Source of the DNA: Propionispora vibrioides
GTDB lineage: Bacteria > Bacillota > Negativicutes > Propionisporales > Propionisporaceae
DNA: 64,000 bases
Assembly: GCF_900110485.1 (NCBI RefSeq)
Contig: NZ_FODY01000003.1
Span: forward strand, 1 to 64,000
Direction of reading: 5' to 3'
Shown: piece after piece, positions 1 to 64,000 of the stretch
Numbering within the stretch: position 1 is the stretch's first letter
Layout of the letters: every line of letters begins with the position of its first letter
The notes under the pieces: model-generated
Told to the model about the DNA's origin: nothing
Database searches by the model: none
Seen by the model: only the letters and a program-made list of their open reading frames with translations
Translations under genes and position numbers: made by a program

Positions 1-2
1 AC

Positions 3-275
3 ATGGCATTGTACAAGCAACGACAAAGGATCGTAGAACATCCATTTGGCACCATCAAGCGTACTTTCGGCTATACTCACTTTTTACTACGGGGAATTGA
101 AAATGTGAAAGGCGAAGCGGTTATGCATTGTTTAATGTATAACCTAAAACGCGTGATCAATTTGCTGGGAACCAATAAATTAATCGAAGCGATTAGAAAA
201 AGAACGGTACTTTCCTATAGCCGGATTGCCGCTCTTTTTGTGGCAATCCCATTTAGGAGCTTATCCGTGAGATAA
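3..275 (+). CDS. IS transposase, C-terminal fragment (IS1182-like)
   Basis: The first 90 codons visible belong to the end of a DDE transposase whose start lies outside the window; the ATG at 3 is probably internal. Near the N-terminus of the visible part is the stretch RIVEHPFGTIKR, which in IS1182-type transposases holds the last acidic residue of the DDE triad, followed by the usual tail with MYNLKRVINLLG. The frame ends at a TAA with no visible damage. It points away from the convergent minus-strand block. Family assignment rests on motif recognition only, and I could not find the terminal inverted repeat with confidence. Confidence 0.7.
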   Translation: MALYKQRQRIVEHPFGTIKRTFGYTHFLLRGIENVKGEAVMHCLMYNLKRVINLLGTNKLIEAIRKRTVLSYSRIAALFVAIPFRSLSVR

Positions 276-360
276 AAGAGGAGATTTTCGCACAGTCTGA
301 CGTTCCTTATTTGACAACTTTTTTTGCTATTTACACCGCGTGATATTCATTAAGAGATAC

Positions 361-389
361 AAAAGCTCCCGTTTTTAACGAGAGCTTTT
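361..389. terminator. bidirectional terminator between transposase and comM
   Basis: The inverted repeat AAAAGCTC...GAGCTTTT encloses CGTT/AACG, giving a hairpin flanked by A and T runs on both sides. It can end the transposase transcript on the plus strand and the comM operon on the minus strand. Confidence 0.6.
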
Positions 390-463
390 CCCATTTCTTA
401 TCACTAATAACTTTTCTACACTAATTAAGACACTTTAATATCAAATGCCCTATCTTTCGCTTA

Positions 464-1984
464 TTAATCAAACTTCTGCGCATTATTTCTAAATTGTATG
501 GCTTCAGCCACATGCTGTCCGGTGATGATTTGTTCTCCCGCCAGGTCGGCGATTGTGCGGGAGACCTTGATAATCCTGTCGTAACCCCGGCCGCTCAGGT
601 TCATTTTAGTGAAGGCTTGTTTCAACAGTTCCTGCGCCTCCTTTGTCAGGGGGCAGAATTTTTTGAGATGTTTGTGTCCCATCTGGGCGTTGCAGAATAG
701 ACCGTACTGTCCCAGTCGCTCCCGCTGCAAATCCCGCACGGCTGCTACACGGGCCCGGATGGCAGCCGAAGGCTCCGCCGGTACGGTTGCCGCGATTTCA
801 CTGTATTCCAGCCGTGGCACATGGACATGGATATCAATCCGGTCAAGCAACGGACCGGATATTTTTTTCACATACCGCCGAATATCGGCTGGCGTACAGG
901 TGCAGGTTTGCAGACCATCACCGGCAAAGCCACAGGGGCAGGGATTCATCGCAGCGATGAGCATGAATCGGGCAGGGTAAGAGGAGGAAGCCTGCACGCG
1001 TGAAATGGTTACATGCCCGTCTTCCAACGGCTGGCGCAGCACTTCCAGTACGCCGCGGGGAAATTCCGGCAGTTCGTCCAAAAACAGCACACCGTGGTGG
1101 CTTAAGGTTACCTCACCTGGTTTGGGGATTCTGCCGCCGCCAATCATGCCCGCATCCGATATGGTATGATGGGGGCTCCTGAATGGACGTACGGAAACCA
1201 AACCGGTGTTGGCCGATAGCAAGCCGGCAATGCTGTAAATTTTGGTAACTTCCAAGGCCTCCTGGTCGGACATGGCCGGCAAAATGCCCGGCACCCGCCG
1301 GGCCAGCATGGTTTTTCCCGAGCCAGGCGATCCGCTAAGCAGCAGGTTATGCCCACCGGCGGCAGCGATTTCCACCGCTCGTTTGGCAACCACCTGACCC
1401 TGTACTTCGGAAAAATCATCTCCCAAAACAGGCAAACCAGCGGCTTCCACCCGTTTTTGCTGCGGTGTCAAAGCCCGTCTTTCCTGCAAATGCCAAACTA
1501 CCTCGGCCAGTTTGTCCGGCGCATACACGGTCAGGCCATCAACCAGTAAGGCCTCGCCGGCATTTTCCCTGGCGACAAACAACTGGGTGATGCCCTGCTC
1601 AGCCGCAGCCATGGCCATCGGCAATACGCCTGATACGGCGCGCAGCCTGCCTTCCAGTGACAGTTCACTGACAAACAGGCAGCGCCGGCAATTTTCTCCG
1701 ACCTGTCCACTGGCTGCCAATATGCCGATAGCAATGGGTAAATCCAAACCGGAGCTATCCTTTTTGATATCGGCCGGCGCCAGATTGATGGTAATCCGCT
1801 GGGCCGGGAACTCAAAACCGGAATTCTTGATTGCCGCCCTGACCCGTTCCCGTGATTCACGTACAGCCGTATCAGGCAGTCCGACAATTTCCATTCCCGG
1901 CAGCCCATTGGTAATATCCACTTCCACATGAATAGCAATGCCGTCTAACCCAAACGTGGTGGCTCCGAATGTCTGCGCAAACAT
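464..1984 (-). CDS. comM: YifB/ComM family AAA+ ATPase (Mg-chelatase-like)
   Basis: This 506-residue protein has the standard ComM layout: an N-terminal Lon-protease-like fold domain (about 1-190), then an AAA+ module with Walker A GSPGSGKT at 218-225, then a Mg-chelatase-type C-terminal domain. A Cys-rich stretch beginning NPCPCGF lies in the ATPase domain, as is usual for the family. In Haemophilus and relatives ComM is a hexameric branch-migration helicase acting in natural transformation; its role in Firmicutes-type bacteria is less clear. It is the last gene of the long minus-strand block, directly after yraN, an order seen in many Firmicutes. Family assignment is firm, and the biological role here is inferred. 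Confidence 0.92.
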   Translation of the reverse strand: MFAQTFGATTFGLDGIAIHVEVDITNGLPGMEIVGLPDTAVRESRERVRAAIKNSGFEFPAQRITINLAPADIKKDSSGLDLPIAIGILAASGQVGENCRRCLFVSELSLEGRLRAVSGVLPMAMAAAEQGITQLFVARENAGEALLVDGLTVYAPDKLAEVVWHLQERRALTPQQKRVEAAGLPVLGDDFSEVQGQVVAKRAVEIAAAGGHNLLLSGSPGSGKTMLARRVPGILPAMSDQEALEVTKIYSIAGLLSANTGLVSVRPFRSPHHTISDAGMIGGGRIPKPGEVTLSHHGVLFLDELPEFPRGVLEVLRQPLEDGHVTISRVQASSSYPARFMLIAAMNPCPCGFAGDGLQTCTCTPADIRRYVKKISGPLLDRIDIHVHVPRLEYSEIAATVPAEPSAAIRARVAAVRDLQRERLGQYGLFCNAQMGHKHLKKFCPLTKEAQELLKQAFTKMNLSGRGYDRIIKVSRTIADLAGEQIITGQHVAEAIQFRNNAQKFD

Positions 1985-2054
1985 ATTCTACCTCCATCGG
2001 CCTCATTTCCGTTCCTGCAACAGCTTGGTTACGTCTAAGGCAATCGGTTCCGCA

Positions 2055-2408
2055 CTATTGCCGCCCAAAAGCATTAACAAGGTGATTAATCCGTCCGTCA
2101 GCTTCATATACCTCAATGACATCAATTCGGCAGGGCACGTCCGGCTGCTGGGTTTGGGCCAAATAACACAGCGCTGTTTGGATGATTTTTTGCTGTTTCC
2201 GATAGGTTACTGCTTCGGCCGGCAACCCGTACCGCGTGCTGCGCCTGGTTTTTACCTCGACAAAAACCAGTACACCGTCTTTCTTGGCGATAATATCAAT
2301 TTCACCCGTCCTGGCTCGGTATTTTTGTTGCAGGACAGCGTAACCATGGCGGCGCAAATATTCGACTACCACCGCTTCCCCCTTTTCACCCAAGGCTATA
2401 TGGTTCAT
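2055..2408 (-). CDS. yraN: YraN/UPF0102 family nuclease-like protein
   Basis: A 117-residue protein of the YraN family, which has a Holliday-junction-resolvase-like PD-(D/E)XK fold. The stretch GEIDIIAKKDG followed by VFVEVKTRRS supplies the D and the E-x-K of the putative active site. I chose the ATG at 2408 because AGAGG lies 7 nt upstream; a GTG seven codons earlier is in frame but has no ribosome binding site. It lies between the ylqH-like gene and comM. The biochemical function of this family is not established. Confidence 0.85.
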   Translation of the reverse strand: MNHIALGEKGEAVVVEYLRRHGYAVLQQKYRARTGEIDIIAKKDGVLVFVEVKTRRSTRYGLPAEAVTYRKQQKIIQTALCYLAQTQQPDVPCRIDVIEVYEADGRINHLVNAFGRQ

Positions 2409-2452
2409 CCCAACACCTCTGCTTTTCACCGCAGGCCTACTTAGCCATTTCT

Positions 2453-2728
2453 TCAGCCAAAATTCTGATCCAAACGATAAATATAGGCCAGAACCTCCGC
2501 CACCGCTTTATACAGAGCCGGTGGAATTTCCCGGTCCAGTTCCACGGCCATCAGCATATTGGACAGCGCCTTATTCTTATATAGAGGTACCGCCTGGCTT
2601 TGGGCCACAGCCATAATCTGCTCGGCAACCAAACCCTTTCCTTTGGCTACAACCCTAGGAGCACTATCTGCCTCCCGGTCATACTGAATGGCAACCGCCT
2701 GTTTGCGTTCTTCTTTCTGTTCGCTCAT
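2453..2728 (-). CDS. ylqH: FlhB C-terminal-domain-like protein (YlqH type)
   Basis: This 91-residue protein corresponds to the cytoplasmic C-terminal domain of the flagellar export protein FlhB without its membrane part. The match is to stretches such as AVAIQYD and to the helix ending VLAYIYRLD. The NPTH autocleavage motif of true FlhB is absent. Stand-alone proteins of this kind (YlqH in Bacillus) sit next to rnhB and the FliK-like YlqG. Its start overlaps the end of the upstream gene by 4 nt, so the two are translationally coupled. Function unknown; a substrate-switch role by analogy with FlhB/FliK is speculation. Confidence 0.82.
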   Translation of the reverse strand: MSEQKEERKQAVAIQYDREADSAPRVVAKGKGLVAEQIMAVAQSQAVPLYKNKALSNMLMAVELDREIPPALYKAVAEVLAYIYRLDQNFG

Positions 2729-4551
2729 GCTGTCTCCCCCGGTATAATGCGCACACTAAAATCAGTCAGTGTCAGCGGCAGTTCTCCCAACGCGCTGCGT
2801 ACCTGGGCAACGATGTCACGAAAAGCAGTCGCCGCCTCATCGGTGGAAAATTCGGTACGCACGCTCAACAGATTGCCCTGATATAAATGAAACATGGCGT
2901 CCACCCGGCCCAGATGGTTGGTATCAAAGAAAATGCGCAGCCAGGTTTCCGGTTGAGCCTCCCTTTTATAGCCACCCGTCCCTTGCTGTTCATGATAGAT
3001 ACGAACATAAGCCGGATAAACGGTACTGCCATCGCCAAAATAGATGGGTATAGTAAAGGACATGGTATTGGCAGTATTTGTTTTTTCCGGCAGAGCAGCT
3101 TGCGAATCCTGCACGGTAGCCGACAACTCCTGAATGGTGCGAATGGCTTTCTGCAGTGTTTCCGCCGGCAGTTCTTTCCATTTGGAAGCCTCGGAAAATT
3201 TAAACATTAGCCATAGATCAGGCAACTCCGGCAGATTATGCGTCACAGCCGCCTGTCTAACGGTTTGCGGCAGAAAATCCTGCAAGTAGTTAACAGCTTT
3301 CTGCAGTTCCTGGTGTTCCGCTGCAGTTACATCCAGTGTTTCCAGACGCGTAGCAGGAAACTCATCGGGAATTTCGCCGCCATCCAATATGTCTTTGGCC
3401 ACTTTAGTTATTGTCGCTGCCGTCCACACCTCGGCTTCCTGAGCCGCAGCGAGACCGGCCGGTACAACAGCGGCCGGTGAAGACGTTTTTCCTGCCATTT
3501 CACCTGCCGCCGGCTCCGGCAACACGGTGCGGCTTTCTCCACTTGTCCGGGAAATTTCTGTCTGCAGTTGTTTTACTGCCAGTAAAAGGGGTTGAATATC
3601 TTCTCCCGCGTCCCCCGCCGGCTGGTTAAGCAGCGTCAACAATATCTGTTTACCTGCCGTCTGCTCCTTAGCAGGTAAATCCTGAAATTCGGCGGCCAAT
3701 TGTCGAACGGCTGCCAACACCGATTCCCGGTCCTGCTCATTGTTAGCCAATACCTGCCAGGCCTTGGCCGGCCAGTCGGTCACCGGTTTGCTGGTCGGCG
3801 GTACTGGGGGACGGGTTGCCTCATCCAATGGCGTCGCTGTTGCTGGTTGCATGTTGGGTTCAGCCGTTATCGTCAACTTGGCAGCCTGTTGCGGTTCCTG
3901 TCCGCCTTCCGGCACCGGCAAAACAGTTTTTGCCACACTCTCCGGCAGAGGTTGCAACGCAGGCTGGCGAAAAGCTCCCGTTTCCACCGTATTATTGGGT
4001 TCCACCGGTTGATTCTGCATAGCGGATTGAGCCGGCAAGTTATCCTGTGCCGCTGCCGGCGGTTCTGTCACCGGTGCCGTCTGAGGCGGCAGTTGCGGTG
4101 GATTCTGCCGTACCGTGGCAAGAACCGTCTCAGTCTTTTCCGCCAGCGTATTCCAGATATCCGGAGTAAGCTGTTCTTCCAGATAAAGTGTTCCCTGCAG
4201 GGTTTGCACTATATTTTGCAGTTGTTCGGCCAGATTTTTTGGTAGTTGTACCAGGGTAGACATTCCCCGGGAAATAGCACCGGTGTCGGGCGCTGCCTGC
4301 TGCAAAATTTGCCGCACCTCTTGCTGCAAACTGTCAGGCAGCGAAGCCAGTAGCAACTGGCTGTTTTCAACTGTTCCGCCCAGATTACTTAGCAGCGTTT
4401 CGAGTGCTTCATGGATCAAAAGCTGAACCTGCAGCCCCGGTGTATTGGTCTCGGCCTGAGCTTGGGGCTGAGCCGTCGCAGACACGTTAGCCTGTCCTTC
4501 CAGCTCGGCCGGTGCCGGAAGCTGTCCCGGTGAAAGATTACTAACTCGCAT
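2725..4551 (-). CDS. large FliK/YlqG-like protein of unknown function
   Basis: A 608-residue protein. The N-terminal and central part (to about 350) is rich in Q, P, A and E and low in complexity. The last roughly 130 residues look globular and resemble the C-terminal domain of flagellar hook-length control proteins (FliK-like). I took the ATG at 4551, preceded by GGGAGG, rather than the longer frame from 4614, because it starts inside the last codons of rnhB in a normal coupled overlap. The pair with the FlhB-like gene downstream repeats the FliK-FlhB partnership on a small scale in a non-flagellar locus. Family call is moderate; function unknown. Confidence 0.6.
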   Translation of the reverse strand: MRVSNLSPGQLPAPAELEGQANVSATAQPQAQAETNTPGLQVQLLIHEALETLLSNLGGTVENSQLLLASLPDSLQQEVRQILQQAAPDTGAISRGMSTLVQLPKNLAEQLQNIVQTLQGTLYLEEQLTPDIWNTLAEKTETVLATVRQNPPQLPPQTAPVTEPPAAAQDNLPAQSAMQNQPVEPNNTVETGAFRQPALQPLPESVAKTVLPVPEGGQEPQQAAKLTITAEPNMQPATATPLDEATRPPVPPTSKPVTDWPAKAWQVLANNEQDRESVLAAVRQLAAEFQDLPAKEQTAGKQILLTLLNQPAGDAGEDIQPLLLAVKQLQTEISRTSGESRTVLPEPAAGEMAGKTSSPAAVVPAGLAAAQEAEVWTAATITKVAKDILDGGEIPDEFPATRLETLDVTAAEHQELQKAVNYLQDFLPQTVRQAAVTHNLPELPDLWLMFKFSEASKWKELPAETLQKAIRTIQELSATVQDSQAALPEKTNTANTMSFTIPIYFGDGSTVYPAYVRIYHEQQGTGGYKREAQPETWLRIFFDTNHLGRVDAMFHLYQGNLLSVRTEFSTDEAATAFRDIVAQVRSALGELPLTLTDFSVRIIPGETA

Positions 4552-5326
4552 CCTGTCTGCCTCCCCATGATTTAATCGGTTCAAAGCTGGTCCGGTGAAT
4601 CGGGCAAGGCCCATATTCCGCCAATGCTCTTAAATGTTCTCTGGTCCCATAGCCTTTATGATTTTGAAAACCGTATTGCGGATAAATCAGCGCCAACTCT
4701 TCCATCAGCCGGTCCCGTTCCACCTTGGCCAGAATAGAGGCTGCCGCAATGGATGCACTCAGCCCGTCTCCGCCAATCAATGAATTGGCCGGAATCGGCA
4801 GTTCCGGCAATGGCACGGCATCAATCAAAGCGGCCTGCGGTTTCAGTTCAATGGTCTTAATCGCCTGATACATGGCCTGCACAGTAGCCTGATAGATATT
4901 CAACCGGTCAATATCCGCCACTTCGACAATGACCGTCTTGGTAGACAACGCTTTCTTTTTAATCTCATCATATAATACGGCCCTTTGCGCCGCCGACAGT
5001 TTTTTCGAATCGTTCAACGAAGGAAGGCTGCAGCCAAACGGCAGAATCGCCGCACCGACCACCAGCGGACCGGCCAGCGGCCCCCGCCCTGCCTCATCGA
5101 CACCGACAATGCATTCATAGCCTTGACGGCGCAGTTCCTGCTCCGGCAGAAAAAGCTGCTGCAGGCGGGCCGCTTCCTTAGTCAGGCTTGCTTTTCTTTT
5201 TTGCCACTTCTCCAATAATCGTATGACCGAAACACGTCGGTCCGTATGTAGCTCCGCCAAAATAGCCTCCGGCAGCTCCGCCTGATCCAGCAATTCCGTT
5301 ATCTCCGCAACCGTCATGTTAGCCAT
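4541..5326 (-). CDS. rnhB: ribonuclease HII
   Basis: RNase HII removes ribonucleotides and RNA primers from RNA-DNA hybrids in the cytoplasm. The D-E-x-G core is visible as GVDEAGRGPLAGP, further acidic catalytic residues occur around LIDAVPLP, and the closing HRTSFEP motif is present. An N-terminal extension of about 80 residues precedes the catalytic domain, as in many Firmicutes. I chose the ATG at 5326, with GGGGA 11 nt upstream; a TTG at 5347 and an ATG at 5317 are alternatives. Confidence 0.93.
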   Translation of the reverse strand: MANMTVAEITELLDQAELPEAILAELHTDRRVSVIRLLEKWQKRKASLTKEAARLQQLFLPEQELRRQGYECIVGVDEAGRGPLAGPLVVGAAILPFGCSLPSLNDSKKLSAAQRAVLYDEIKKKALSTKTVIVEVADIDRLNIYQATVQAMYQAIKTIELKPQAALIDAVPLPELPIPANSLIGGDGLSASIAAASILAKVERDRLMEELALIYPQYGFQNHKGYGTREHLRALAEYGPCPIHRTSFEPIKSWGGRQDAS

Positions 5327-5476
5327 ACGCAAAAAAATCCCCGCCAATCCTGGGCGTGTGGGCCTGAGTATTCATTGTCCACACACCTTAAAATATTCTT
5401 CCGTTTTTGCTATATTCTTGCTGTTAAAGACAAATTCCTTTCTCCACCAGAAAAACAGCCCCATCCATTGCCCAAC

Positions 5477-5509
5477 AAAAAAGGACACAGCCATTAACCG
5501 GCTATGCCC
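5477..5509 (-). terminator. terminator after the ClpP-like gene
   Basis: On the minus strand a 10-bp stem with two G-U pairs (GGGCATAGCC / GGCTGTGTCC) is followed by six T residues. It sits directly after the ClpP-like stop codon. Confidence 0.7.
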
Positions 5510-5518
5510 CGTATTGCT

Positions 5519-6079
5519 TTACTCTATTTCCTTATACTCGGCGATAATACGGCTTACAATACCATAGGCTTTTGCCTCTGCCGCATCCAGCCAATAATTA
5601 CGCTGCGTATCCTGCTCCACCTTGGCCAGCGGTTGTCCGGTCCCGTCGCTAATCAAACGGTTGATGCGGCGGCGCATCTTGATAATTTCATCGGCTTCTA
5701 TTTTGATATCGGTCGCCTGGCCGCGCACCCCGCCGAGCGGCTGGTGAATCATATAGCGGGTATTGGGCAATGAGTAGCGGTCCTCTTTCGCGGCCGCCAG
5801 ATAAATGGTAATGCCGGCACTGGCTACCCAGCCGGTACCGATGACAATGACTCTCGGCGTCACAAAGCGAATCATATCATGAATGGTGTCACCGGCCTCC
5901 ACATGACCGCCCTGGCTGTTAATAAATAATTTAATCGGTTCATCACTCATTTCCTGCAAAATGAGGAGTTGAGCAGTTACTTTCTCCGCCACAGCCTGCG
6001 TGATCTCACCGGCAATAATGATCGACCGGGTTTTTAACAGTTTCTCCTGCCATTTCCCTTGTTTTTCTTCTTGTTCCAT
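5519..6079 (-). CDS. ClpP-like protein with altered catalytic triad
   Basis: A 186-residue protein of the ClpP/crotonase superfamily, shorter than a canonical ClpP with propeptide. The serine nucleophile is S87 (in GTGWVASAGI) and the histidine H112 (in MIHQPLGG). The position of the catalytic aspartate, aligned through the neighbouring DT-x-R and AEA residues, is an asparagine (N161). The usual ClpP serine context GQAASMGA is also not kept. It may be a ClpP paralogue with reduced or altered activity, or a non-catalytic subunit like cyanobacterial ClpR. No Clp ATPase gene is adjacent; it lies between rbgA and rnhB with terminators on both sides. The ATG at 6079 has a strong AAGGAGG site. Confidence 0.78.
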   Translation of the reverse strand: MEQEEKQGKWQEKLLKTRSIIIAGEITQAVAEKVTAQLLILQEMSDEPIKLFINSQGGHVEAGDTIHDMIRFVTPRVIVIGTGWVASAGITIYLAAAKEDRYSLPNTRYMIHQPLGGVRGQATDIKIEADEIIKMRRRINRLISDGTGQPLAKVEQDTQRNYWLDAAEAKAYGIVSRIIAEYKEIE

Positions 6080-6202
6080 TTTATTTCCTCCTTGTCCGTC
6101 GAACAATAGCAACTGAATCAAATTAATCAATTGTTCACAGAGCATCTATTCTCTTTAACTTATATTCCATCGACCAGACAAAATCCTGCCGGTGCTGCCT
6201 AA

Positions 6203-6241
6203 AAAATAAAGGAGGCTGCCCTTTACTCGATCGAGCCTCCC
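6203..6241 (-). terminator. terminator after rbgA
   Basis: GGAGGCT and AGCCTCC form a stem on the minus strand followed by TTTATTTTTT. It separates rbgA from the ClpP-like gene. Confidence 0.75.
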
Positions 6242-6251
6242 CACTTCTGAT

Positions 6252-7133
6252 CTATTCCCGGTCCGGCAATTGGCGGTCCAGCGTAAACTGTCCCAGCTTG
6301 CCACCGCGAAATTCGTTCAAAATGATTTTGCGGGCCTTGTCGCAATCGACCACGCCGCCACTGCGCAAACAGCCCCGCTTGCTGCCGATCAGGCGCAGCA
6401 ATTCCTCGCTGTCTTCCGGCAAAGGCAGCGTCAGCTTGTATCTCTCGCTCAGCCGTTCGCTGTAGTCCTCCCGCAGCATGGTTAAAAATTTGGCCATTAC
6501 CTGCTCCAGATCATATACTTCGTCGTTAATAGCCCCGGTAATGGCTAGCCGCAGGGCCACCGACGGGTCCTCTATCTTCGGCCAAAGTACGCCGGGAGTA
6601 TCCAAAAGCTCCAGGTTATTGGAGACTTTAATCCATTGCTTCCCCCTGGTTACACCCGGCTTATCGGCTGTACGCACAGTGGCCGATCCCAGCAGGCGAT
6701 TGATCAGGGAGGATTTTCCCACGTTGGGGATGCCCAGAATCATTGCTCTTACAGCCCGTGGCCGCACTCCTTTGGCAACAAGTTTGGCAATGGCCGCGCT
6801 GGCGCCCTGCTCCACCTTACTGATCAGGGCCTTGGTTCCTTTACCTGTCATGGAATCAATGGCAACTGCCTGCAGGCCTTGACTGCGGAATGTTTCTATC
6901 CAGCGTTCGGTCCAGGCCGTTTCAGCCAGGTCAGCCTTGTTTAGCGCAACGACGCGCGGCTTGTTCTCAATGATATCGGCAATCACTGGATTGGCACTGC
7001 TCAGTGGTATGCGGGCATCTACCAGTTCAATGACGACATCGACCAGCTTTACGTGTTCACGCATCATACGCTGAGCTTTGGCCATATGCCCGGGAAACCA
7101 GTTTATACGCATGTTATCCTTGCTATTTTCCAT
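6252..7133 (-). CDS. rbgA: ribosome biogenesis GTPase RbgA (YlqF)
   Basis: A circularly permuted GTPase that acts late in 50S subunit assembly. The motif order is G4 NKAD at 65-68, G1 GIPNVGKSS at 134-142 and G3 DTPG at 178-181, which is diagnostic of the YlqF/YawG group. The N-terminal NWFPGHMAKA signature is present. The start is uncertain by three codons (ATG 7133 or GTG 7142), with only a weak ribosome binding site. It follows lepB, as in Bacillus. Confidence 0.95.
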   Translation of the reverse strand: MENSKDNMRINWFPGHMAKAQRMMREHVKLVDVVIELVDARIPLSSANPVIADIIENKPRVVALNKADLAETAWTERWIETFRSQGLQAVAIDSMTGKGTKALISKVEQGASAAIAKLVAKGVRPRAVRAMILGIPNVGKSSLINRLLGSATVRTADKPGVTRGKQWIKVSNNLELLDTPGVLWPKIEDPSVALRLAITGAINDEVYDLEQVMAKFLTMLREDYSERLSERYKLTLPLPEDSEELLRLIGSKRGCLRSGGVVDCDKARKIILNEFRGGKLGQFTLDRQLPDRE

Positions 7134-7324
7134 ATACATCACTCACAATATGCAGATTCATTCACCGGCTCGTTCTTTGGCCGGCTCCGTATACAAAAAG
7201 CCGTTTCAACCCCGTCCGCCTGACGCGCTGACAGATGGTGATGGTACAACCATTCACAGCGGCAGTACGGTACTAGTTTTAAACGGCTTACGCTTTTTCA
7301 TACGGCTTACAGTCAGACGTTTGA

Positions 7325-7852
7325 CTAAGGAAGAGTTTTTAGCTGATCAAAGGGCCAAAATACCAGTACGGCTTTGCCCTTAATCAAGTTAAGCGGCACA
7401 AAGCCAACATCGTTAAACCGGCTGTCCTCGGAATTATTCCGGTTGTCTCCCATGACAAAGATGGTTCCGCTAGGCACGGTAGCCAACGGATAGGAGCCTT
7501 TAGTCTTTTCCAAAATATAAGGTTCATTTAACAATTGTCCGTTACGGAACACACGGCCTTCCTTGATTTCAATCGTATCACCGGCCACAGCAATGACCCG
7601 TTTGATAAAATCACGGCTGGGGTCCTGCGGATAGCGGAAAACCAGAACATCATCATACTCAGGCATTTTAAAACGGTAAATGAATTTATTGACCACCAGG
7701 CGTTCCCCGTTCATTAACGTGGGACGCATCGAAGGCCCTTCCACCATATACAGTTCCACAATAAAATACCGGATAAAAAATGCCAGTACAACGGCAATGA
7801 CGATGGAAATAACCCAGTCCTTTATTTCGTTTTTTAGATTTGCATTACTCAA
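7325..7852 (-). CDS. lepB: signal peptidase I
   Basis: A membrane-bound Ser-Lys endopeptidase that removes signal peptides on the outer face of the cytoplasmic membrane. Length is 175 residues with one N-terminal transmembrane segment (about 12-35). The nucleophile S41 lies in EGPSMRPTL, the general base K84 in DFIKRVIAVAGD, and the conserved MGDNRNNSEDSR box follows. It belongs to the short Gram-positive type. Position between rplS and rbgA matches Firmicutes gene order. Confidence 0.95.
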   Translation of the reverse strand: MSNANLKNEIKDWVISIVIAVVLAFFIRYFIVELYMVEGPSMRPTLMNGERLVVNKFIYRFKMPEYDDVLVFRYPQDPSRDFIKRVIAVAGDTIEIKEGRVFRNGQLLNEPYILEKTKGSYPLATVPSGTIFVMGDNRNNSEDSRFNDVGFVPLNLIKGKAVLVFWPFDQLKTLP

Positions 7853-8183
7853 GGTGAATTCCTCCTACCGGATAACACTTCTCTATGTAAAGGGGATACT
7901 CTGCGTCACTTAAAGCATCTGATAAGCTTAAGAATTTTTTGTGCTGCAAAACGAAGTAGTCGCGCAAATATACGCAAACGCCGACAACACTTCAGGCCGA
8001 AAAAGGAAACTATCTATTTAGGCGACGCAAGGTACTAACTCCACCTTAGTGTTCGATATAAAGCCGGTCTCTATACAGCCCAAAAAGCAAGAAAAGACCC
8101 GGCTTGTGCCAAGTCTGTGTGACACCGGCGGAAGCCTTAGTCTTTCCACTGATGACCGAAAAAATACACCTTCCGGCCATGCG
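7853..8183. other. intergenic stretch between rplS and lepB
   Basis: About 330 bp without a convincing gene. It contains the inverted pair AAGCCGG...CCGGCTT around 8060-8108. No short open frame here has a ribosome binding site. I see no recognisable RNA family. Confidence 0.4.
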
Positions 8184-8207
8184 AGAAAAGGGACTGCTGC
8201 CAGTCCC
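8184..8207 (-). terminator. terminator after rplS
   Basis: GGGACTG and CAGTCCC flank a 4-nt loop, and TTTT follows on the minus strand, just after the rplS stop codon. The short T run suggests partial read-through into lepB. Confidence 0.6.
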
Positions 8208-8214
8208 CTGTTTA

Positions 8215-8556
8215 CTACCGTCTTTCTCTAATACGTGCGGCTTTACCGGTAAGGTTGCGCAGGTAATACAATTTAGCACGGCGCACAATACCTCTGCGGA
8301 CGACTTCGATTTTTTCCAAACGGGGAGAATGTACCGGGAAAGTACGTTCTACGCCAACACCGTAAGAAATACGTCTTACCGTGAAAGTTTCACGTACGCC
8401 GCCACCCTGACGGGTGATAACAACACCTTCAAAAACCTGGATACGTTCACGATTGCCTTCCACTACCTTTACGTGGGCGCGAACGGTGTCTCCCGGTCTG
8501 AACGTAGGAATGTCCTTACGAAGTTGCTCTTGTTCTAATGCCTGAATAATATTCAC
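8215..8556 (-). CDS. rplS: 50S ribosomal protein L19
   Basis: A 113-residue L19 of normal length, located at the 30S-50S interface. Typical stretches are [23 protein letters not shown] and the Arg/Lys-rich C-terminus. It follows trmD and the RNA methyltransferase gene, as in most Firmicutes, after a leader of about 110 bp that may carry its own control. Confidence 0.97.
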
Positions 8557-8668
8557 TTATAGTGCCTCCTTATACTAGACGTTCTTACCCGCCCGATAAG
8601 CGACAGAGGACCGTCCGTTTTACACGACGATAATTTTATCATATATTGCTTGGATATTCAAGTATTAA

Positions 8669-9238
8669 TTACGACCACCAGGCCTCGCCCAGCAACCGGT
8701 CAAGGATAATGGCCACAGCCGCCCGCACCGGCAGATGATTGTAATCACAGGGACCGTAAATAGGCTCCAGAATGTAATCAAACTGCTCCATTACTGATTT
8801 TTCAATGCCCCAGCCTGTCCCGAACAATAAGAGACAAGGTTGATCTTCCTCCTGCAGCAGCGTCCGGAGCTTTCGATACGACACCATATTGGAAAATTGG
8901 CGCGCATCGGTAGTTACAATGACCGGCGCTTTGCCTTCTGCAGCCGTAATCTGCTCAACGGCTGCCCGGATATCCGGCACTATGTCCAAAATACTGAAGG
9001 CTTCCCTCCGGTCGGGGTTATACTCGCCGCCATAGCCGGTCTGCCAGTATTCCACGATATCCCTGGCCATTTTGACCTGGCTTTCCACTGGGTGAATGAT
9101 GAAATAACGTGCAATATGATAGGTACGTGATGTCCGGGCAATATCGTGGACATCAAAATTGGTGATGGCCGTTGTCACCACATCATTATTTTTATTATAA
9201 ATAGGATAATGAACCAGTCCTAAGTAAACCCTTGACAT
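8669..9238 (-). CDS. TrmD-linked RNA methyltransferase-like protein
   Basis: A 189-residue protein of the SpoU/TrmD-like (SPOUT fold) group that often lies next to trmD in Clostridia and Negativicutes. The C-terminal half has the knot-like glycine region LLLFGTGWGI and the NHLPVRAAVAIILDRLLGE ending. The N-terminus (VYLGLVHYP) resembles the family start. The ATG at 9238 is preceded by TGGAGG, and the longer frame would run back into trmD. An RNA substrate is assumed from the fold; the modified position is unknown. Confidence 0.75.
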   Translation of the reverse strand: MSRVYLGLVHYPIYNKNNDVVTTAITNFDVHDIARTSRTYHIARYFIIHPVESQVKMARDIVEYWQTGYGGEYNPDRREAFSILDIVPDIRAAVEQITAAEGKAPVIVTTDARQFSNMVSYRKLRTLLQEEDQPCLLLFGTGWGIEKSVMEQFDYILEPIYGPCDYNHLPVRAAVAIILDRLLGEAWWS

Positions 9239-9245
9239 TAGTGCA

Positions 9246-9992
9246 CTAGCCTCCAGACCGTTCTTTCTTGATTTCCTCCAGCAAGGCGGCATCCTCCGCA
9301 TTCAACGGAAAATCCACCAGCAGATCGGGACGCCGTTCCAGCGTGTTTTTCAACGATTGTTTCCGCCGCCATCTGGCTATCTTGGCATGGTCGCCGGAAA
9401 TTAGCACGTCAGGCACCGACCAGCCGCGAAAGTCACGGGGCCGGGTATACTGGGGATATTCGAGCAACCCGCTGTAAAAGGAATCCTGCTCCGCCCCGTC
9501 GCTGGCGCCCAATACACCGGGCAGCATACGGGCCACGGCATCCACGACGACCATGGCCGGCAATTCACCGCCGGTCAGTACATAATCACCGATGGATACG
9601 GCTTCGTCGGCCAGATGCTGGCGCACCCGGTCATCCAGACCCTCATAATGGCCACAGATAAAGACAAGCTGCTCATACCCGGCCAGTTCCCTGGCCTTTT
9701 GCTGGGTAAAAGACTGCCCGCCGGGACACATTAAGATCACCCGGCGCTTATCCGATTCCCGCTCGGCCGTAACGCTTTCGACCGCCAGAAAAACCGGATC
9801 AGGCTTCATCACCATGCCTGCGCCACCGCCAAAGGGATAATCATCAACAATATGATGTTTATCAAAAGCGAAATCGCGGGGATTGGTCACCTGCACCGAA
9901 AGCAGTCCGGCCTCCCGTGCCCGCTTGATGATGCTGTGCCCGAAAGGTCCGGCAAACATGTCGGGAAATAAGGAAATGATATCAATGCGCAT
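9246..9992 (-). CDS. trmD: tRNA (guanine-N1)-methyltransferase
   Basis: TrmD methylates G37 of tRNAs using S-adenosylmethionine, which prevents +1 frameshifting. The start [13 protein letters not shown], the [14 protein letters not shown] stretch and the trefoil-knot region [17 protein letters not shown] are all characteristic. Length of 248 residues is normal. The start codon lies in an ATGATG run overlapping the rimM stop, so either ATG (9992 or 9995) could be used with translational coupling. Confidence 0.97.
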
Positions 9993-10498
9993 CATGCTTC
10001 CGCATCCCACTCCTGAAGTTTCACCTTCATTTTTCCGCCCGGCAGGTCGATATCCAGCACTACCCTTTTCAGCGCCGGCACCAGCACCGGCCGCTGCCCT
10101 TCCTGCTCCACGACATACACATCATTGCTGCCCGTGGTAATAATGTCCTTTACCTGCCCCAGAAATTCCCCGTCTTCCGTGAAGACCTCTAAACCGATGA
10201 TCTGGAAATGATAATAATGACCCGTCGGTAACGGTACCAATTCATCAGGTCTAACCTGGATCACCTTATTGCGGAGTGGCTCGGCAGCATTCTTGCTGTC
10301 AATACCTTTTAAGGTAAGCAGTACAAAATGCTTATGATATTTGACACCAAGCACTGGCCATACACTGCCGTCATCCAGCCGGATGGTCTTCATCTGTTCA
10401 AACCGCTCGGGAAAGTCGGTGTCCGGTATAACACGCACTTCACCCCGCACACCGTGCGGGGCAGTAATCTTTCCTATGGAAATCAACTTTTCTGTCAT
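9992..10498 (-). CDS. rimM: 16S rRNA processing protein RimM
   Basis: RimM binds ribosomal protein S19 and helps mature the 30S head domain. The 168-residue protein begins with the [16 protein letters not shown] signature and ends with a PRC-barrel ([20 protein letters not shown]). It lies directly upstream of trmD with a coupled junction. Confidence 0.96.
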
Positions 10499-10509
10499 GC
10501 TTTTTCTTC

Positions 10510-10917
10510 CTACCTGCGGAAGGCGATAACGATCCCGTCTTCAATCAGGATTTCCTCACCAAGTATTTTATGCAAGTCATCACCGATGCCAACTGACACG
10601 GTTCTCTCCAACGTACCCTGGGCAATTTCTGCTCCCAGTTCCAATTGGGCCGTTTCCTTTAGCTTTTCCATCATATGGTTTTTAAATTCAAGACGTTTTT
10701 GACGTTCCGCATCAATCTGCTGACGAATGGCGGTCAATCCCTGCATATCCTGCTTAGCCTGATCGGCTAACGCCCGTTTGGCATGAAACTCCAGTTGTTG
10801 CAATTCCATGTCCACTTTTTTAATATTTTCCTGAATTTCTGCTGCCAAACGCTGTTTGAGATTTTCCGTTACTTTGGCTTTGATCGTGACAGGGCATTTC
10901 AAGCTCATATTTTCCAT
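10510..10917 (-). CDS. ylqD: YlqD family protein
   Basis: A 135-residue protein found between khpA and rimM in many Firmicutes. The middle (about 20-80) is predicted coiled coil, rich in K, E and Q, and the C-terminus is a small beta-type region (SVGIGDDLHKILGEEI). No enzymatic motif is visible. Function is unknown; the conserved position suggests a link to translation or ribosome assembly. Confidence 0.85.
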   Translation of the reverse strand: MENMSLKCPVTIKAKVTENLKQRLAAEIQENIKKVDMELQQLEFHAKRALADQAKQDMQGLTAIRQQIDAERQKRLEFKNHMMEKLKETAQLELGAEIAQGTLERTVSVGIGDDLHKILGEEILIEDGIVIAFRR

Positions 10918-11062
10918 CCCGTTAATCCACCTTTCTTTAGCCCTGTTCTAAAACCCTCCACAACCAGTCTCAGAACAGGCCTCTCTTTTATTGCAAAAGG
11001 CCCATCTGCCAAAGCATTTGACAGTTGAACCTTTCACAACAAAACTCCTGATTATTTATTTT

Positions 11063-11299
11063 CTAAATAATTTCCACTGTTACTTTTTTATTTTCGCGAG
11101 TGGCAGCAGCTTTTACTACGGTGCGTAGTGCCTTAGCTATGCGACCCTGTTTACCAATGACTTTACCCATGTCTTCCGGAGCTACCCTGAGTTCATAAAC
11201 AGTGCCGGTCGCTTCAGCCAACTCCGTCACAGCAACCTGTTCCGGATTTTTCACTAAAGCTTTGGCGATAACTTCAACGAGATCCTTCATAGTTATCAA
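11063..11299 (-). CDS. khpA: KH-domain RNA-binding protein KhpA (YlqC)
   Basis: A 78-residue single KH domain with its GxxG loop as GKQG within [15 protein letters not shown]. KhpA pairs with KhpB/Jag and binds many RNAs; in Gram-positives the pair affects cell elongation and small-RNA networks. The start overlaps the end of rpsP by 4 nt. Confidence 0.95.
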
Positions 11300-11577
11300 G
11301 CCTCTTTCTTAGCACGCTTTATTTCATCCCATTTTTTCATGATGCCAACCGCTTTGAACAAGCTTTTTACCGTATCGGTAGGTTGAGCACCCTGTTGCAG
11401 CCAGCTAATTGCTTTTTCCTCATCCACTTTAATGACTGCCGGTTCAACCGTAGAGTCATAATGTCCCAGAGTTTCAATAAACCGGCCATCACGCGGCGAG
11501 CGAGAGTCAGCCACAACAACGCGATAGAACGGGTTCTTTTTAGCACCCATACGTTTCAAACGAATTTTAACCGCCAT
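11296..11577 (-). CDS. rpsP: 30S ribosomal protein S16
   Basis: S16 assembles early in the 30S subunit. The start [11 protein letters not shown] and the stretches [11 protein letters not shown] and FIETLGHYD are diagnostic. An ATG two codons earlier sits too close to the AGGAGG site, so 11577 is preferred. It follows ffh and precedes khpA in the standard order. Confidence 0.97.
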
Positions 11578-11634
11578 TTCCATTCACCTCCTTTATAGAG
11601 TATCCGAAGCTTGGATACTCACTGTATACATATA

Positions 11635-12984
11635 TTAGCGCATAAAGGGAAGCTTAAAGCCCAGCCCCTTTTTCGCACCTTTTTGCATTTCCTGAAACCG
11701 TTTCATCATCTTCCTGGCCTCGGTAAACTGTTTTAGCAGCCTGTTTACATCCTGTACCCGCGTCCCGCTGCCCAAAGCAATGCGTTTGCGGCGGCTGCCG
11801 TTGATGATGTCCGGCGAACGCCGTTCCTTCTTGGTCATCGAGCGGATAATCGCCTCTACATGGACCAGTTCCTTTTCGTCAAACTCAATATCCTGCAGCT
11901 TTTTCAAATTTCCCATACCGGGCAGCATGCTCAGTATCTGCTCAAAGGAGCCAAGCTTGCGCACCTGCTGCAGCTGCTCGAGAAAATCGTCCAGCGTGAA
12001 CTCTTCCTTGCGCAGCTTCTTTTCCATCGCCTGAGCCTGCTCCAGATCAATGGCACTCTGCGCTTTTTCGATCAGGCTCAACACATCGCCCATGCCGAGA
12101 ATCCGGGACGCCATCCGGTCGGGATGAAAGGTTTCCAAGGCATCCAGCTTTTCGCCCATGCCGACAAACTTAATCGGCCGTCCGGTCACCGCCCGGACCG
12201 ATAAAGCTGCCCCGCCGCGGGCATCGCCGTCAAGTTTGGTCAGAATCACACCGTCAACGCCCAGTTCATTGTTGAAGGACTCGGCCACCGTAACGGCATC
12301 CTGACCCGTCATGGCATCAACCACCAGCAGGATTTCATGGGGTTTGACCTCGCGCTTGATATCTTTCAGTTCTTGCATCAATTCTTCGTTAATATGCAAA
12401 CGGCCGGCCGTATCAATGAGCACCATGTCCCTCGTATGGGCTAAGGCGTACTCCAGTGCCTGTTTAGCGATGTCCACGGGTTTCGTACCCGGTTCGGCGG
12501 CATACACCGGAACATCAAGCTGTTCGCCCAGCACCTGTAATTGCTTGATGGCTGCCGGACGGTAAATATCCGCCGCAACCAGCAATGGGCGCTTGCTCTG
12601 CTTCTTGACCAGCAAATTAGCCAGTTTGGCAACCGTCGTCGTTTTACCGGCCCCCTGCAAGCCTACCATCATCACAATGGTCGGCGGCCGGGAGGCGATG
12701 GCGATACGGCTTTGTGTCCCGCCCATCAGCTCGGTCAGTTCATCGTTGACAATCTTTATGACATGCTGCACCGGTGTAAGGCTGCCCATGACTTCCTGGC
12801 CAATAGCCCGCTCTTTGATTTTGGCAATAAACTCTTTCACTACCTTAAAGTTTACGTCCGCTTCCAGGAGCGCCATCCGGACCTCGCGCATGGCTTCGTT
12901 CACATCCGCCTCGGTCAGTTTGCCCCGGCCGCGCAGTTTTTTAAATGTTTGCTGTAATTTATCGGCTAAGCCTTCAAAAACCAT
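11635..12984 (-). CDS. ffh: signal recognition particle protein Ffh
   Basis: The SRP54 GTPase that binds signal sequences and 4.5S RNA and docks with FtsY (also in this window). Length is 449. The order is N domain (1-90), G domain with GLQGAGKTTT at 108-117 and the DTAGRL motif, then a Met-rich M domain with KRIALGSGTRVQDVNRLL. It is translated two bases after ylxM ends. Confidence 0.97.
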   Translation of the reverse strand: MVFEGLADKLQQTFKKLRGRGKLTEADVNEAMREVRMALLEADVNFKVVKEFIAKIKERAIGQEVMGSLTPVQHVIKIVNDELTELMGGTQSRIAIASRPPTIVMMVGLQGAGKTTTVAKLANLLVKKQSKRPLLVAADIYRPAAIKQLQVLGEQLDVPVYAAEPGTKPVDIAKQALEYALAHTRDMVLIDTAGRLHINEELMQELKDIKREVKPHEILLVVDAMTGQDAVTVAESFNNELGVDGVILTKLDGDARGGAALSVRAVTGRPIKFVGMGEKLDALETFHPDRMASRILGMGDVLSLIEKAQSAIDLEQAQAMEKKLRKEEFTLDDFLEQLQQVRKLGSFEQILSMLPGMGNLKKLQDIEFDEKELVHVEAIIRSMTKKERRSPDIINGSRRKRIALGSGTRVQDVNRLLKQFTEARKMMKRFQEMQKGAKKGLGFKLPFMR

Positions 12985-12985
12985 G

Positions 12986-13345
12986 CTATGCCTCCTTACC
13001 GTAATCCAATAAAAGTTCCAATATATGTAGCGACCGATTTACCGGCTCCAACTGCTTCACTTCATCAGACAGACTGCTGATCAGGCCATACACCTGACTG
13101 ATTGTCTGCTGCTCGTGTTGAAACCGCTCAATCAGCTTAAGTTTAGTTTCATATTCGTCCAGAAGCTGCTCAGCCCGTCGCAAAATGTCATGTACCGCCT
13201 GCCGGGTCACGCCAAGCTGCTCAGCCATCTCCGCCAGCGACAAATCGCTGAGATAATGCATTTCCAGACACTGCCGCTGCTTTTCGGTCAGCAACGCGCC
13301 ATAAAAATCATATAAAAATCCCATGCGCAGCACTTTATCCAGCAT
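12986..13345 (-). CDS. ylxM: YlxM, putative SRP-associated HTH protein
   Basis: A 119-residue sigma-region-4-like helix-turn-helix protein. Stretches such as RQCLEMHYLSDLSLAEMAE and VTRQAVHDILRRAE match the UPF0122 family. It is the first gene of the operon with ffh. A role in SRP function or regulation has been proposed for this family, but direct evidence is limited. Confidence 0.93.
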   Translation of the reverse strand: MLDKVLRMGFLYDFYGALLTEKQRQCLEMHYLSDLSLAEMAEQLGVTRQAVHDILRRAEQLLDEYETKLKLIERFQHEQQTISQVYGLISSLSDEVKQLEPVNRSLHILELLLDYGKEA

Positions 13346-13395
13346 ACTGAAACGATCCCTTCATGCTTTAGGAAGAACGGCTTTTTACTTTTCTA

Positions 13396-13424
13396 AGTAT
13401 ACAGACTGGCACCGGCATTGTCAA
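13396..13424 (-). promoter_or_regulatory. sigma-A promoter for the ylxM-ffh operon
   Basis: On the minus strand TTGACA, a 17-nt spacer and TATACT lie about 50 bp upstream of the ylxM start. This is a near-consensus housekeeping promoter and is the best candidate for starting the long block that runs to comM. Confidence 0.8.
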
Positions 13425-13530
13425 GTATTTTACCTTGTCACTTCTTAAGTATATTTTTGACAAGATAAGATAATATGTACATCTGTTACCGGTTACGAAA
13501 AAGAAACAGCAGGAAATAGCTCGACATAGG

Positions 13531-13560
13531 TTGAGAAAAGGCTTAAAAGCATGGTATTAT
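13531..13560 (+). promoter_or_regulatory. promoter for the molybdate-domain regulator gene
   Basis: TTGAGA, an 18-nt spacer and TATTAT on the plus strand lie 29 bp before the start codon at 13590. An inverted repeat (CTTGTCA...TGACAAG) lies further upstream at about 13434-13464 and could be an operator shared with the divergent ylxM promoter; this is a guess. Confidence 0.6.
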
Positions 13561-13589
13561 ATGTTCATGAGTTTGTGGAGGTATAACAA

Positions 13590-14522
13590 ATGTCCAGCAA
13601 TTTATACAAGCCTGAGGAAGTAGCAAAAATACTTAATATTTCGAGATTTACCGTGTATGGTCTGATTAAGCGCGGCGAATTGCCGGCCTACCGCATTGGA
13701 CGCAGCATGCGTATTGAAAGCGCCGATCTTGAAAACTATAAACGGAAATCGCGCAGCAGCGAGTTATTTACCGGCCATGAGGGGTTACCTGCCGATCCGT
13801 CTGCCCCAGCCCACTATCCGGGCCTTATTATTTGTGGACAAGATGTTATCCTTGATGTACTGTCGGGCCATCTTGAAAAACAAATTCCCGGCGTGCAGTT
13901 TTTGCGGCGCTATGTCGGCAGTATCAGCGGTTTAATTTCGCTTTACAACCGCACCGCTAATATTGCCACAACTCATCTTTGGGACGGAGACAGCGATGAA
14001 TATAACGTGCCTTTTGTCCGCCGCTACTTACCGGGACAAAAAGCCTGTGTTGTCAATTTGGTCTCCCGCGTCGAAGGCTTTTATATCGCTCCCGGCAATC
14101 CCAAAAACATCAAAGACTGGCATGATTTGATCCGGCCCGATATTCGTTTCGTCAATCGCAACCTTGGTGCCGGTGCCAGAGTGCTTTTAGATGAAAAACT
14201 GCGTAAGCTTAATATAGATTCCCGCAACATCCAGGGATATTCCCGTGAGGAATTAAGCCATCTGGCAGTTGCCAGTTGTGTCGCCAGAGGCGAAGCCGAC
14301 GTCGGCCTCGGAACGGAAAAGGCGGCGATGCAGGTCCGTAACATTGAGTTTATCCCACTGCAAAAAGAACGGTATGATCTCGTTATTTTACCGCAGGACA
14401 TCAATCCCCAGCATTTTGAAACCTTGCTTTCCATCTTACGGTCCGATGAATTCCGTAAAGAAGTCATGGGCATGAGCGGCTATGATATTTCTCAGATGGG
14501 TGAAATCATCGCCGAACTGTAA
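13590..14522 (+). CDS. excisionase-HTH regulator with molybdate-binding-protein-like domain
   Basis: A 310-residue one-component regulator. Residues about 5-50 form an excisionase/MerR-like winged HTH (YKPEEVAKILNISRFTVY, then GELPAYRIGRSMRI). From about 75 to the end it matches the periplasmic molybdate-binding-protein-like domain (COG1910 type) also found at the end of some MoeA proteins, with stretches such as FVNRNLGAGARVLLDE and GEADVGLGTEKAA. No signal peptide is present, so the domain acts inside the cell. Proteins of this build are thought to sense molybdate, tungstate or a related ligand. It sits just past the end of the iron-only nitrogenase cluster, an enzyme normally made when Mo is scarce, so control of anf is a reasonable hypothesis. 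The ligand is not shown by sequence. Confidence 0.85.
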   Translation: MSSNLYKPEEVAKILNISRFTVYGLIKRGELPAYRIGRSMRIESADLENYKRKSRSSELFTGHEGLPADPSAPAHYPGLIICGQDVILDVLSGHLEKQIPGVQFLRRYVGSISGLISLYNRTANIATTHLWDGDSDEYNVPFVRRYLPGQKACVVNLVSRVEGFYIAPGNPKNIKDWHDLIRPDIRFVNRNLGAGARVLLDEKLRKLNIDSRNIQGYSREELSHLAVASCVARGEADVGLGTEKAAMQVRNIEFIPLQKERYDLVILPQDINPQHFETLLSILRSDEFRKEVMGMSGYDISQMGEIIAEL

Positions 14523-14540
14523 CCACGGCCAAAGCAATAC

Positions 14541-14586
14541 AGCCCCAAGCAAACGAGGGTATGACCACGTTGCTTGGGGCTTTTTC
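14541..14586 (+). terminator. terminator after the regulator gene
   Basis: AGCCCCAAGCAA and TTGCTTGGGGCT form a strong stem followed by five T residues on the plus strand. It faces the end of nifI2. Confidence 0.85.
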
Positions 14587-14608
14587 TATTGGTTGAATGA
14601 TAATCATT

Positions 14609-15022
14609 TCACCAAATCGCGCTGTCACCTGTTTCGCCGGTCCGTACCCGGATAGCATCGCTCAGCGGCAGGACAAAAATTTTGCCGTCACCGACCTGAT
14701 TATCCGTCCGGTTTACCGCCATAATCGCCTGCACAATCCGGGGAACATCCTCGTCGTGGGCAATGACGTTAAACAATCGCCGCGGAAACAGCCGGACTCC
14801 ATTCAGGAAGGTATCAATCAACAGTTCCGCTTCTTGTTTATCCTTGCTTTTGTTAAGGGCCAGCAATTCCTGTTTGCGGGCTTCGATTACCGCAGGGTCC
14901 TTGACCAGCTTGCCTCTGCCTAGCACCTTGGAGGCGGTAAAACCGGCCACACCGGCTTCAACCAGGGCCCGTTTGGTAGCACTGACCTTGCCCATCCTTA
15001 CCACCGCAATAATTTCTTTCAT
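14609..15022 (-). CDS. nifI2: nitrogen regulatory PII-like protein NifI2
   Basis: A 137-residue PII-type signalling protein. It differs from GlnB/GlnK by the long insert around the T-loop (about 40-75), the hallmark of NifI2 (GlnB2). The C-terminal ATP-binding stretch VGDGKIFVLPLSDAIRVRTGE is intact. In methanogens and some anaerobic bacteria NifI1 and NifI2 form a complex that binds dinitrogenase and blocks it when ammonium is present, in response to 2-oxoglutarate. Here the pair closes the cluster rather than following nifH. A 11-bp gap separates it from nifI1. Confidence 0.88.
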   Translation of the reverse strand: MKEIIAVVRMGKVSATKRALVEAGVAGFTASKVLGRGKLVKDPAVIEARKQELLALNKSKDKQEAELLIDTFLNGVRLFPRRLFNVIAHDEDVPRIVQAIMAVNRTDNQVGDGKIFVLPLSDAIRVRTGETGDSAIW

Positions 15023-15033
15023 AATGCCGCCCC

Positions 15034-15360
15034 CTATAGTCCGGTTTTGCCGCTGGAAATAGTATACACCTCTTCCACCGGTGAGACAAAAATCTTTCCG
15101 TCGCCAAACAATCCCTGATCCCCCGATTTAGCTGTCTGTAGAATGATATTCGCAATTGCCTCCTGGTCTGCGGCGTGGACTACCATAATAATCATCGTCT
15201 TGGGAATTTCATCATAAACCACGCCGGCCAGCTTAATACCTTTCTGCTTCCCCCTGCCGACCACATCCAGTACGGTAGCGGCATTAAAGCCCCCGGCAGC
15301 CAGTTCGTTCAGAACTTCATCTCTTTTTTCAGGTCTGATAATCGCTCTGATCATAATCAT
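15034..15360 (-). CDS. nifI1: nitrogen regulatory PII-like protein NifI1
   Basis: A 108-residue PII-like protein. The start MIRAIIRPEK, the T-loop region GKQKGIKLAGVVYDEIPK and the ending FGDGKIFVSPVEEVYTISSG match NifI1 (GlnB1). It lacks the usual uridylylation tyrosine context of GlnB. An AGGAGG site lies 11 nt upstream of the ATG at 15360. It is separated from nifB by a repeat element that nearly fills the gap, so expression may depend on read-through or on a promoter inside the repeat. Confidence 0.88.
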   Translation of the reverse strand: MIMIRAIIRPEKRDEVLNELAAGGFNAATVLDVVGRGKQKGIKLAGVVYDEIPKTMIIMVVHAADQEAIANIILQTAKSGDQGLFGDGKIFVSPVEEVYTISSGKTGL

Positions 15361-15405
15361 GCTATGCTCATCCTCCTGCTCTCTTTTATTGTGTTATCAT
15401 CGATA

Positions 15406-15574
15406 CTAGGGAACCACTGATTTATTCACACCGCACACCCAAACGGATCTTTTTCCCTCTGGCTGCGTCAGCCACTCTTGAAATAGGGACCGCTATTCCT
15501 GCGGTTTTACTTCCCTGCCATCCGAAAAAATCTCTCACTAGACCGGCAGGCTCATTAAATCAGCGGTTCCCTAG
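15406..15574 (-). repeat. MITE-like repeat, copy 1 (carries the nifB stop codon)
   Basis: The ends are an imperfect inverted repeat, CTAGGGAACCACTGATTTA against TAAATCAGCGGTTCCCTAG. Read on the minus strand it shares its left end (CTGATTTAATGAGCCTG) and right end (GTGAATAAATCAGTG) with copies near 28800 and 59650. It has no open frame. The TAG stop of nifB is the first bases of the element. The element fills most of the nifB-nifI1 gap. Confidence 0.75.
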
Positions 15575-16854
15575 GCAATTCCGGGCGTCCGGGCAGCTTC
15601 CAGTACCTGAAAGGCATGCAGCAAGCCTTCTTCCACACCGGCACAGGATTCTACCACGGCAATGCCCCGTTCCTGCAGACGTTTTTGAGCCTCATAGCCA
15701 ATACGCATGGTCAGTACGGCATCGCAATCGGCAAAATTTTGCACTACAGCAGCCTTTACCGCTTCACTTTCCTCACAGGTGGCCTTCCCGGAACAATACT
15801 TTGCGACATTCCTCGTTTCCAGGAAGGTACTACGGCTGCCGTCAGTCTCATAAATATGAAAAGCTTCGGCATAGCCGTAATGCAAATCAATCATCCTCCT
15901 GTTCCGGGACGTAACGGCTACCTTATAAAGTCCGTGCTTAGACTGACAGTTGCCGGGCAATTCCTTTTTCGCATCCCGGAATTTATAGGACTGGTCCTCA
16001 TTCAAAAGGCCAATGGCATCGGCCCGGCATTGCTGACAGTGCCGCATTTGTGGCAATTCACTCTGACACAGATCCCGCAAAGCTTCCACTTCTTTGCGGC
16101 TGGTCTGAGGAAAATGTCTAAACACGCTGCCCGGTGCCGGAATAAGCGGCATGATATTGGACAACGCCGCGCCCCGCTCCTTTACTGCTTTCACGACCTC
16201 AGGAATGTGACTGCCGTTAATTGCTTTGATCATCACAGTATTGACCTTGACCAAAACACCATTGGCGGCTAACCGTTCAATGCCGGTCAGTTGGTTGTTG
16301 ATTAGAATGTTCGCCGCACTTTCCCCCACGTAATAGTTCCCCTGATAATGGACGTGGTGATAGATGCTCGCGCCAATAGCCGGCTCCAGACAGTTTACCG
16401 TGACCGTTACGTGCCGGATACCCAGCTCCACAATCTCTGGGGCATAGCGCGGCAGCATCAGTCCATTGGTCGACAGACAAAAGATAGTATCCGGTGCGGC
16501 AGCCTTAATCAGTTCAATGCTTTTCCGGACTGCTCTCCAGTTAGCCAGCGCGTCACCCGGTCCGGCAATACCGACTACGCTGAGCTGCGGTAATTCAGCC
16601 TTTACCCTGGTAAACTTGGCCAGCGCTTCTTCCGGTGTCAGTACGGAACTGGTTACGCCGGGCCGGCTTTCATTCACACAGTCGTATTTGCGGTTGCAAT
16701 AGTTGCAACTGATATTACATACCGGCGCCACCGGCAGATGCATTCGGGCAAACTTTTGGTGCGCTTCGAACGAATAGCAGGGATGTTTAGCTGTCTTGGC
16801 TGCCAGTTCCACCGCTTCACCGGACAGATCGGTCTTGGGACATGGCTGCTCCAT
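15571..16854 (-). CDS. nifB: nitrogenase cofactor biosynthesis protein NifB
   Basis: NifB is the radical SAM enzyme that fuses two [4Fe-4S] clusters with an inserted carbide and sulfide to make NifB-co, the precursor of all nitrogenase cofactors including FeFe-co. The start has the HPCYSFEAH signature and the radical SAM cluster C46-x3-C50-x2-C53 in CNISCNYCNRKYDC. The last 100 residues are a NifX-like domain (CDAVLTMRIGYEAQKRL). Length 427 fits the two-domain form. The start is supported by GGAGGGG. The C-terminal residues and stop codon run into repeat copy 1. Being downstream of anfHDGK fits supply of NifB-co to the iron-only enzyme. Confidence 0.96.
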   Translation of the reverse strand: MEQPCPKTDLSGEAVELAAKTAKHPCYSFEAHQKFARMHLPVAPVCNISCNYCNRKYDCVNESRPGVTSSVLTPEEALAKFTRVKAELPQLSVVGIAGPGDALANWRAVRKSIELIKAAAPDTIFCLSTNGLMLPRYAPEIVELGIRHVTVTVNCLEPAIGASIYHHVHYQGNYYVGESAANILINNQLTGIERLAANGVLVKVNTVMIKAINGSHIPEVVKAVKERGAALSNIMPLIPAPGSVFRHFPQTSRKEVEALRDLCQSELPQMRHCQQCRADAIGLLNEDQSYKFRDAKKELPGNCQSKHGLYKVAVTSRNRRMIDLHYGYAEAFHIYETDGSRSTFLETRNVAKYCSGKATCEESEAVKAAVVQNFADCDAVLTMRIGYEAQKRLQERGIAVVESCAGVEEGLLHAFQVLEAARTPGIA

Positions 16855-16914
16855 ATGCTCCCCTCCATTTCCATAATACCTGGCTGACTGCAGTCTTCGT
16901 CAGAACAGGAATTT

Positions 16915-17439
16915 TTACTTAAACAGGTCTTGTCCGGCCACCGGATTTTCCTTTGCGGTGAGTTCTGCCACCTCGATGCCGTAAACCATAACCGTTTTGT
17001 TATCGAAAGATGACCGGTACTGCTCCACAAATTCACCGGTCAATGGACTCTTAAAAAAGCCGGGAAGAAATTTCTCCAACAGCCGGTTCAGGGCTGCCGT
17101 TTTTTCCACTGTGTCCACTACCGGCAAAGCCTTACCAAAGATAACCACGCTCAGATACGCCGTATCACATTTGGCCGGATGAGCGTCAGTCACCGTGCCG
17201 AACTCTTCAAAGACAGTGAAACAAACTGACGGCTGCTTAGCCAGAACGGTATGTTTCCTGCCGCTCCCCATGCCATGGATGTATATCTTGCCGTTCCAAT
17301 ACACATAATTCACCGGTAAAGCATAGGGGATGCCGCTTGAATCGCACATGCTCAGTGTCCCCACCCGCTGTTCGGCTAAGAAGCGTTCGACTTTTTCCTG
17401 ATCATGACAAATTCGCTGAGTATAGCTGATTTGCTCCAT
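16915..17439 (-). CDS. pyridoxamine-5'-phosphate-oxidase-like flavin-binding protein
   Basis: A 174-residue split-barrel protein of the FMN-binding, NimA-like branch. The stretches VGTLSMCDSSGIPYALPVNY and IYIHGMGSGRKH are typical of the flavin site, and the second half has AYLSVVIFGKALPV. It lies in the anf cluster between the amidotransferase and nifB and is probably co-transcribed. In nitrogenase loci such proteins have no defined role; redox protection or electron transfer are guesses. Confidence 0.75.
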   Translation of the reverse strand: MEQISYTQRICHDQEKVERFLAEQRVGTLSMCDSSGIPYALPVNYVYWNGKIYIHGMGSGRKHTVLAKQPSVCFTVFEEFGTVTDAHPAKCDTAYLSVVIFGKALPVVDTVEKTAALNRLLEKFLPGFFKSPLTGEFVEQYRSSFDNKTVMVYGIEVAELTAKENPVAGQDLFK

Positions 17440-17445
17440 CTTTGT

Positions 17446-18156
17446 TCACCTCTCGTTTGCGGTATACGCTGCCAGACGGTCAAGAAATTCTGTCATCAGT
17501 GAATTAACCACCGCCAGTATCCCCATATTCTCCCGAATGGCTTGAGCTGTCTGCACATAAGGTCCCGGCCGCAGCTCGTCGGCACAATGATAAAGCAATG
17601 AGTTAATGCTGGCGGCCGTGCTTTCCAGATGAAACTGGAAACCAAAAACCCGATCCCGGTACATAAAGGCTTGATGAGGGCAGCCCTCGCTGGAGGCGAT
17701 GCAGACCGACTCCTCGCCGAGCATACTGAAAGTGTCGTTATGCCACTGAAAAACGGGAAAGCTTTCCGGAAATCCGTCAAAAAATTTTCCCTGGATTTTT
17801 TCTTTGTACAGGGTAACCGGCAGCCAGCCGATTTCGGCCACTGGATTCTTCGTAACTTTACCGCCCAATACATCGGCTATGAGCTGCGCCCCCAGGCAAA
17901 TGCCCAGGACTACTTTATCTTGCTCAATGGCCTTTCGAATGCAGTCCTTCTCATAACCCAGCCAGGGGTATTGCTCTTCTTCGTAAATATTCATCGGACC
18001 GCCCATAATCACCAGCCAGTCAAACTGGTCCGGTTCAGGCACCGCCTCAAAATTATACAGGTGCGTACCCGTAAGCCGGTGTCCTCGTTCATGCGCCCAG
18101 GTGACAAGCATGGCCGGGTTCTCAAAAGGAACATGCTGCAAATAATGAATTCTCAT
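17446..18156 (-). CDS. class I glutamine amidotransferase-like protein
   Basis: A 236-residue stand-alone GATase of the GMP-synthase-like type. The nucleophile C87 is in LGICLGAQ, and the His-Glu pair is in FQFHLES (H176, E178), so the hydrolase triad is complete. No synthetase domain is fused. It is co-oriented in the anf cluster, 6 bp upstream of the flavin protein gene. A link to glutamine or ammonium metabolism is tempting, but the substrate is unknown. Confidence 0.82.
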   Translation of the reverse strand: MRIHYLQHVPFENPAMLVTWAHERGHRLTGTHLYNFEAVPEPDQFDWLVIMGGPMNIYEEEQYPWLGYEKDCIRKAIEQDKVVLGICLGAQLIADVLGGKVTKNPVAEIGWLPVTLYKEKIQGKFFDGFPESFPVFQWHNDTFSMLGEESVCIASSEGCPHQAFMYRDRVFGFQFHLESTAASINSLLYHCADELRPGPYVQTAQAIRENMGILAVVNSLMTEFLDRLAAYTANER

Positions 18157-18206
18157 GGCAACCCCCTTCAGGTCCTATCAACTACACTTTTATCGGCCTT
18201 ATTCGG

Positions 18207-18659
18207 TCAAGTCGGGCAGCTTTCCTTCTGCTGCTGGGCAAAACGCCGTACGTCACCGATCCTTATCGGATCGAACAGTTCCGCCACGGCTTCACACAAC
18301 TCTAACACTTTCACCATATCGGTTAACTCCGGTGCGCCGTGAAAATAATTTTCCAGCGAACAGATACCAAAAATCTGGTCCAGCGAACGGATCGACTGAT
18401 TCAGTTCCGGTGAAACAACCAGACAGTCTATTTCTTCGACGGCCTCCATCAGGCAAATATAGTTATGATTTTCCGGCTCAATCCCGTACAGCAGGCACAA
18501 GGCAATCAGATAGTTTTCCAGCGCAACCGAGGCCACGTTAAAGACTACGCTGGCATGCTGGCCTTCTTCCAGAAATTGTCGGGCCCGGAAATGATACATC
18601 CTGCTGCTACGGTAGTTTTCCTCAAACGCCGCCACATCGATTTCGCTTATGTCCATCAT
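18207..18659 (-). CDS. HEPN-like protein in the anf cluster
   Basis: A 150-residue, mostly helical acidic protein. The pattern MYHFRARQFLEEGQH followed by VASVALENYLIALC resembles HEPN-domain proteins. The RNase motif R-x4-6-H of toxic HEPN proteins is not evident. It does not resemble AnfO or AnfR as I know them. I chose the ATG at 18659 because AGAGG lies 8 nt upstream; the longer frame starting at 18740 has no site. The position right after anfK suggests an accessory role for the iron-only nitrogenase, but function is unknown. Confidence 0.6.
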   Translation of the reverse strand: MMDISEIDVAAFEENYRSSRMYHFRARQFLEEGQHASVVFNVASVALENYLIALCLLYGIEPENHNYICLMEAVEEIDCLVVSPELNQSIRSLDQIFGICSLENYFHGAPELTDMVKVLELCEAVAELFDPIRIGDVRRFAQQQKESCPT

Positions 18660-18775
18660 ATGACCAGCCTCTTTTCTCCTTACATACTGCCGGTTTTCAG
18701 TCAAACCGGCAGTATGCAGGTTACTGTTGGATTTCTGCACTTTTGTTGTCTTTAACGGTATTGCTGCCTAATCTT

Positions 18776-20164
18776 TCACCAAACATTCAGCATCCATTCT
18801 TTACTCTTTTTATACTCCATATCAGTAAACAGGGTATTGGCCATAGCCTCGGCCAGCCACATGGCTCCGGCATAACCAACTACGGGGTACCGGTGCAACC
18901 CGGCACGGTCATAAGTGGGAAAACCGACTCTTACCATGGGTATATTGTTATCAATCGAGGTAAACCGTCCCTTGGAGTGGCCCAGAATCAAATCCAGCTC
19001 AAGCCCTTCATTTTTTATCCGGTTTTCCAATTCCCACAAATCGGCATTAGTGATAATTTCCATATCGTAATCTACATTTTCCTGGAGCGCTTTAATGCGG
19101 GGATCCAGGGGATAGTCCTTACGATCATCACCAAGCAGCAGCAGCATAGGCTTCATTCCCAGATCAAGACAGAACTCGGCCAGACCGATCACGAGATCGG
19201 GATTCCCATAAATGGCAACCTTTTTATCGGCCAGAAATAAATGGGCCACATCTGTAATAGCGTCAATGGCAATGCCCCGTTCTTTGACTAAAGAAGGTGG
19301 TATTGATTTGCCGGTCAGGCTTTTTACATTCTGCAAAAACGAATCGGTATTGCGGATTCCAATCGGCGTAGGGCCGATAATGGCCGGTACATCAAATTCG
19401 CTTTCCAGATATTCCGCAGCCTGCCCTCCCTCATAGCGGTTCAGGGCGATCGTGCCTAACGCGTTAGCCGTTCCCGCTAAGTCTTCAATGGTGGTATTGC
19501 CATGAGAGACATGGTTTCCGTCAGGCATTAACGGAGAGTCGAAACTTTCAATCTCAAAAAGAACGGTTGTGTCAACTTCCATGGCCGCCAGCAAATGTTT
19601 CAGTTCGGTTACATCACCGGGATTAACCCAGCCGGTAATCAAATTCAGTTTCCCGTTCGGCTCACCCTTCTTGGCAAAATAGCTGACCACATCTTTTACG
19701 GCCGCATCATACCCGGTGACCATGCTTCCCTTAAAGCTTGGTGCGTGAATGGGGATTAAATATACTTCCCGACCAGGATATTTTTCTTTTAACAGTCCAT
19801 TATTGAGTTTCGTTATAACCCCGTCAATATCATCACCGATAACTTCTGTCGAGCAAGTGGTTATAATCGGCACAACTTTCACATGGGGATACCGCATCAA
19901 CAGCACGTCAACCGCCTGCTCCACCCGGTTCAGCGCCCCGAATACGGCGCCGTCCTCATGCACAGAAGAAGATGCAATTTCAAAGCTTTCCTTAAAATGC
20001 TGCGAGAAAAGCAATCGGACAAACATAACGCAACCTTGACCACCATGCACGATGCCAATACAATCCTTGATTCCAATGCTGACAAACTGGGAACCGCAGG
20101 GCTGGCAGGTAAATATGGGGTTGATAATTCCAGCACGCTCTTTTTCTTTTAATTCGCAAGCCAT
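18776..20164 (-). CDS. anfK: iron-only nitrogenase beta subunit AnfK
   Basis: The beta chain of the FeFe dinitrogenase, 462 residues. The short N-terminus and the P-cluster cysteines C20 (NPIFTCQPCG), C45 (HGGQGCVMFVR) and C104 (ITTCSTE) are in place. The end SKEWMLNVW closely matches AnfK of Azotobacter as I recall it, and distinguishes it from NifK, which has a longer N-terminus. It holds half of the P-cluster. The gene starts 13 bp after anfG ends. Confidence 0.97.
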   Translation of the reverse strand: MACELKEKERAGIINPIFTCQPCGSQFVSIGIKDCIGIVHGGQGCVMFVRLLFSQHFKESFEIASSSVHEDGAVFGALNRVEQAVDVLLMRYPHVKVVPIITTCSTEVIGDDIDGVITKLNNGLLKEKYPGREVYLIPIHAPSFKGSMVTGYDAAVKDVVSYFAKKGEPNGKLNLITGWVNPGDVTELKHLLAAMEVDTTVLFEIESFDSPLMPDGNHVSHGNTTIEDLAGTANALGTIALNRYEGGQAAEYLESEFDVPAIIGPTPIGIRNTDSFLQNVKSLTGKSIPPSLVKERGIAIDAITDVAHLFLADKKVAIYGNPDLVIGLAEFCLDLGMKPMLLLLGDDRKDYPLDPRIKALQENVDYDMEIITNADLWELENRIKNEGLELDLILGHSKGRFTSIDNNIPMVRVGFPTYDRAGLHRYPVVGYAGAMWLAEAMANTLFTDMEYKKSKEWMLNVW

Positions 20165-20177
20165 AATATCATCCTTC

Positions 20178-20528
20178 CTAATAGAGAGGTACGGTTAGCT
20201 CTTCATTAAGCGACCCGGTAATCGTCAGATAATCCATCCGCTCCTTCAGCCCCTGCATAAGCAGTTTTAATTCGGCCTTATCCATAGCATGAATCCACTC
20301 ATACCGCTGCCGGTAAGCTTCAGCCAAAATGACGGCATCAACCCAGTAGCATTTATCCTGAGGAGTTTCCTTCTCAACCGGTTCGTCACATAAAATCTGC
20401 ATCGTTTTGGTAAGAATCCCCTCATTTTGCTTTTCCCGATCCCAGGCCCGGGAATGAAACTGCCACAGGCAATTCTTCATAATATAATCAACCAACTGTT
20501 CAATTCGCTCACGCATAACATCATCCAT
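20178..20528 (-). CDS. anfG: iron-only nitrogenase delta subunit AnfG
   Basis: A 116-residue subunit found only in alternative (V or Fe-only) nitrogenases. The start [20 protein letters not shown] and the stretch [19 protein letters not shown] are AnfG/VnfG-like. It packs on the alpha subunit and is needed for cofactor insertion and activity. Its place between anfD and anfK is the diagnostic order for an alternative nitrogenase. The AnfD sequence decides for the Fe-only type. Confidence 0.96.
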
Positions 20529-20543
20529 AGATCGGCACCTCCC

Positions 20544-22200
<1,657 letters not shown>

Positions 22201-22216
22201 CTACACAGTCGATTGC

Positions 22217-23059
<843 letters not shown>

Positions 23060-23088
23060 TTAAATTAACAGATTTTTTAAAATTATAG

Positions 23089-23117
23089 TTGAAATTCAAA
23101 ATACTTCCCGTTATAAT
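23089..23117 (+). promoter_or_regulatory. promoter of small-RNA-like module A
   Basis: TTGAAA, a 17-nt spacer and TATAAT on the plus strand, pointing away from anfH. The same arrangement with a different spacer occurs at 23340-23368, with the same distance to the conserved RNA-like block. Confidence 0.7.
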
Positions 23118-23123
23118 AGAAAC

Positions 23124-23205
23124 AGGCAAATTAAATAAACCTAGTGCCACTGGGTTTAACAACGGCTTTGCGGATATTCGTGGTATCCTCAAAGCTTTTG
23201 TTTTT
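23124..23205 (+). ncRNA. candidate small RNA A upstream of anfH
   Basis: The predicted transcript of about 82 nt starts 7 nt after the -10 box at GGCAAAT. The first 30 nt match module B in 27 positions (core TAGTGCCACTG). It ends in a hairpin at 23165-23195 with 12-bp arms (GCTTTG...CAAAGC, one mismatch) and the loop TTCGTGG, followed by TTTTGTTTTT, a normal intrinsic terminator. No open frame or ribosome binding site is present. It is antisense to the region ahead of anfH. I do not recognise an RNA family. Confidence 0.6.
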
Positions 23206-23339
23206 AAAGCATATATGGACGATATATCCTCAGCTCCTTCCGGTACAGTTATTTTTGCCTATTAACCAGCTCTAACAGTCTTCTTTTGATAACCACCCCC
23301 TTTCATTTCAATAAAGCTACCTTTTTCTCTAAGAACACC

Positions 23340-23368
23340 TTGAAACTCCCTGCCTGTTTTGCTATAAT
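23340..23368 (+). promoter_or_regulatory. promoter of small-RNA-like module B
   Basis: TTGAAA, a 17-nt spacer and TATAAT on the plus strand, placed 251 bp from the same boxes of module A. The spacer sequences differ while the boxes are identical, which argues that they are functional. Confidence 0.7.
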
Positions 23369-23374
23369 GCAAAA

Positions 23375-23465
23375 TGGGCAAATCAAATAAACTTAGTGCC
23401 ACTGAGAATAGGAGATTTACCTCTGCTTCATGGATATTCGTGGTATCCATGAAGCTTTTATTTTT
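23375..23465 (+). ncRNA. candidate small RNA B upstream of anfH
   Basis: The predicted transcript is about 91 nt. It opens with the conserved block at 23377-23406. It then has about 18 nt where module A has about 10, and ends in a perfect 12-bp hairpin at 23425-23455 (GCTTCATGGATA / TATCCATGAAGC) with loop TTCGTGG, followed by TTTTATTTTT. The outer arms differ from module A on both sides in a pairing-preserving way, so selection has acted on the structure. Confidence 0.62.
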
Positions 23466-23502
23466 AGCGTTAAATAGTTAGCCGCCAGGCAAGACTGCTT
23501 TC

Positions 23503-23535
23503 TTTACCCGCTATATTCGTGGTATCGCGAGTAAA
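23503..23535. repeat. third hairpin with the same loop (degenerate module C)
   Basis: TTTACCCGCTATA and TATCGCGAGTAAA flank the same TTCGTGG loop. Pairing is slightly better for a minus-strand RNA (a G-U pair replaces a C-A mismatch). No T run follows on either strand and no promoter or good copy of the 5' block precedes it, so it is either a decayed copy or a hairpin used in another context. Confidence 0.55.
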
Positions 23536-23547
23536 ACGGCCTGCTGT

Positions 23548-23592
23548 AAAAAAGGGGTATCAATGAACCGTTCCGGTTCATTGATACCCCTT
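23548..23592 (-). terminator. strong terminator downstream of the minus-strand promoter
   Basis: A perfect 16-bp stem (GGGGTATCAATGAACC with its complement) and a 5-nt loop are followed by TTTTTT on the minus strand. With the promoter at 23659-23687 it would yield a transcript of about 105 nt. It could be a further small RNA, or a regulated attenuator ahead of the anf operon. Confidence 0.8.
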
Positions 23593-23658
23593 CGTATCTG
23601 CCAGGCAAAGTACTGCCAAACACCCTGCTCCAGAGAATATTAAACTTGCTTTTGTCTT

Positions 23659-23687
23659 ATAATACTACACCAAATCCATAGAGTCAA
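23659..23687 (-). promoter_or_regulatory. minus-strand sigma-A promoter ahead of the anf cluster
   Basis: TTGACT, a 17-nt spacer and TATTAT on the minus strand. It is the only good promoter I find ahead of anfH in the right direction, but the terminator about 60 nt downstream of its start must be passed for it to serve anfH. Confidence 0.7.
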
Positions 23688-23753
23688 TATGTTTTAGTTA
23701 ATTTAATTTGTTTTTGTTGATTTAGTTTATCTAGTTAGTATCTGTGTATAAAT

Positions 23754-23788
23754 AAAAACAAGGATCTCTTTAACAGATCCTTGTTTTT
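23754..23788. terminator. bidirectional terminator after ftsY
   Basis: AAAAACAAGGATCT and AGATCCTTGTTTTT form a symmetric hairpin with A and T flanks. It ends the smc-ftsY transcript on the minus strand. Confidence 0.85.
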
Positions 23789-23792
23789 ATGA

Positions 23793-24704
23793 TTAATCGG
23801 CAAACAATGCCTGGCTGAACGCCGCCGGATCAAAAGGACGCAAATCCTGTAGCCCTTCACCGATACCGATCCAGCGAACGGGAACATTCAATTCCGACTT
23901 GATGGCAATCACCACGCCACCCTTGGCCGTACCGTCCAGCTTGGTCAGAACCAAGCCGGACACGGCAGCGGCTTCGCCAAACAGTTTGGCCTGGTTTACA
24001 GCGTTCTGACCGGTAGTTGCATCCAATACCAGCAAGGTGCTGTGCGGCGCTCCCGGCAGCTCCCGGTTGATAATCCGATAGATTTTTTTCAGTTCCTCCA
24101 TTAGGTTGGACTTAGTATGCAGCCGTCCCGCCGTATCAATAATCAGCACATCCACTTTTCGTGCCTTAGCCGATTGGACGGCGTCAAACACTACGGCCGC
24201 CGGATCGGAACCCTCCGTATGCTTGATAACCTCCGCTCCGATCCGGCCGCCCCAGATTTCCAATTGTTCAATGGCCGCAGCACGGAAGGTATCGCCGGCC
24301 GCCAGCATGACCGTCTTACCCTGCTCCCGGTAGTAATTGCCCAGTTTGCCGATGGTGGTCGTTTTTCCCACACCGTTAACTCCTACCACCATAATCACCA
24401 TGGGCGGCTGTACCTCGGGCTCCGCCGTTTCACCATTCATTAAAATAGCACTGATTTTCTCCTGCAAAAACGGCTTTAATTCTTCCGGCGACTGAATTTG
24501 CTTGTTCTTAATCCCGGCCCGGACGTCCGACAGCAGTTGTGCTGTTGTTTTTACCCCCACATCGGCGGTCAGTAAGATAGCCTCCAGATCATCCAAAAAC
24601 TCATCGTCAATGTCGGCATAGCCGACAATCAACTGTTCAATCTTCTCGGTTAAGCCTTTGCGGGTCTTTTCCAGACCGACTTTCAATTTATCAAAAAAGC
24701 CCAT
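23793..24704 (-). CDS. ftsY: signal recognition particle receptor FtsY
   Basis: The SRP receptor GTPase at the cytoplasmic membrane, partner of Ffh. Length is 303 with a short N-terminus rather than the long acidic A domain of E. coli. The G1 motif [10 protein letters not shown] is at 108-117, followed by [13 protein letters not shown] and [10 protein letters not shown]. The ATG at 24704 lies 7 nt from GGTGG; an ATG two codons upstream is too close to it. It follows smc, the usual Firmicutes order. Confidence 0.96.
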
Positions 24705-24750
24705 ATTCATTCCACCTAATTCCTATTTTTTCACACGCCCTTACCTCTGT

Positions 24751-27700
24751 TTATCCCGCAGCATCCACCAGTTTGACGGAAACCAGACGGGAAACACCGG
24801 ACTCTTCCATGGTAACGCCGTGAATGATATCGGCCACTTCCATAGTTCCCTTCCGGTGGGTGACTACAATAAACTGAGTACTCTGGGCATAATCCCGCAG
24901 AAAGCCGCTGAAGCGCTGCAGGTTGGCTTCGTCAAGCGGAGCATCGATCTCATCTACCATGGTAAACGGTGCCGGCCGGTAGGTTAAAAAGGCAAACAGT
25001 AAGGCAATGACCGTCAAAGCCCGTTCCCCACCCGATAATAATACCAGGCTTTGCTGCTTTTTGCCGGGCGGCTGCACCCAGACTTCAACCCCCGTTTCCA
25101 GCGGTTTGTCCGGTTCCAGCAGAGACAGCCAGGCCTTGCCGCCACCGAACAGGCGCTCAAAGATCCCACTGAAATGCTGATTAATTTCTTTAAAGGCCAC
25201 GCTGAATTGCTTGGACATTTTCTTGTCGATATCTTGAATAATCGTTGCTAAATATTCGCGGGCATTTTTTAAATCCTCCGATTGATTCCGCAGAAACTCA
25301 TACCGTTCCCGCACGCGGGCAAATTCTTCAATCGCGCTATGATTAACCGGTCCCAACAGAGCAATCTCCTCTTCCAGCCATTTAGCTTGCACCGTTAGCT
25401 CCGCTACACTGCCCTCGCGGCAGCGGGCTACAGCCTCTTCCCAGGAAACATTACACCGTTCGGTCAGTTCCTTGCGGCAAGTCTCCAATTCATACTTGTA
25501 TTTTGTGGCCATCAGTTCAAATTCATGCAGCCGGTTTTGGATTTCATTGTGACGCCGCCGTTTATCCTTTATCTCCTTTTCCAGCTTGGTAAGTTCCGTT
25601 AACGCGGCATACTTGCCGGACTCCAGTTCTTTCTTCGCCGCCAGGCAGTCGGCAGTCTGACCCTCTGTCGTCCGGTGCAGCTCCTTCACTTCTTTCAGCT
25701 CGGCATCATAGCCGGCTGTCTGTTCCCGCAGCGTTTCCGCTTCATTAGCCAATCGCTGCAGAACGGCGTCTGTCTTTGCCAGTTCCGTCCGGAGCATTTG
25801 GCTTTCGCTTTCCGCAGCCTGCATTTGCTGTTCCAGCGCTGTAAGCGAAACCCTGCAGTCGGTCACCGCATGACCGGCCAAATCTTTTTGCTCATTCAAC
25901 AGCTTAAGTTCCTGCTGCCAACGAAGCATCTCCTGTTTATGCTCGGCATCACGATTTTCCAAAACAAGAACAGCTTCTTGTTTTTGAGCCAATTTAGTTT
26001 GCATTGCCGTTTTCTCACCGGTGAAAGAATCCATTTCCTCCTGCAGACTATCTACCGCCATTTGCAAACGCCGCAGTTCTCCCTGCAGATTGGTCCCATG
26101 CACTTCAAGCTGCGCCAGCCGCACTTCCAGGGCTTGCTTTTCTGCCAGCTTAACCTCCGCCGTTTTATCCAGCTCCAGCCGCTTTCGTTCGGCGGCACTC
26201 ACCGCTTGCTGAGCTTGTTCCAGGGACGACTTGGTTTCCCCGATGGTCTTTTCCAACGCGGCAATTTCATTGCTGCGACTTAAAAAGCTGTTTTCCCGGC
26301 GATGCGTACTACCGCCGGTCAGAGAACCGCCCGGATTAACCTGCTGCCCGTCAAGCGTAACAATTCTCACACGATACTGATAGTTCTTGGCAATAGCCAG
26401 CGCAGCGTCAATATTTTCGGCTACGATGGTCCTTCCCAGCAGGAATTCCACCACTTTGCGGTATTTCTGTTCACATCCAACCACGGCTGAGGCCAGTCCC
26501 AGTGAACCGGCCGCCGCCGCTGCTTTTAGTTCATAATCCCGCGGCGTGCCGGTCTGAATAGTAGTAAGCGGCAGGAAAGTAGCCCGGCCCAGACGTTGGT
26601 CCTTTAAAAAAGCGATGGCCTGCTTGGCTGTCGTTTCATCTTCGGTAACAAGATATTGCAAGGCACCGCCTAAAGCAGTCTCCACCGCCGTCACATAAGG
26701 GTCCGGCACCTGAATTAATTGAGCCACCGCGCCGCAAATTCCCTGGCGCCAGGCTGCCCGGTTCTGCAGGACACTCTTGCTGCTGCGACCAAATCCATCA
26801 AAATCCTGCTGCATGTGAGACAGGATTTTATGTTTGGAAGCAAACTCATTCAGTTTTACCTGCAAAGCCTTTTCTTTGTTCTGCAAATCTCGGCAGTCCG
26901 CTTCCAGAGCTTGTTTTACTTCAGCAAGCCGCTGTTCCTCCTTGAGTAGCTCAGCCATTCTTTCGGCCAAACCGGTCTTCTCAGCCAGCGCTGTTTCCGC
27001 CGCCTGGCCGGTCTGTGTAAGCTGCTCGCCGTATCCCGCCAATTCCCGGGCGTACTCCCCCTGATTGGTCAGCAGTTTAGCCATATCTTTTTCCAACGTG
27101 CCAATCTCATTACGGGCACTAACCAATTCCTGCAAATAATCAAAAGACTGTTCCTTGCAAAGCTCCAACCGGGCTTCCGCCGCCTGGATGTCCGCCGCAG
27201 TCTGCTGATAGGCATCCTGGCTTTTGGTCAGGTTCTGCTGCAGCACCAGAACCTGTTCGCGCTTTTCTGCCAGTTGGCGGCCGCTTTCCGCTAGACGGTC
27301 TTGCAAAGTTTTCGCCTGTTCCCGGTTCTGTTGCTCTTCGGCTGCTATTCGTTCGCCGACAGCCGAGCCCTGGGAGATTTTTTCAGCCAGCAAGGCAATT
27401 CGGCCTTCCAGCCGCTCGGTTTCCCGGTAAGCCTGCTGCAGGCTCTCTCCAGTTCCACGCAAGTTTTCTTCCAGTTCCGCCAGTTGAGCGGTCAGACGTT
27501 CAAGTTCGGCCTCGCCCAGCAGAACCTGATTGCCCACGGTCAGTTCTTCCTCTTTCAGAGCAAACTCCTGCAAAGTGGCGCTTTCCATCATCTGCTCCGC
27601 CTTTTTCAGCTTGTCCACCAGCAAAGTAATGCGGCAGGCCGTCAATTCCTCCTGCAGCTCTTGGTAGCGCGAAGTCCGGGCAGCACTGGCCTCCAGCGGT

Positions 27701-28329
27701 TCAAGCTGTAATTCGATTTCCGAAATGATATCCTCCAGGCGGACCAGATTCTGCTCCGTATCGTCCAGTTTTCGTAAAGCTTCCTTTTTCCGGTTTTTAT
27801 AACGGGTAATGCCGGCAGCCTCTTCAAAAATCAGGCGCCGTTCCTCGGGTTTGCTGTTTAATATTTCATCTACCTTGTTTTGGCTGATAACCGGCATAGC
27901 TTCCCGCCCCAGTCCGGTATCGGCCAACAGGTCATGAATATCTTTTAAGCGGCAGTGTGCCTTATTAATGAAATACTCACTCTCGCCAGACCGGAAAACC
28001 CGGCGGGTAATCGTTACTTCATTAAAATCCAGCGGCAGCACGCCGTCGGTATTATCAAAAACCAGCGAAACCTCCGCCACGCCCAGCGCGCGCCGTCCGG
28101 TACTGCCGGAAAAAATAATATCTTCTACCCTGGAGCCGCGTAAATTCCGGATATTCTGCTCGCCAAGCACCCAGCGTATGGCATCGGAGATATTGCTTTT
28201 CCCGCTGCCATTGGGACCAACCACTACCGTAATGCCCGGTCCAAAATCCACTTCTGTTTTATCCGCAAATGACTTAAATCCATAAGCCTCCAACCTACGT
28301 AACAGCAACAAATTCACCACACATTCCAA
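24751..28329 (-). CDS. smc: chromosome segregation protein SMC
   Basis: A 1192-residue condensin ATPase. The Walker A box GPNGSGKS is at 38-45. Two long coiled coils surround a hinge at about 520-680 (GICGAVAQLIQVPDPY and VNPGGSLTGGS). The C-terminal head has the signature LLSGGERAL and the Walker B stretch FTMVDEIDAPLDEAN. The exact start is uncertain: GTG and TTG codons lie within eight codons of the ATG at 28329 and the ribosome binding site is weak. Acts with ScpA/ScpB, not in this window. Confidence 0.97.
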   Translation of the reverse strand: MECVVNLLLLRRLEAYGFKSFADKTEVDFGPGITVVVGPNGSGKSNISDAIRWVLGEQNIRNLRGSRVEDIIFSGSTGRRALGVAEVSLVFDNTDGVLPLDFNEVTITRRVFRSGESEYFINKAHCRLKDIHDLLADTGLGREAMPVISQNKVDEILNSKPEERRLIFEEAAGITRYKNRKKEALRKLDDTEQNLVRLEDIISEIELQLEPLEASAARTSRYQELQEELTACRITLLVDKLKKAEQMMESATLQEFALKEEELTVGNQVLLGEAELERLTAQLAELEENLRGTGESLQQAYRETERLEGRIALLAEKISQGSAVGERIAAEEQQNREQAKTLQDRLAESGRQLAEKREQVLVLQQNLTKSQDAYQQTAADIQAAEARLELCKEQSFDYLQELVSARNEIGTLEKDMAKLLTNQGEYARELAGYGEQLTQTGQAAETALAEKTGLAERMAELLKEEQRLAEVKQALEADCRDLQNKEKALQVKLNEFASKHKILSHMQQDFDGFGRSSKSVLQNRAAWRQGICGAVAQLIQVPDPYVTAVETALGGALQYLVTEDETTAKQAIAFLKDQRLGRATFLPLTTIQTGTPRDYELKAAAAAGSLGLASAVVGCEQKYRKVVEFLLGRTIVAENIDAALAIAKNYQYRVRIVTLDGQQVNPGGSLTGGSTHRRENSFLSRSNEIAALEKTIGETKSSLEQAQQAVSAAERKRLELDKTAEVKLAEKQALEVRLAQLEVHGTNLQGELRRLQMAVDSLQEEMDSFTGEKTAMQTKLAQKQEAVLVLENRDAEHKQEMLRWQQELKLLNEQKDLAGHAVTDCRVSLTALEQQMQAAESESQMLRTELAKTDAVLQRLANEAETLREQTAGYDAELKEVKELHRTTEGQTADCLAAKKELESGKYAALTELTKLEKEIKDKRRRHNEIQNRLHEFELMATKYKYELETCRKELTERCNVSWEEAVARCREGSVAELTVQAKWLEEEIALLGPVNHSAIEEFARVRERYEFLRNQSEDLKNAREYLATIIQDIDKKMSKQFSVAFKEINQHFSGIFERLFGGGKAWLSLLEPDKPLETGVEVWVQPPGKKQQSLVLLSGGERALTVIALLFAFLTYRPAPFTMVDEIDAPLDEANLQRFSGFLRDYAQSTQFIVVTHRKGTMEVADIIHGVTMEESGVSRLVSVKLVDAAG

Positions 28330-28382
28330 ACTTTTCTCAGGACAGACTTTCAGATAAAGCCTGTCCCTCTCAGCTATGTATT

Positions 28383-28414
28383 AAAAAACCTGTTTGCTTA
28401 TTTTGCAAACAGGT
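28383..28414 (-). terminator. terminator after spoVS
   Basis: ACCTGTTTGC and GCAAACAGGT form a perfect 10-bp stem followed by TTTTT on the minus strand, between spoVS and smc. Confidence 0.88.
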
Positions 28415-28432
28415 CTCCGCCAATAAAAAACT

Positions 28433-28693
28433 TTACCGTGGCTCCACAATAAACCGGATTGCAGTCCGTTCTTCGCCCTCAATTGAAATTTCAGCAAAAG
28501 CAGGTATTGTAATGAGATCCATACCGTTTGGCGCCACAAACCCCCGTGATATGGCAATAGCCTTAATGGCCTGATTGACCGCCCCTGCCCCCACTGCCTG
28601 CACTTCTGCGGAATGCTTTTCTCTTAATACGGCAGCCAGAGCACCTGCTACAGATTTAGGACTCGATTGTGCAGATACTTTAAGGATTTCCAT
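28433..28693 (-). CDS. spoVS: stage V sporulation protein S
   Basis: An 86-residue SpoVS of normal length (MEILKVSAQSSPKSVAGALA, then VGAGAVNQAIKAIAI). It is an Alba-like fold protein needed for late sporulation in Bacillus and also found in some non-sporulating bacteria. It is flanked by a terminator and a repeat element, so it is monocistronic. Together with ylbJ it supports an endospore former. Confidence 0.95.
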   Translation of the reverse strand: MEILKVSAQSSPKSVAGALAAVLREKHSAEVQAVGAGAVNQAIKAIAISRGFVAPNGMDLITIPAFAEISIEGEERTAIRFIVEPR

Positions 28694-28785
28694 TAGTAAA
28701 CCTCCTCATCAATAACTATTGGGGCTGTATAAACTTTCTTGTATATCAATAGGATATTCGGGAGGTTTCCTAAAAATTCCTCTTT

Positions 28786-28967
28786 TGTCAGCTAAGGAAC
28801 TGATGATGTATTAAGCCTGCCGGTATAACGGGAAATTTTTCCATATGCCAAGCGGGGACAACCTTGAAAAAACTCAGCTATTTCAAGGTTCTATTGACAC
28901 AGCCAGACGAAAAAAGCTCCGTCAGGACGCACAGTGGGAATGAATCAGTAGTTCTCTAAAGCTGACA
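28786..28967 (+). repeat. MITE-like repeat, copy 3
   Basis: Outer ends TGTCAGC and GCTGACA are inverted, and inside them TAAGGAAC pairs imperfectly with GTTCTCTAA. The left part contains GCCTGCCGGT as in copy 1. The right part (CACAGCCAGACGAAAAAAG, then GAATGAATCAGTAG) matches copy 2. It occupies the gap between the radical SAM gene and spoVS and provides the TAG stop of the former at 28956-28958. Confidence 0.7.
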
Positions 28968-30011
28968 GAGCATCTGTTTGTTTACCACATGGGAGAGACC
29001 TTCATATTCGATTATCAGTTCACCCGCTTTATCCCCTGCCGGATACAGGCTCAGCTTGTTAAAACCATACTGTTCCTGCCAATTTCTAAGATTGGCATTG
29101 CCTAAGCCCCGAAGTTTTGAATGATCACGCGGATGATGTAGAATAGCAAGCTGACGGCCGCTCAATTCTTTCCCGACCGCAAACCGTTGAAACATCAGAG
29201 AAAAAAGGTGGGCTTCCACCATTTCGCCAAAAGACGGGTGATACGGCCCAGCCAGCACCACCGAAGGCTGATCAAGCTCTTCCGTAGCCTGCAGCCCTGT
29301 ACGGATGACGGAAATTCCCTGTTGTTCGCAAAGCAGCTTGAGAAAAGCCGCCCGCCGCACCGCCTCATCCAAGGCAAGCGGCACATAGCGCCCGTTCTGA
29401 TACAAATCAGCCAGCGGCGTGCCGGCAATTACCAGAGTAGGATAAAGCCGCATTATATCGGGCTTCAAACGCAGCAGCCGGGCCGCCACCTGCGGCAACA
29501 GCTCCCAGGTTTCACCGGGCAGCCCCAGCATCAGCTGCAGGCCACAGGACAGTCCCGCTTCCCGCAGCAGGCAAACCGCCTGCTCAATATCGTTCACCGT
29601 ATGCCCTCGCGCCGCGGTCGCCAGGATGCCGTCATCCAGCGACTGAGCTCCTAACTCAACGATACTGACACCATAAGAAATCAACTGCTGCAAAATATCG
29701 GAGGAAATGGCATCAGGACGGGTCGAAAGGCGAATAGCATGGATTCGTCCCTCCCGCTGCGCCTGAGCAGCCGGTGTCAGCAGCTCGCGCTGATAGTTTA
29801 AAGAAAGAGCGGTAAAGCTGCCGCCATAAAAAGCCACTTCAACCCGGCGCGGCCGGTCAAGCCTGGCCAAATGCAGCTCAATCAAGTCCGCAACGTCTTT
29901 GCCGCTTAACCTTGTGGCACTGCTGCCGGTAATTTTCTTTTGATTGCAAAAAACGCACTGGTGAGTACAACCAAAGTGCGGGATAAAAACAGGAATGATA
30001 AAGTGCTTCAT
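28956..30011 (-). CDS. radical SAM protein, Elp3/COG1243-like without acetyltransferase domain
   Basis: A 351-residue radical SAM protein. The cluster motif C-x3-C-x2-C is in FGCTHQCVFCNQKK, followed by VAFYGGSFTAL and the SAM-binding stretch LMLGLPGETWE. The sequence resembles the N-terminal catalytic part of Elp3-type proteins, but the acetyltransferase half is missing. It often lies next to rnc in Clostridia and Negativicutes. Substrate unknown; tRNA modification is a possibility. The stop codon lies inside repeat copy 3. Confidence 0.8.
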   Translation of the reverse strand: MKHFIIPVFIPHFGCTHQCVFCNQKKITGSSATRLSGKDVADLIELHLARLDRPRRVEVAFYGGSFTALSLNYQRELLTPAAQAQREGRIHAIRLSTRPDAISSDILQQLISYGVSIVELGAQSLDDGILATAARGHTVNDIEQAVCLLREAGLSCGLQLMLGLPGETWELLPQVAARLLRLKPDIMRLYPTLVIAGTPLADLYQNGRYVPLALDEAVRRAAFLKLLCEQQGISVIRTGLQATEELDQPSVVLAGPYHPSFGEMVEAHLFSLMFQRFAVGKELSGRQLAILHHPRDHSKLRGLGNANLRNWQEQYGFNKLSLYPAGDKAGELIIEYEGLSHVVNKQMLCQL

Positions 30012-30074
30012 ATAGCCCTCTTAATATTACCCTTCTCAGGTAGAACGCAAGGGCGACCCACTGGCCGCCCCTGT

Positions 30075-30803
30075 TTATTTTTCATCGATGATATGGAGTT
30101 TGATCAAGGCTTGTCTAGCGGCAAACTGCTCCGCTTCCTTTTTGCTTTTCCCAGTTCCCCATCCTAAGGTATTTGAATTGACCACAACGGATACTTCAAA
30201 TACTTTATCATGATCAGGCCCTCGTTCCGATACAATTTCATAGACAATTTTACTGTCATTATGCTTTTGGATGGATTCCTGCAGCAGAGTCTTGTAATCT
30301 TTTATATACTGCCCCTGCTCAACCAATACCAGTTCCTCTTTCAACTGCTGCAGAACAAAGTCCGCCGCCCGCTCAAAGCCGCCATCCAGATATACGGCGC
30401 CAATGAGAGACTCAAAGGAATCGGCCAGAATGGAGATACGGTCCCTACCGCCTGAGCTAAGCTCGCCCTTCCCTAGCAGCAAATACTTGCCGATTCCCAG
30501 TCTGGCCGCGTGTCGGGCCAGGGTCGGCTCGCAGACAATGACGGCGCGCGCCTTGGTCAGTTCGCCTTCCGTTAGGTTGGGAAAGCGGTTAAAAAGGAAT
30601 TGGCTGATCACCAGATCAAGAACGGCATCGCCCAGAAATTCCAGCCGTTCATTATGCATAACGCCCATATGCTTATTCTCATTGGCGAATGAAGTATGAA
30701 CAAGCGCCTGATTCAGCAAAGAAATTTCCTTAAACTCGACACCTAATACCCCGCTCAAGGCGGCCAACGCCTGGAGCCGTGGTTTATCCAGCAACGTTTT
30801 CAT
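30075..30803 (-). CDS. rnc: ribonuclease III
   Basis: A 242-residue dsRNA endonuclease for rRNA and mRNA processing. The catalytic signature ERLEFLGDAVLDL is present, a second acidic site is in ESLIGAVYLD, and a double-stranded RNA-binding domain fills the last 70 residues (YKTLLQESIQ to AARQALIKL). It starts 3 bp after fabF ends. The fab-rnc-smc-ftsY order is typical of Firmicutes. Confidence 0.97.
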   Translation of the reverse strand: MKTLLDKPRLQALAALSGVLGVEFKEISLLNQALVHTSFANENKHMGVMHNERLEFLGDAVLDLVISQFLFNRFPNLTEGELTKARAVIVCEPTLARHAARLGIGKYLLLGKGELSSGGRDRISILADSFESLIGAVYLDGGFERAADFVLQQLKEELVLVEQGQYIKDYKTLLQESIQKHNDSKIVYEIVSERGPDHDKVFEVSVVVNSNTLGWGTGKSKKEAEQFAARQALIKLHIIDEK

Positions 30804-30806
30804 CGC

Positions 30807-32048
30807 TTACGCTTGGTACTTTTTCAAAAGGATGGTAGCGTTATGGCCGCCAAAACCAAACGAATTGGACAGCGCCACATTCACTACGCCTTCCCGCGCC
30901 TTGTTAGGAACATAATCCAGGTCCAGTTCCGGATCAGGCGTATCGTAATTGATGGTCGGCGGAATCATGCTGTTGGCAATGGTAAGTGCCGTAGCGATGC
31001 ACTCAATCCCCCCGGCAGCTCCCAGCAAGTGACCGGTCATGGATTTAATGGAGCTTACCGCCAACTTATAAGCATGATCGCCAAACAGGGATTTGATGGC
31101 CAGTGTTTCATTTTTGTCATTAAGCGGTGTCGATGTTCCGTGAGCGTTAATATAATCGGCGTCTTCCGGTTTTAAACCGGCATCGGCCAAAGCCATAGCC
31201 ATACATCTGGCTGCCTGGGCACCTTCCGGAGCCGGTGCAGTAATATGGTAAGCATCCGCATTGTGGCCGTAGCCGGCTACTTCCGCATAAATGCGCGCTC
31301 CTCTGGCCAATGCATGCTCCAACGATTCTAAGATAACAATACCGGCGCCTTCACCCATAACAAAACCGTCACGCTCTTTTTCAAAGGGCCGTGAAGCCTT
31401 TTCCGGTTCGTCATTGCGGGTAGACATAGCCTTCATCGAGCAGAATCCGGCAACCGCCGCCGGTGAAATAGCCGCTTCCGTACCGCCGGCTACCATCACA
31501 TCGGCCTCGCCCCGTTCAATAATTCTAAAAGCGTCGCCAATGGCATTGGTGCCGGTGGCACAAGCGGTGACCACACAACTGTTTGGTCCCTGCAAACCAA
31601 AGGTAATCGACGTATGGCCTGCTACCATGTTGCCGATCATCATCGGCACAAAAAACGGGCTCACCCGGTTGGGTCCTTTTTCAAACAAAATCTTATATTG
31701 TTCATGCAGCGTTTCAATACCGCCAATACCGGTTCCCACCAACGTGCCGATACGGGTACGGTCTTCCTTGTCCAAATCCATGGCCGCATCTTCAAAAGCC
31801 ATTTTGGTGGCGGCAATCGCAAACTGCGACGCCCGGTCCATCCGCTTGGATTCTTTCTTATCAATATATTTAACCGGATCAAAATCCTTTACTTCGCCGG
31901 CGATCTGCGTCGAATATTCGCTTGGATCAAAGCGGGTAATCCGTCCAATGCCACATTTGCCCTCCATCAGAGCTTGCCAAAAATCATCCTTGCCTACACC
32001 GATCGGTGAAATAGCCCCTAATCCTGTAATTACAACTCGCCTCTTCAA
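30807..32048 (-). CDS. fabF: beta-ketoacyl-ACP synthase II
   Basis: The chain-elongating condensing enzyme of type II fatty acid synthesis. The catalytic cysteine is in [15 protein letters not shown], the two histidines in [11 protein letters not shown] and [11 protein letters not shown] chose a TTG start at 32048 (413 residues, normal length) with GAGGTG 6 nt upstream; the longer ATG frame from 32102 would overlap the preceding gene and add 18 residues not seen in the family. Confidence 0.95.
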
Positions 32049-32082
32049 ACTCTTCACCTCACCATATTCTTTTTGTCTATGT

Positions 32083-33033
32083 TTATCCATTGCTTGCTTC
32101 AACTTCTGCCAGAATTCTGCTAAAAATCTCTTTAACAGAAAGTATTTCCTCTATTCGATGAATGTACTCGCCGGTAAACACCAGTCCGGATTCCACATCG
32201 CCCTGTTGTGCACGGATAAGAGCTTTGATAATGCAAAAACTTTTCGAACAGTGCTTCAGACAGGCGTCACAAGAATCAGGAGCAGGCACAGTACCTTCAA
32301 TAATTTTCTTAGCAAAGGGATTGCCTATGGCCTGTCCAGGAAGTCCCACAGGACTTTTGATTAAAACGACATCTTCATGTTTTGCTTTCAAATAAAATTG
32401 TTTTAATTCGGGAGCTGCATTGGATTCTACACTTGCAGCAAAACGCGTACCCATTTGCACGCCATCGGCTCCCAGCTTCATAACTTCAACTACATCGTGC
32501 CCGTCAATGACACCGCCGGCACCAATGACCGGAATTTGAACGGCTTTTTTTATATCCGGCAGCAGTTCCCGCATCGACTTATCAGTGCCGAGATGCCCGC
32601 CGGCTTCCTTACCTTCCACGACTACAGCGGCAGCGCCCATCTTTTCAGCCAGTTTAGCGGCCTTTACAGAAGAAACCATTGCCACGATCGGTGTACCCGA
32701 TTCTTTTCCATAGCCAAACACATCACGGGAAAAACCCGCTCCGGCAACTACCAGGTCAATACCTTCGTCAATCGCCGTTTTTACAATATCGGCAAACTGT
32801 CTCGCCGCAACCATAATATTAATGCCAACAATGCCTTTAGTAAGGGAACGCGCCAGACGAATTTCGCTGCGCAACTCATCAAAACTCATACCTGATGCAG
32901 CAATTAAACCGACACCGCCCTGTTCTGCCACAGCAGCAGCCAGCCGGGCTGTAGAGATGCGGATTGCCATGCCACCCTGAATAATCGGTATCTTGGCCAC
33001 CAAATGGCCAATTTTCAGTTCTGGAAGTTTCAA
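32083..33033 (-). CDS. FabK/nitronate-monooxygenase-like FMN enzyme with Cys cluster
   Basis: A 316-residue FMN-dependent TIM-barrel protein of the FabK/2-nitropropane dioxygenase family. The start [13 protein letters not shown] and the flavin-binding [10 protein letters not shown] are present. Near 265-280 it carries [13 protein letters not shown], a C-x2-C-x3-C-x4-C set not found in its paralogue at 35120. It lies between acpP and fabF. It may be a second enoyl-ACP reductase or a related oxidoreductase; the cysteines could hold a metal site, which is inference. Confidence 0.8.
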
Positions 33034-33122
33034 GTAATTACTCCTCCATTCACGCGTACTACCTTTAAGAAAGTCCCGCGAACTGTCGTTTCACGGGACT
33101 CCCTTTGGAACAGGTAATACTT

Positions 33123-33359
33123 TTAGCCTTGCTTCTCCTGTTCTATGTACCCCACAGCGTCTTTCACTGTTTTGATTTTTTCAGCTATTTCATCAGGAAT
33201 CTCAATATTGAATTCCTCTTCAAAAGCCATAATCAATTCAACAATGTCCAAAGAGTCAGCACCCAAGTCATCAATAAAAGTAGAGTCAATAGCAACATCA
33301 GCTTCATCAACACCTAGTTGTTCAACTACGATTTCTTTTACTTTATCGAAAGTTGTCAT
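33123..33359 (-). CDS. acpP: acyl carrier protein
   Basis: A 78-residue ACP. The serine that receives phosphopantetheine is in [14 protein letters not shown] strong AAGGAGG precedes the ATG at 33359. It carries acyl chains between the Fab enzymes encoded around it. Confidence 0.97.
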
Positions 33360-33415
33360 GATAAATTCACCTCCTTCCAAGATTATATGTCATAATAACA
33401 AAAATTACACATCTG

Positions 33416-34159
33416 CTACATTACCATGCCGCCGTCGACATGTAAAGTCTGTCCTGTAATATAGGTAGCTGCGTCGGAAACCAGAAAAAGTACTGCCGAA
33501 GCAACTTCCTCGGCACTGCCTAAGCGTCCCAACGGTACCCGGCCAGCCAGCTCCTCCTTGATCTGGTCGGATAACACAGCCGTCATATCGGTAGCAATGA
33601 AGCCGGGAGCCACCGCATTAACGGTAATACCCCGCGAAGCCAGTTCCTTGGCCATCGACTTGGTAAAGCCGATCACACCGGCCTTAGCTGCTGCGTAGTT
33701 GGCCTGACCGGCATTGCCGGTAACACCAACCACCGAGCTCATATTGATGATCTTACCGCTACGCTGTTTCATCATAACACGAGCAATTGTTTTTGTACAA
33801 TTGAAAATGCCCTTTAGATTGGTATTGATTACGGCATCCCAGTCTTCTTCTTTCATGCGCATCAACAGATTGTCTCTGGTGATTCCGGCATTGTTGACCA
33901 GGATATCGATGCGGCCGAATTTCTCGATAGCCTGTTTTACCAGGTCTTCAACCGATTCCAGTTGGGCCACATCGGCCTGTACAACCAATGCTTCCCCGCC
34001 CAGGGCTGTGATCTTTTCTTCCACTTCACGGGCCGCCGCCGCATTGCCTGCGTAGTTAATAACTACTTTTGCGCCCGCCTGAGCCAGCGCCAGGGCCACT
34101 GCCCGGCCAATCCCCCGGGAAGCCCCGGTGACAACCGCCACTTTATTGTCTAAAAGCAT
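33416..34159 (-). CDS. fabG: 3-oxoacyl-ACP reductase
   Basis: A 247-residue short-chain dehydrogenase that reduces beta-ketoacyl-ACP with NADPH. The cofactor motif GASRGIGRA, the [10 protein letters not shown] motif and the active-site Y-x3-K in [10 protein letters not shown] are present. The ATG at 34159 has AGGAGG 9 nt upstream. Confidence 0.96.
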
Positions 34160-34160
34160 T

Positions 34161-35105
34161 TTAGCGAACCTCCTTGAAATAATCAAGGGTTTTTTCCAAA
34201 GAAACAGCATCCTCAATATTATTGTTATTAACTTCTTTCGCTATCTTTTTGGTAAATCCTGTAAGAACCTTTCCCGGACCGACCTCAACAAACTCATCAG
34301 CGCCGAAAGCAACCATCCGGGCCACACAATCCTCCCATTTGACGGGACTTGCCGCCTGTTCGACCAATAAGCTCTTAATCTGGCCACCAGCGGTAACAAT
34401 TTCACCGTTAACATTGGCCACCAACGGTATTTGTGCGTCCTGAACCGTGATTTTATCTAGCTCAGCAGCCAGCTTTTCCGCCGCCGGCTGCATCAGTGTA
34501 CTATGAAAGGGAGCGCTTACCGGCAGCATAACAGCCCGTTTGGCACCGCGGCCTTTTAACAGTTCGGCAGCTCTTTCCACCGCCGCAACCTTGCCGGCAA
34601 TGACAATCTGTCCGGGGCAGTTGAAGTTAACGGCCTGCACCGAGCCGGTTTCAGCCTCTACCTGCTGGCATACCTCCACCACACTGGCACGGTCCAGTCC
34701 TAAAATAGCCGCCATAGCGCCTTCCCCTAAGGGTACTGCTTCCTGCATAAATTGGCCGCGCTTACGCACCAGGCGTACGGCGTCAGCAAAAGCAAGCGAA
34801 CCGGCAGCAACCAGCGCCGAATATTCGCCAAGACTGTGGCCGGCAACGATATCGGCCTGCAGTCCATGTTCCTTAAGAACTTCATAACAAGCAACACTGA
34901 CCGTCAAAATAGCCGGCTGTGTATTAAAGGTTTTGCGAAGCTCCTCCTCCGGCCCTTGAAAACACATATCGGTAATGGAAAACCCCAACGCCGCATCAGC
35001 CGCCTCAAACACCTGTTTCGCCACGGCAAACTTTTCGTAAAGCTCCCGGCCCATCCCTACTGTCTGCGAACCTTGTCCGGGAAATACAAATGCACGTTTA
35101 CTCAT
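34161..35105 (-). CDS. fabD: malonyl-CoA-ACP transacylase
   Basis: A 314-residue transferase that loads malonyl groups onto ACP. The nucleophile serine is in [12 protein letters not shown], and the start [10 protein letters not shown] is characteristic. The ATG at 35105 is preferred over an upstream TTG because of AGGAGG at 8 nt. It ends one base before fabG begins. Confidence 0.96.
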
Positions 35106-35119
35106 TCTCAAGCCTCCTG

Positions 35120-36067
35120 TTAGCCTTGCGTAAATTTTTGAACGGCAGCGACAATAGCAGGCACTTCACTGACAATTTCCTCAATGATGGCCGCCACCGG
35201 TTTTACTTCACGCACCATACCGGCAATTTGTCCGCTCATGATCGAACCGCGTTCCACATCGCCGTCACGAACTGCTGCTTTCAGCTTGCCTGCGCCCAGG
35301 CGCTCCAATTCTTCCACCGATGCGCCGTTTCTTTCCAGTTCCAGGTATTCGCGGGTAAGCTTATTGGCGATAACGCGCACCGGATGGCCTGTCGTCATGC
35401 CGGTAAGCACTGTTGAACGCTCCTTAGCGCGAATCACCGCTTCTTTATAGTTATCATGAGCCGTACATTCAACGGAAGCAACAAACCGAGTACCGATTTG
35501 TACGCCTTGGGCTCCCAAGGCCAAGGCGGCAACGACACCTCTGGCATCGCCAATGCCGCCGGCGGCAATGACCGGAATACTGACGGCATCAACAATTTGC
35601 GGAATCAACGCCATGGTTGATACTTCACCAACATGGCCGCCGCTTTCCATGCCTTCGGCAATCAGCGCATCTACGCCAACCCGTTCCAATCGTTTGGCCA
35701 AAGCTACCGAAGCCACCACCGGGATCACCTTGCTGCCGATTTCTTTCAGAGCCGGAATGTATTCACCGGGATTTCCCGCACCGGTGGTAATAACCGGCAC
35801 GCGTTCTTCAATCACCACCTGCATGACTTCCTTGACAAAAGGAGACATCAGCATGATATTGACACCAAACGGTTTATTTGTCAGCGATTTTGCTTTGACA
35901 ATTTCGCTGCGCAGCGCATCAGGAGGCATATGTCCCGCTCCAATTACGCCCAGGCCGCCGGCATTAGATACGGCTGCCGCCAGTTCGGCCGTGGCAACCC
36001 ATGCCATACCGCCCTGTAAAATTGGATATTTAATGTTTAATAATTGACAGATTTTACTGTTAAACAA
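35120..36067 (-). CDS. fabK: enoyl-ACP reductase FabK
   Basis: A 315-residue FMN-dependent enoyl-ACP reductase. It has YPILQGGMAWVA at the start and the flavin/catalytic stretch EGMESGGHVGEV. Its place between fabH and fabD is the classical fabK position of streptococci and clostridia. A TTG start at 36067 is indicated by AGGAGG 9 nt upstream, and it overlaps the fabH end by 8 nt. It likely substitutes for FabI, which is absent here. Confidence 0.9.
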   Translation of the reverse strand: MFNSKICQLLNIKYPILQGGMAWVATAELAAAVSNAGGLGVIGAGHMPPDALRSEIVKAKSLTNKPFGVNIMLMSPFVKEVMQVVIEERVPVITTGAGNPGEYIPALKEIGSKVIPVVASVALAKRLERVGVDALIAEGMESGGHVGEVSTMALIPQIVDAVSIPVIAAGGIGDARGVVAALALGAQGVQIGTRFVASVECTAHDNYKEAVIRAKERSTVLTGMTTGHPVRVIANKLTREYLELERNGASVEELERLGAGKLKAAVRDGDVERGSIMSGQIAGMVREVKPVAAIIEEIVSEVPAIVAAVQKFTQG

Positions 36068-37076
36068 TAGTCTTTTCCTCCTTACACCATTTTATAACAC
36101 ACGCACCCCAGGTTAAGCCTGCGCCGAAACCAACAAGTACAACTATGTCATCCTGTTGTATTCGACAACTTTTCAGTGCTTCCTCCAAAGCCAGCGGAAT
36201 AGAGGCTGCAGAAGTATTTCCGTATTTATCGACATTGACCATAACCTTTTCCATCGGCAGCTTAAGTCTTTTAGCCGCCGATTGAATGATGCGGATGTTG
36301 GCTTGGTGCGGGATCAGGCAATTTACACTGTGATGATCAAGCCCGGCGGCATCCAACGCTTTTACAGCCGCTTCCCCCATAACCTTGATGGCGAATTTAA
36401 ATACTTCACTGCCGTTCATATACAAATAGTGCTGCCTGTCACTGACCGTCTGCTCCGTAGTCGGCACCCGTGTTCCCCCGGCCGGAATTTTCAAAAACTC
36501 CCCGCCCGAACCATCGGAACCAAGGTCAATGCTCAAAATTCCATAGCCCGCTTTTACTTCGCTCAGCACCACAGCGCCGGCGCCGTCACCAAACAGAACG
36601 CAGGTATTGCGGTCGGTCCAGTCCACCACCTTGGATAAAGTCTCGGCCCCGATGACCAGGACCTTTTTATATAAGCCCGACTTAATAAACTGACTGCCTG
36701 TTGCCACAGCATAGACAAAACCTGTGCAGCCTGCGCCCAGATCAAAGGCGGCGGCATTGACGGCACCAAGCTGGTCCTGTACGATGCAGGCTACAGAAGG
36801 AAAAAACATGTCGGGAGTAGCCGTAGCCACAATAATCAAATTAATTTCCTCGGCTGAAACCCCGGCATCGGCCAGCGCTTTTCTGGCGGCCAGTACAGCC
36901 AGATCGGAGGTAGCCATATCCGGTTCGGCAATATGCCTTTCCCGGATACCGGTACGTTCGACAATCCATTCGTTAGAGGTGTCAACCATTTGTTCCAAGT
37001 CATGATTAGTTATTATTTTATCGGGGACATAGGTACCAATACCGACGATACCTACCGATATGCCTTGCTCACTCAT
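36060..37076 (-). CDS. fabH: beta-ketoacyl-ACP synthase III
   Basis: FabH starts fatty acid synthesis by condensing acyl-CoA with malonyl-ACP. The triad is visible: Cys in DLGAGCTGFVYAV, His in LIPHQANIRII, Asn in YGNTSAASI. The ATG at 37076 has AGGTG upstream and overlaps plsX by 8 nt. Length 338. Confidence 0.95.
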   Translation of the reverse strand: MSEQGISVGIVGIGTYVPDKIITNHDLEQMVDTSNEWIVERTGIRERHIAEPDMATSDLAVLAARKALADAGVSAEEINLIIVATATPDMFFPSVACIVQDQLGAVNAAAFDLGAGCTGFVYAVATGSQFIKSGLYKKVLVIGAETLSKVVDWTDRNTCVLFGDGAGAVVLSEVKAGYGILSIDLGSDGSGGEFLKIPAGGTRVPTTEQTVSDRQHYLYMNGSEVFKFAIKVMGEAAVKALDAAGLDHHSVNCLIPHQANIRIIQSAAKRLKLPMEKVMVNVDKYGNTSAASIPLALEEALKSCRIQQDDIVVLVGFGAGLTWGACVIKWCKEEKTIV

Positions 37077-38085
37077 TCGCACTAACACCTTCCTTTACGA
37101 TGTTTTCACTGATATGCTCCACAACTTTTTGTTCCGAAAATTCGCAGGCAACGCGTATCGCATTTTTGATAGCCTTTGCTTTTGAGCTTCCGTGGCAGAT
37201 GATAAAGCCGCCATTAACGCCGAGCAGCGGTGCCCCGCCGTATTCATCGTAATCCAGCTTCTTTTTCAGCTTTTTTATGGATGGCAACAGCAGAAAGGCC
37301 GCCAGCTTGGCAAGCCAGCCGCTGTTTTTTATCGTATTTTTTATAAGTGTCGTCAGAAAACTGACCAGCCCTTCGCCTGTCTTGAGCACCACATTACCGA
37401 CAAAGCCGTCACAAACAACAATATCCACCGAACCGTTAAAAGTATCCCGGCCTTCCACGTTGCCGATAAAATGAATGGTTTTTAATTGTTTGAGCAGCGG
37501 GAAGGTTGCCAGCACCTGTTCATTGCCCTTACTATCTTCTTCACCGATATTTAAAAGTCCCACCCGCGGCCGGTTCATGCCCAGCACATATTCGGCATAA
37601 ATGGAACCCATAATGGCACTTTGCACCAGGTTTTTGGGCTTACTGTCCACATTGGCGCCCGAATCAAGCATAATAGTGGTCCCGGTTAAATTGGGGATAT
37701 GGGTCGCAATCGCCGGCCGCTCAATTCCCTTAATCCGCCCCAGACCGAATAACGCCGCCGCTACAGCCGCTCCGGTGCTGCCGGCGGAGACCACAGCATC
37801 ACAAATGCCCTCTTTGACCAGCCGGGTAGCCACCACCACGGAGGCATCCTTTTTTTTGCGGACGGACACGCCGGGATGTTCATGCATTTCAATAACTTCC
37901 GATGCCTGCTGCACCGAAATCCCCAGTTCTCGCCAATTGCTATATGTATCTAAAACGGGCATTATCTGCTCCTGATCGCCTACCAAAATAATATCACATT
38001 GATACTCTTTTGCAGCAGCAACCGCGCCCAGTACAATCTCTTTTGGTGCATAATCGCTACCCATGGCATCAACGGCAATTCTCAT
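37069..38085 (-). CDS. plsX: phosphate acyltransferase PlsX
   Basis: PlsX makes acyl-phosphate from acyl-ACP for phospholipid synthesis. The 338-residue protein begins RIAVDAMGSDYAPKE and has the SAGSTGAAVAAALF stretch. AGGGAG precedes the ATG at 38085. It is the second gene of the fapR operon, as in Bacillus. Confidence 0.96.
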   Translation of the reverse strand: MRIAVDAMGSDYAPKEIVLGAVAAAKEYQCDIILVGDQEQIMPVLDTYSNWRELGISVQQASEVIEMHEHPGVSVRKKKDASVVVATRLVKEGICDAVVSAGSTGAAVAAALFGLGRIKGIERPAIATHIPNLTGTTIMLDSGANVDSKPKNLVQSAIMGSIYAEYVLGMNRPRVGLLNIGEEDSKGNEQVLATFPLLKQLKTIHFIGNVEGRDTFNGSVDIVVCDGFVGNVVLKTGEGLVSFLTTLIKNTIKNSGWLAKLAAFLLLPSIKKLKKKLDYDEYGGAPLLGVNGGFIICHGSSKAKAIKNAIRVACEFSEQKVVEHISENIVKEGVSANE

Positions 38086-38110
38086 CCGAAATCTCCCTTC
38101 GTCAGTCCAT

Positions 38111-38677
38111 TCACTTCTCATCCTGTTCTAAAGACACTATAATAAACTTAGCCCGGAATACTTCCTGTTTATCGTTTCTAGTTTTAACCCATACAAAATA
38201 TTTATTTCCTCTTTTTTTCATAACTTCTGCTTTGGCAATTAATTTTTCGCCAACATGAATGGGCATCTTATATTTTATATTGGCCACTCCGGTTACGGCA
38301 ACATTGGCGTCAATAACCGCCAGCGCCAGGGAGTTAGCTTGTGAAAAAACATAGTGACCCCGCGCAACCTGGTTTTTTTCAAAAACCATATCGGCGGTAA
38401 TTTTCATAATGGAGATGCCGGCACGGCCCAATTCCAGATCAATAAGCTCGCCGATAATTTCCTCGCTACCCAGCGTCTTCAGCTTGCTTTGCACGTTTTC
38501 GGCCATCTTCTTGGTCCGTTCCCGGACTTCTGGTATGCCGAGTTCCAAACGATCTAAGCGAATTGTTTGTACGCTCACGTTTAACAGTGCCGCCAACTCC
38601 TCATCGGTTAGAAAAGGGCTAGCGTCCAGTTTTTCGGTTAGCAGCTGTTGTCTGATTTTTTTTTGGATACGCGCCAT
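38111..38677 (-). CDS. fapR: fatty acid and phospholipid biosynthesis regulator FapR
   Basis: A 188-residue repressor. The N-terminal HTH (FLTDEELAALLNVSVQTIRLDR) is followed by a hot-dog domain that binds malonyl-CoA (from about 70). In Bacillus FapR represses its own operon with plsX and the fab genes, and malonyl-CoA releases it. A matching operator lies just upstream of the start. Confidence 0.95.
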   Translation of the reverse strand: MARIQKKIRQQLLTEKLDASPFLTDEELAALLNVSVQTIRLDRLELGIPEVRERTKKMAENVQSKLKTLGSEEIIGELIDLELGRAGISIMKITADMVFEKNQVARGHYVFSQANSLALAVIDANVAVTGVANIKYKMPIHVGEKLIAKAEVMKKRGNKYFVWVKTRNDKQEVFRAKFIIVSLEQDEK

Positions 38678-38698
38678 ACCATCACCTATTTTTATAAG

Positions 38699-38715
38699 TT
38701 AGTACTAAGACTAAT
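38699..38715. promoter_or_regulatory. FapR operator
   Basis: TTAGTACTAAGACTAAT is a good match to the known FapR box and is placed between the -10 element and the fapR start, which suits autorepression. A partial second copy (GCTAGTACTTATTA) is adjacent. Confidence 0.82.
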
Positions 38716-38726
38716 TGCTAGTACTT

Positions 38727-38755
38727 ATTATAGACAGTTCATTGTCAAAATGCAA
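38727..38755 (-). promoter_or_regulatory. promoter of the fapR-fab operon
   Basis: TTGCAT, a 17-nt spacer and TATAAT on the minus strand, immediately upstream of the FapR box. Confidence 0.75.
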
Positions 38756-38807
38756 GCAAAAAGAAATAAGCAAGATAAAGTACCTAAATATACTCTATCT
38801 TGCTTAT
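38756..38807 (-). terminator. terminator after rpmF
   Basis: ATAAGCAAGATA and TATCTTGCTTAT form a 12-bp stem followed by TTCTTTTT on the minus strand. It isolates yceD-rpmF from the fapR promoter that begins right behind it. Confidence 0.8.
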
Positions 38808-38818
38808 ATACGCTTTTA

Positions 38819-38995
38819 TTATTCCGCGTTCACAACTGCCTTGCCGTTATAATGACCGCATTCAGGACAAACGCGATGGGGCATTTTCTTTTCATGACAC
38901 TGCGGGCATTCCACCAATCCGGGAACAGTGAGCTTCCAGTTTGCGCGGCGCTTGTCGCGGCGTGCTTTAGACATTTTACGCTTTGGTACTGCCAT
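38819..38995 (-). CDS. rpmF: 50S ribosomal protein L32
   Basis: A 58-residue protein: start [19 protein letters not shown], then two Cys pairs in [10 protein letters not shown] and RVCPECGHY, a zinc-ribbon (C+) form of L32. This implies that a zinc-independent form, if present, lies elsewhere. It follows yceD, the conserved pair. Confidence 0.97.
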
Positions 38996-39060
38996 TTACT
39001 TCTACACCTCCTTAACAATAAAACAAATTCAGACTCATCCGCTGAGCCTTCCCTTTCGAG

Positions 39061-39567
39061 CTATTCTTTTAAAAGCTGTCGCAATTTAGCCAATCGCGGA
39101 TCTATATCGTCATGACTACAATGGCATGGCGACACATTTCGATTCACACCGCATTGAGGACATAGACCAAGGCAGCCAGGTTTGCACAGAGCCTTCAAAG
39201 GTTCAGCCATTAAAAGGTTTTCTTCCACTAAGCCTGCCAGTTCGATTTCGTCATCTTGATAATAAGCTACATCTGCTGTTTCATCCGCAACTTGGTCAAC
39301 CGTTTCCTGAAAAACTTCCTGGAACGCGATGTCCAAAGGAGCGTCAAATGCCTCCAGGCAACGGTCGCAACGACTCGCCATCCGGGCATAAATCACTCCC
39401 GAAACCTCCAGAGCACGACCGTTGTTAACAACTTCTCCTGTCACTTTCACATCATCGACAAGCTCGAAGCGCAACTGGCTGACATCCATATTGCAGGCGG
39501 GAGTAATAAATGTAAACGGTTGTCGGCTGCCAATCTCTTTTTTAACTTGTGCTACATTAATTTTCAT
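39061..39567 (-). CDS. yceD: YceD/DUF177 family protein
   Basis: A 168-residue protein linked to 23S rRNA accumulation in E. coli and plants. It has a C-x2-C in ASRCDRCLEAF and a second Cys cluster in LCKPGCLGLCPQCG. It is co-transcribed with rpmF in most bacteria. Molecular role is not settled. Confidence 0.9.
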   Translation of the reverse strand: MKINVAQVKKEIGSRQPFTFITPACNMDVSQLRFELVDDVKVTGEVVNNGRALEVSGVIYARMASRCDRCLEAFDAPLDIAFQEVFQETVDQVADETADVAYYQDDEIELAGLVEENLLMAEPLKALCKPGCLGLCPQCGVNRNVSPCHCSHDDIDPRLAKLRQLLKE

Positions 39568-39592
39568 TGATTTTCCACCTCAACCTTCATTT

Positions 39593-39621
39593 ATTATAGC
39601 GACCCCCATATGGTTTGTCAA
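39593..39621 (-). promoter_or_regulatory. promoter of yceD-rpmF
   Basis: TTGACA, a 17-nt spacer and TATAAT, a full-consensus sigma-A promoter on the minus strand 25 bp ahead of the yceD start. Confidence 0.88.
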
Positions 39622-39632
39622 GAAATGAATAG

Positions 39633-39663
39633 CAAAAGAAAAGCGGCAGTATTAACCTGCCGC
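39633..39663 (-). terminator. terminator after ackA
   Basis: GCGGCAG and CTGCCGC with a 7-nt loop are followed by TTTTCTTTT on the minus strand. Confidence 0.85.
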
Positions 39664-39681
39664 ATATCGGTCAAGCCAGCA

Positions 39682-40893
39682 TTAAATCCGGCATCCGCCT
39701 TGATCGCAGATTTCCTTTGTGTCACGGGCAATAACCAGTTCTTCATTGGTAGGAATAACAAACAGTTTGACCGTGGAAGCTTCGGTGCTGATCTCCCGGA
39801 CCTGCCCCCGGACATTGTTCCGTTCAGCGTCTAGGACGGCTCCCAGATAGCTGAGGTTCTTACAAATCATCGCTCTCATTTCCTTGGAGTTTTCTCCCAG
39901 TCCGGCGGTGAACACAATGACATCCACGCCGTTCATGGCCGCCGCATAGGCACCGATATCTTTCAATACCTTGTAGGAGAAGATATCCAAGGCCAGTTGG
40001 GCCCGTTCATTGCCTTCCTGAGCCGCCGTTTCTATATCGCGAAAATCGCTGGAAACACCGGAAATCCCCAGGACACCGGACTTTTTATTAATATAATTGT
40101 CAATTTCATCGGCACTCATACCGGCTTTTTTCATCAGGTAGGGCAAAATAGCCGGGTCCAGGTCGCCGCTGCGGGTACCCATGACCAGGCCTTCCAGCGG
40201 TGTGAAGCCCATGCTGGTATCCACACATTTGCCGCCGTCAATCGCCGCGATGCTGGAGCCATTGCCTAAGTGGCAGGTGATAATCTTGAGGTCTTTAATA
40301 TCTTTTCCCAGAACCTCGGCTACCCGCTGCGATACAAAGCGGTGAGACGTTCCGTGGAAGCCATAGCGGCGGATGCCGTATTTTTCGTACACTTCATAGG
40401 GAAGGCCGTAAATATAGGCTTTAGGAGGCATGGTTTGATGAAAGGCGGTATCAAACACACCTACCTGGGCAATGCCCGGCATTAATTGGGCACAGGCGTT
40501 GATGCCCAGAATGTTTGGCGGATTATGGAGCGGCGCCATTTCGGCACACTCTTCCAGCGCCTGCATAACCGCCGGCGTAATACGGACCGAATCGGCGAAT
40601 TTCTCGGCCCCGTGTACCACGCGATGACCTACGGCAGCAATCTCCTGCATGCTTTTAATCACACCGTATTCGGGATGAGTCAACGCTTCGACAACCATTT
40701 TAATCGCCGTGCTGTGATTATCCACCGCACCGGTGATTTTTACCTTGGCTTTATCTCCCGGCTGATGTGTAAGCACCGAGCCCTCAATACCGATACGTTC
40801 CACTAAACCCTTGGCCAGCACCGATTCATCGGTCATATCAAAGAGTTGATATTTCAGGGAAGAGCTGCCGCAATTAATGACCAAAATCTTCAA
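39682..40893 (-). CDS. ackA: acetate kinase
   Basis: A 403-residue kinase that makes ATP from acetyl phosphate, or the reverse. The start [15 protein letters not shown] and stretches [12 protein letters not shown] and [13 protein letters not shown] are diagnostic. No phosphotransacetylase gene is adjacent. Acetate formation is a normal energy route in fermenting or acetogenic Negativicutes. It is flanked by its own terminator, so it is probably monocistronic. Confidence 0.97.
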
Positions 40894-41083
40894 TTTCCAA
40901 TCCTCCTATGTACAAAAATTAAATTATTCAAAACAACCTGCAATTTATAATATTACAATTAAGTTCACACTTCGACACCAAAAGCCGGATACCTGCTTAC
41001 CGCGAATAATAATCGGCCTGCATTTTACCCGAAATAGGTTATAATATAATAAGGATATTTATGCGTTAGAGGTGAATATTTCT

Positions 41084-42352
41084 TTGAAAGCAGTAGGTAT
41101 TATTGCAGAGTATAATCCTTTCCACAGCGGCCATCAGTGGCAGCTAAATACAGCGAAATCCTTGTCAGGCTGTCCGGCAGCCGTCATTGTCATGAGCGGT
41201 CAATTTGTCCAGCGCGGTGAACCGGCCCTGTTCGATAAGTGGCTGCGGGCCGAAATGGCCGTGCGTTCAGGGGCCGATCTGGTCATCGAACTGCCGGCTG
41301 TATTTGCGTTGCGCAGCGCTCAGTATTTTGCCGCCGGCGGCGTCCGCCTGCTGCAGGCGCTGGGAATTATCAGCCATCTCTCCTTCGGTGTGGAGGATAA
41401 CAATCTGGCGGCTCTAAAAAAATTGGCGGACCTAGCCGATACGGCTAATACCGGTTCCTTGGTCAGGCAAAAGTTAAAAGCCGGCCTTTCCTACCCGGCG
41501 GCACTTGGTCAGGTACTGCTGACACAAAGTCAGGCAGAGCCGGCAACGATTGCCTTCACGCCTAATAATATATTGGCCATCGAATACTTGCGGGCACTCA
41601 ACCGCTATGCTGCCGCCATCCTTCCCTGCCCGGTCAAACGCCAACATGCCGGGTATCACGAGGTTGACATCAGCGCTCCCTTTGCCAGCGCTACCGCCAT
41701 CAGAAAATCCGTTCTGGAAAACGGCTGTGTGCCGCCAACTGCGGCGGCCGTCATCCCACCGGCCAGTAAAACAATCATCGAAAAGGCGCTCCACAGCGGC
41801 CGCGGTCCGGTTATCGCCGGGGCTTTCGAAACCGCGCTGCTGGCCAGGCTACGCACCATGCCGCTGTCAGCCATCGCCGAACTGCCTGATGTAACGGAAG
41901 GACTGCAGCATAGAATTGCCGACACAGCTCTCACCGCCACCGGCTGGGACGAACTACTGTCCGCCATAAAATGCAAACGCTACACCCACACCCGGTTGCA
42001 GCGCATCCTGCTGCACGCCTTGCTGGGCACTACTAAGGCGGCCATAGAAGAATTCGATCATGCCGGTCCGCTGTATGCCCGGGTTCTGGCATTCAGCGAA
42101 CAAGGCAAAGAACTGCTGCGGCAAGCCTCGCAGCAGTCAACTATTCCGCTGATTACCAAAACCACTCATTTTTTAAACAGCCAACAGCGTTATATGGCTC
42201 CGCTGACACCGCTGCAGACAATGCTTGCTGTAGATAGTACCGCCAGCGATATCTATAGCCTGGGCTTTGCTAATCCGGCCTTGCGTTATGGTGGCTGGGA
42301 TTTTCGCCAGTCTCCGGTATATCTGACGACTCGCCCTCCAGCAACCGTCTAA
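41084..42352 (+). CDS. tmcAL: tRNA(Met) cytidine acetate ligase TmcAL (YlbM)
   Basis: TmcAL forms N4-acetylcytidine at the wobble base of elongator tRNA-Met using acetate and ATP. The nucleotidyltransferase signature AEYNPFHSGHQW is at the N-terminus. I chose a TTG start at 41084 (KAVGIIAEYNPFH), with GAGGTG 8 nt upstream; a GTG four codons earlier overlaps that site. A neighbouring acetate kinase gene shares the acetate theme but is divergent. Its last 83 bp overlap the convergent patatin-like gene. Confidence 0.92.
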   Translation: MKAVGIIAEYNPFHSGHQWQLNTAKSLSGCPAAVIVMSGQFVQRGEPALFDKWLRAEMAVRSGADLVIELPAVFALRSAQYFAAGGVRLLQALGIISHLSFGVEDNNLAALKKLADLADTANTGSLVRQKLKAGLSYPAALGQVLLTQSQAEPATIAFTPNNILAIEYLRALNRYAAAILPCPVKRQHAGYHEVDISAPFASATAIRKSVLENGCVPPTAAAVIPPASKTIIEKALHSGRGPVIAGAFETALLARLRTMPLSAIAELPDVTEGLQHRIADTALTATGWDELLSAIKCKRYTHTRLQRILLHALLGTTKAAIEEFDHAGPLYARVLAFSEQGKELLRQASQQSTIPLITKTTHFLNSQQRYMAPLTPLQTMLAVDSTASDIYSLGFANPALRYGGWDFRQSPVYLTTRPPATV

Positions 42353-43097
42353 TCTCGCCCACCACCAGTTCAGCCGCCGCCTCGCCTAAGGCAACACATT
42401 CTTCAATCGACTCAAAAGAACTTGGTGAAATATGTGAAATCTCGGGACGGATCAGCACATCACAGTGAGGCTGGCGGTGCTTGCTCAACTCCCGTTCCAT
42501 AATATCAATCGACTGAATAATGACATCAAACATATTGGTTATACTGGAAACGGTTGAGGCGTATGCCAAATCCACACCAATCACAATGTCTGCTCCCATC
42601 TTTCTGACCACATCAATCGGCGTCGGATTCAGCACCGCACCGTCTACCAGCAGCATGTCATCCCACTGATAGGGTACAAATATGCCTGGGACGGAAATAC
42701 TGGCCCTGACCGCCTTAGCCAGATCACCCTCGGTAAACACGACTTCCTTGCCGTGATTGATCTCAGTGGCTACCACGGCCAAGGGAGTTTTTAAATCGGC
42801 GAAACTCTTTTGTTGGGTTAGGAGCCGCATTACCTGCAGCACCTTTTCACCGGAAACAATCCCCATTTTCGGTATGATAAAATCCAGCCAATAATTTCTT
42901 TTCAAATGGCGGGCCAGCTTTAATATGGTATCGGGTTGCTGGCCGGCGCAGTATAAAGCGCCAATCATGCTGCCGATGCTGCAGCCGGCAATATAATCAA
43001 CCGGAATGTTTTCCCGTTCCAGTACGCGAAGCACTCCCACATGGGCCAACCCGCGCAGTCCTCCGGACCCCAATGCCAAGCCAACTTTCGGACGCAT
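42270..43097 (-). CDS. patatin-like phospholipase family protein
   Basis: A 275-residue serine hydrolase of the RssA/NTE type. The oxyanion loop GSGGLRG, the nucleophile elbow G-C-S-I-G and the DG dyad (LLVDGAVL) are all intact, so it should be a Ser-Asp lipase or esterase. GGGAGG supports the ATG at 43097. No signal peptide. The physiological substrate is unknown. It is often linked to ylbJ in Firmicutes, here divergently arranged. Confidence 0.88.
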   Translation of the reverse strand: MRPKVGLALGSGGLRGLAHVGVLRVLERENIPVDYIAGCSIGSMIGALYCAGQQPDTILKLARHLKRNYWLDFIIPKMGIVSGEKVLQVMRLLTQQKSFADLKTPLAVVATEINHGKEVVFTEGDLAKAVRASISVPGIFVPYQWDDMLLVDGAVLNPTPIDVVRKMGADIVIGVDLAYASTVSSITNMFDVIIQSIDIMERELSKHRQPHCDVLIRPEISHISPSSFESIEECVALGEAAAELVVGEIRRLLEGESSDIPETGENPSHHNARPD

Positions 43098-43236
43098 ACC
43101 TGACCTCCCCAGCGATTTTCTTGTGATATTCCTCCCGCCGCCACAATATATATTACAGAAATGTCTGGAAAGCGCTGCCTGTCTCACGGCGTTACCCTGT
43201 CAGCGGTTCCGGCAGTAGAGGAGGAGATTGTGATTT

Positions 43237-44490
43237 ATGAATTTTCGGAGCAGCAAACGTTACCTTTCCCGTCTCTCTGCTTATTCTATGGCCTTTGGTG
43301 TTGTTTTTATAACTCTATGCATGGTCCAATACCCCAAAGATGCGTTTGACTCGGCCATCATGGGGTTAAATTTATGGTGGAGCGTCGTATTTCCCGCCTT
43401 GCTGCCTTTTTTCATTTTGTCGGAAATTTTGATGGGGCTGGGTGTTGTCCATTTTATCGGAGTACTGCTGGAGCCACTCATGCGGCCACTGTTCAACGTC
43501 CCCGGCGTCGGGGCGTTTGCCCTTTCCATGGGCCTCGCTTCCGGCTATCCAATGGACGCCGTTATCACCTGCAAATTCCGCAAAAGCCAGCTTTGCAGCG
43601 CAGTCGAGGCCGAACGGCTCTTATCCTTTACTAATACGGCAGACCCCTTATTCATGTTCGGTGCTGTGGCGGTCGGCATGTTCGGCATGCCCGAGTTGGG
43701 TGTCATCCTGGCTTTGGCCCATTATCTCGCCAGTTTTCTGGTTGGTATTATTTTCCGTTTTCACGGTACAGACCGTGATGTTCCCCCAAAACCATCGCAA
43801 CAGGAGTCTTCCGGCAATTTGGTCAGCCGAGCCTTCCGGGCTCTCTACCAGGCAAAGCAGGAAGATGGCCGCCCTATCGGCCTGCTGCTTGGTGATTCCG
43901 TAAAAAGCTCCATGAATACAGCTTTGCTGATTGGCGGCTTTATTATACTATTTTCCGTCTTTCTCCGTATGTTATCCATTATCGGAGCTACCGACACGCT
44001 GGCAGCCATTTTCTCAGGAGTACTCCAATGGTTGGGTTTAAGCGGCAATCTGGCCGAATCACTGGTCAGCGGACTATTTGAAATTGACCTGGGGACGCTG
44101 GCCGCCAGCCAAGCCGATGCTCCACTCTGGCAAAAAACCGTTATGACCAGCGCAATTATCGCCTGGAGCGGCTTATCGGTACATGGTCAGGTTGCCAGTA
44201 TTGTTATTGAATCAGGCATCCGCATGGCTCCCTATATGGTCGCCCGTTTTCTGCATGCCCTATTGGCCGGACTCTTGACCTTGCTATTCTTTGATCATAT
44301 GGATACCGTTAGTCGTCTGTTCGTAACTCCCGTACTGTTCGATCAGACCGGCAACCTTTCCGCAGCGTACTGGCTTACCCGATTGGAACAGGTTTCCTAT
44401 CAGCTCCTGCTTCTCTTAGCAATCCTTGTCTCACTGTCCATCACCCTGCATATTCTCCGCGGCGTCTACACGTACGCCATAAAAAAATAA
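43237..44490 (+). CDS. ylbJ: sporulation integral membrane protein YlbJ
   Basis: A 417-residue nucleoside-transporter-like protein with about eight to ten membrane segments and the Gate-type GLASGYPMDAV stretch. In Bacillus it is made under sigma-E and needed for spore cortex formation. GAGGAGGAG precedes the ATG. Adds to the evidence for sporulation. Confidence 0.9.
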   Translation: MNFRSSKRYLSRLSAYSMAFGVVFITLCMVQYPKDAFDSAIMGLNLWWSVVFPALLPFFILSEILMGLGVVHFIGVLLEPLMRPLFNVPGVGAFALSMGLASGYPMDAVITCKFRKSQLCSAVEAERLLSFTNTADPLFMFGAVAVGMFGMPELGVILALAHYLASFLVGIIFRFHGTDRDVPPKPSQQESSGNLVSRAFRALYQAKQEDGRPIGLLLGDSVKSSMNTALLIGGFIILFSVFLRMLSIIGATDTLAAIFSGVLQWLGLSGNLAESLVSGLFEIDLGTLAASQADAPLWQKTVMTSAIIAWSGLSVHGQVASIVIESGIRMAPYMVARFLHALLAGLLTLLFFDHMDTVSRLFVTPVLFDQTGNLSAAYWLTRLEQVSYQLLLLLAILVSLSITLHILRGVYTYAIKK

Positions 44491-44507
44491 GGAGCTTTAG
44501 GCTCCTT
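44481..44507. terminator. bidirectional terminator between ylbJ and the coiled-coil gene
   Basis: AAGGAGC and GCTCCTT with a short loop. Seven T residues follow on the minus strand, so it works best for the minus-strand gene. Confidence 0.75.
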
Positions 44508-44973
44508 ATCCCGCTTTAGACTGATCATTTTTTGATTGCTGTAATTCATGATGCCCCTGATGGATAACTTCCAGGGCTCTGGTTAAATTATCTTCCAAAT
44601 GCTTAAACACATTCTCGGCATAGCCAATGGCATCCACCTGTAGTTCCCGCGCACTCTTACGCGATTGCAGGACGATTTCGTTGGCCTGTTCCTGCGCCTG
44701 CTTAGTGATGGCATTTTCGTCCGTCAATTTGGCAATATAGTTCTTCGCCTGCTCGACAATCTGCTGGGCCTCGCGCTGGGCATCCTCAATAATCCGCTGC
44801 CGATCCTTCACGATTCGGCTGGCTTCCATAATCTCTCCCGGTATGATCTCCCGCAGATCATCCAGTAAACGGGCCAGCTCATCTTCCTCTACAACCCGCT
44901 TATTGGTAAACGGCACCCGGGCAGCTTCTAAAAGCAAATTTTCCAGTTCGTCCAATATTTGCTCAATACTCAT
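44506..44973 (-). CDS. coiled-coil protein, ATP synthase b-subunit-like
   Basis: A 155-residue acidic and Gln-rich protein, coiled coil from about 45 to 140 (IVKDRQRIIEDAQREAQQIV). Low-level resemblance to F0 subunit b and DivIVA-type proteins reflects the coiled coil. No membrane segment is visible. Conserved next to coaD in related genomes as far as I recall; function unknown. Confidence 0.7.
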   Translation of the reverse strand: MSIEQILDELENLLLEAARVPFTNKRVVEEDELARLLDDLREIIPGEIMEASRIVKDRQRIIEDAQREAQQIVEQAKNYIAKLTDENAITKQAQEQANEIVLQSRKSARELQVDAIGYAENVFKHLEDNLTRALEVIHQGHHELQQSKNDQSKAG

Positions 44974-45001
44974 CGATCCATCTCCCGCCTAGATTATAAT
45001 C

Positions 45002-45487
45002 TCAGATTTGGGCGCTTCGCCGCATAATTTCCCGTTCCACACAACTTGGCACAAGGCCGGTAATGACACCGCCAAACTTGGCCAACTCTTTGATTCCGCT
45101 GGAGCTTACAAAAGAATACTCACTGCTGGTCATCATAAACACCGTCTCAATGACCGGGTCAATCTTTTTAATGAGCAGTGCCCTCTGAAACTCATACTCA
45201 AAATCGCTCAGCGCCCGTAATCCCCGGACAATGACGTGGGCGTTCTTCTCGCGGACATACACATTTAAAAGACCAGAAAATGAATCAATCCGGATATTGG
45301 GAATATGTCCGGTGGCCTCCGCCAGCAGCGCAACCCGTTCCTCCATGGTAAACAGCGGCTTTTTATTCGGGTTATGAAAAACCGCCACAATCAGTTCGTC
45401 AAACATCCGGCTAGCTCTTTCAAAAATATCAAGATGTCCGTTAGTGATCGGATCAAAGCTGCCCGGACATATGGCTATCTGTTTCAT
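45002..45487 (-). CDS. coaD: phosphopantetheine adenylyltransferase
   Basis: The fourth step of coenzyme A synthesis. The start [17 protein letters not shown] holds the nucleotidyltransferase motif, and [15 protein letters not shown] is the usual C-terminal signature. Length 161. The ATG at 45487 has CAGGAGG and lies inside the end of rsmD (35-nt overlap), so the two are coupled. Confidence 0.96.
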
Positions 45488-46073
45488 GTATTCCTCCTGG
45501 TTCATTAACTGACTGCTGTATCTCCTGATTGGTAAAAAAACTGACCATCGTCTCCCCATATTTTTCATTGCGAATCTTGCGCAGGCAGCTCCATTTTGCG
45601 TCAAGTGCCTCATGACAAGAATGCTCTATGACAATAATCCCGTCAGGCGCCAGAATGCCGGCCGCATCCAGTTTATCTATCGTTGCAACCGCCAAACCCT
45701 TATTGTATGGCGGATCGCTAAAAATCATATCAAAAATCTGCCGGTTATGTATCGCAGCCTCAATCGCCTTGTATACATCTTTCCGGTAAATCACTGTTCT
45801 GTCCTGCAGTTTGGTGTGGCAGGCGTTATCCCGGATAACGGCAACACTGGAGCTGCCGTTATCGACAAAAACGGCGGACTTGGCTCCCCGGCTGAGAGCT
45901 TCCAATCCCAGATTGCCCGTACCGGCAAATAAATCCAACACCCGCGCTTCCCGCACCCGCGTCCCGAGAATGTTAAAAACCGATTCCTTCACCCGGTCAG
46001 CGGTGGGACGTGTCTCCATGCCCCGGGGCGCTTTCAGTCTGGCTCCCCTGGCGCTTCCTGTAATAATTCGCAT
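45453..46073 (-). CDS. rsmD: 16S rRNA (guanine966-N2)-methyltransferase
   Basis: A 206-residue methyltransferase. The start [15 protein letters not shown], the SAM-binding [14 protein letters not shown] and the catalytic SDPPYN motif are present. It methylates G966 of 16S rRNA. The rsmD-coaD pair is conserved in Firmicutes. Confidence 0.95.
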
Positions 46074-46162
46074 ATATCTACCTCTACCGTTACATTCTAA
46101 CATATTTTTCTTGATAATGCTCGAAATTTATACTTCAAATTATGGCATAAAAGCAGTGAAAA

Positions 46163-46213
46163 TGCAAAACCGGTGGGAACGAAGAAACGTTTCTTCATTC
46201 CCACCGGTTTGCA
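46163..46213 (-). terminator. long inverted repeat after the EIIA gene
   Basis: An almost perfect hairpin with arms of about 23 bp (core AAACCGGTGGGAA) directly after the EIIA stop codon. TGCATTTTC follows on the minus strand, so termination may be moderate. Confidence 0.7.
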
Positions 46214-46217
46214 TAAA

Positions 46218-46697
46218 CTATTTTAAAGTAATTTGCAGTACCGGACCGGAATCCCCCGGGTTCGATCTGACCAATTGACTTACCTTTTCCTCACCGTTGG
46301 TAATCACCAGCGGTGTAGTCAGCTTTTTGCCCTTGGCCGCAAGCAGTTGCCGGTCAAATTCCAACAGGAGTTCGCCCCGCTTCACTGCCTGCCCTTCCCG
46401 GACATGGCAGGTAAATCCCTCGCCCTCCAGCTCCACCGTATCCATTCCTACGTGCAGCAAAACCTCCAGACCGCCCTGCGCCCGGATAGCAATGGCATGC
46501 TTCGTCTTTGCCACCAATATAATCTGCCCGTCGCAGGGGGCTACTAGTTGATTATTGGTCGGTTCGACGGCAATACCGTCACCCATGATTTTCTGTGAAA
46601 ACACCTGGTCATCCACCGCCTCAATGCCAATGACTTTACCCTGCAGCGGCGCATACAGACTGATTTCCTGTTTCTTTTTACCAAAAAAGTTAAACAT
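46218..46697 (-). CDS. PTS glucose-type EIIA protein
   Basis: A 159-residue EIIA domain. The two active-site histidines are in KTKHAIAIRA and EVLLHVGMDTVEL. No transport domain is attached. NagE in the same operon has EIIC and EIIB but no EIIA, so this protein very likely donates phosphate to it. The short lead (MFNFFGKKKQE) may be a membrane-near helix as in Crr. The ATG at 46697 fits the GGGTGGG site. Confidence 0.92.
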   Translation of the reverse strand: MFNFFGKKKQEISLYAPLQGKVIGIEAVDDQVFSQKIMGDGIAVEPTNNQLVAPCDGQIILVAKTKHAIAIRAQGGLEVLLHVGMDTVELEGEGFTCHVREGQAVKRGELLLEFDRQLLAAKGKKLTTPLVITNGEEKVSQLVRSNPGDSGPVLQITLK

Positions 46698-46773
46698 GTT
46701 TTTTCCCACCCGGCCCTCATATTTTTAGCGAACCGCCCATTTACCGGCATTTTGCAAAACCTCTAGCTGTCAA

Positions 46774-47580
46774 TTACGACGCAATAATCTTGCTGCATTC
46801 ATGAATTTTGTTAAAGAAAAGAATTTTTTCCTTTTGTTGAAAAGTCAATCTATCCTTTAAATACTGGGCCGCCCCCTCCTCAATAATAACGATAACGTCC
46901 TGGTGCAATTGCAGAATGGAAGCGGGAATTTCCGGCGTAATGCCTTCGCAGACAGCGCGATAAACAGCCTCCGCTTTATTGCTGCCATTGGCCAACAGCA
47001 CTACCTTTTTCGCCTGCATAATGGTCTTTATTCCCATGCTGATGGCCCGGGTCGGTACTTCGCTTATATCGGCAAAAAAGCGGGCGTTAGCTTCTATGGT
47101 ATCTTGTTTCAGCTTCACTTCATGGGTATAGGCTTCAAATTTTTCATCGGGCTCATTAAAGCCAATATGCCCATTCTGACCGATGCCCAGCACCTGTAAG
47201 TCAATGCCGCCACATTCTTGAATAGCCTTCTCATAGGCCAGACATTCGGCGTCGACACTGGCAGCCATGCCATCAGGAAGATGAATTTTCTTTTGGTCCA
47301 GGTTCACGTGCCGGAAGAAATTGTCGTACATGTAATAATGATAACTTTTTTTGTCTGCTTCCGGCAATCCTACATATTCATCCAGATTAAAGGTAGTCAC
47401 TTCGGAAAAATCCAGCCCATACTCTTTGTAAATTCTGATCAGATGATGATACATAAATAGCGGGGTGCTGCCGGTGGCAAGCCCCAACACGCTGTTCGGC
47501 TTCACATAGATTTGGCCGGCCACAATCTGTGCCGCCTGCACACTCAATTCCTCATAATCCTTCACAATAAACACACGCAT
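46774..47580 (-). CDS. nagB: glucosamine-6-phosphate deaminase
   Basis: NagB converts glucosamine-6-P to fructose-6-P and ammonia. The 268-residue protein has GLATGSTPLFMY, NLDEYVGL and GIGQNGHIGFNEP. The ATG at 47580 is preferred, 9 nt from GGAGG. It follows nagA by a few bases in the operon. Confidence 0.97.
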   Translation of the reverse strand: MRVFIVKDYEELSVQAAQIVAGQIYVKPNSVLGLATGSTPLFMYHHLIRIYKEYGLDFSEVTTFNLDEYVGLPEADKKSYHYYMYDNFFRHVNLDQKKIHLPDGMAASVDAECLAYEKAIQECGGIDLQVLGIGQNGHIGFNEPDEKFEAYTHEVKLKQDTIEANARFFADISEVPTRAISMGIKTIMQAKKVVLLANGSNKAEAVYRAVCEGITPEIPASILQLHQDVIVIIEEGAAQYLKDRLTFQQKEKILFFNKIHECSKIIAS

Positions 47581-47585
47581 ACTCA

Positions 47586-48731
47586 TTACCTCCGATACAC
47601 CAGATTTCCTCGAACAACCGTGCCAAAAACGTCGAACTCCTGATTAAACAAAGTAAAATCGGCATCTTTTCCGATAGCAATACTTCCTTTCTGCCGGAAC
47701 GCGCCAATCTTTTTGGCGGGATTCGAGGTGACAAGCGCAACGGCTTCCGTGATGCTCAAGTTTGTATTTCTCATAAAATTGTAGACCGCCCTATTCAAAG
47801 TCAAGGTGCTGCCGGCAATCACGCCGCTGGCCAGCCTGGCTTCTCCTTGTTTGACAATGACATTTTGCCCGCCCAGATCGTATTCTCCCTCGCCTAGCAG
47901 GCAAGCCCGCATAGCGTCGGTAATCAGCAGTACAGCATGATTGCCTTTCACTGCAAGCACCAGCCGCTGCACAGCCGGATGTACGTGAATGTTGTCGGCA
48001 ATAAGCTCACAGGTCATTTCTTTATGTTCAAAGGCCGCCCCCAAAATGCCGGGTTGGCGATGATTTAGCAAAGGCATGGCATTACAGATATGGGTAACAT
48101 GGGATGCACCGGCCGCAATGGCAGCGGTTGTCTCCTCATAGGTAGCCGCACTGTGTCCGACGGAAACGACGATGTCGCGCCGGACGCACTGTCTGATAAA
48201 TTTCTCGCTGCCGGCCAGTTCCGGCGCCATAGTGACAATTTTAATGATATCCTCAAACGGCTCAATCAAAGAAAAATCGGGCTGCAGAATATATTCTTCG
48301 GCTTGCGCTCCCTTGTAGGCTCTATTAATAAACGGACCTTCCAAATGACAGCCCAGCACTTGAGCGCCGTCAGCCAAGCCGTCTTTCATAAACTGCCTAA
48401 TGCGGCCCAGCGTCTGAGTAATCCGGTCCAGACTCATCGTCATGGTAGTCGGCAAAAAAGCTGTTACGCCGGTTTGCACAATATGCCGGCTGATATGGCC
48501 GATACTATCTTCCTGTTCATCCATCGTATCGACACCGGCGCAACCATGGACATGGGTGTCAATAAATCCGGCCGATACGTACTGGCCCGCTCCGTCTAAG
48601 AGTTCCAGGTCGTTATGTCCGGCAATGTCCTGCTCCGGCACGATATCGACGATCTTATCGGTAAACAAAATAGCATAACCGGTAAGTATGCTATTTTCCA
48701 AGACAATGTTGGCATTAACAATTGCTTTCAT
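47586..48731 (-). CDS. nagA: N-acetylglucosamine-6-phosphate deacetylase
   Basis: An amidohydrolase-fold metalloenzyme of about 381 residues. The metal site begins with GFIDTHVHGCAG; VSVGHSAATYEE and ITDAMRACL follow. It deacetylates GlcNAc-6-P from NagE or MurQ. The start overlaps the end of murQ by 17 nt; ATG 48731 and 48734 are adjacent alternatives. Confidence 0.96.
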   Translation of the reverse strand: MKAIVNANIVLENSILTGYAILFTDKIVDIVPEQDIAGHNDLELLDGAGQYVSAGFIDTHVHGCAGVDTMDEQEDSIGHISRHIVQTGVTAFLPTTMTMSLDRITQTLGRIRQFMKDGLADGAQVLGCHLEGPFINRAYKGAQAEEYILQPDFSLIEPFEDIIKIVTMAPELAGSEKFIRQCVRRDIVVSVGHSAATYEETTAAIAAGASHVTHICNAMPLLNHRQPGILGAAFEHKEMTCELIADNIHVHPAVQRLVLAVKGNHAVLLITDAMRACLLGEGEYDLGGQNVIVKQGEARLASGVIAGSTLTLNRAVYNFMRNTNLSITEAVALVTSNPAKKIGAFRQKGSIAIGKDADFTLFNQEFDVFGTVVRGNLVYRR

Positions 48732-49605
48732 CATATTCTCTCACTGCCTTCTTCACAAAGCCGTTATGCGCTTTTAACAAATCACGTGCCTTCGGTGCCG
48801 CCACATCCAAGAGAAGCATGACAATCGCGGCCTTTGTATCACCCTCAGCCGCTTCTAAAGTGGCCATGACAGCTTCCCGTGTTTTGCCTGTAGCGATCTG
48901 CACAATATCAATGACTCGCTTCTTCAGTTTCTGATTGATCGGTCTTACATCAACCATTAGATTGCCATACGTCTTTCCCAGCTTAATCATGGCACAGGAG
49001 GATAGCATATTAAGCACCATCTTTTGCGCCGTACCTGCCTTCAAGCGCGTTGACCCCATAATGACCTCAGGACCCACATCAACCGTAATACACAAGTCGG
49101 ACACCGACTCCAACAGCCCCCCGGGATTACAGCACACACCGATGGTCGGCGCCCCCAGTTTCTTGGCATATTCCACCGCTGCCAACACGTAAGGAGTATT
49201 GCCGCTGGCACTCAAGGCAACCAGAATATCGTTACGCGAAAATTCCCGTTCTTCCAGATCATACCGCGCCAGTTCCCCATCGTCTTCCGTATCCTCCCGC
49301 CAGCCGGCCAGCGCTTCGGCGCCACCGGAAATCACGCCGATCACTACTCCATCGTTCACCCCGAAAGTCGGCGGACATTCGGTAGCATCCAGCACCCCGA
49401 TCTTGCCACCACTGCCTGAGCCGATATAGAACAACCGGCCTTGGGCGGCAAGACAGACGGTAATCCTGTCAATAGCCTTTGCGATAGCATTCAGGGATTT
49501 TTCCACCGCCCACGCCACCACTTTATCTTCCTGGTTAAAAAGAGCGGCCATATCCCACGTGGCCAGTTCATCAATATGCACTGTCTTCTCGTTGATTTGA
49601 CTCAT
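48715..49605 (-). CDS. murQ: N-acetylmuramic acid 6-phosphate etherase
   Basis: MurQ splits MurNAc-6-P into GlcNAc-6-P and D-lactate in cell-wall recycling. The 296-residue SIS-domain protein has FYIGSGSGGKIGVLDATECPPTFG and MGSTRLKAGTAQKM. GGAGG supports the ATG at 49605; the open frame runs further but into the spacer. Its presence shows that the operon handles muropeptide sugars as well as GlcNAc. Confidence 0.95.
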   Translation of the reverse strand: MSQINEKTVHIDELATWDMAALFNQEDKVVAWAVEKSLNAIAKAIDRITVCLAAQGRLFYIGSGSGGKIGVLDATECPPTFGVNDGVVIGVISGGAEALAGWREDTEDDGELARYDLEEREFSRNDILVALSASGNTPYVLAAVEYAKKLGAPTIGVCCNPGGLLESVSDLCITVDVGPEVIMGSTRLKAGTAQKMVLNMLSSCAMIKLGKTYGNLMVDVRPINQKLKKRVIDIVQIATGKTREAVMATLEAAEGDTKAAIVMLLLDVAAPKARDLLKAHNGFVKKAVREYDESNC

Positions 49606-49637
49606 ATATCCTCCTGCTCCATGCATATATTGCGAGA

Positions 49638-49688
49638 GAATGCGGTTTGCCGTCACCGTTTTTAAAGACAGATCTACAAACCGCATTC
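49638..49688. repeat. inverted repeat between nagE and murQ
   Basis: GAATGCGGTTTG and CAAACCGCATTC are perfect 12-bp arms around a 27-nt centre. No T run follows on the minus strand, so it more likely shapes or stabilises the message between nagE and murQ than terminates it. Confidence 0.6.
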
Positions 49689-49709
49689 GTTAATCCCGCT
49701 TCTTACTGT

Positions 49710-51089
49710 TTATCTAATCAACTTTTTCAATTCTTCCGCAATCAGTTCGGCCTGCGTGCCCACAACCACCTGCACACTGTCGCCTTTTCTGATAACACCA
49801 CGGACACCCAAAGCCTTTAATTTATCCTCATTGATAATACCTGCATCTTTCATATTCATCCGCAGACGGGTAATGCAGGAATCCAGTGTAGCCACATTTT
49901 CCTTGCCACCAAGGATTTCCAACATCTTAACGGAGAAGTCGCTGATATTGATATTAGCAGTTGCCGAATTATCCAGTTCATCCTCATACCGTCCAGGAGT
50001 CGGCAGGTCATAACGGCGAATAGCCCAGACGAAGGTCACATAATAAATAGCGGCAAAAGCCAGCCCCAGTGGAATAATCATGCCGGCATTGGTGGCCAGT
50101 TTCCAACTCAGCAAGTAGTCGATCAGCCCGGCCGAAAAACCGAAACCGTGAAGAATCCCGAAAGAATAGGATACCGCCAAAGCCAGACCGGTTAACACCG
50201 CATGGAAGAAATACAGCGCCGGAGCCAAGAACATAAACATAAACTCAATCGGTTCGGTAATGCCTGTCAGGAAGGATGTAAAGGCTACGGAAAATAGCAT
50301 ACCGCCTACTTTAGCCCGGTTTTCCGGTTTAGCCGTCGTATACATGGCAAAGGCTACCGCTGGTAAAGCAAACATGAAGATGATATAAAAACCTGCCATG
50401 AAATTGCCCGCTGTGGGGTCACCGGCAAAGAACCGGTTCAAATCCCCAGTAACCACTTTTCCTGTGCTATCAGTATAATTGCCAAAAACAAACCAGATAA
50501 AGCTATTGAGAATATGATGACATCCAACGGGGATCAGTAAACGGTTGAAGAAGCCAAAAATGAATACCCCAAGAGCACCGGCACCGATAATCCATTCGCC
50601 AATTGCATGGATGGCCGCCTGAATGGGCGCCCAGATCACGCCAAACAATCCGGCCAGCACAACGGCGGCCGCTGCGGTGGCAATCGGCACAAACCGCCGT
50701 CCACCAAAGAAACCTAAATAATCGGGAAGTTTAATATTATAATATCGATTGTAGATCAGACCGGCAACCAAACCAGTGATAATCCCTGCCAGTACCTTCA
50801 TATCCAGGTCGGGATTAATCGCCTTCAACCCTTCGGTCAGTACAAAATACCCGACAGCACCGGCCAGACCGGCTGCTCCGCCGTTGTCATGGGAATACCC
50901 AACGGCAATACCAATGGCAAATAGTAATGCCAAATGGTCAAAGATGGCACCGCCGGCCTGCATGATGAACGGAATGTTCAAAACATCCGGCGCTCCAAAC
51001 CGCAGCAATAGGGCCGCAGCCGGTAATACTGCCACTGGCAGCATCAAGGCTTTACCTATCTTCTGCACACTTCCAAACCAATTACTCAT
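49710..51089 (-). CDS. nagE: PTS N-acetylglucosamine transporter EIICB
   Basis: A 459-residue membrane transporter with an EIIC domain of about ten segments (1-360) and a C-terminal EIIB domain whose phosphorylated cysteine is in ATLDSCITRLRM. The EIIC signature TGITEPIEFMFMF is of the glucose/GlcNAc family. An EIIA domain is missing and is encoded at 46218. Confidence 0.94.
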   Translation of the reverse strand: MSNWFGSVQKIGKALMLPVAVLPAAALLLRFGAPDVLNIPFIMQAGGAIFDHLALLFAIGIAVGYSHDNGGAAGLAGAVGYFVLTEGLKAINPDLDMKVLAGIITGLVAGLIYNRYYNIKLPDYLGFFGGRRFVPIATAAAAVVLAGLFGVIWAPIQAAIHAIGEWIIGAGALGVFIFGFFNRLLIPVGCHHILNSFIWFVFGNYTDSTGKVVTGDLNRFFAGDPTAGNFMAGFYIIFMFALPAVAFAMYTTAKPENRAKVGGMLFSVAFTSFLTGITEPIEFMFMFLAPALYFFHAVLTGLALAVSYSFGILHGFGFSAGLIDYLLSWKLATNAGMIIPLGLAFAAIYYVTFVWAIRRYDLPTPGRYEDELDNSATANINISDFSVKMLEILGGKENVATLDSCITRLRMNMKDAGIINEDKLKALGVRGVIRKGDSVQVVVGTQAELIAEELKKLIR

Positions 51090-51132
51090 CTCTTAACCCC
51101 CTTTATTTTTTGCACGTCCCCCGACGTGCCGG

Positions 51133-51864
51133 CTAACGCTGCAAGGTGACCTCAAACTTGTACCGGTCACTCCGGTAAATGGCTTTAGTCATTTCCATCG
51201 GAATAGTGCCCTTGATATAGGTTCTCCGAGAAAAGAGCAACGCCAGTTTATTTTTCTTCACATCCAGCATGTTGCTCTCATAATCGTTCATCAACACCGG
51301 TTCGATGGTCTGGTAAGCATGTTCAATCTGCAGACCGAACTCACCGGCCAGCAAACTATACAGGGAATGATCCTGGAGCATGTCGGCCGTTAACGTTTCA
51401 CACAGGTACACCGGAATATAGGCCGTTTCCAGTGCATACGGTTCTTCCTCCACATAACGCAGCCGGGTGATTTCAAAAACCGGCTGGTGCTCTTCCAGTT
51501 TCAGAGTTTCCTGGATTTTTTTCGTCGCCGCCTTCTTTTCAAAAGAGATAAGTGTGGTGCGTACACTTAGTCCCCGCCGTTCCATATCTTCGGTAAAGCC
51601 AAACAAGCCGGACAGCGTATACTTTCCTTTATGGGTCGCCACGAAAGTTCCTTTCCCTTGTTCCCTGTATAAAACGCCCTGATTGACCAGGCTGATAATC
51701 GCCTTGTTCACCGTCATGCGGCTAACCCCATGATATTCACACAATTCCCGCTCAGGCGGTATGGGATCATCGGGCTGCAATTCCTCATTCTCAATTAATT
51801 CAACCAGAATATTTTTCAACTGGTAATACAGCGGGACAGGCGAATTTTTATCTACTTTCTTCAT
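51133..51864 (-). CDS. nagR: GntR/HutC-family regulator, NagR-like
   Basis: A 243-residue repressor. Residues 10-75 are a winged HTH (PPERELCEYHGVSRMTVNKA) and the rest a UTRA ligand domain (from about 95). NagR/YvoA of Bacillus represses nag genes and responds to GlcN-6-P or GlcNAc-6-P. It is the first gene of the operon, with a matching operator at its own promoter. Confidence 0.9.
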   Translation of the reverse strand: MKKVDKNSPVPLYYQLKNILVELIENEELQPDDPIPPERELCEYHGVSRMTVNKAIISLVNQGVLYREQGKGTFVATHKGKYTLSGLFGFTEDMERRGLSVRTTLISFEKKAATKKIQETLKLEEHQPVFEITRLRYVEEEPYALETAYIPVYLCETLTADMLQDHSLYSLLAGEFGLQIEHAYQTIEPVLMNDYESNMLDVKKNKLALLFSRRTYIKGTIPMEMTKAIYRSDRYKFEVTLQR

Positions 51865-51918
51865 AGCAACCTCCGTTTGGCCTATAATCCGATATCCGCA
51901 ATTTGATATATTGATATG

Positions 51919-51932
51919 TTGTATATACCAAT
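51919..51932. promoter_or_regulatory. NagR (dre-type) operator
   Basis: TTGTATATACCAAT is a near-palindrome close to the known NagR/DasR box (a TGGT...ACCA core with a T/A centre). It overlaps the downstream edge of the -10 box, an ideal site for repression of the whole operon. Confidence 0.72.
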
Positions 51933-51959
51933 AATAGCACTGTTTTTTCTTTTCTTCAA
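51931..51959 (-). promoter_or_regulatory. promoter of the nagR-nag operon
   Basis: TTGAAG, a 17-nt spacer and TATTAT on the minus strand about 70 bp ahead of nagR. Confidence 0.7.
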
Positions 51960-51984
51960 TACTTTTTTTACAATTATAAAAATG

Positions 51985-52012
51985 AAAAAACAGCCGAAAA
52001 CTCGGCTGTTTT
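51985..52012. terminator. terminator after the NlpC/P60 gene
   Basis: AAAACAGCCGA and TCGGCTGTTTT form a symmetric hairpin. It overlaps the stop codon of the cell-wall hydrolase gene. Confidence 0.85.
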
Positions 52013-52700
52013 ATGCGACACGACGGGCGCCCAAATATCTGGCTTGATAATACTGACTATATAAAGAGGTGCTGACCACCTGTCCCGCCCCGGAACTAGC
52101 ATGAACAAACTGTCCGTTGCCGATGTAAATCCCCACATGAGAAGCTCCGGCCTCATAGGTGGAAAAAAACACTAGATCTCCTGGTTGTAAATCCGCCCGG
52201 TTCACCCACATACCCACATTGTACTGCTCATCTGCCATCCTTGGCAGAGAAACTCCGTTCTGAGCGAATACATAGGAAACAAAACCTGAACAATCAAACC
52301 CCGACGGTGAACGGCCGGCCCAGACATAAGGCACACCGTAAAAATTCTGGGCATACCCGGCAATCCGTTGTCCTAAGCGCCGGTCTACCTGTCCGCGGCT
52401 GGTATCACTCACCCGGTAATCCCGTAAAGCCTGCCAGGTTTGTGTCCCGACTATGCCATCGGCAGTCAGGCCGCAATCCAATTGGAAGTTAATCACCGCA
52501 CTGCGGGTACCGGAACCGAAGGCTCCATCCGCTTCCCCCTGATAGTAACCGATTTCTTTTAGTTTTGTTTGAAGCATAAAAACCTCATTACCCGATGCTC
52601 CCTGCTTAAGCGCAACCTGCGCCAGTGCCGCCGGCATCATGGCCAAAACCATTAAACAAAAAAAACAGCAACAAAGAATGATTTTTCCGCTCTTTTTCAT
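52011..52700 (-). CDS. peptidoglycan-binding NlpC/P60 cell-wall hydrolase
   Basis: A 229-residue exported protein. Residues 1-27 are a signal peptide ending AALA. One PGRP-type peptidoglycan-binding domain follows at about 30-92 (QTKLKEIGYYQGEADGAFG). Residues 108-229 are an NlpC/P60 endopeptidase with Cys in GFDCSGFVSY and His in ASHVGIYIG. It cleaves peptide stems of murein. It lies next to the amino-sugar operon, which could use such fragments, but is separately transcribed. Confidence 0.93.
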   Translation of the reverse strand: MKKSGKIILCCCFFCLMVLAMMPAALAQVALKQGASGNEVFMLQTKLKEIGYYQGEADGAFGSGTRSAVINFQLDCGLTADGIVGTQTWQALRDYRVSDTSRGQVDRRLGQRIAGYAQNFYGVPYVWAGRSPSGFDCSGFVSYVFAQNGVSLPRMADEQYNVGMWVNRADLQPGDLVFFSTYEAGASHVGIYIGNGQFVHASSGAGQVVSTSLYSQYYQARYLGARRVA

Positions 52701-52808
52701 AAAACCCCCCTTTGTATTTTCTTAATAGTGAAACTATTCTTTATTTTTTTCCAAAATCCTTCCATTTTTTAAGTCGCCATAAAAATATTCTTTTCACTAA
52801 TACTTATG

Positions 52809-52837
52809 TTGACAATATCGCCTTTCATGTGTATAAT
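52809..52837 (+). promoter_or_regulatory. promoter of tRNA-Pro
   Basis: TTGACA, a 17-nt spacer and TATAAT, full consensus, starting transcription just before the tRNA. Confidence 0.9.
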
Positions 52838-52853
52838 ATGTAAATGTGAGCAG

Positions 52854-52930
52854 CGGGGCGTAGCGCAGTTTGGTAGCGCGCTTGGTTCGGGACTAAGAGG
52901 CCGCAGGTTCGAATCCTGTCGCCCCGACCA
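52854..52930 (+). tRNA. tRNA-Pro (CGG)
   Basis: A 77-nt cloverleaf with acceptor CGGGGCG/CGCCCCG, D-arm GCGCAGTTTGGTAGCGC, anticodon loop TTCGGGA (anticodon CGG), T-arm GCAGGTTCGAATCCTGT and an encoded CCA end. It reads CCG. Confidence 0.96.
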
Positions 52931-53214
52931 CTTATTATTCAACTAATCCCGATAGTTGGGCCAACTAAAATTCCATAATGAAATGCTTATTTTTATTGTT
53001 CTTGTGGATAACCAGAAGTAAGCATAATGCTGTATCAAATAGAATTCTTGCCATAATGGTTGGAATTTTTTTATTTTAGTCAAAGTCCCCAGACTCCGTC
53101 TAAATTTAATATGCAATATAAATATCCCCGCCCGGTCTAAACCGGAGCGGGGACTTATCTTGCCGTTTTATGGGTTTTTCTTAAGAATTTATTTGATATT
53201 GCAAGGGTTATATA

Positions 53215-53421
53215 CTATTTTATACCCACCTTATGCCGTTGGTACGATATTTTCCCTTGTGCAATTTCCTCCAGAGCAATTGTAACTATTTTTGAAGACT
53301 TAGGATTGACCAAGCAGGTTTTACCCTCTCTCAATTCTCTTGCCCGCTTGGCGGCGAGTACAGCCAGAGTATACTTACAATCCACTTTTTCCAACAAATC
53401 TTCTAATGCCGGATAATCCAT
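53215..53421 (-). CDS. rpoZ: RNA polymerase omega subunit-like protein
   Basis: A 68-residue protein with the omega core (KYTLAVLAAKRARELREG) and IVTIALEEIAQGKI. It stands alone rather than behind gmk as is usual in Firmicutes, so it could be the sole omega in an unusual place or a second copy. Confidence 0.82.
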   Translation of the reverse strand: MDYPALEDLLEKVDCKYTLAVLAAKRARELREGKTCLVNPKSSKIVTIALEEIAQGKISYQRHKVGIK

Positions 53422-53607
53422 TGTTATTCCCTCTTTTCATTATCCCTCTACGATCAATTCTCCCCCCTCATTTAGAAATTAGCTAATTTATATATTATAT
53501 CATATATATTTCTTCCTTGGTTGATATTTTATAATTCAAATCTTAATTAAAACAAACATCCGCCAACCAAAAGTAGTGGGGGAAAATGCCAAAGCTTTTC
53601 CGACGAC

Positions 53608-53647
53608 AAAAAGCCCTATCCGCTTATCAACAGCAGATAGGGCTTTT
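53608..53647. terminator. terminator after the YeaQ-like gene
   Basis: AAAAGCCCTATC and GATAGGGCTTTT form a 12-bp stem with A/T flanks on both sides. Confidence 0.85.
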
Positions 53648-53662
53648 GCTAACGTCTTTGCT

Positions 53663-53923
53663 CTACTCTTTTTTCTGAGCGGCCGGTGCAACATGGGAAA
53701 ACATGCGGATCACCCATAAAAGCACAATGGCTCCTACTGTACTGGATATGATGGACCCAATGGTGCCATAAGTGCTGATTCCCAAAAGATTAAATAAAAA
53801 GCCGCCAATAAAAGAACCAATCACACCGGTCACCAGGTCACCCCAGATACCGAAACCGCCGCCTTTGGCGATCATACCGGCCAGCCAACCGGATACCAGA
53901 CCGATTACTAAAAACCAAATCAT
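53663..53923 (-). CDS. GlsB/YeaQ/YmgE family stress membrane protein
   Basis: An 86-residue protein with three Gly-rich hydrophobic segments (VSGWLAGMIAKGGG and DLVTGVIGSFIGGFLF). The family is widespread, induced by stress and of unknown function. A single gene with its own terminator. Confidence 0.88.
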   Translation of the reverse strand: MIWFLVIGLVSGWLAGMIAKGGGFGIWGDLVTGVIGSFIGGFLFNLLGISTYGTIGSIISSTVGAIVLLWVIRMFSHVAPAAQKKE

Positions 53924-54127
53924 CGCTTTATCACCTCCTGATCCTAGTGTTGCACCAACCTTGAAATAAGAATTTGCTGACGGTCATAATTTTGCCACGC
54001 CATTATCTTTCTGTTTCAAAGTTGTTACAGTACTAGTATGGCTAATAAAGCAATATTTCATAAGTAAAAAGCGAAAATTTTTCCAACAAGCCTCCTCCCA
54101 TTCAGGTAGTTCGACCGGTTATCCGGC

Positions 54128-54289
54128 TTAGATCCGTATGCTTATGCTGTATTCCTCCCCCCGTTTCACCGCATGGTCTAGTATATTTTTAAAACTCTTC
54201 TCCTCCTTCTTCTTTGATGTACAGACAAAAGCCGGTTTGGGCTGTTGCCTGATTTCTGCTTTGTAAATGCAAGGCACCGGTGCGATCAT
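54128..54289 (-). CDS. small hypothetical protein (53 residues)
   Basis: From the ATG at 54289, with AGAAGG 6 nt upstream, this gives a basic 53-residue protein ending in a predicted helix (EEKSFKNILDHAVKRGEE). I do not recognise it. A real gene is likely but not certain; the gap to the next terminator supports an independent unit. Confidence 0.4.
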   Translation of the reverse strand: MIAPVPCIYKAEIRQQPKPAFVCTSKKKEEKSFKNILDHAVKRGEEYSISIRI

Positions 54290-54414
54290 CGAAAACCTTC
54301 TTTCCATTTTTTTACATATATTCGATAAATGGAAATAAATTCCTCTTCGCAAATTCCTTGCTTTTCAGACAGAAACAGCACTCTTTTTACAGCATATTCA
54401 TAAACTACCATGCC

Positions 54415-54446
54415 TAAAATAAAAGCCCCTCCCTTTCGGGAGGGGC
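54415..54446 (-). terminator. terminator after the EF-G-like gene
   Basis: GCCCCTCCC and GGGAGGGGC with a 4-nt loop are followed by TTTTATTTT on the minus strand. Confidence 0.9.
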
Positions 54447-54467
54447 CTGACCATGTCAGATAGCCCT

Positions 54468-56555
54468 TTAGCCTTCTTCTGCCACTTTGTCTTTCTTACT
54501 GGAGCTGATCACCTGTTCGGCAATGCGCTGTGGCAGTTCTTCGTAATGGGAGAACTTCATGGCAAAACTGCCTCGTCCTTGTGTCAGCGACCGCAGGTCC
54601 AGCGCGTAACGAAAGACTTCGGCCAGCGGAACCTGGGCCCGGACGACACCGAGACCTTTGCCGATGTTTTCCATTCCCAATATCCGGCCGCGCTTGCTGT
54701 TAATATCACCAATAATATCACCCATATCGGTTTCCGGTATTTCCACTTCCAGATTGTAGACCGGTTCCAATAGTACCGGTTTAGCCTGAAGCACTCCTTT
54801 GCGCAAGGCCAGGCTGCTGGCAATCTTAAAGGCCATTTCCGAGGAATCCACCGTATGATAGGAACCGTCGGTCAGGGTCACTTTTACGTCCACAATGGGA
54901 TAGCCGGCCAGAACACCACCCTGCAAGGCTTCCTTGACGCCCTTTTCCACCGCCGGTATATATTGGCGCGGCACAGCACCGCCAAAGATAGAATCGTGAA
55001 ATTCAAAACCGGTTCCCGGTGCCAGCGGCTCAATCTGGAGCCAGACATGTCCGTATTGTCCATGCCCACCACTCTGTTTTTTATGCTTTCCTTCGATTTT
55101 TACCGAATTCCGGATGGTTTCCCGGTAAGGAATTTTCGGCGACTGCAGGACTACATCCACACCGAATTTCCGCTTCAGCCGTTCCACCATAATATCAATA
55201 TGCAGCTCACCAATTCCGCTGACCACCAGTTGCACCGGATCGGTAGCCTTCTTCACGCTGAGCGTTGGGTCTTCATCCAACAGGCGGGCCAGCGCACCGC
55301 CGATTTTATCCTCATCGTTACGGTTTTTAGCCTCTAAGCGCATGGAGAACATCGGCTGAGGATACTCAATCGGCAGGAAGACTACCGGATTATCCTTATC
55401 GCACAGGGTATCACCGGTCGCCGTGTCCTGCAGCTTGGCAACCACCCCAATATCGCCCGCGCCAATAGCCCCCACCGCATCCTGGTGTTTGCCGCGAAGT
55501 GTAAAGACATTACCAATGCGCTCGATTTTTCCTTTCGAAGCATTGTATACAGCGCTGTCCGGTTTGAGAGCGCCGGAAAAAACCCGGATATAGGTCAAAC
55601 GGCCAACAAACGGATCCGCCGTCGTCTTGAACACAATAGCTGAAAAGGGGTCCTGACTGTTTCGCGTCACAGCTTCTCTGGTGACAGGATGATATCCCTC
55701 GGCCACTGCGGTTGCCGCCGCCGGCAGATAGTCCACGATTGCGTCAAGCAACGGCTGGACAGCGACATTCTTATAAGCTGAACCGCATAAAACAGGGAAA
55801 ATTTCCGCCCGGGCTATACCCAGCAGCAGTCCCTTTCTGATTTCTTCCGCACTTAGTTCTTCCCCCTCCAGATACCTCTCCAGCAGTTCATCGTCAGCTT
55901 CCGCCGCACACTCAATAAGCTGTTGCCGGGCCTGCAGAGCCTGTTCCATAACTTCTTCCGGCACAACGTCTTCCCGCACCTGCGTTCCCGCCGGATTAGC
56001 CGAAAAAAAAGCTTTCATTGTCAGCAAGTCAACAATGCCGCGGAAGGTTTCCTGTGAGCCTATCGGAATCTGCACAGGTACCGCCCGACTGCCAAAGGAA
56101 GCGCGAATTTGCTCCAAAACAGCAAAGAAATCGGCATTCTCTCGGTCCATCTTGTTAACAAACAGCAAGGAAGGCTTATTCAAATCCTGGGCATACTGCC
56201 AAACCTTTTCGGTCTCCACTTCCACGCCCGATACGGCGCATACCACCATCAGAACACTGTCGACAGCCCGCAAAGAACCTTTAACCTCCGATACAAAATC
56301 GGCATAGCCGGGCGTATCGACAAAATTGAGTTTGTGTTCTTTCCACTCACAGGGCGCCAACGCCGCACTGATCGTCACCTTGCGTTTCATTTCCTCCGGC
56401 TCAAAGTCTGTCGTAGTCGTACCGTCGTCTACCCTTCCCAGCCGGGTTACTGCGCCGCTGTCAAACAGAAAGGCCTCTACCAGAGATGTTTTGCCGGCAC
56501 CGCCATGAGCCACAACTCCTACATTTCGTATTCTGTCGCCTTTATAATCCCTCAT
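54468..56555 (-). CDS. elongation factor G-like GTPase (EF-G2 type)
   Basis: A 695-residue EF-G paralogue with the five-domain layout. The G1 motif is AHGGAGKTS, where a true EF-G has AHIDAGKTT, and G3 is DTPGYADF. The fusA context (rpsL-rpsG-fusA-tuf) is absent. These features match the EF-G2-like group whose role is unsettled. AGGAGGGG supports the ATG at 56555. Confidence 0.88.
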   Translation of the reverse strand: MRDYKGDRIRNVGVVAHGGAGKTSLVEAFLFDSGAVTRLGRVDDGTTTTDFEPEEMKRKVTISAALAPCEWKEHKLNFVDTPGYADFVSEVKGSLRAVDSVLMVVCAVSGVEVETEKVWQYAQDLNKPSLLFVNKMDRENADFFAVLEQIRASFGSRAVPVQIPIGSQETFRGIVDLLTMKAFFSANPAGTQVREDVVPEEVMEQALQARQQLIECAAEADDELLERYLEGEELSAEEIRKGLLLGIARAEIFPVLCGSAYKNVAVQPLLDAIVDYLPAAATAVAEGYHPVTREAVTRNSQDPFSAIVFKTTADPFVGRLTYIRVFSGALKPDSAVYNASKGKIERIGNVFTLRGKHQDAVGAIGAGDIGVVAKLQDTATGDTLCDKDNPVVFLPIEYPQPMFSMRLEAKNRNDEDKIGGALARLLDEDPTLSVKKATDPVQLVVSGIGELHIDIMVERLKRKFGVDVVLQSPKIPYRETIRNSVKIEGKHKKQSGGHGQYGHVWLQIEPLAPGTGFEFHDSIFGGAVPRQYIPAVEKGVKEALQGGVLAGYPIVDVKVTLTDGSYHTVDSSEMAFKIASSLALRKGVLQAKPVLLEPVYNLEVEIPETDMGDIIGDINSKRGRILGMENIGKGLGVVRAQVPLAEVFRYALDLRSLTQGRGSFAMKFSHYEELPQRIAEQVISSSKKDKVAEEG

Positions 56556-56696
56556 ACTGAACCCCCTCCTCAAGATATTGGCAGTTCGCACCAAAGACAT
56601 GCACAAAGACACACACAAACAAGCAATATTTTTCCATTTCTCCTTGTCGTTTAAATTTTCCTTCTTTTCAGTCTATTCATTGAAAATAAATTAAAT

Positions 56697-56719
56697 AACC
56701 GCCCCAACCCGGAGCGGTT
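56697..56719 (-). terminator. terminator after the SpoVM-like gene
   Basis: AACCGC and GCGGTT close a GC-rich hairpin followed by ATTTAATTTATTTT on the minus strand. Confidence 0.6.
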
Positions 56720-56739
56720 ATAAAGAAAAGAGCACTTAT

Positions 56740-56820
56740 TTACGTAGTTTTGTAAAACAGCCGCATAATTTTGCGCAATGGTGCCGGAACTGTCATGATA
56801 TATACCTTCAGCAGTTTCAT
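56740..56820 (-). CDS. spoVM: 26-residue SpoVM-like peptide
   Basis: An ATG with a perfect AGGAGG 8 nt upstream opens a 26-codon frame (start MKLLKVYIMTVPAPL, end MRLFYKTT), followed by a terminator. Length equals Bacillus SpoVM. With a three-residue offset, the K-x-Y-x4-P-x2-L-x2-I-x-R pattern aligns with SpoVM, including the proline important for recognising the curved forespore membrane. The peptide is amphipathic and basic. The locus differs from the Bacillus one, so this is a candidate. Confidence 0.5.
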   Translation of the reverse strand: MKLLKVYIMTVPAPLRKIMRLFYKTT

Positions 56821-56910
56821 CACACTCGCCTCCTAACCGGTTGCATGGTTCACATGTAGTACATTGTATGTTGCGAACATACATTTTGTGACAACCAAGC
56901 CGTCAACGAT

Positions 56911-57414
56911 TTAGGCAAGCAGCTCCGCTTCCGCCCTGGCAAGAACAAAGCATAAGTCCGACAAGCGGTTCAAGACAATGGCTAACGACGCATTCACCGG
57001 CTCTTCCTTGGCTAGACGCAGCACATTTCGTTCGGCCCGGCGGGTGGTCGTGCGGGCCAGGTCCAACGCGGCAGCACCCGCTGTGTCGCCGGGAATGATG
57101 AAATGAGTGAGCGGCGGCAACAGCCCGTCAAACCGGTCAATGATTTCTTCCAAATGAATGATCTTTTCCGCTGTAATATAAGCAGCCTCCCCAGTACTTG
57201 CCAGATCGGCCATGACCAGCATCAGCAACTTTTGCAGTTCATGAATGGTTTCGCATACCTGCCGGTTCCGGCAAGTGGCCCTGGCAAGCCCTAAGGCTGA
57301 AGTGATTTCATCCACCGAACCGTAAGCCTCGACCCGCAGGCTATCTTTGTCGACCCGTTCTCCGGTCAAAAGGCCTGTCTTACCCTGGTCGCCAGTTTTC
57401 GTATATACCTTCAT
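56911..57414 (-). CDS. PduO-type cob(I)alamin adenosyltransferase
   Basis: A 167-residue transferase that makes adenosylcobalamin from cob(I)alamin and ATP. It has KVYTKTGDQGKTGLLTGERV at the start, the YGSVDEITSALGLAR motif and the C-terminal RLSDLCFVLAR. AGAGGTG supports the ATG at 57414. No other cobalamin gene is adjacent. Confidence 0.93.
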   Translation of the reverse strand: MKVYTKTGDQGKTGLLTGERVDKDSLRVEAYGSVDEITSALGLARATCRNRQVCETIHELQKLLMLVMADLASTGEAAYITAEKIIHLEEIIDRFDGLLPPLTHFIIPGDTAGAAALDLARTTTRRAERNVLRLAKEEPVNASLAIVLNRLSDLCFVLARAEAELLA

Positions 57415-57427
57415 GGCAACTTCACCT

Positions 57428-57844
57428 CTAAAAAATTTCATCCTTCGTGAAAAAGATATTCATTTCCCGTTCGGCACTGGCCGGGCTGTCCGAGCCATGA
57501 ATGACATTTTTGGACATTTCGGTTGCGTAATCGCCCCGAATGGTTCCCGGTGCCGAATCTAAAGGATTAGTGGCTCCCATCATGGAACGGACCATCTTTA
57601 CAGCGTTTTCACCCCGAATGACCATCGCTACGACCGGGCTGGAGGTGATAAAATCAACCAGTTCACCGAAGAAAGGCTTTTCCCGGTGTTCATCATAATG
57701 CTTTTTTGCCTGTTCCCGGGAAACTTTCATCAATTTCATGGCGGCAACGGTAAGCCCCCGCCGTTCAAAGCGGGCGATAATTTCACCACTGATGGAGCGC
57801 TTTACCGCATCAGGTTTTAATAAGACCAATGTATTTTCTAGCAT
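57428..57844 (-). CDS. ndk: nucleoside diphosphate kinase
   Basis: A 138-residue enzyme that balances NTP pools. The phosphorylated histidine is H116 in NVIHGSDS, and the start [11 protein letters not shown] is typical. Sits 13 bp before the adenosyltransferase gene. Confidence 0.96.
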
Positions 57845-57889
57845 TCAGTGAGTCCCTCCTACAAATTTGACTACAAATAATTGGCAGGG

Positions 57890-57998
57890 CGTGTTTAAAG
57901 ACTATCCGAAACGGCTCCTGACGGTGCTTTTTACGCCATGCTTCGTTAGATTTTTTTGAAATAGGAGCCCCTATTTCTACAAAAATTTACCTTGCCTG
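57890..57998 (-). repeat. possible partial MITE-like repeat, copy 4
   Basis: The stretch TCCTGACGGTGCTTTTTACG resembles the centre of copy 3 read backwards, and an internal hairpin (GAAATAGGAGC / CCCCTATTTC) recalls the Y-arm in copy 1. The terminal repeats are not clear, so this is a degenerate or unrelated element. Confidence 0.35.
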
Positions 57999-58007
57999 GC
58001 GCAAAGA

Positions 58008-58547
58008 TCACTCGCCATGAACCATTCCGTTAGCCTCCAAATACACCCTAGCTTCTTGCGTATAATTAAGTGCAGACTGGTGAATGGCGGCAATCTCTTC
58101 TTCCGTCAGAGTACGCACCACCCGGCCAGGTGAACCCATTACCAAAGAGTTAGGTGGAATTTTCTTATGCTCGGTGACCAAAGCACCGGCTCCGATGATA
58201 CAGTTTTCGCCAATTTCACAGTAACTTAACAGGATAGCGCCCATGCCGATCAAACAATTGTCACCGACCGTACAGCCATGAATGACCGCATTATGCCCGA
58301 CCGTCACAAAATCACCGATCACGGCAGGAAAGTCGTGCATGACATGAACGGTAGAGTTATCCTGAATGTTGGTATAGCGGCCAACTTTGATGGGATGAAT
58401 ATCACCGCGGAGAACAGTATTATACCAGATATTCGCATATTCGCCAAGAGTTACATCACCAATTATATAGGCTCCCGGTGCAACAAACACATTATCAGGC
58501 ACCTGTGGCGCCCGGCCTTGATAGGCGATTAACGCTTTCTGCCTCAA
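58008..58547 (-). CDS. gamma-carbonic-anhydrase-like protein
   Basis: A 179-residue left-handed beta-helix protein. Hexapeptide repeats and the metal-type histidines in TVGHNAVIHGC are present. The YrdA/CaiE/PaaY group often has carbonic anhydrase or metal-binding folds; enzyme activity is unproven. It directly follows the M42 peptidase gene. Confidence 0.85.
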   Translation of the reverse strand: MRQKALIAYQGRAPQVPDNVFVAPGAYIIGDVTLGEYANIWYNTVLRGDIHPIKVGRYTNIQDNSTVHVMHDFPAVIGDFVTVGHNAVIHGCTVGDNCLIGMGAILLSYCEIGENCIIGAGALVTEHKKIPPNSLVMGSPGRVVRTLTEEEIAAIHQSALNYTQEARVYLEANGMVHGE

Positions 58548-58548
58548 T

Positions 58549-59628
58549 TCACATCACCATTTCCTTATACTGTGTTTCATCCAGCCGTTTTAGCACAGCC
58601 ACCAGCAGGCGCACTGCCGCTTCATAATCTCCGCTGTGAATCACACTGTTATGGCTGTGAAGGTAGCGGGTGGGTATGCTCAACACGAGACTGGGAACAC
58701 CCTGACCATGGATATGAATCCGTCCGGCATCGGTCCCGCCGCCCTCAGTGAATTCAAGCTGGTAGGGAATCTGATTTTGTTCGGCCGTTTCAATGACAAA
58801 GTCTCGCAGCTTGGTATGAGGAATCATACTGGCGTCATAAATACTTATGGCTACTCCCTTGCCCAGCTTGCTGGAGGCCTGATCACTGGTTACGCCCGGC
58901 GTATCGCCCGCCACACAGGTGTCAATTGCCAAAGCAAGATCGGGATCAATGACACCGGAACTAGTCTTGGCACCCCGCAGTCCCACTTCCTCCTGCACCG
59001 TGCCGACACCGTACACCGTATTCGGATGCGATTCCCCCTGCAAGGCCAGCAAAACATCACTCATAATGGCACATCCCACCCGGTTATCCCAGGCCTTGGC
59101 CAGCAAAAATTGCGGATTGGCCATGACGGTAAATTCACTGTAAGGCACAACGGCATCGCCAGGACGGACGCCCAGCCGCCTAGCCTCTTCTTCATCGGCC
59201 GCGCCGATATCAATATACATATCCTTTTTCGGCACGATTTTTTTTCTTTCTTCCGGCGTTAATATATGGGGCGGCTTACTGCCAATCACACCGGGCAGAT
59301 CGCCTTTAGCCGTCAGCACAGTAACCCGCTGTCCCAGCATGACCTGCTCCCACCAGCCACCCAGGGTGGTAAACTTCAAGAAACCTTCTTTGGTAATATG
59401 TTTGATCATAAATCCGATTTCATCCATATGGCTGGCCAGCATAATCTTGGGAGCACCGGCTGTTCCCTGCTGCTTGAAGATAATGCTGCCGATTTTATCA
59501 TGCGTTATTTCAGTACAACCCCGCAGGCGGTCTGCCAGCAATTTTTTTACTCGTCCCTCAAAGCCGGAAGCACCGGGCACCTCGGCGAGCTGTTTTAACC
59601 AGGTTAATGTTTCGGTATTCAACGCCAT
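58549..59628 (-). CDS. M42 family metallopeptidase
   Basis: A 359-residue dinuclear-zinc aminopeptidase of the glutamyl/tetrahedral type. Metal ligands are in ASHMDEIGF, GVGTVQEEVGLRGA and AIDTC. The C-terminal H in IPTRYLHSHNSV completes the site. Acts on short peptides in the cytoplasm. Confidence 0.93.
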   Translation of the reverse strand: MALNTETLTWLKQLAEVPGASGFEGRVKKLLADRLRGCTEITHDKIGSIIFKQQGTAGAPKIMLASHMDEIGFMIKHITKEGFLKFTTLGGWWEQVMLGQRVTVLTAKGDLPGVIGSKPPHILTPEERKKIVPKKDMYIDIGAADEEEARRLGVRPGDAVVPYSEFTVMANPQFLLAKAWDNRVGCAIMSDVLLALQGESHPNTVYGVGTVQEEVGLRGAKTSSGVIDPDLALAIDTCVAGDTPGVTSDQASSKLGKGVAISIYDASMIPHTKLRDFVIETAEQNQIPYQLEFTEGGGTDAGRIHIHGQGVPSLVLSIPTRYLHSHNSVIHSGDYEAAVRLLVAVLKRLDETQYKEMVM

Positions 59629-59640
59629 CCCTCCTGTCTT

Positions 59641-59809
59641 CTAGAAAACTGCTGATTTAATGAACACACCGGCACGACAAGAAATTGTTCTGCCGGCCAG
59701 AAAAAAACAGCCGCAAAATTAGCAGCGCCTTTGCAAGGTTTTTTCGCCACAGTCAGGCGAAAAAGCCTCTGTCGTAATGTATGCTGTGAATAAATCAGTG
59801 TTCTCCTAA
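59641..59809 (+). repeat. MITE-like repeat, copy 2
   Basis: Left end CTGCTGATTTAATGA and right end AATAAATCAGTG face each other as in copy 1, and the right half (CACAGTCAGGCGAAAAAGC) matches copy 3. It lies in the gap ahead of the M42 gene. The rest of the gap up to 59986 holds nothing I recognise, apart from CTAGGGAACC at about 59903, which equals a repeat end and may be a further remnant. Confidence 0.7.
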
Positions 59810-59986
59810 ATCTTAGTGTGCGGCAAACCAGGCTTTCTATTCGTCGCCACACCATCATTATAGTGGGAGATGGGATTCATTGTCAAAAGGTATCGCTCCG
59901 CACTAGGGAACCGGTGGGGTTATGGAGTGTAGCACAAAAAAAGGCCGGCGATACACATTAGGTTCTCGCCAGTTGAGACACTAATA

Positions 59987-60019
59987 AGAACTCCACCGAA
60001 GCCGTTCAGTGGAGTTCTT
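59987..60019 (-). terminator. terminator after htpX
   Basis: AGAACTCCAC and GTGGAGTTCT form a 10-bp stem just after the htpX stop. Confidence 0.7.
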
Positions 60020-60029
60020 TAAAAACAAT

Positions 60030-60896
60030 TTATATGCGCTCAGCCAGCTCTTGGAGCCGCGCGATCCGGTCTTTTGTACTGGGATGGGTACTGAATAGAT
60101 TGGCTAGCAACCCTCGGGAGCCGGAACTAAAAGGGCTGACAATAAACATATGGGAGGTCGAGGGAGTCGCCTCCGGCATAAGCTTACTGGCGGCATGATA
60201 TTCCAGCTTTTCCAGTGCCCGAGCCAGCGCCAGCGGATTTCCCGCTATGGAGGCACCGGTTTCGTCGGCCAGATATTCCCGTGATCGTGAAACACCAAGC
60301 TGTAGCAAAGTAGCGGCTAATGGTGTCAGTATGATGAGAATCAGGCCTTCCATGGCCCGGCCAAGCAGACTGCCTTCTTCACCATTGCGTCCTGCTCCCC
60401 AAAAAACCGCCCATTGGGCAATATGGGCAATGGCAGTGATCATGCCAGCCAAACTGGCAACGATCGAACTGACCAGAGTATCCCGGTTCCTGATATGGGC
60501 CAGTTCATGAGCGATGACCCCTTCCAATTCCACCGGGTCCACCACTTTCAACATTCCTGTGGTGACGGCAACCGCCGCTTGGTGCGGATTGCGTCCGGTA
60601 GCAAAGGCATTGGGCGCATCGGTCTGGATAATATATACTTTCGGCATAGGCAGTTTGGCCTTTTGAGCCAGCGCGGCGACTATGCGGATTAAATCAGGAG
60701 ATTCTTTGGCGGTAACCTCCTGTGCCCCATACATGCCGAGCACAATTCGGTCACCGAACCAATACGTAACAAAATTGATAACCATGGATATGACAAACAT
60801 AACCGTCATGCCTTCACTGCCACCGCACAGGCTTCCTATCGCCAGCAGCAGCCCCGTTAAACCGGCAAGCAGAACGGTTGTCCTAACGTTGTTCAT
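60030..60896 (-). CDS. htpX: protease HtpX homologue
   Basis: A 288-residue membrane zinc protease. Four hydrophobic segments surround the HEXXH site (VIAHELAHIRNRD), and the third ligand is in REYLADETGA. It helps quality control of membrane proteins under stress. Confidence 0.94.
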   Translation of the reverse strand: MNNVRTTVLLAGLTGLLLAIGSLCGGSEGMTVMFVISMVINFVTYWFGDRIVLGMYGAQEVTAKESPDLIRIVAALAQKAKLPMPKVYIIQTDAPNAFATGRNPHQAAVAVTTGMLKVVDPVELEGVIAHELAHIRNRDTLVSSIVASLAGMITAIAHIAQWAVFWGAGRNGEEGSLLGRAMEGLILIILTPLAATLLQLGVSRSREYLADETGASIAGNPLALARALEKLEYHAASKLMPEATPSTSHMFIVSPFSSGSRGLLANLFSTHPSTKDRIARLQELAERI

Positions 60897-61022
60897 ATCA
60901 AAACCTCCAGGGATTGTAATAAAGGACCTGCTACCTTTGCCAGATATTTTTGGCCATCACCTCCCCATATTTTGCACGCATTATCATTATATGTATTTTA
61001 GCGAAAATTAACAATAGTCAAA

Positions 61023-61463
61023 TTATACGTTCTTTTCTATTTTTTCCTTAATGCAGCGCAACATATTCATACTGTTGTCACGGACTTTCTTTTTCAAAAT
61101 GGGATTAAGCAGTCCGGCTATCATGGGAATTCCGAAATCAAAATCAACCGTCAATCTGATCTCGGTTCCGTCCACCAGCGGCAACAGCCGCCATTCGCCT
61201 TCGAACTTTTTCAAATCCCCTGCAAGCTGTTTATAGACAATATGCATGGCAGCATCGTCAAAAAGATCCAGTTCGCGCCATTTAATGATACGCCCGTCCA
61301 CATTGGACACCCAGTCACTTACGGTACTGCCAGCCGTGCGCTCCACAACCGTAACACTGACCAGATCGGGCATGAATTCGGGATACTTTTCCATATCCTT
61401 AATAAAAGGATATGCCACGACCGGTTCACATTGGACCGGCAAAGAAACTTCGACATAAGGCAT
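61023..61463 (-). CDS. SRPBCC/polyketide-cyclase-like protein
   Basis: A 146-residue START-like (RatA/COQ10-type) protein. VSLPVQCEPVVAYPFIKD and the C-terminal helix are typical. It binds a hydrophobic ligand of unknown nature. Only 11 bp separate it from the upstream aminotransferase gene, so they are probably co-transcribed. Confidence 0.8.
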   Translation of the reverse strand: MPYVEVSLPVQCEPVVAYPFIKDMEKYPEFMPDLVSVTVVERTAGSTVSDWVSNVDGRIIKWRELDLFDDAAMHIVYKQLAGDLKKFEGEWRLLPLVDGTEIRLTVDFDFGIPMIAGLLNPILKKKVRDNSMNMLRCIKEKIEKNV

Positions 61464-61474
61464 GCCAAATCCTC

Positions 61475-62728
61475 CTATAGTTCATCTAACAAATCCGCAG
61501 CGGCAGCCAGTGCTGCTGCAAGCGCTTCAATCACCTGGTCAATCACCGGCAGCGGCAGGTTCAGCGGTGGCTCCAGACGGATGACCTTCGGGTTGTTGAG
61601 AGTATAGGCAACCAAAATTCCCCGGGAAATCAATTCCGCCATGACCACTCCGCCCAGCCCTTCCTGAGCCAGCTCCAGACCAAGCATAAGCCCGATACCC
61701 CGGACCTCTTTAATGACGGCAGGATACTGGTGCTGCAAATCGGTCAGACGGCGAAGAAAATAGGTTCCAGCCACAGCCGCCTGTTCAGCCAACCCTTCTT
61801 CCTGTAACACCCGGATGGTCTCCTGTCCGGCAACGCAGGCCAGAGGATTGCCACCAAAGGTGGAAGTATGTAAAAAGGGACTGGCAATCAGTTTTTCCCA
61901 AAGCGGTGGCCTGGCAATAAACGCTCCGATGGGCATCACCCCGCCTCCCAAGGCTTTGGCCAGTGTCAGAATATCCGGTACGACGCCCGCGTGTTCCACT
62001 GCGAACATTTTACCGGTCCGGCCCAGCCCTGTCTGCACCTCGTCACAAATCATCACGGCCTGGTGAGCATCACATAAAGTCCGGATCGCGCGCAGATAAT
62101 CGGGTGACGGTACGATAATCCCGCCTTCTCCCTGAACAGGTTCGACAATCACAGCCGCCGTCACCTTGTCTACCGCCTGCTCCATCGCAGCCACATCACC
62201 GTAAGGCACATGGACAAAGCCTTCCAGCAACGGCCGAAAGGGCTCGCAAAATACTGCCCGCCCAGTAGCACTTAAAGCGCCGAAGGTCTTGCCATGAAAA
62301 GCGTTAACCGTCGATACCACCTTGACTCGTCCCGTATGCAGCCGCGCCAGCTTTAAAGCCCCTTCCACGGCCTCGGCACCACTGTTGCCGAAAAAACTAA
62401 ACTGCAGATCCCCCGGTGTAATGGAAGCCAACAAAGCAGCCAGGTCGGCCATCTCTTTATTGAACAACACCTTGCCTGATAAAGGCATTCTGTCCAGTTG
62501 GCGCTTCACGGCAGCCACTACCCGTGGATGGCGGTGCCCTAAACTGAACACCCCGTAGCCGCCAAGACAATCAATATATTCTTTACCGTTGCTATCGGTT
62601 ATACTATAGCCTTGCGCTTCCCATTCCACAGCATTCAGCCCCATAAAGCGAAACAGCCTGGCCAAAGCTGGATTAACAAATTGCTCGTAATGCTCGATAG
62701 TTTGGCTGACCACAGTATCCGTATCCAT
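61475..62728 (-). CDS. class III aminotransferase, putrescine-aminotransferase-like
   Basis: A 417-residue PLP enzyme of the ornithine/acetylornithine/putrescine group. The PLP lysine is in LTLAKALGGGVMPIG, the phosphate-binding GNSGAEAVEGALKLAR and the DEVQTGLGRTGK motif are intact. The N-terminal part (PALARLFRFMGLN) resembles YgjG-type putrescine aminotransferases. Substrate could also be another omega-amine. Confidence 0.85.
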   Translation of the reverse strand: MDTDTVVSQTIEHYEQFVNPALARLFRFMGLNAVEWEAQGYSITDSNGKEYIDCLGGYGVFSLGHRHPRVVAAVKRQLDRMPLSGKVLFNKEMADLAALLASITPGDLQFSFFGNSGAEAVEGALKLARLHTGRVKVVSTVNAFHGKTFGALSATGRAVFCEPFRPLLEGFVHVPYGDVAAMEQAVDKVTAAVIVEPVQGEGGIIVPSPDYLRAIRTLCDAHQAVMICDEVQTGLGRTGKMFAVEHAGVVPDILTLAKALGGGVMPIGAFIARPPLWEKLIASPFLHTSTFGGNPLACVAGQETIRVLQEEGLAEQAAVAGTYFLRRLTDLQHQYPAVIKEVRGIGLMLGLELAQEGLGGVVMAELISRGILVAYTLNNPKVIRLEPPLNLPLPVIDQVIEALAAALAAAADLLDEL

Positions 62729-62891
62729 AATGACCTCCCGCTTGCCTTATATGGTATATATTCCTATTTATACATAGAATGTCCACTTTTTATGCATATT
62801 TTTCCTGTCAGCCTCCAGAAAAAACAAAAAGGATACCTTATAGAAAACTATAAAGCATCCTTACGTAAGCCATATGATAACCACCAGAAAC

Positions 62892-62912
62892 AAAAAAAGG
62901 CTTTCCAGCCGG
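62892..62912 (-). terminator. terminator after the tRNA-Leu pair
   Basis: GGCT and AGCC with a GGAA loop are followed by seven T residues on the minus strand, 12 bp after the end of tRNA-Leu (GAG). Confidence 0.75.
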
Positions 62913-62923
62913 TTTTTACTAAA

Positions 62924-63009
62924 TGGTGCGGTAGACTGGATTTGAACCAGCACGGAGTTGCCCCCGCCAGCCCCTCAAGCTGGTGCGTCTGCCGTTCCGC
63001 CACTACCGC
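62924..63009 (-). tRNA. tRNA-Leu (GAG)
   Basis: An 86-nt class II tRNA with acceptor GCGGTAG/CTACCGC, anticodon arm CCAGC-TTGAGGG-GCTGG (anticodon GAG), a long variable arm and encoded CCA. Reads CUC and CUU. Confidence 0.95.
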
Positions 63010-63113
63010 GCAACTTATGGATAGGACGTTCTTCGCTACCGCTCAGAACTAAGCGATTCACTCATGTTCTTACTTCGCCTATCGGCTCAGAACAACATAG
63101 TTTACTGCTTATA

Positions 63114-63199
63114 TGGTGCGGTCGAGTGGATTTGAACCACCACGAGGTTGCCCCCACTAGCTCCTGAGGCTAGCGCGTCTGCCGTTCCGCCACGACCGC
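63114..63199 (-). tRNA. tRNA-Leu (CAG)
   Basis: An 86-nt class II tRNA with acceptor GCGGTCG/CGACCGC, anticodon arm CTAGC-CTCAGGA-GCTAG (anticodon CAG) and encoded CCA. Reads CUG. About 100 bp from the GAG gene in the same direction, suggesting one transcript. Confidence 0.95.
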
Positions 63200-63356
63200 A
63201 TCTATCTGTTCACTGCAGCTCTTCTGAACTGTTTGTTCAGTTGTTAGCTACATTTGATATTCTAGCATACATAACATAGCTTTGCAAGAGGAAATTTGAT
63301 TTTTTTTAAAAAATCATCTAAGTTTCTTTCCAAAGCCCTTTGACGCGGGACAATGC

Positions 63357-63385
63357 TTGACATTCCTGATCTTTCGTAGGATACT
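63357..63385 (+). promoter_or_regulatory. promoter of the small repeat-protein gene
   Basis: TTGACA, a 17-nt spacer and GATACT on the plus strand, 22 bp ahead of the start at 63408. Confidence 0.7.
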
Positions 63386-63407
63386 AAAATTAAAGGAGGC
63401 GATCACC

Positions 63408-63782
63408 GTGGCTATTTCCATTTTACGGAATCAGTCCTCAGGCTTGGATAAACCAAAACTATCTGCCGAACAATTGCAGCGTATAAATAACAGCCTGAAC
63501 CAGCCGGCTGCCGATACCTCGACCGACGATGCGTCCGCGACGCCCGCTTATATCGTAGAGTTGAGCAACACAGCTTTACAGCAGTCTTCAACAAACCAGG
63601 TACAAACTGCCCAGACGGGAGACATAGCGCAAAATTCAATCAACACCGACACCAGCTACCAGGATTCCCCGGCTTATATTGTTGAATTGAGCGCGACCGC
63701 TCTTGCTTTACAAAAACAACGGCTAAGCCCGGAGCAGGATCAAACCAAATCGACCAGTAAAACATTAATTGCCCAGTTATAA
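63408..63782 (+). CDS. small hypothetical protein with duplicated PAYIVELS motif
   Basis: A 124-residue polar protein rich in Q, S, T and N. I chose a GTG start at 63408 because AGGAGG lies 9 nt before it; the ATG at 63357 is inside the promoter. The motif PAYIVELS-x-TAL occurs twice, about 47 residues apart. No signal peptide or membrane segment. I do not recognise the family; the repeated motif suggests two copies of a short binding element. Confidence 0.75.
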   Translation: MAISILRNQSSGLDKPKLSAEQLQRINNSLNQPAADTSTDDASATPAYIVELSNTALQQSSTNQVQTAQTGDIAQNSINTDTSYQDSPAYIVELSATALALQKQRLSPEQDQTKSTSKTLIAQL

Positions 63783-63844
63783 GCAACGGTCCGGCTACTT
63801 CCAGCGGACATCTGATAATGATTCCCCATATGACCAATGATGTA

Positions 63845-63886
63845 AAAAGACTGTCAGCCAGGCATTTTGCCTTCCGACAGTCTTTT
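63845..63886. terminator. bidirectional terminator at the right end
   Basis: AAAAGACTGTC and GACAGTCTTTT with a 20-nt loop serve the repeat-protein gene on the plus strand and the convergent partial gene on the minus strand. Confidence 0.8.
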
Positions 63887-63890
63887 GTCA

Positions 63891-64000
63891 TTACCGGAAT
63901 CCCCACTGCCAGGCGTTCCACAACGCTCCCGCCGGACCGGGTTTATAGTTTGCTATATTTTTTTTCACCGCAGCCAGTTGGGTGTGAAAATACAGCGGCA
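63891..64000 (-). CDS. C-terminal end of an unknown protein, cut by the window edge
   Basis: A minus-strand frame is open from the window edge to a TAA at 63891-63893. The last 35 residues (HTQLAAVKKNIANYKPGP, then ALWNAWQWGFR) look protein-like. The stop lies right before a shared terminator, as expected for a gene end. Not assignable to a family from this fragment. Confidence 0.45.
   Translation of the reverse strand, partial: PLYFHTQLAAVKKNIANYKPGPAGALWNAWQWGFR

Follow-up and report, generated by a model that had tools for sequence, protein, structure and literature searches.

Among described regulators, cis-antisense RNAs of the plasmid CopA/CopT type engage their targets through kissing loops and feature YUNR U-turn loops. 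To our knowledge, the choice between molybdenum (Mo) and iron-only nitrogenase is poorly understood in anaerobes of the Gram-positive lineage. Small RNAs acting on nitrogenase mRNAs have been described in other organisms. In Pseudomonas stutzeri, the non-coding RNAs NfiS and NfiR are trans-encoded, have nifK/nifD mRNA as targets and raise expression (PMC6606865), NfiS being termed species-specific in its literature (PMC6606865). In the archaeon Methanosarcina mazei, the trans-acting sRNA154 stabilizes nifH mRNA (review PMC9170634), while a study of ANTAR antitermination predicts ANTAR sites at nitrogenase genes (PMC3369931).

The locus analyzed here belongs to a 64,000-nucleotide stretch of Propionispora vibrioides DNA (the window) and carries, upstream of the iron-only (anf) nitrogenase operon, two modules. 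Each is predicted to produce an RNA of ~80-95 nt whose structural parts are P1 (a 5'/3' helix), P2 (an internal hairpin) and P3 (a hairpin serving as terminator). Like CopA (see also PMC4485353), this predicted RNA is short, arises from the strand opposite an mRNA leader and has a loop complementary to its target loop. By inspection, most of its 7-nt loops contain YUNR on one strand (TTCGTGG, TTTGCGG, TTCGCAG and their reverses), but this motif is not universal, being absent from 6-nt loops such as TTGCCG. Unlike the CopA/CopT system, it is chromosomal and located at nitrogenase operons, putative promoterless docking copies are found upstream in the target leader, P1 and P2 are conserved and the loop polarity flips between genera. 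With NfiS and NfiR it shares an association with nitrogenase mRNAs, but these are trans-encoded, activating RNAs of Pseudomonas; similarly, sRNA154 affects nifH mRNA but is not antisense to the nifH leader. Finally, as at ANTAR-controlled leaders, ANTAR-like hairpins are found upstream in the nif/anf sense leaders; the antisense RNA itself, however, is no ANTAR substrate and lies downstream on the other strand. A function as ANTAR substrate or decoy was rejected on the absence of a hexaloop with A1/G4, the P2 loops being UGCCA-like and the P3 loops UUCGUGG-like.

Two Antisense Modules Upstream of anfH

The features of the locus are as follows.

22217..23044, minus strand: anfH, which opens the iron-only nitrogenase operon as its first gene (TIGR01287, 464 bits)
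23089..23117, plus strand: promoter of antisense RNA copy 1 (anfH-proximal), TTGAAA-17-TATAAT, 11/12 to the sigma-70 consensus
23124..23206, plus strand: predicted transcript of antisense RNA copy 1; model matches with E 1.6e-11 and 1.9e-9; fold z -5.1
23137..23157, plus strand: P2 hairpin of copy 1 (AAACCUA..UGGGUUU), from the fold, with covariation and GU excess in relatives
23165..23195, plus strand: copy 1 hairpin P3 (terminator), in which 23177-23183 form the UUCGUGG loop; a T run follows at 23196-23206; P3 covariation in 31 relatives
23293..23303, minus strand: Shine-Dalgarno (SD)-like AAAGGGGGTGG in the sense leader between copies 1 and 2, from the sequence
23340..23368, plus strand: promoter of antisense RNA copy 2, TTGAAA-17-TATAAT; TG precedes the -10 element
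23376..23466, plus strand: predicted transcript of antisense RNA copy 2; model matches with E 6.6e-15 and 4.9e-14; fold z -4.3
23376..23422, plus strand: P1 helix of copy 2, GGGCAAAUC (23376-23384) with GAUUUACCU (23414-23422), from the P1/P2/P3 fold and the own-pairing score
23392-23406, plus strand: P2 of copy 2, enclosed by P1, from the P1/P2/P3 fold
23425..23455, plus strand: copy 2 hairpin P3 (terminator), in which 23437-23443 form the UUCGUGG loop; a T run follows 23455; covariation in relatives
23503..23535, minus strand: third hairpin, candidate docking hairpin without promoter; minus-strand (anf sense) loop CCACGAA, complementary to the small RNA loop
23552..23598, minus strand: anf leader terminator with a stem of 19 bp (23552-23592), which overlaps with an ANTAR-like mini-hairpin; same arrangement in relatives
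23583-23598, minus strand: ANTAR-like mini-hairpin GATAC[GAAGGG]GTATC; in the window, the first loop position is occupied by G rather than A
23659..23687, minus strand: predicted anf sense promoter TTGACT-17-TATTAT, consensus match only

An earlier note on this DNA had reported an exact TTGAAA-17-TATAAT at 23089-23117 and 23340-23368, each followed by a repeated 5' block and by a hairpin with a T run and an invariant apex, and all these claims hold. The two promoter sequences are the only exact instances in the window, on either strand. The shared block is a direct repeat of 33 nt with 88% identity (23120-23152 and 23372-23404; 25 of 28 nt identical counting from 23126/23378), and the P3 apex, ATATTCGTGGTATC, is identical in copies 1 and 2. 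As the note had also stated, the P3 stems diverge between the copies with pairing kept, apart from one C-U mismatch in copy 1. It had overlooked a third copy of the apex at 23513-23526, located inside the hairpin 23503-23535, which has neither promoter, nor block, nor T run. Both modules lie between anfH and the predicted minus-strand promoter and terminator (23687-23552) and are thus antisense to the presumed anf leader. The existence of ~80-90-nt structured RNAs antisense to this leader, as the note had inferred, is supported by plus-strand folds better than those of shuffled sequences (0/200 shuffles as good for either copy) and by homologues which retain the structure.

An Undescribed RNA Family at Nitrogenase Operons

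Both modules belong to a structured RNA family which is undescribed and has no match in Rfam. A search of Rfam with the module returned no family at gathering score and only sub-threshold matches, with E up to 10, and a literature search limited to open-licence papers retrieved no report of such an RNA, in agreement with the initial impression that no RNA of this form had been described. DNA searches of relatives located the 5' block ahead of anf operons in several families, mostly in tandem. A covariance model, proposed at the outset as a way to find structure-conserving homologues elsewhere, was built from 18 copies; applied to 380 genomes of Negativicutes, the class in question, it yielded 74 matches in 43 genomes, all beside nitrogenase genes. 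Set against the nifH matches of the genomes concerned, 73 of these 74 copies proved to be on the strand opposite nifH/anfH, 59-1533 bp upstream, the remaining one being antisense and upstream of anfD. Their host operons encode iron-only (anf) or Mo (nif) nitrogenase, and weaker family members occur at Mo-nifH operons, including that of the window genome itself (L100, G000:C19). The antisense module initially noticed at anf is real, but is not a trait of anf alone. On gene context alone, a connection with the supply of nitrogen or metals is plausible.

In a sample of 398 genomes from the whole phylum, matches were found in two genomes only, both Negativicutes. A scan of named genomes identified the module in Propionispora, Pelosinus, Sporomusa and Pectinatus. 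One further case was found at the anf operon of a clostridium, Ruminiclostridium hungatei, which suggests that the module moved together with its operon. There (L138 3590-3975), one antisense module is present, and the sense leader contributes three hairpins without promoter, of which one has a wobble-compatible loop change, CCGCGAA. Other genomic occurrences of ATTCGTGGTAT are apparently within the coding sequences of unrelated genes. A Pectinatus copy (L123; G039:C15:65972-66040, minus strand) has no adjoining nitrogenase gene and is possibly a trans-acting version.

Structure and Strand of the RNA

In relatives, nearly every proximal or single copy is preceded by TTGAAA-17-TATAAT and hence has its own promoter opposite the target strand. 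These copies start near GGGYA, followed by P1, a helix between the 5' end and a segment just before the terminator, by a P2 hairpin of the type CCYRG-UGCCA-CUGGG and by P3, which together with a T run (weak in some copies) provides a defined 3' end by intrinsic termination. RNAalifold on all diverse copies recovered P3 alone and neither P1 nor P2, both of which were tested separately because the alignment slips there. Across 31 diverse copies, P3 comprises 12 pairs, nine of them with pair-keeping changes on both sides, and its wobble positions amount to 12 G-U cells and zero A-C cells.

The strand was addressed by scoring G-U and A-C alike, a G-U pair on one strand being A-C on the other. On the antisense strand, P3 of proximal and single copies contains 20 G-U against 2 A-C wobbles, or 10 against 2 when only distinct events of proximal copies are counted, and P2 contains 86 against 33, a few automatic P2 picks being off register. 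For P1, the pairing of a module's own arms exceeded that of permuted partners in 72 modules with z 6.9 on the module strand and 4.3 on the other. From these wobble pairs and the P1 arm pairing, we conclude at the level of sequence that the structured RNA is on the strand antisense to nitrogenase. The pooled wobble counts are inflated by shared ancestry (phylogenetic non-independence), and part of the G-U asymmetry could be imitated by a C-to-T or A-to-G mutation bias linked to transcription. A pseudoknot between the P2 and P3 loops (GCCAC/GUGG) was rejected by inspection, as it fails with flipped P3 or changed P2 loops, e.g., in L016.

Tandem Loci and Their Distal Copies

Relatives have 17 tandem loci in which a promoter is missing from the distal copy (promoter scores 6-9/12, vs 11-12/12 for proximal copies), and usually P1 as well. 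Wobbles in distal P3 hairpins lean toward the sense strand, with 6 G-U for 15 A-C vs 20 for 2 in proximal copies (Fisher p 3e-5). The lean is weaker at one event per genus (12 A-C, 6 G-U), some stems being misregistered; stem energies agree with it (p 0.014). Despite stems only 40-90% identical, the distal loop, read on the module strand, equals the proximal one in 14 of the 15 tandem pairs scored, and the variants common to both copies of a locus include TTCGTGG, TTTGTGG, TTCGTAG, CTGCCA and the flipped CCACGAA. Complementarity between the loops of the proximal RNA and of the distal sense strand has thus been kept through change. A similar trend is observed in the 5' block, in which differences between proximal and distal copies preserve G-U pairing of the proximal RNA with the sense distal site in 64 cases vs 18 (pooled). 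For transitions, the count is 15 vs 5 distinct events (p 0.02) or 34 vs 8 per genus, with 8 genera for and 0 against. Some anf leaders have extra promoterless hairpins carrying the same loop. At most Mo-nif loci, no separate docking copy is found, so that pairing there would be only with the cis complement. Within one genome, the loops of nif and anf RNAs were different in all 15 genomes compared.

The window deviates from this tandem pattern: copies 1 and 2 each have a good promoter, and the promoterless part is played by the third hairpin. The idea of two paralogous small RNAs fits the window, where both promoters are kept, but not most relatives, in which the tandem partner is promoterless, usually lacks P1 and resembles a docking site. 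The alternative that the minus strand carries structured elements of the anf leader is also partly true, because the stem of the third hairpin has the lower folding energy on the sense strand (-11.1 kcal/mol, vs -7.2 on the antisense strand).

Proposed Mechanism and Alternative Explanations

Collectively, the comparative data show the existence of the family, its strand, its structure, its genomic context and a docking signature. The function which we regard as probable is that of a cis-antisense small RNA which contacts the leader of nif/anf mRNA through its 5' block as well as through pairing between loops; expression, pairing in vivo and repression are all inferred. The RNA would be transcribed away from the gene, from a strong promoter located directly ahead of the ribosome-binding site of nitrogenase. 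Its P3 loop would touch the complementary hairpin loop of the sense leader, whether the latter is still being transcribed or already complete. Its single-stranded 5' block would then zip up with the complementary sequence, which may be that of the cis site or of the promoterless docking duplicates lying further upstream in this leader. The most likely effect would be repression, basal transcripts being either degraded upon duplex formation or blocked in their expression; it is inferred because it is the usual effect of such RNAs and has not been shown. Nitrogenase would thus be made only when transcription of the leader, itself under the control of an ANTAR-type terminator, exceeds production of the small RNA, and sense transcription over the small RNA promoter would silence the latter. 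The loop polarity may flip harmlessly because sense and antisense loops flip together; copies within a locus must then agree, which they do.

Other explanations can be considered. The module might be a structured small RNA acting in trans or via a protein and merely located beside nitrogenase, its shared loops reflecting recent duplication or gene conversion. The conservation of P1, P2 and the AAUAAACC segment, which exceeds the need of a simple cis-antisense RNA, and the Pectinatus orphan without nitrogenase neighbor (G039:C15:65972) are in its favor, and we regard it as unlikely rather than excluded: synteny is strict across many families, tandem loops are identical despite diverged stems, nif and anf loops differ within one genome and the wobbles between proximal RNA and distal sense site are directional. 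Convergent promoters across a leader of a few hundred bases are also what would be expected if collision at the promoters, or their occlusion, were the main way in which antisense transcription works, with the RNA as an incidental product. Neither conserved P1/P2 nor shared loops would be required in that case, and we regard it as very unlikely.

Two further possibilities dispense with a functional antisense RNA. The active element could be in the sense leader alone, of the riboswitch or ANTAR type, with accidental plus-strand promoters, as might be suspected from the ANTAR-like hairpins, SD-like motifs and promoterless hairpins of this leader. Near-perfect promoters and T runs have, however, been retained on the antisense strand across families, and the wobbles of proximal P3 and P2 are G-U on that strand, rendering this possibility very unlikely. 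A double-stranded DNA operator, with the P3 apex as a protein-binding palindrome, would account for a loop found in either orientation on the module strand depending on the genus (TTCGTGG or CCACGAA) and for the resemblance of the apex to the AATATTGCGAATATT site ahead of nif sense promoters. It is nonetheless highly improbable, as apex variants do not track variants of the upstream AATATTGCGAATATT site, while T runs, promoters, P1/P2 covariation and G-U bias require an RNA.

Returning to the cis-antisense mechanism, the different loops of nif and anf RNAs within a genome would keep the two systems apart. A more general proposal, that RNA control of nitrogenase extends across the class, every Mo or iron-only nitrogenase operon having a private loop-coded antisense RNA, with evolved arrays of promoterless docking hairpins displaying the complementary loop at anf and orthogonal action of Mo and iron-only RNAs within one cell, is tentative and in our estimation falls slightly short of an even chance. 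If true, such private RNAs would constitute a direct, testable control point for a very costly enzyme, as well as natural loop-coded antisense pairs useful for the study or engineering of RNA control. The sequence data already predict base changes that should break, then restore, control.

Elements of the Sense Leader

Sense promoters and terminators are predicted upstream of the module (no transcript data). In the nif/anf sense leaders of relatives (L055-L066, L111, L113), ANTAR-like mini-hairpins overlap and exclude the terminators, with forms such as AAGC[AATGGA]GCTT at nif and GGTAC[AAAGGG]GTATC at anf. Two ANTAR response regulators of the window genome (G000:C6:125326 and G000:C12:30390; L026 and L027), each adjoining a histidine-kinase-like gene, are candidate antiterminators of the leader.

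In relatives, SD-like AAGGAGGTG motifs are located 37-68 nt, and mostly 42-60 nt, 5' of the P3 apex at the majority of proximal or single modules. The conserved SD-like AAGGAGGTGRTT in the sense leader at most proximal loci (e.g., L056, L061), mostly at this distance of 42-60 nt upstream of the apex, is reminiscent of STAB-SD mRNA stabilizers. Translation of a leader peptide from the SD-like motif was rejected by inspection, start codon and frame being inconsistent.

Further upstream, A-rich direct repeats of the AACTAAAAC type precede the predicted anf sense promoter in several genomes, at ~23700-23745 in the window and in L045, L046 and L054. A conserved palindromic TTTAATATTGCGAATATTT directly upstream of the TATTGC-17-TATACT promoters of Mo-nif operons (L055-L091) is likely an activator site. 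In the window genome, a small gene resembling molbindin (mop), as judged from its translation only, is located directly upstream of the Mo-nifH leader (G000:C19:1400-2600).
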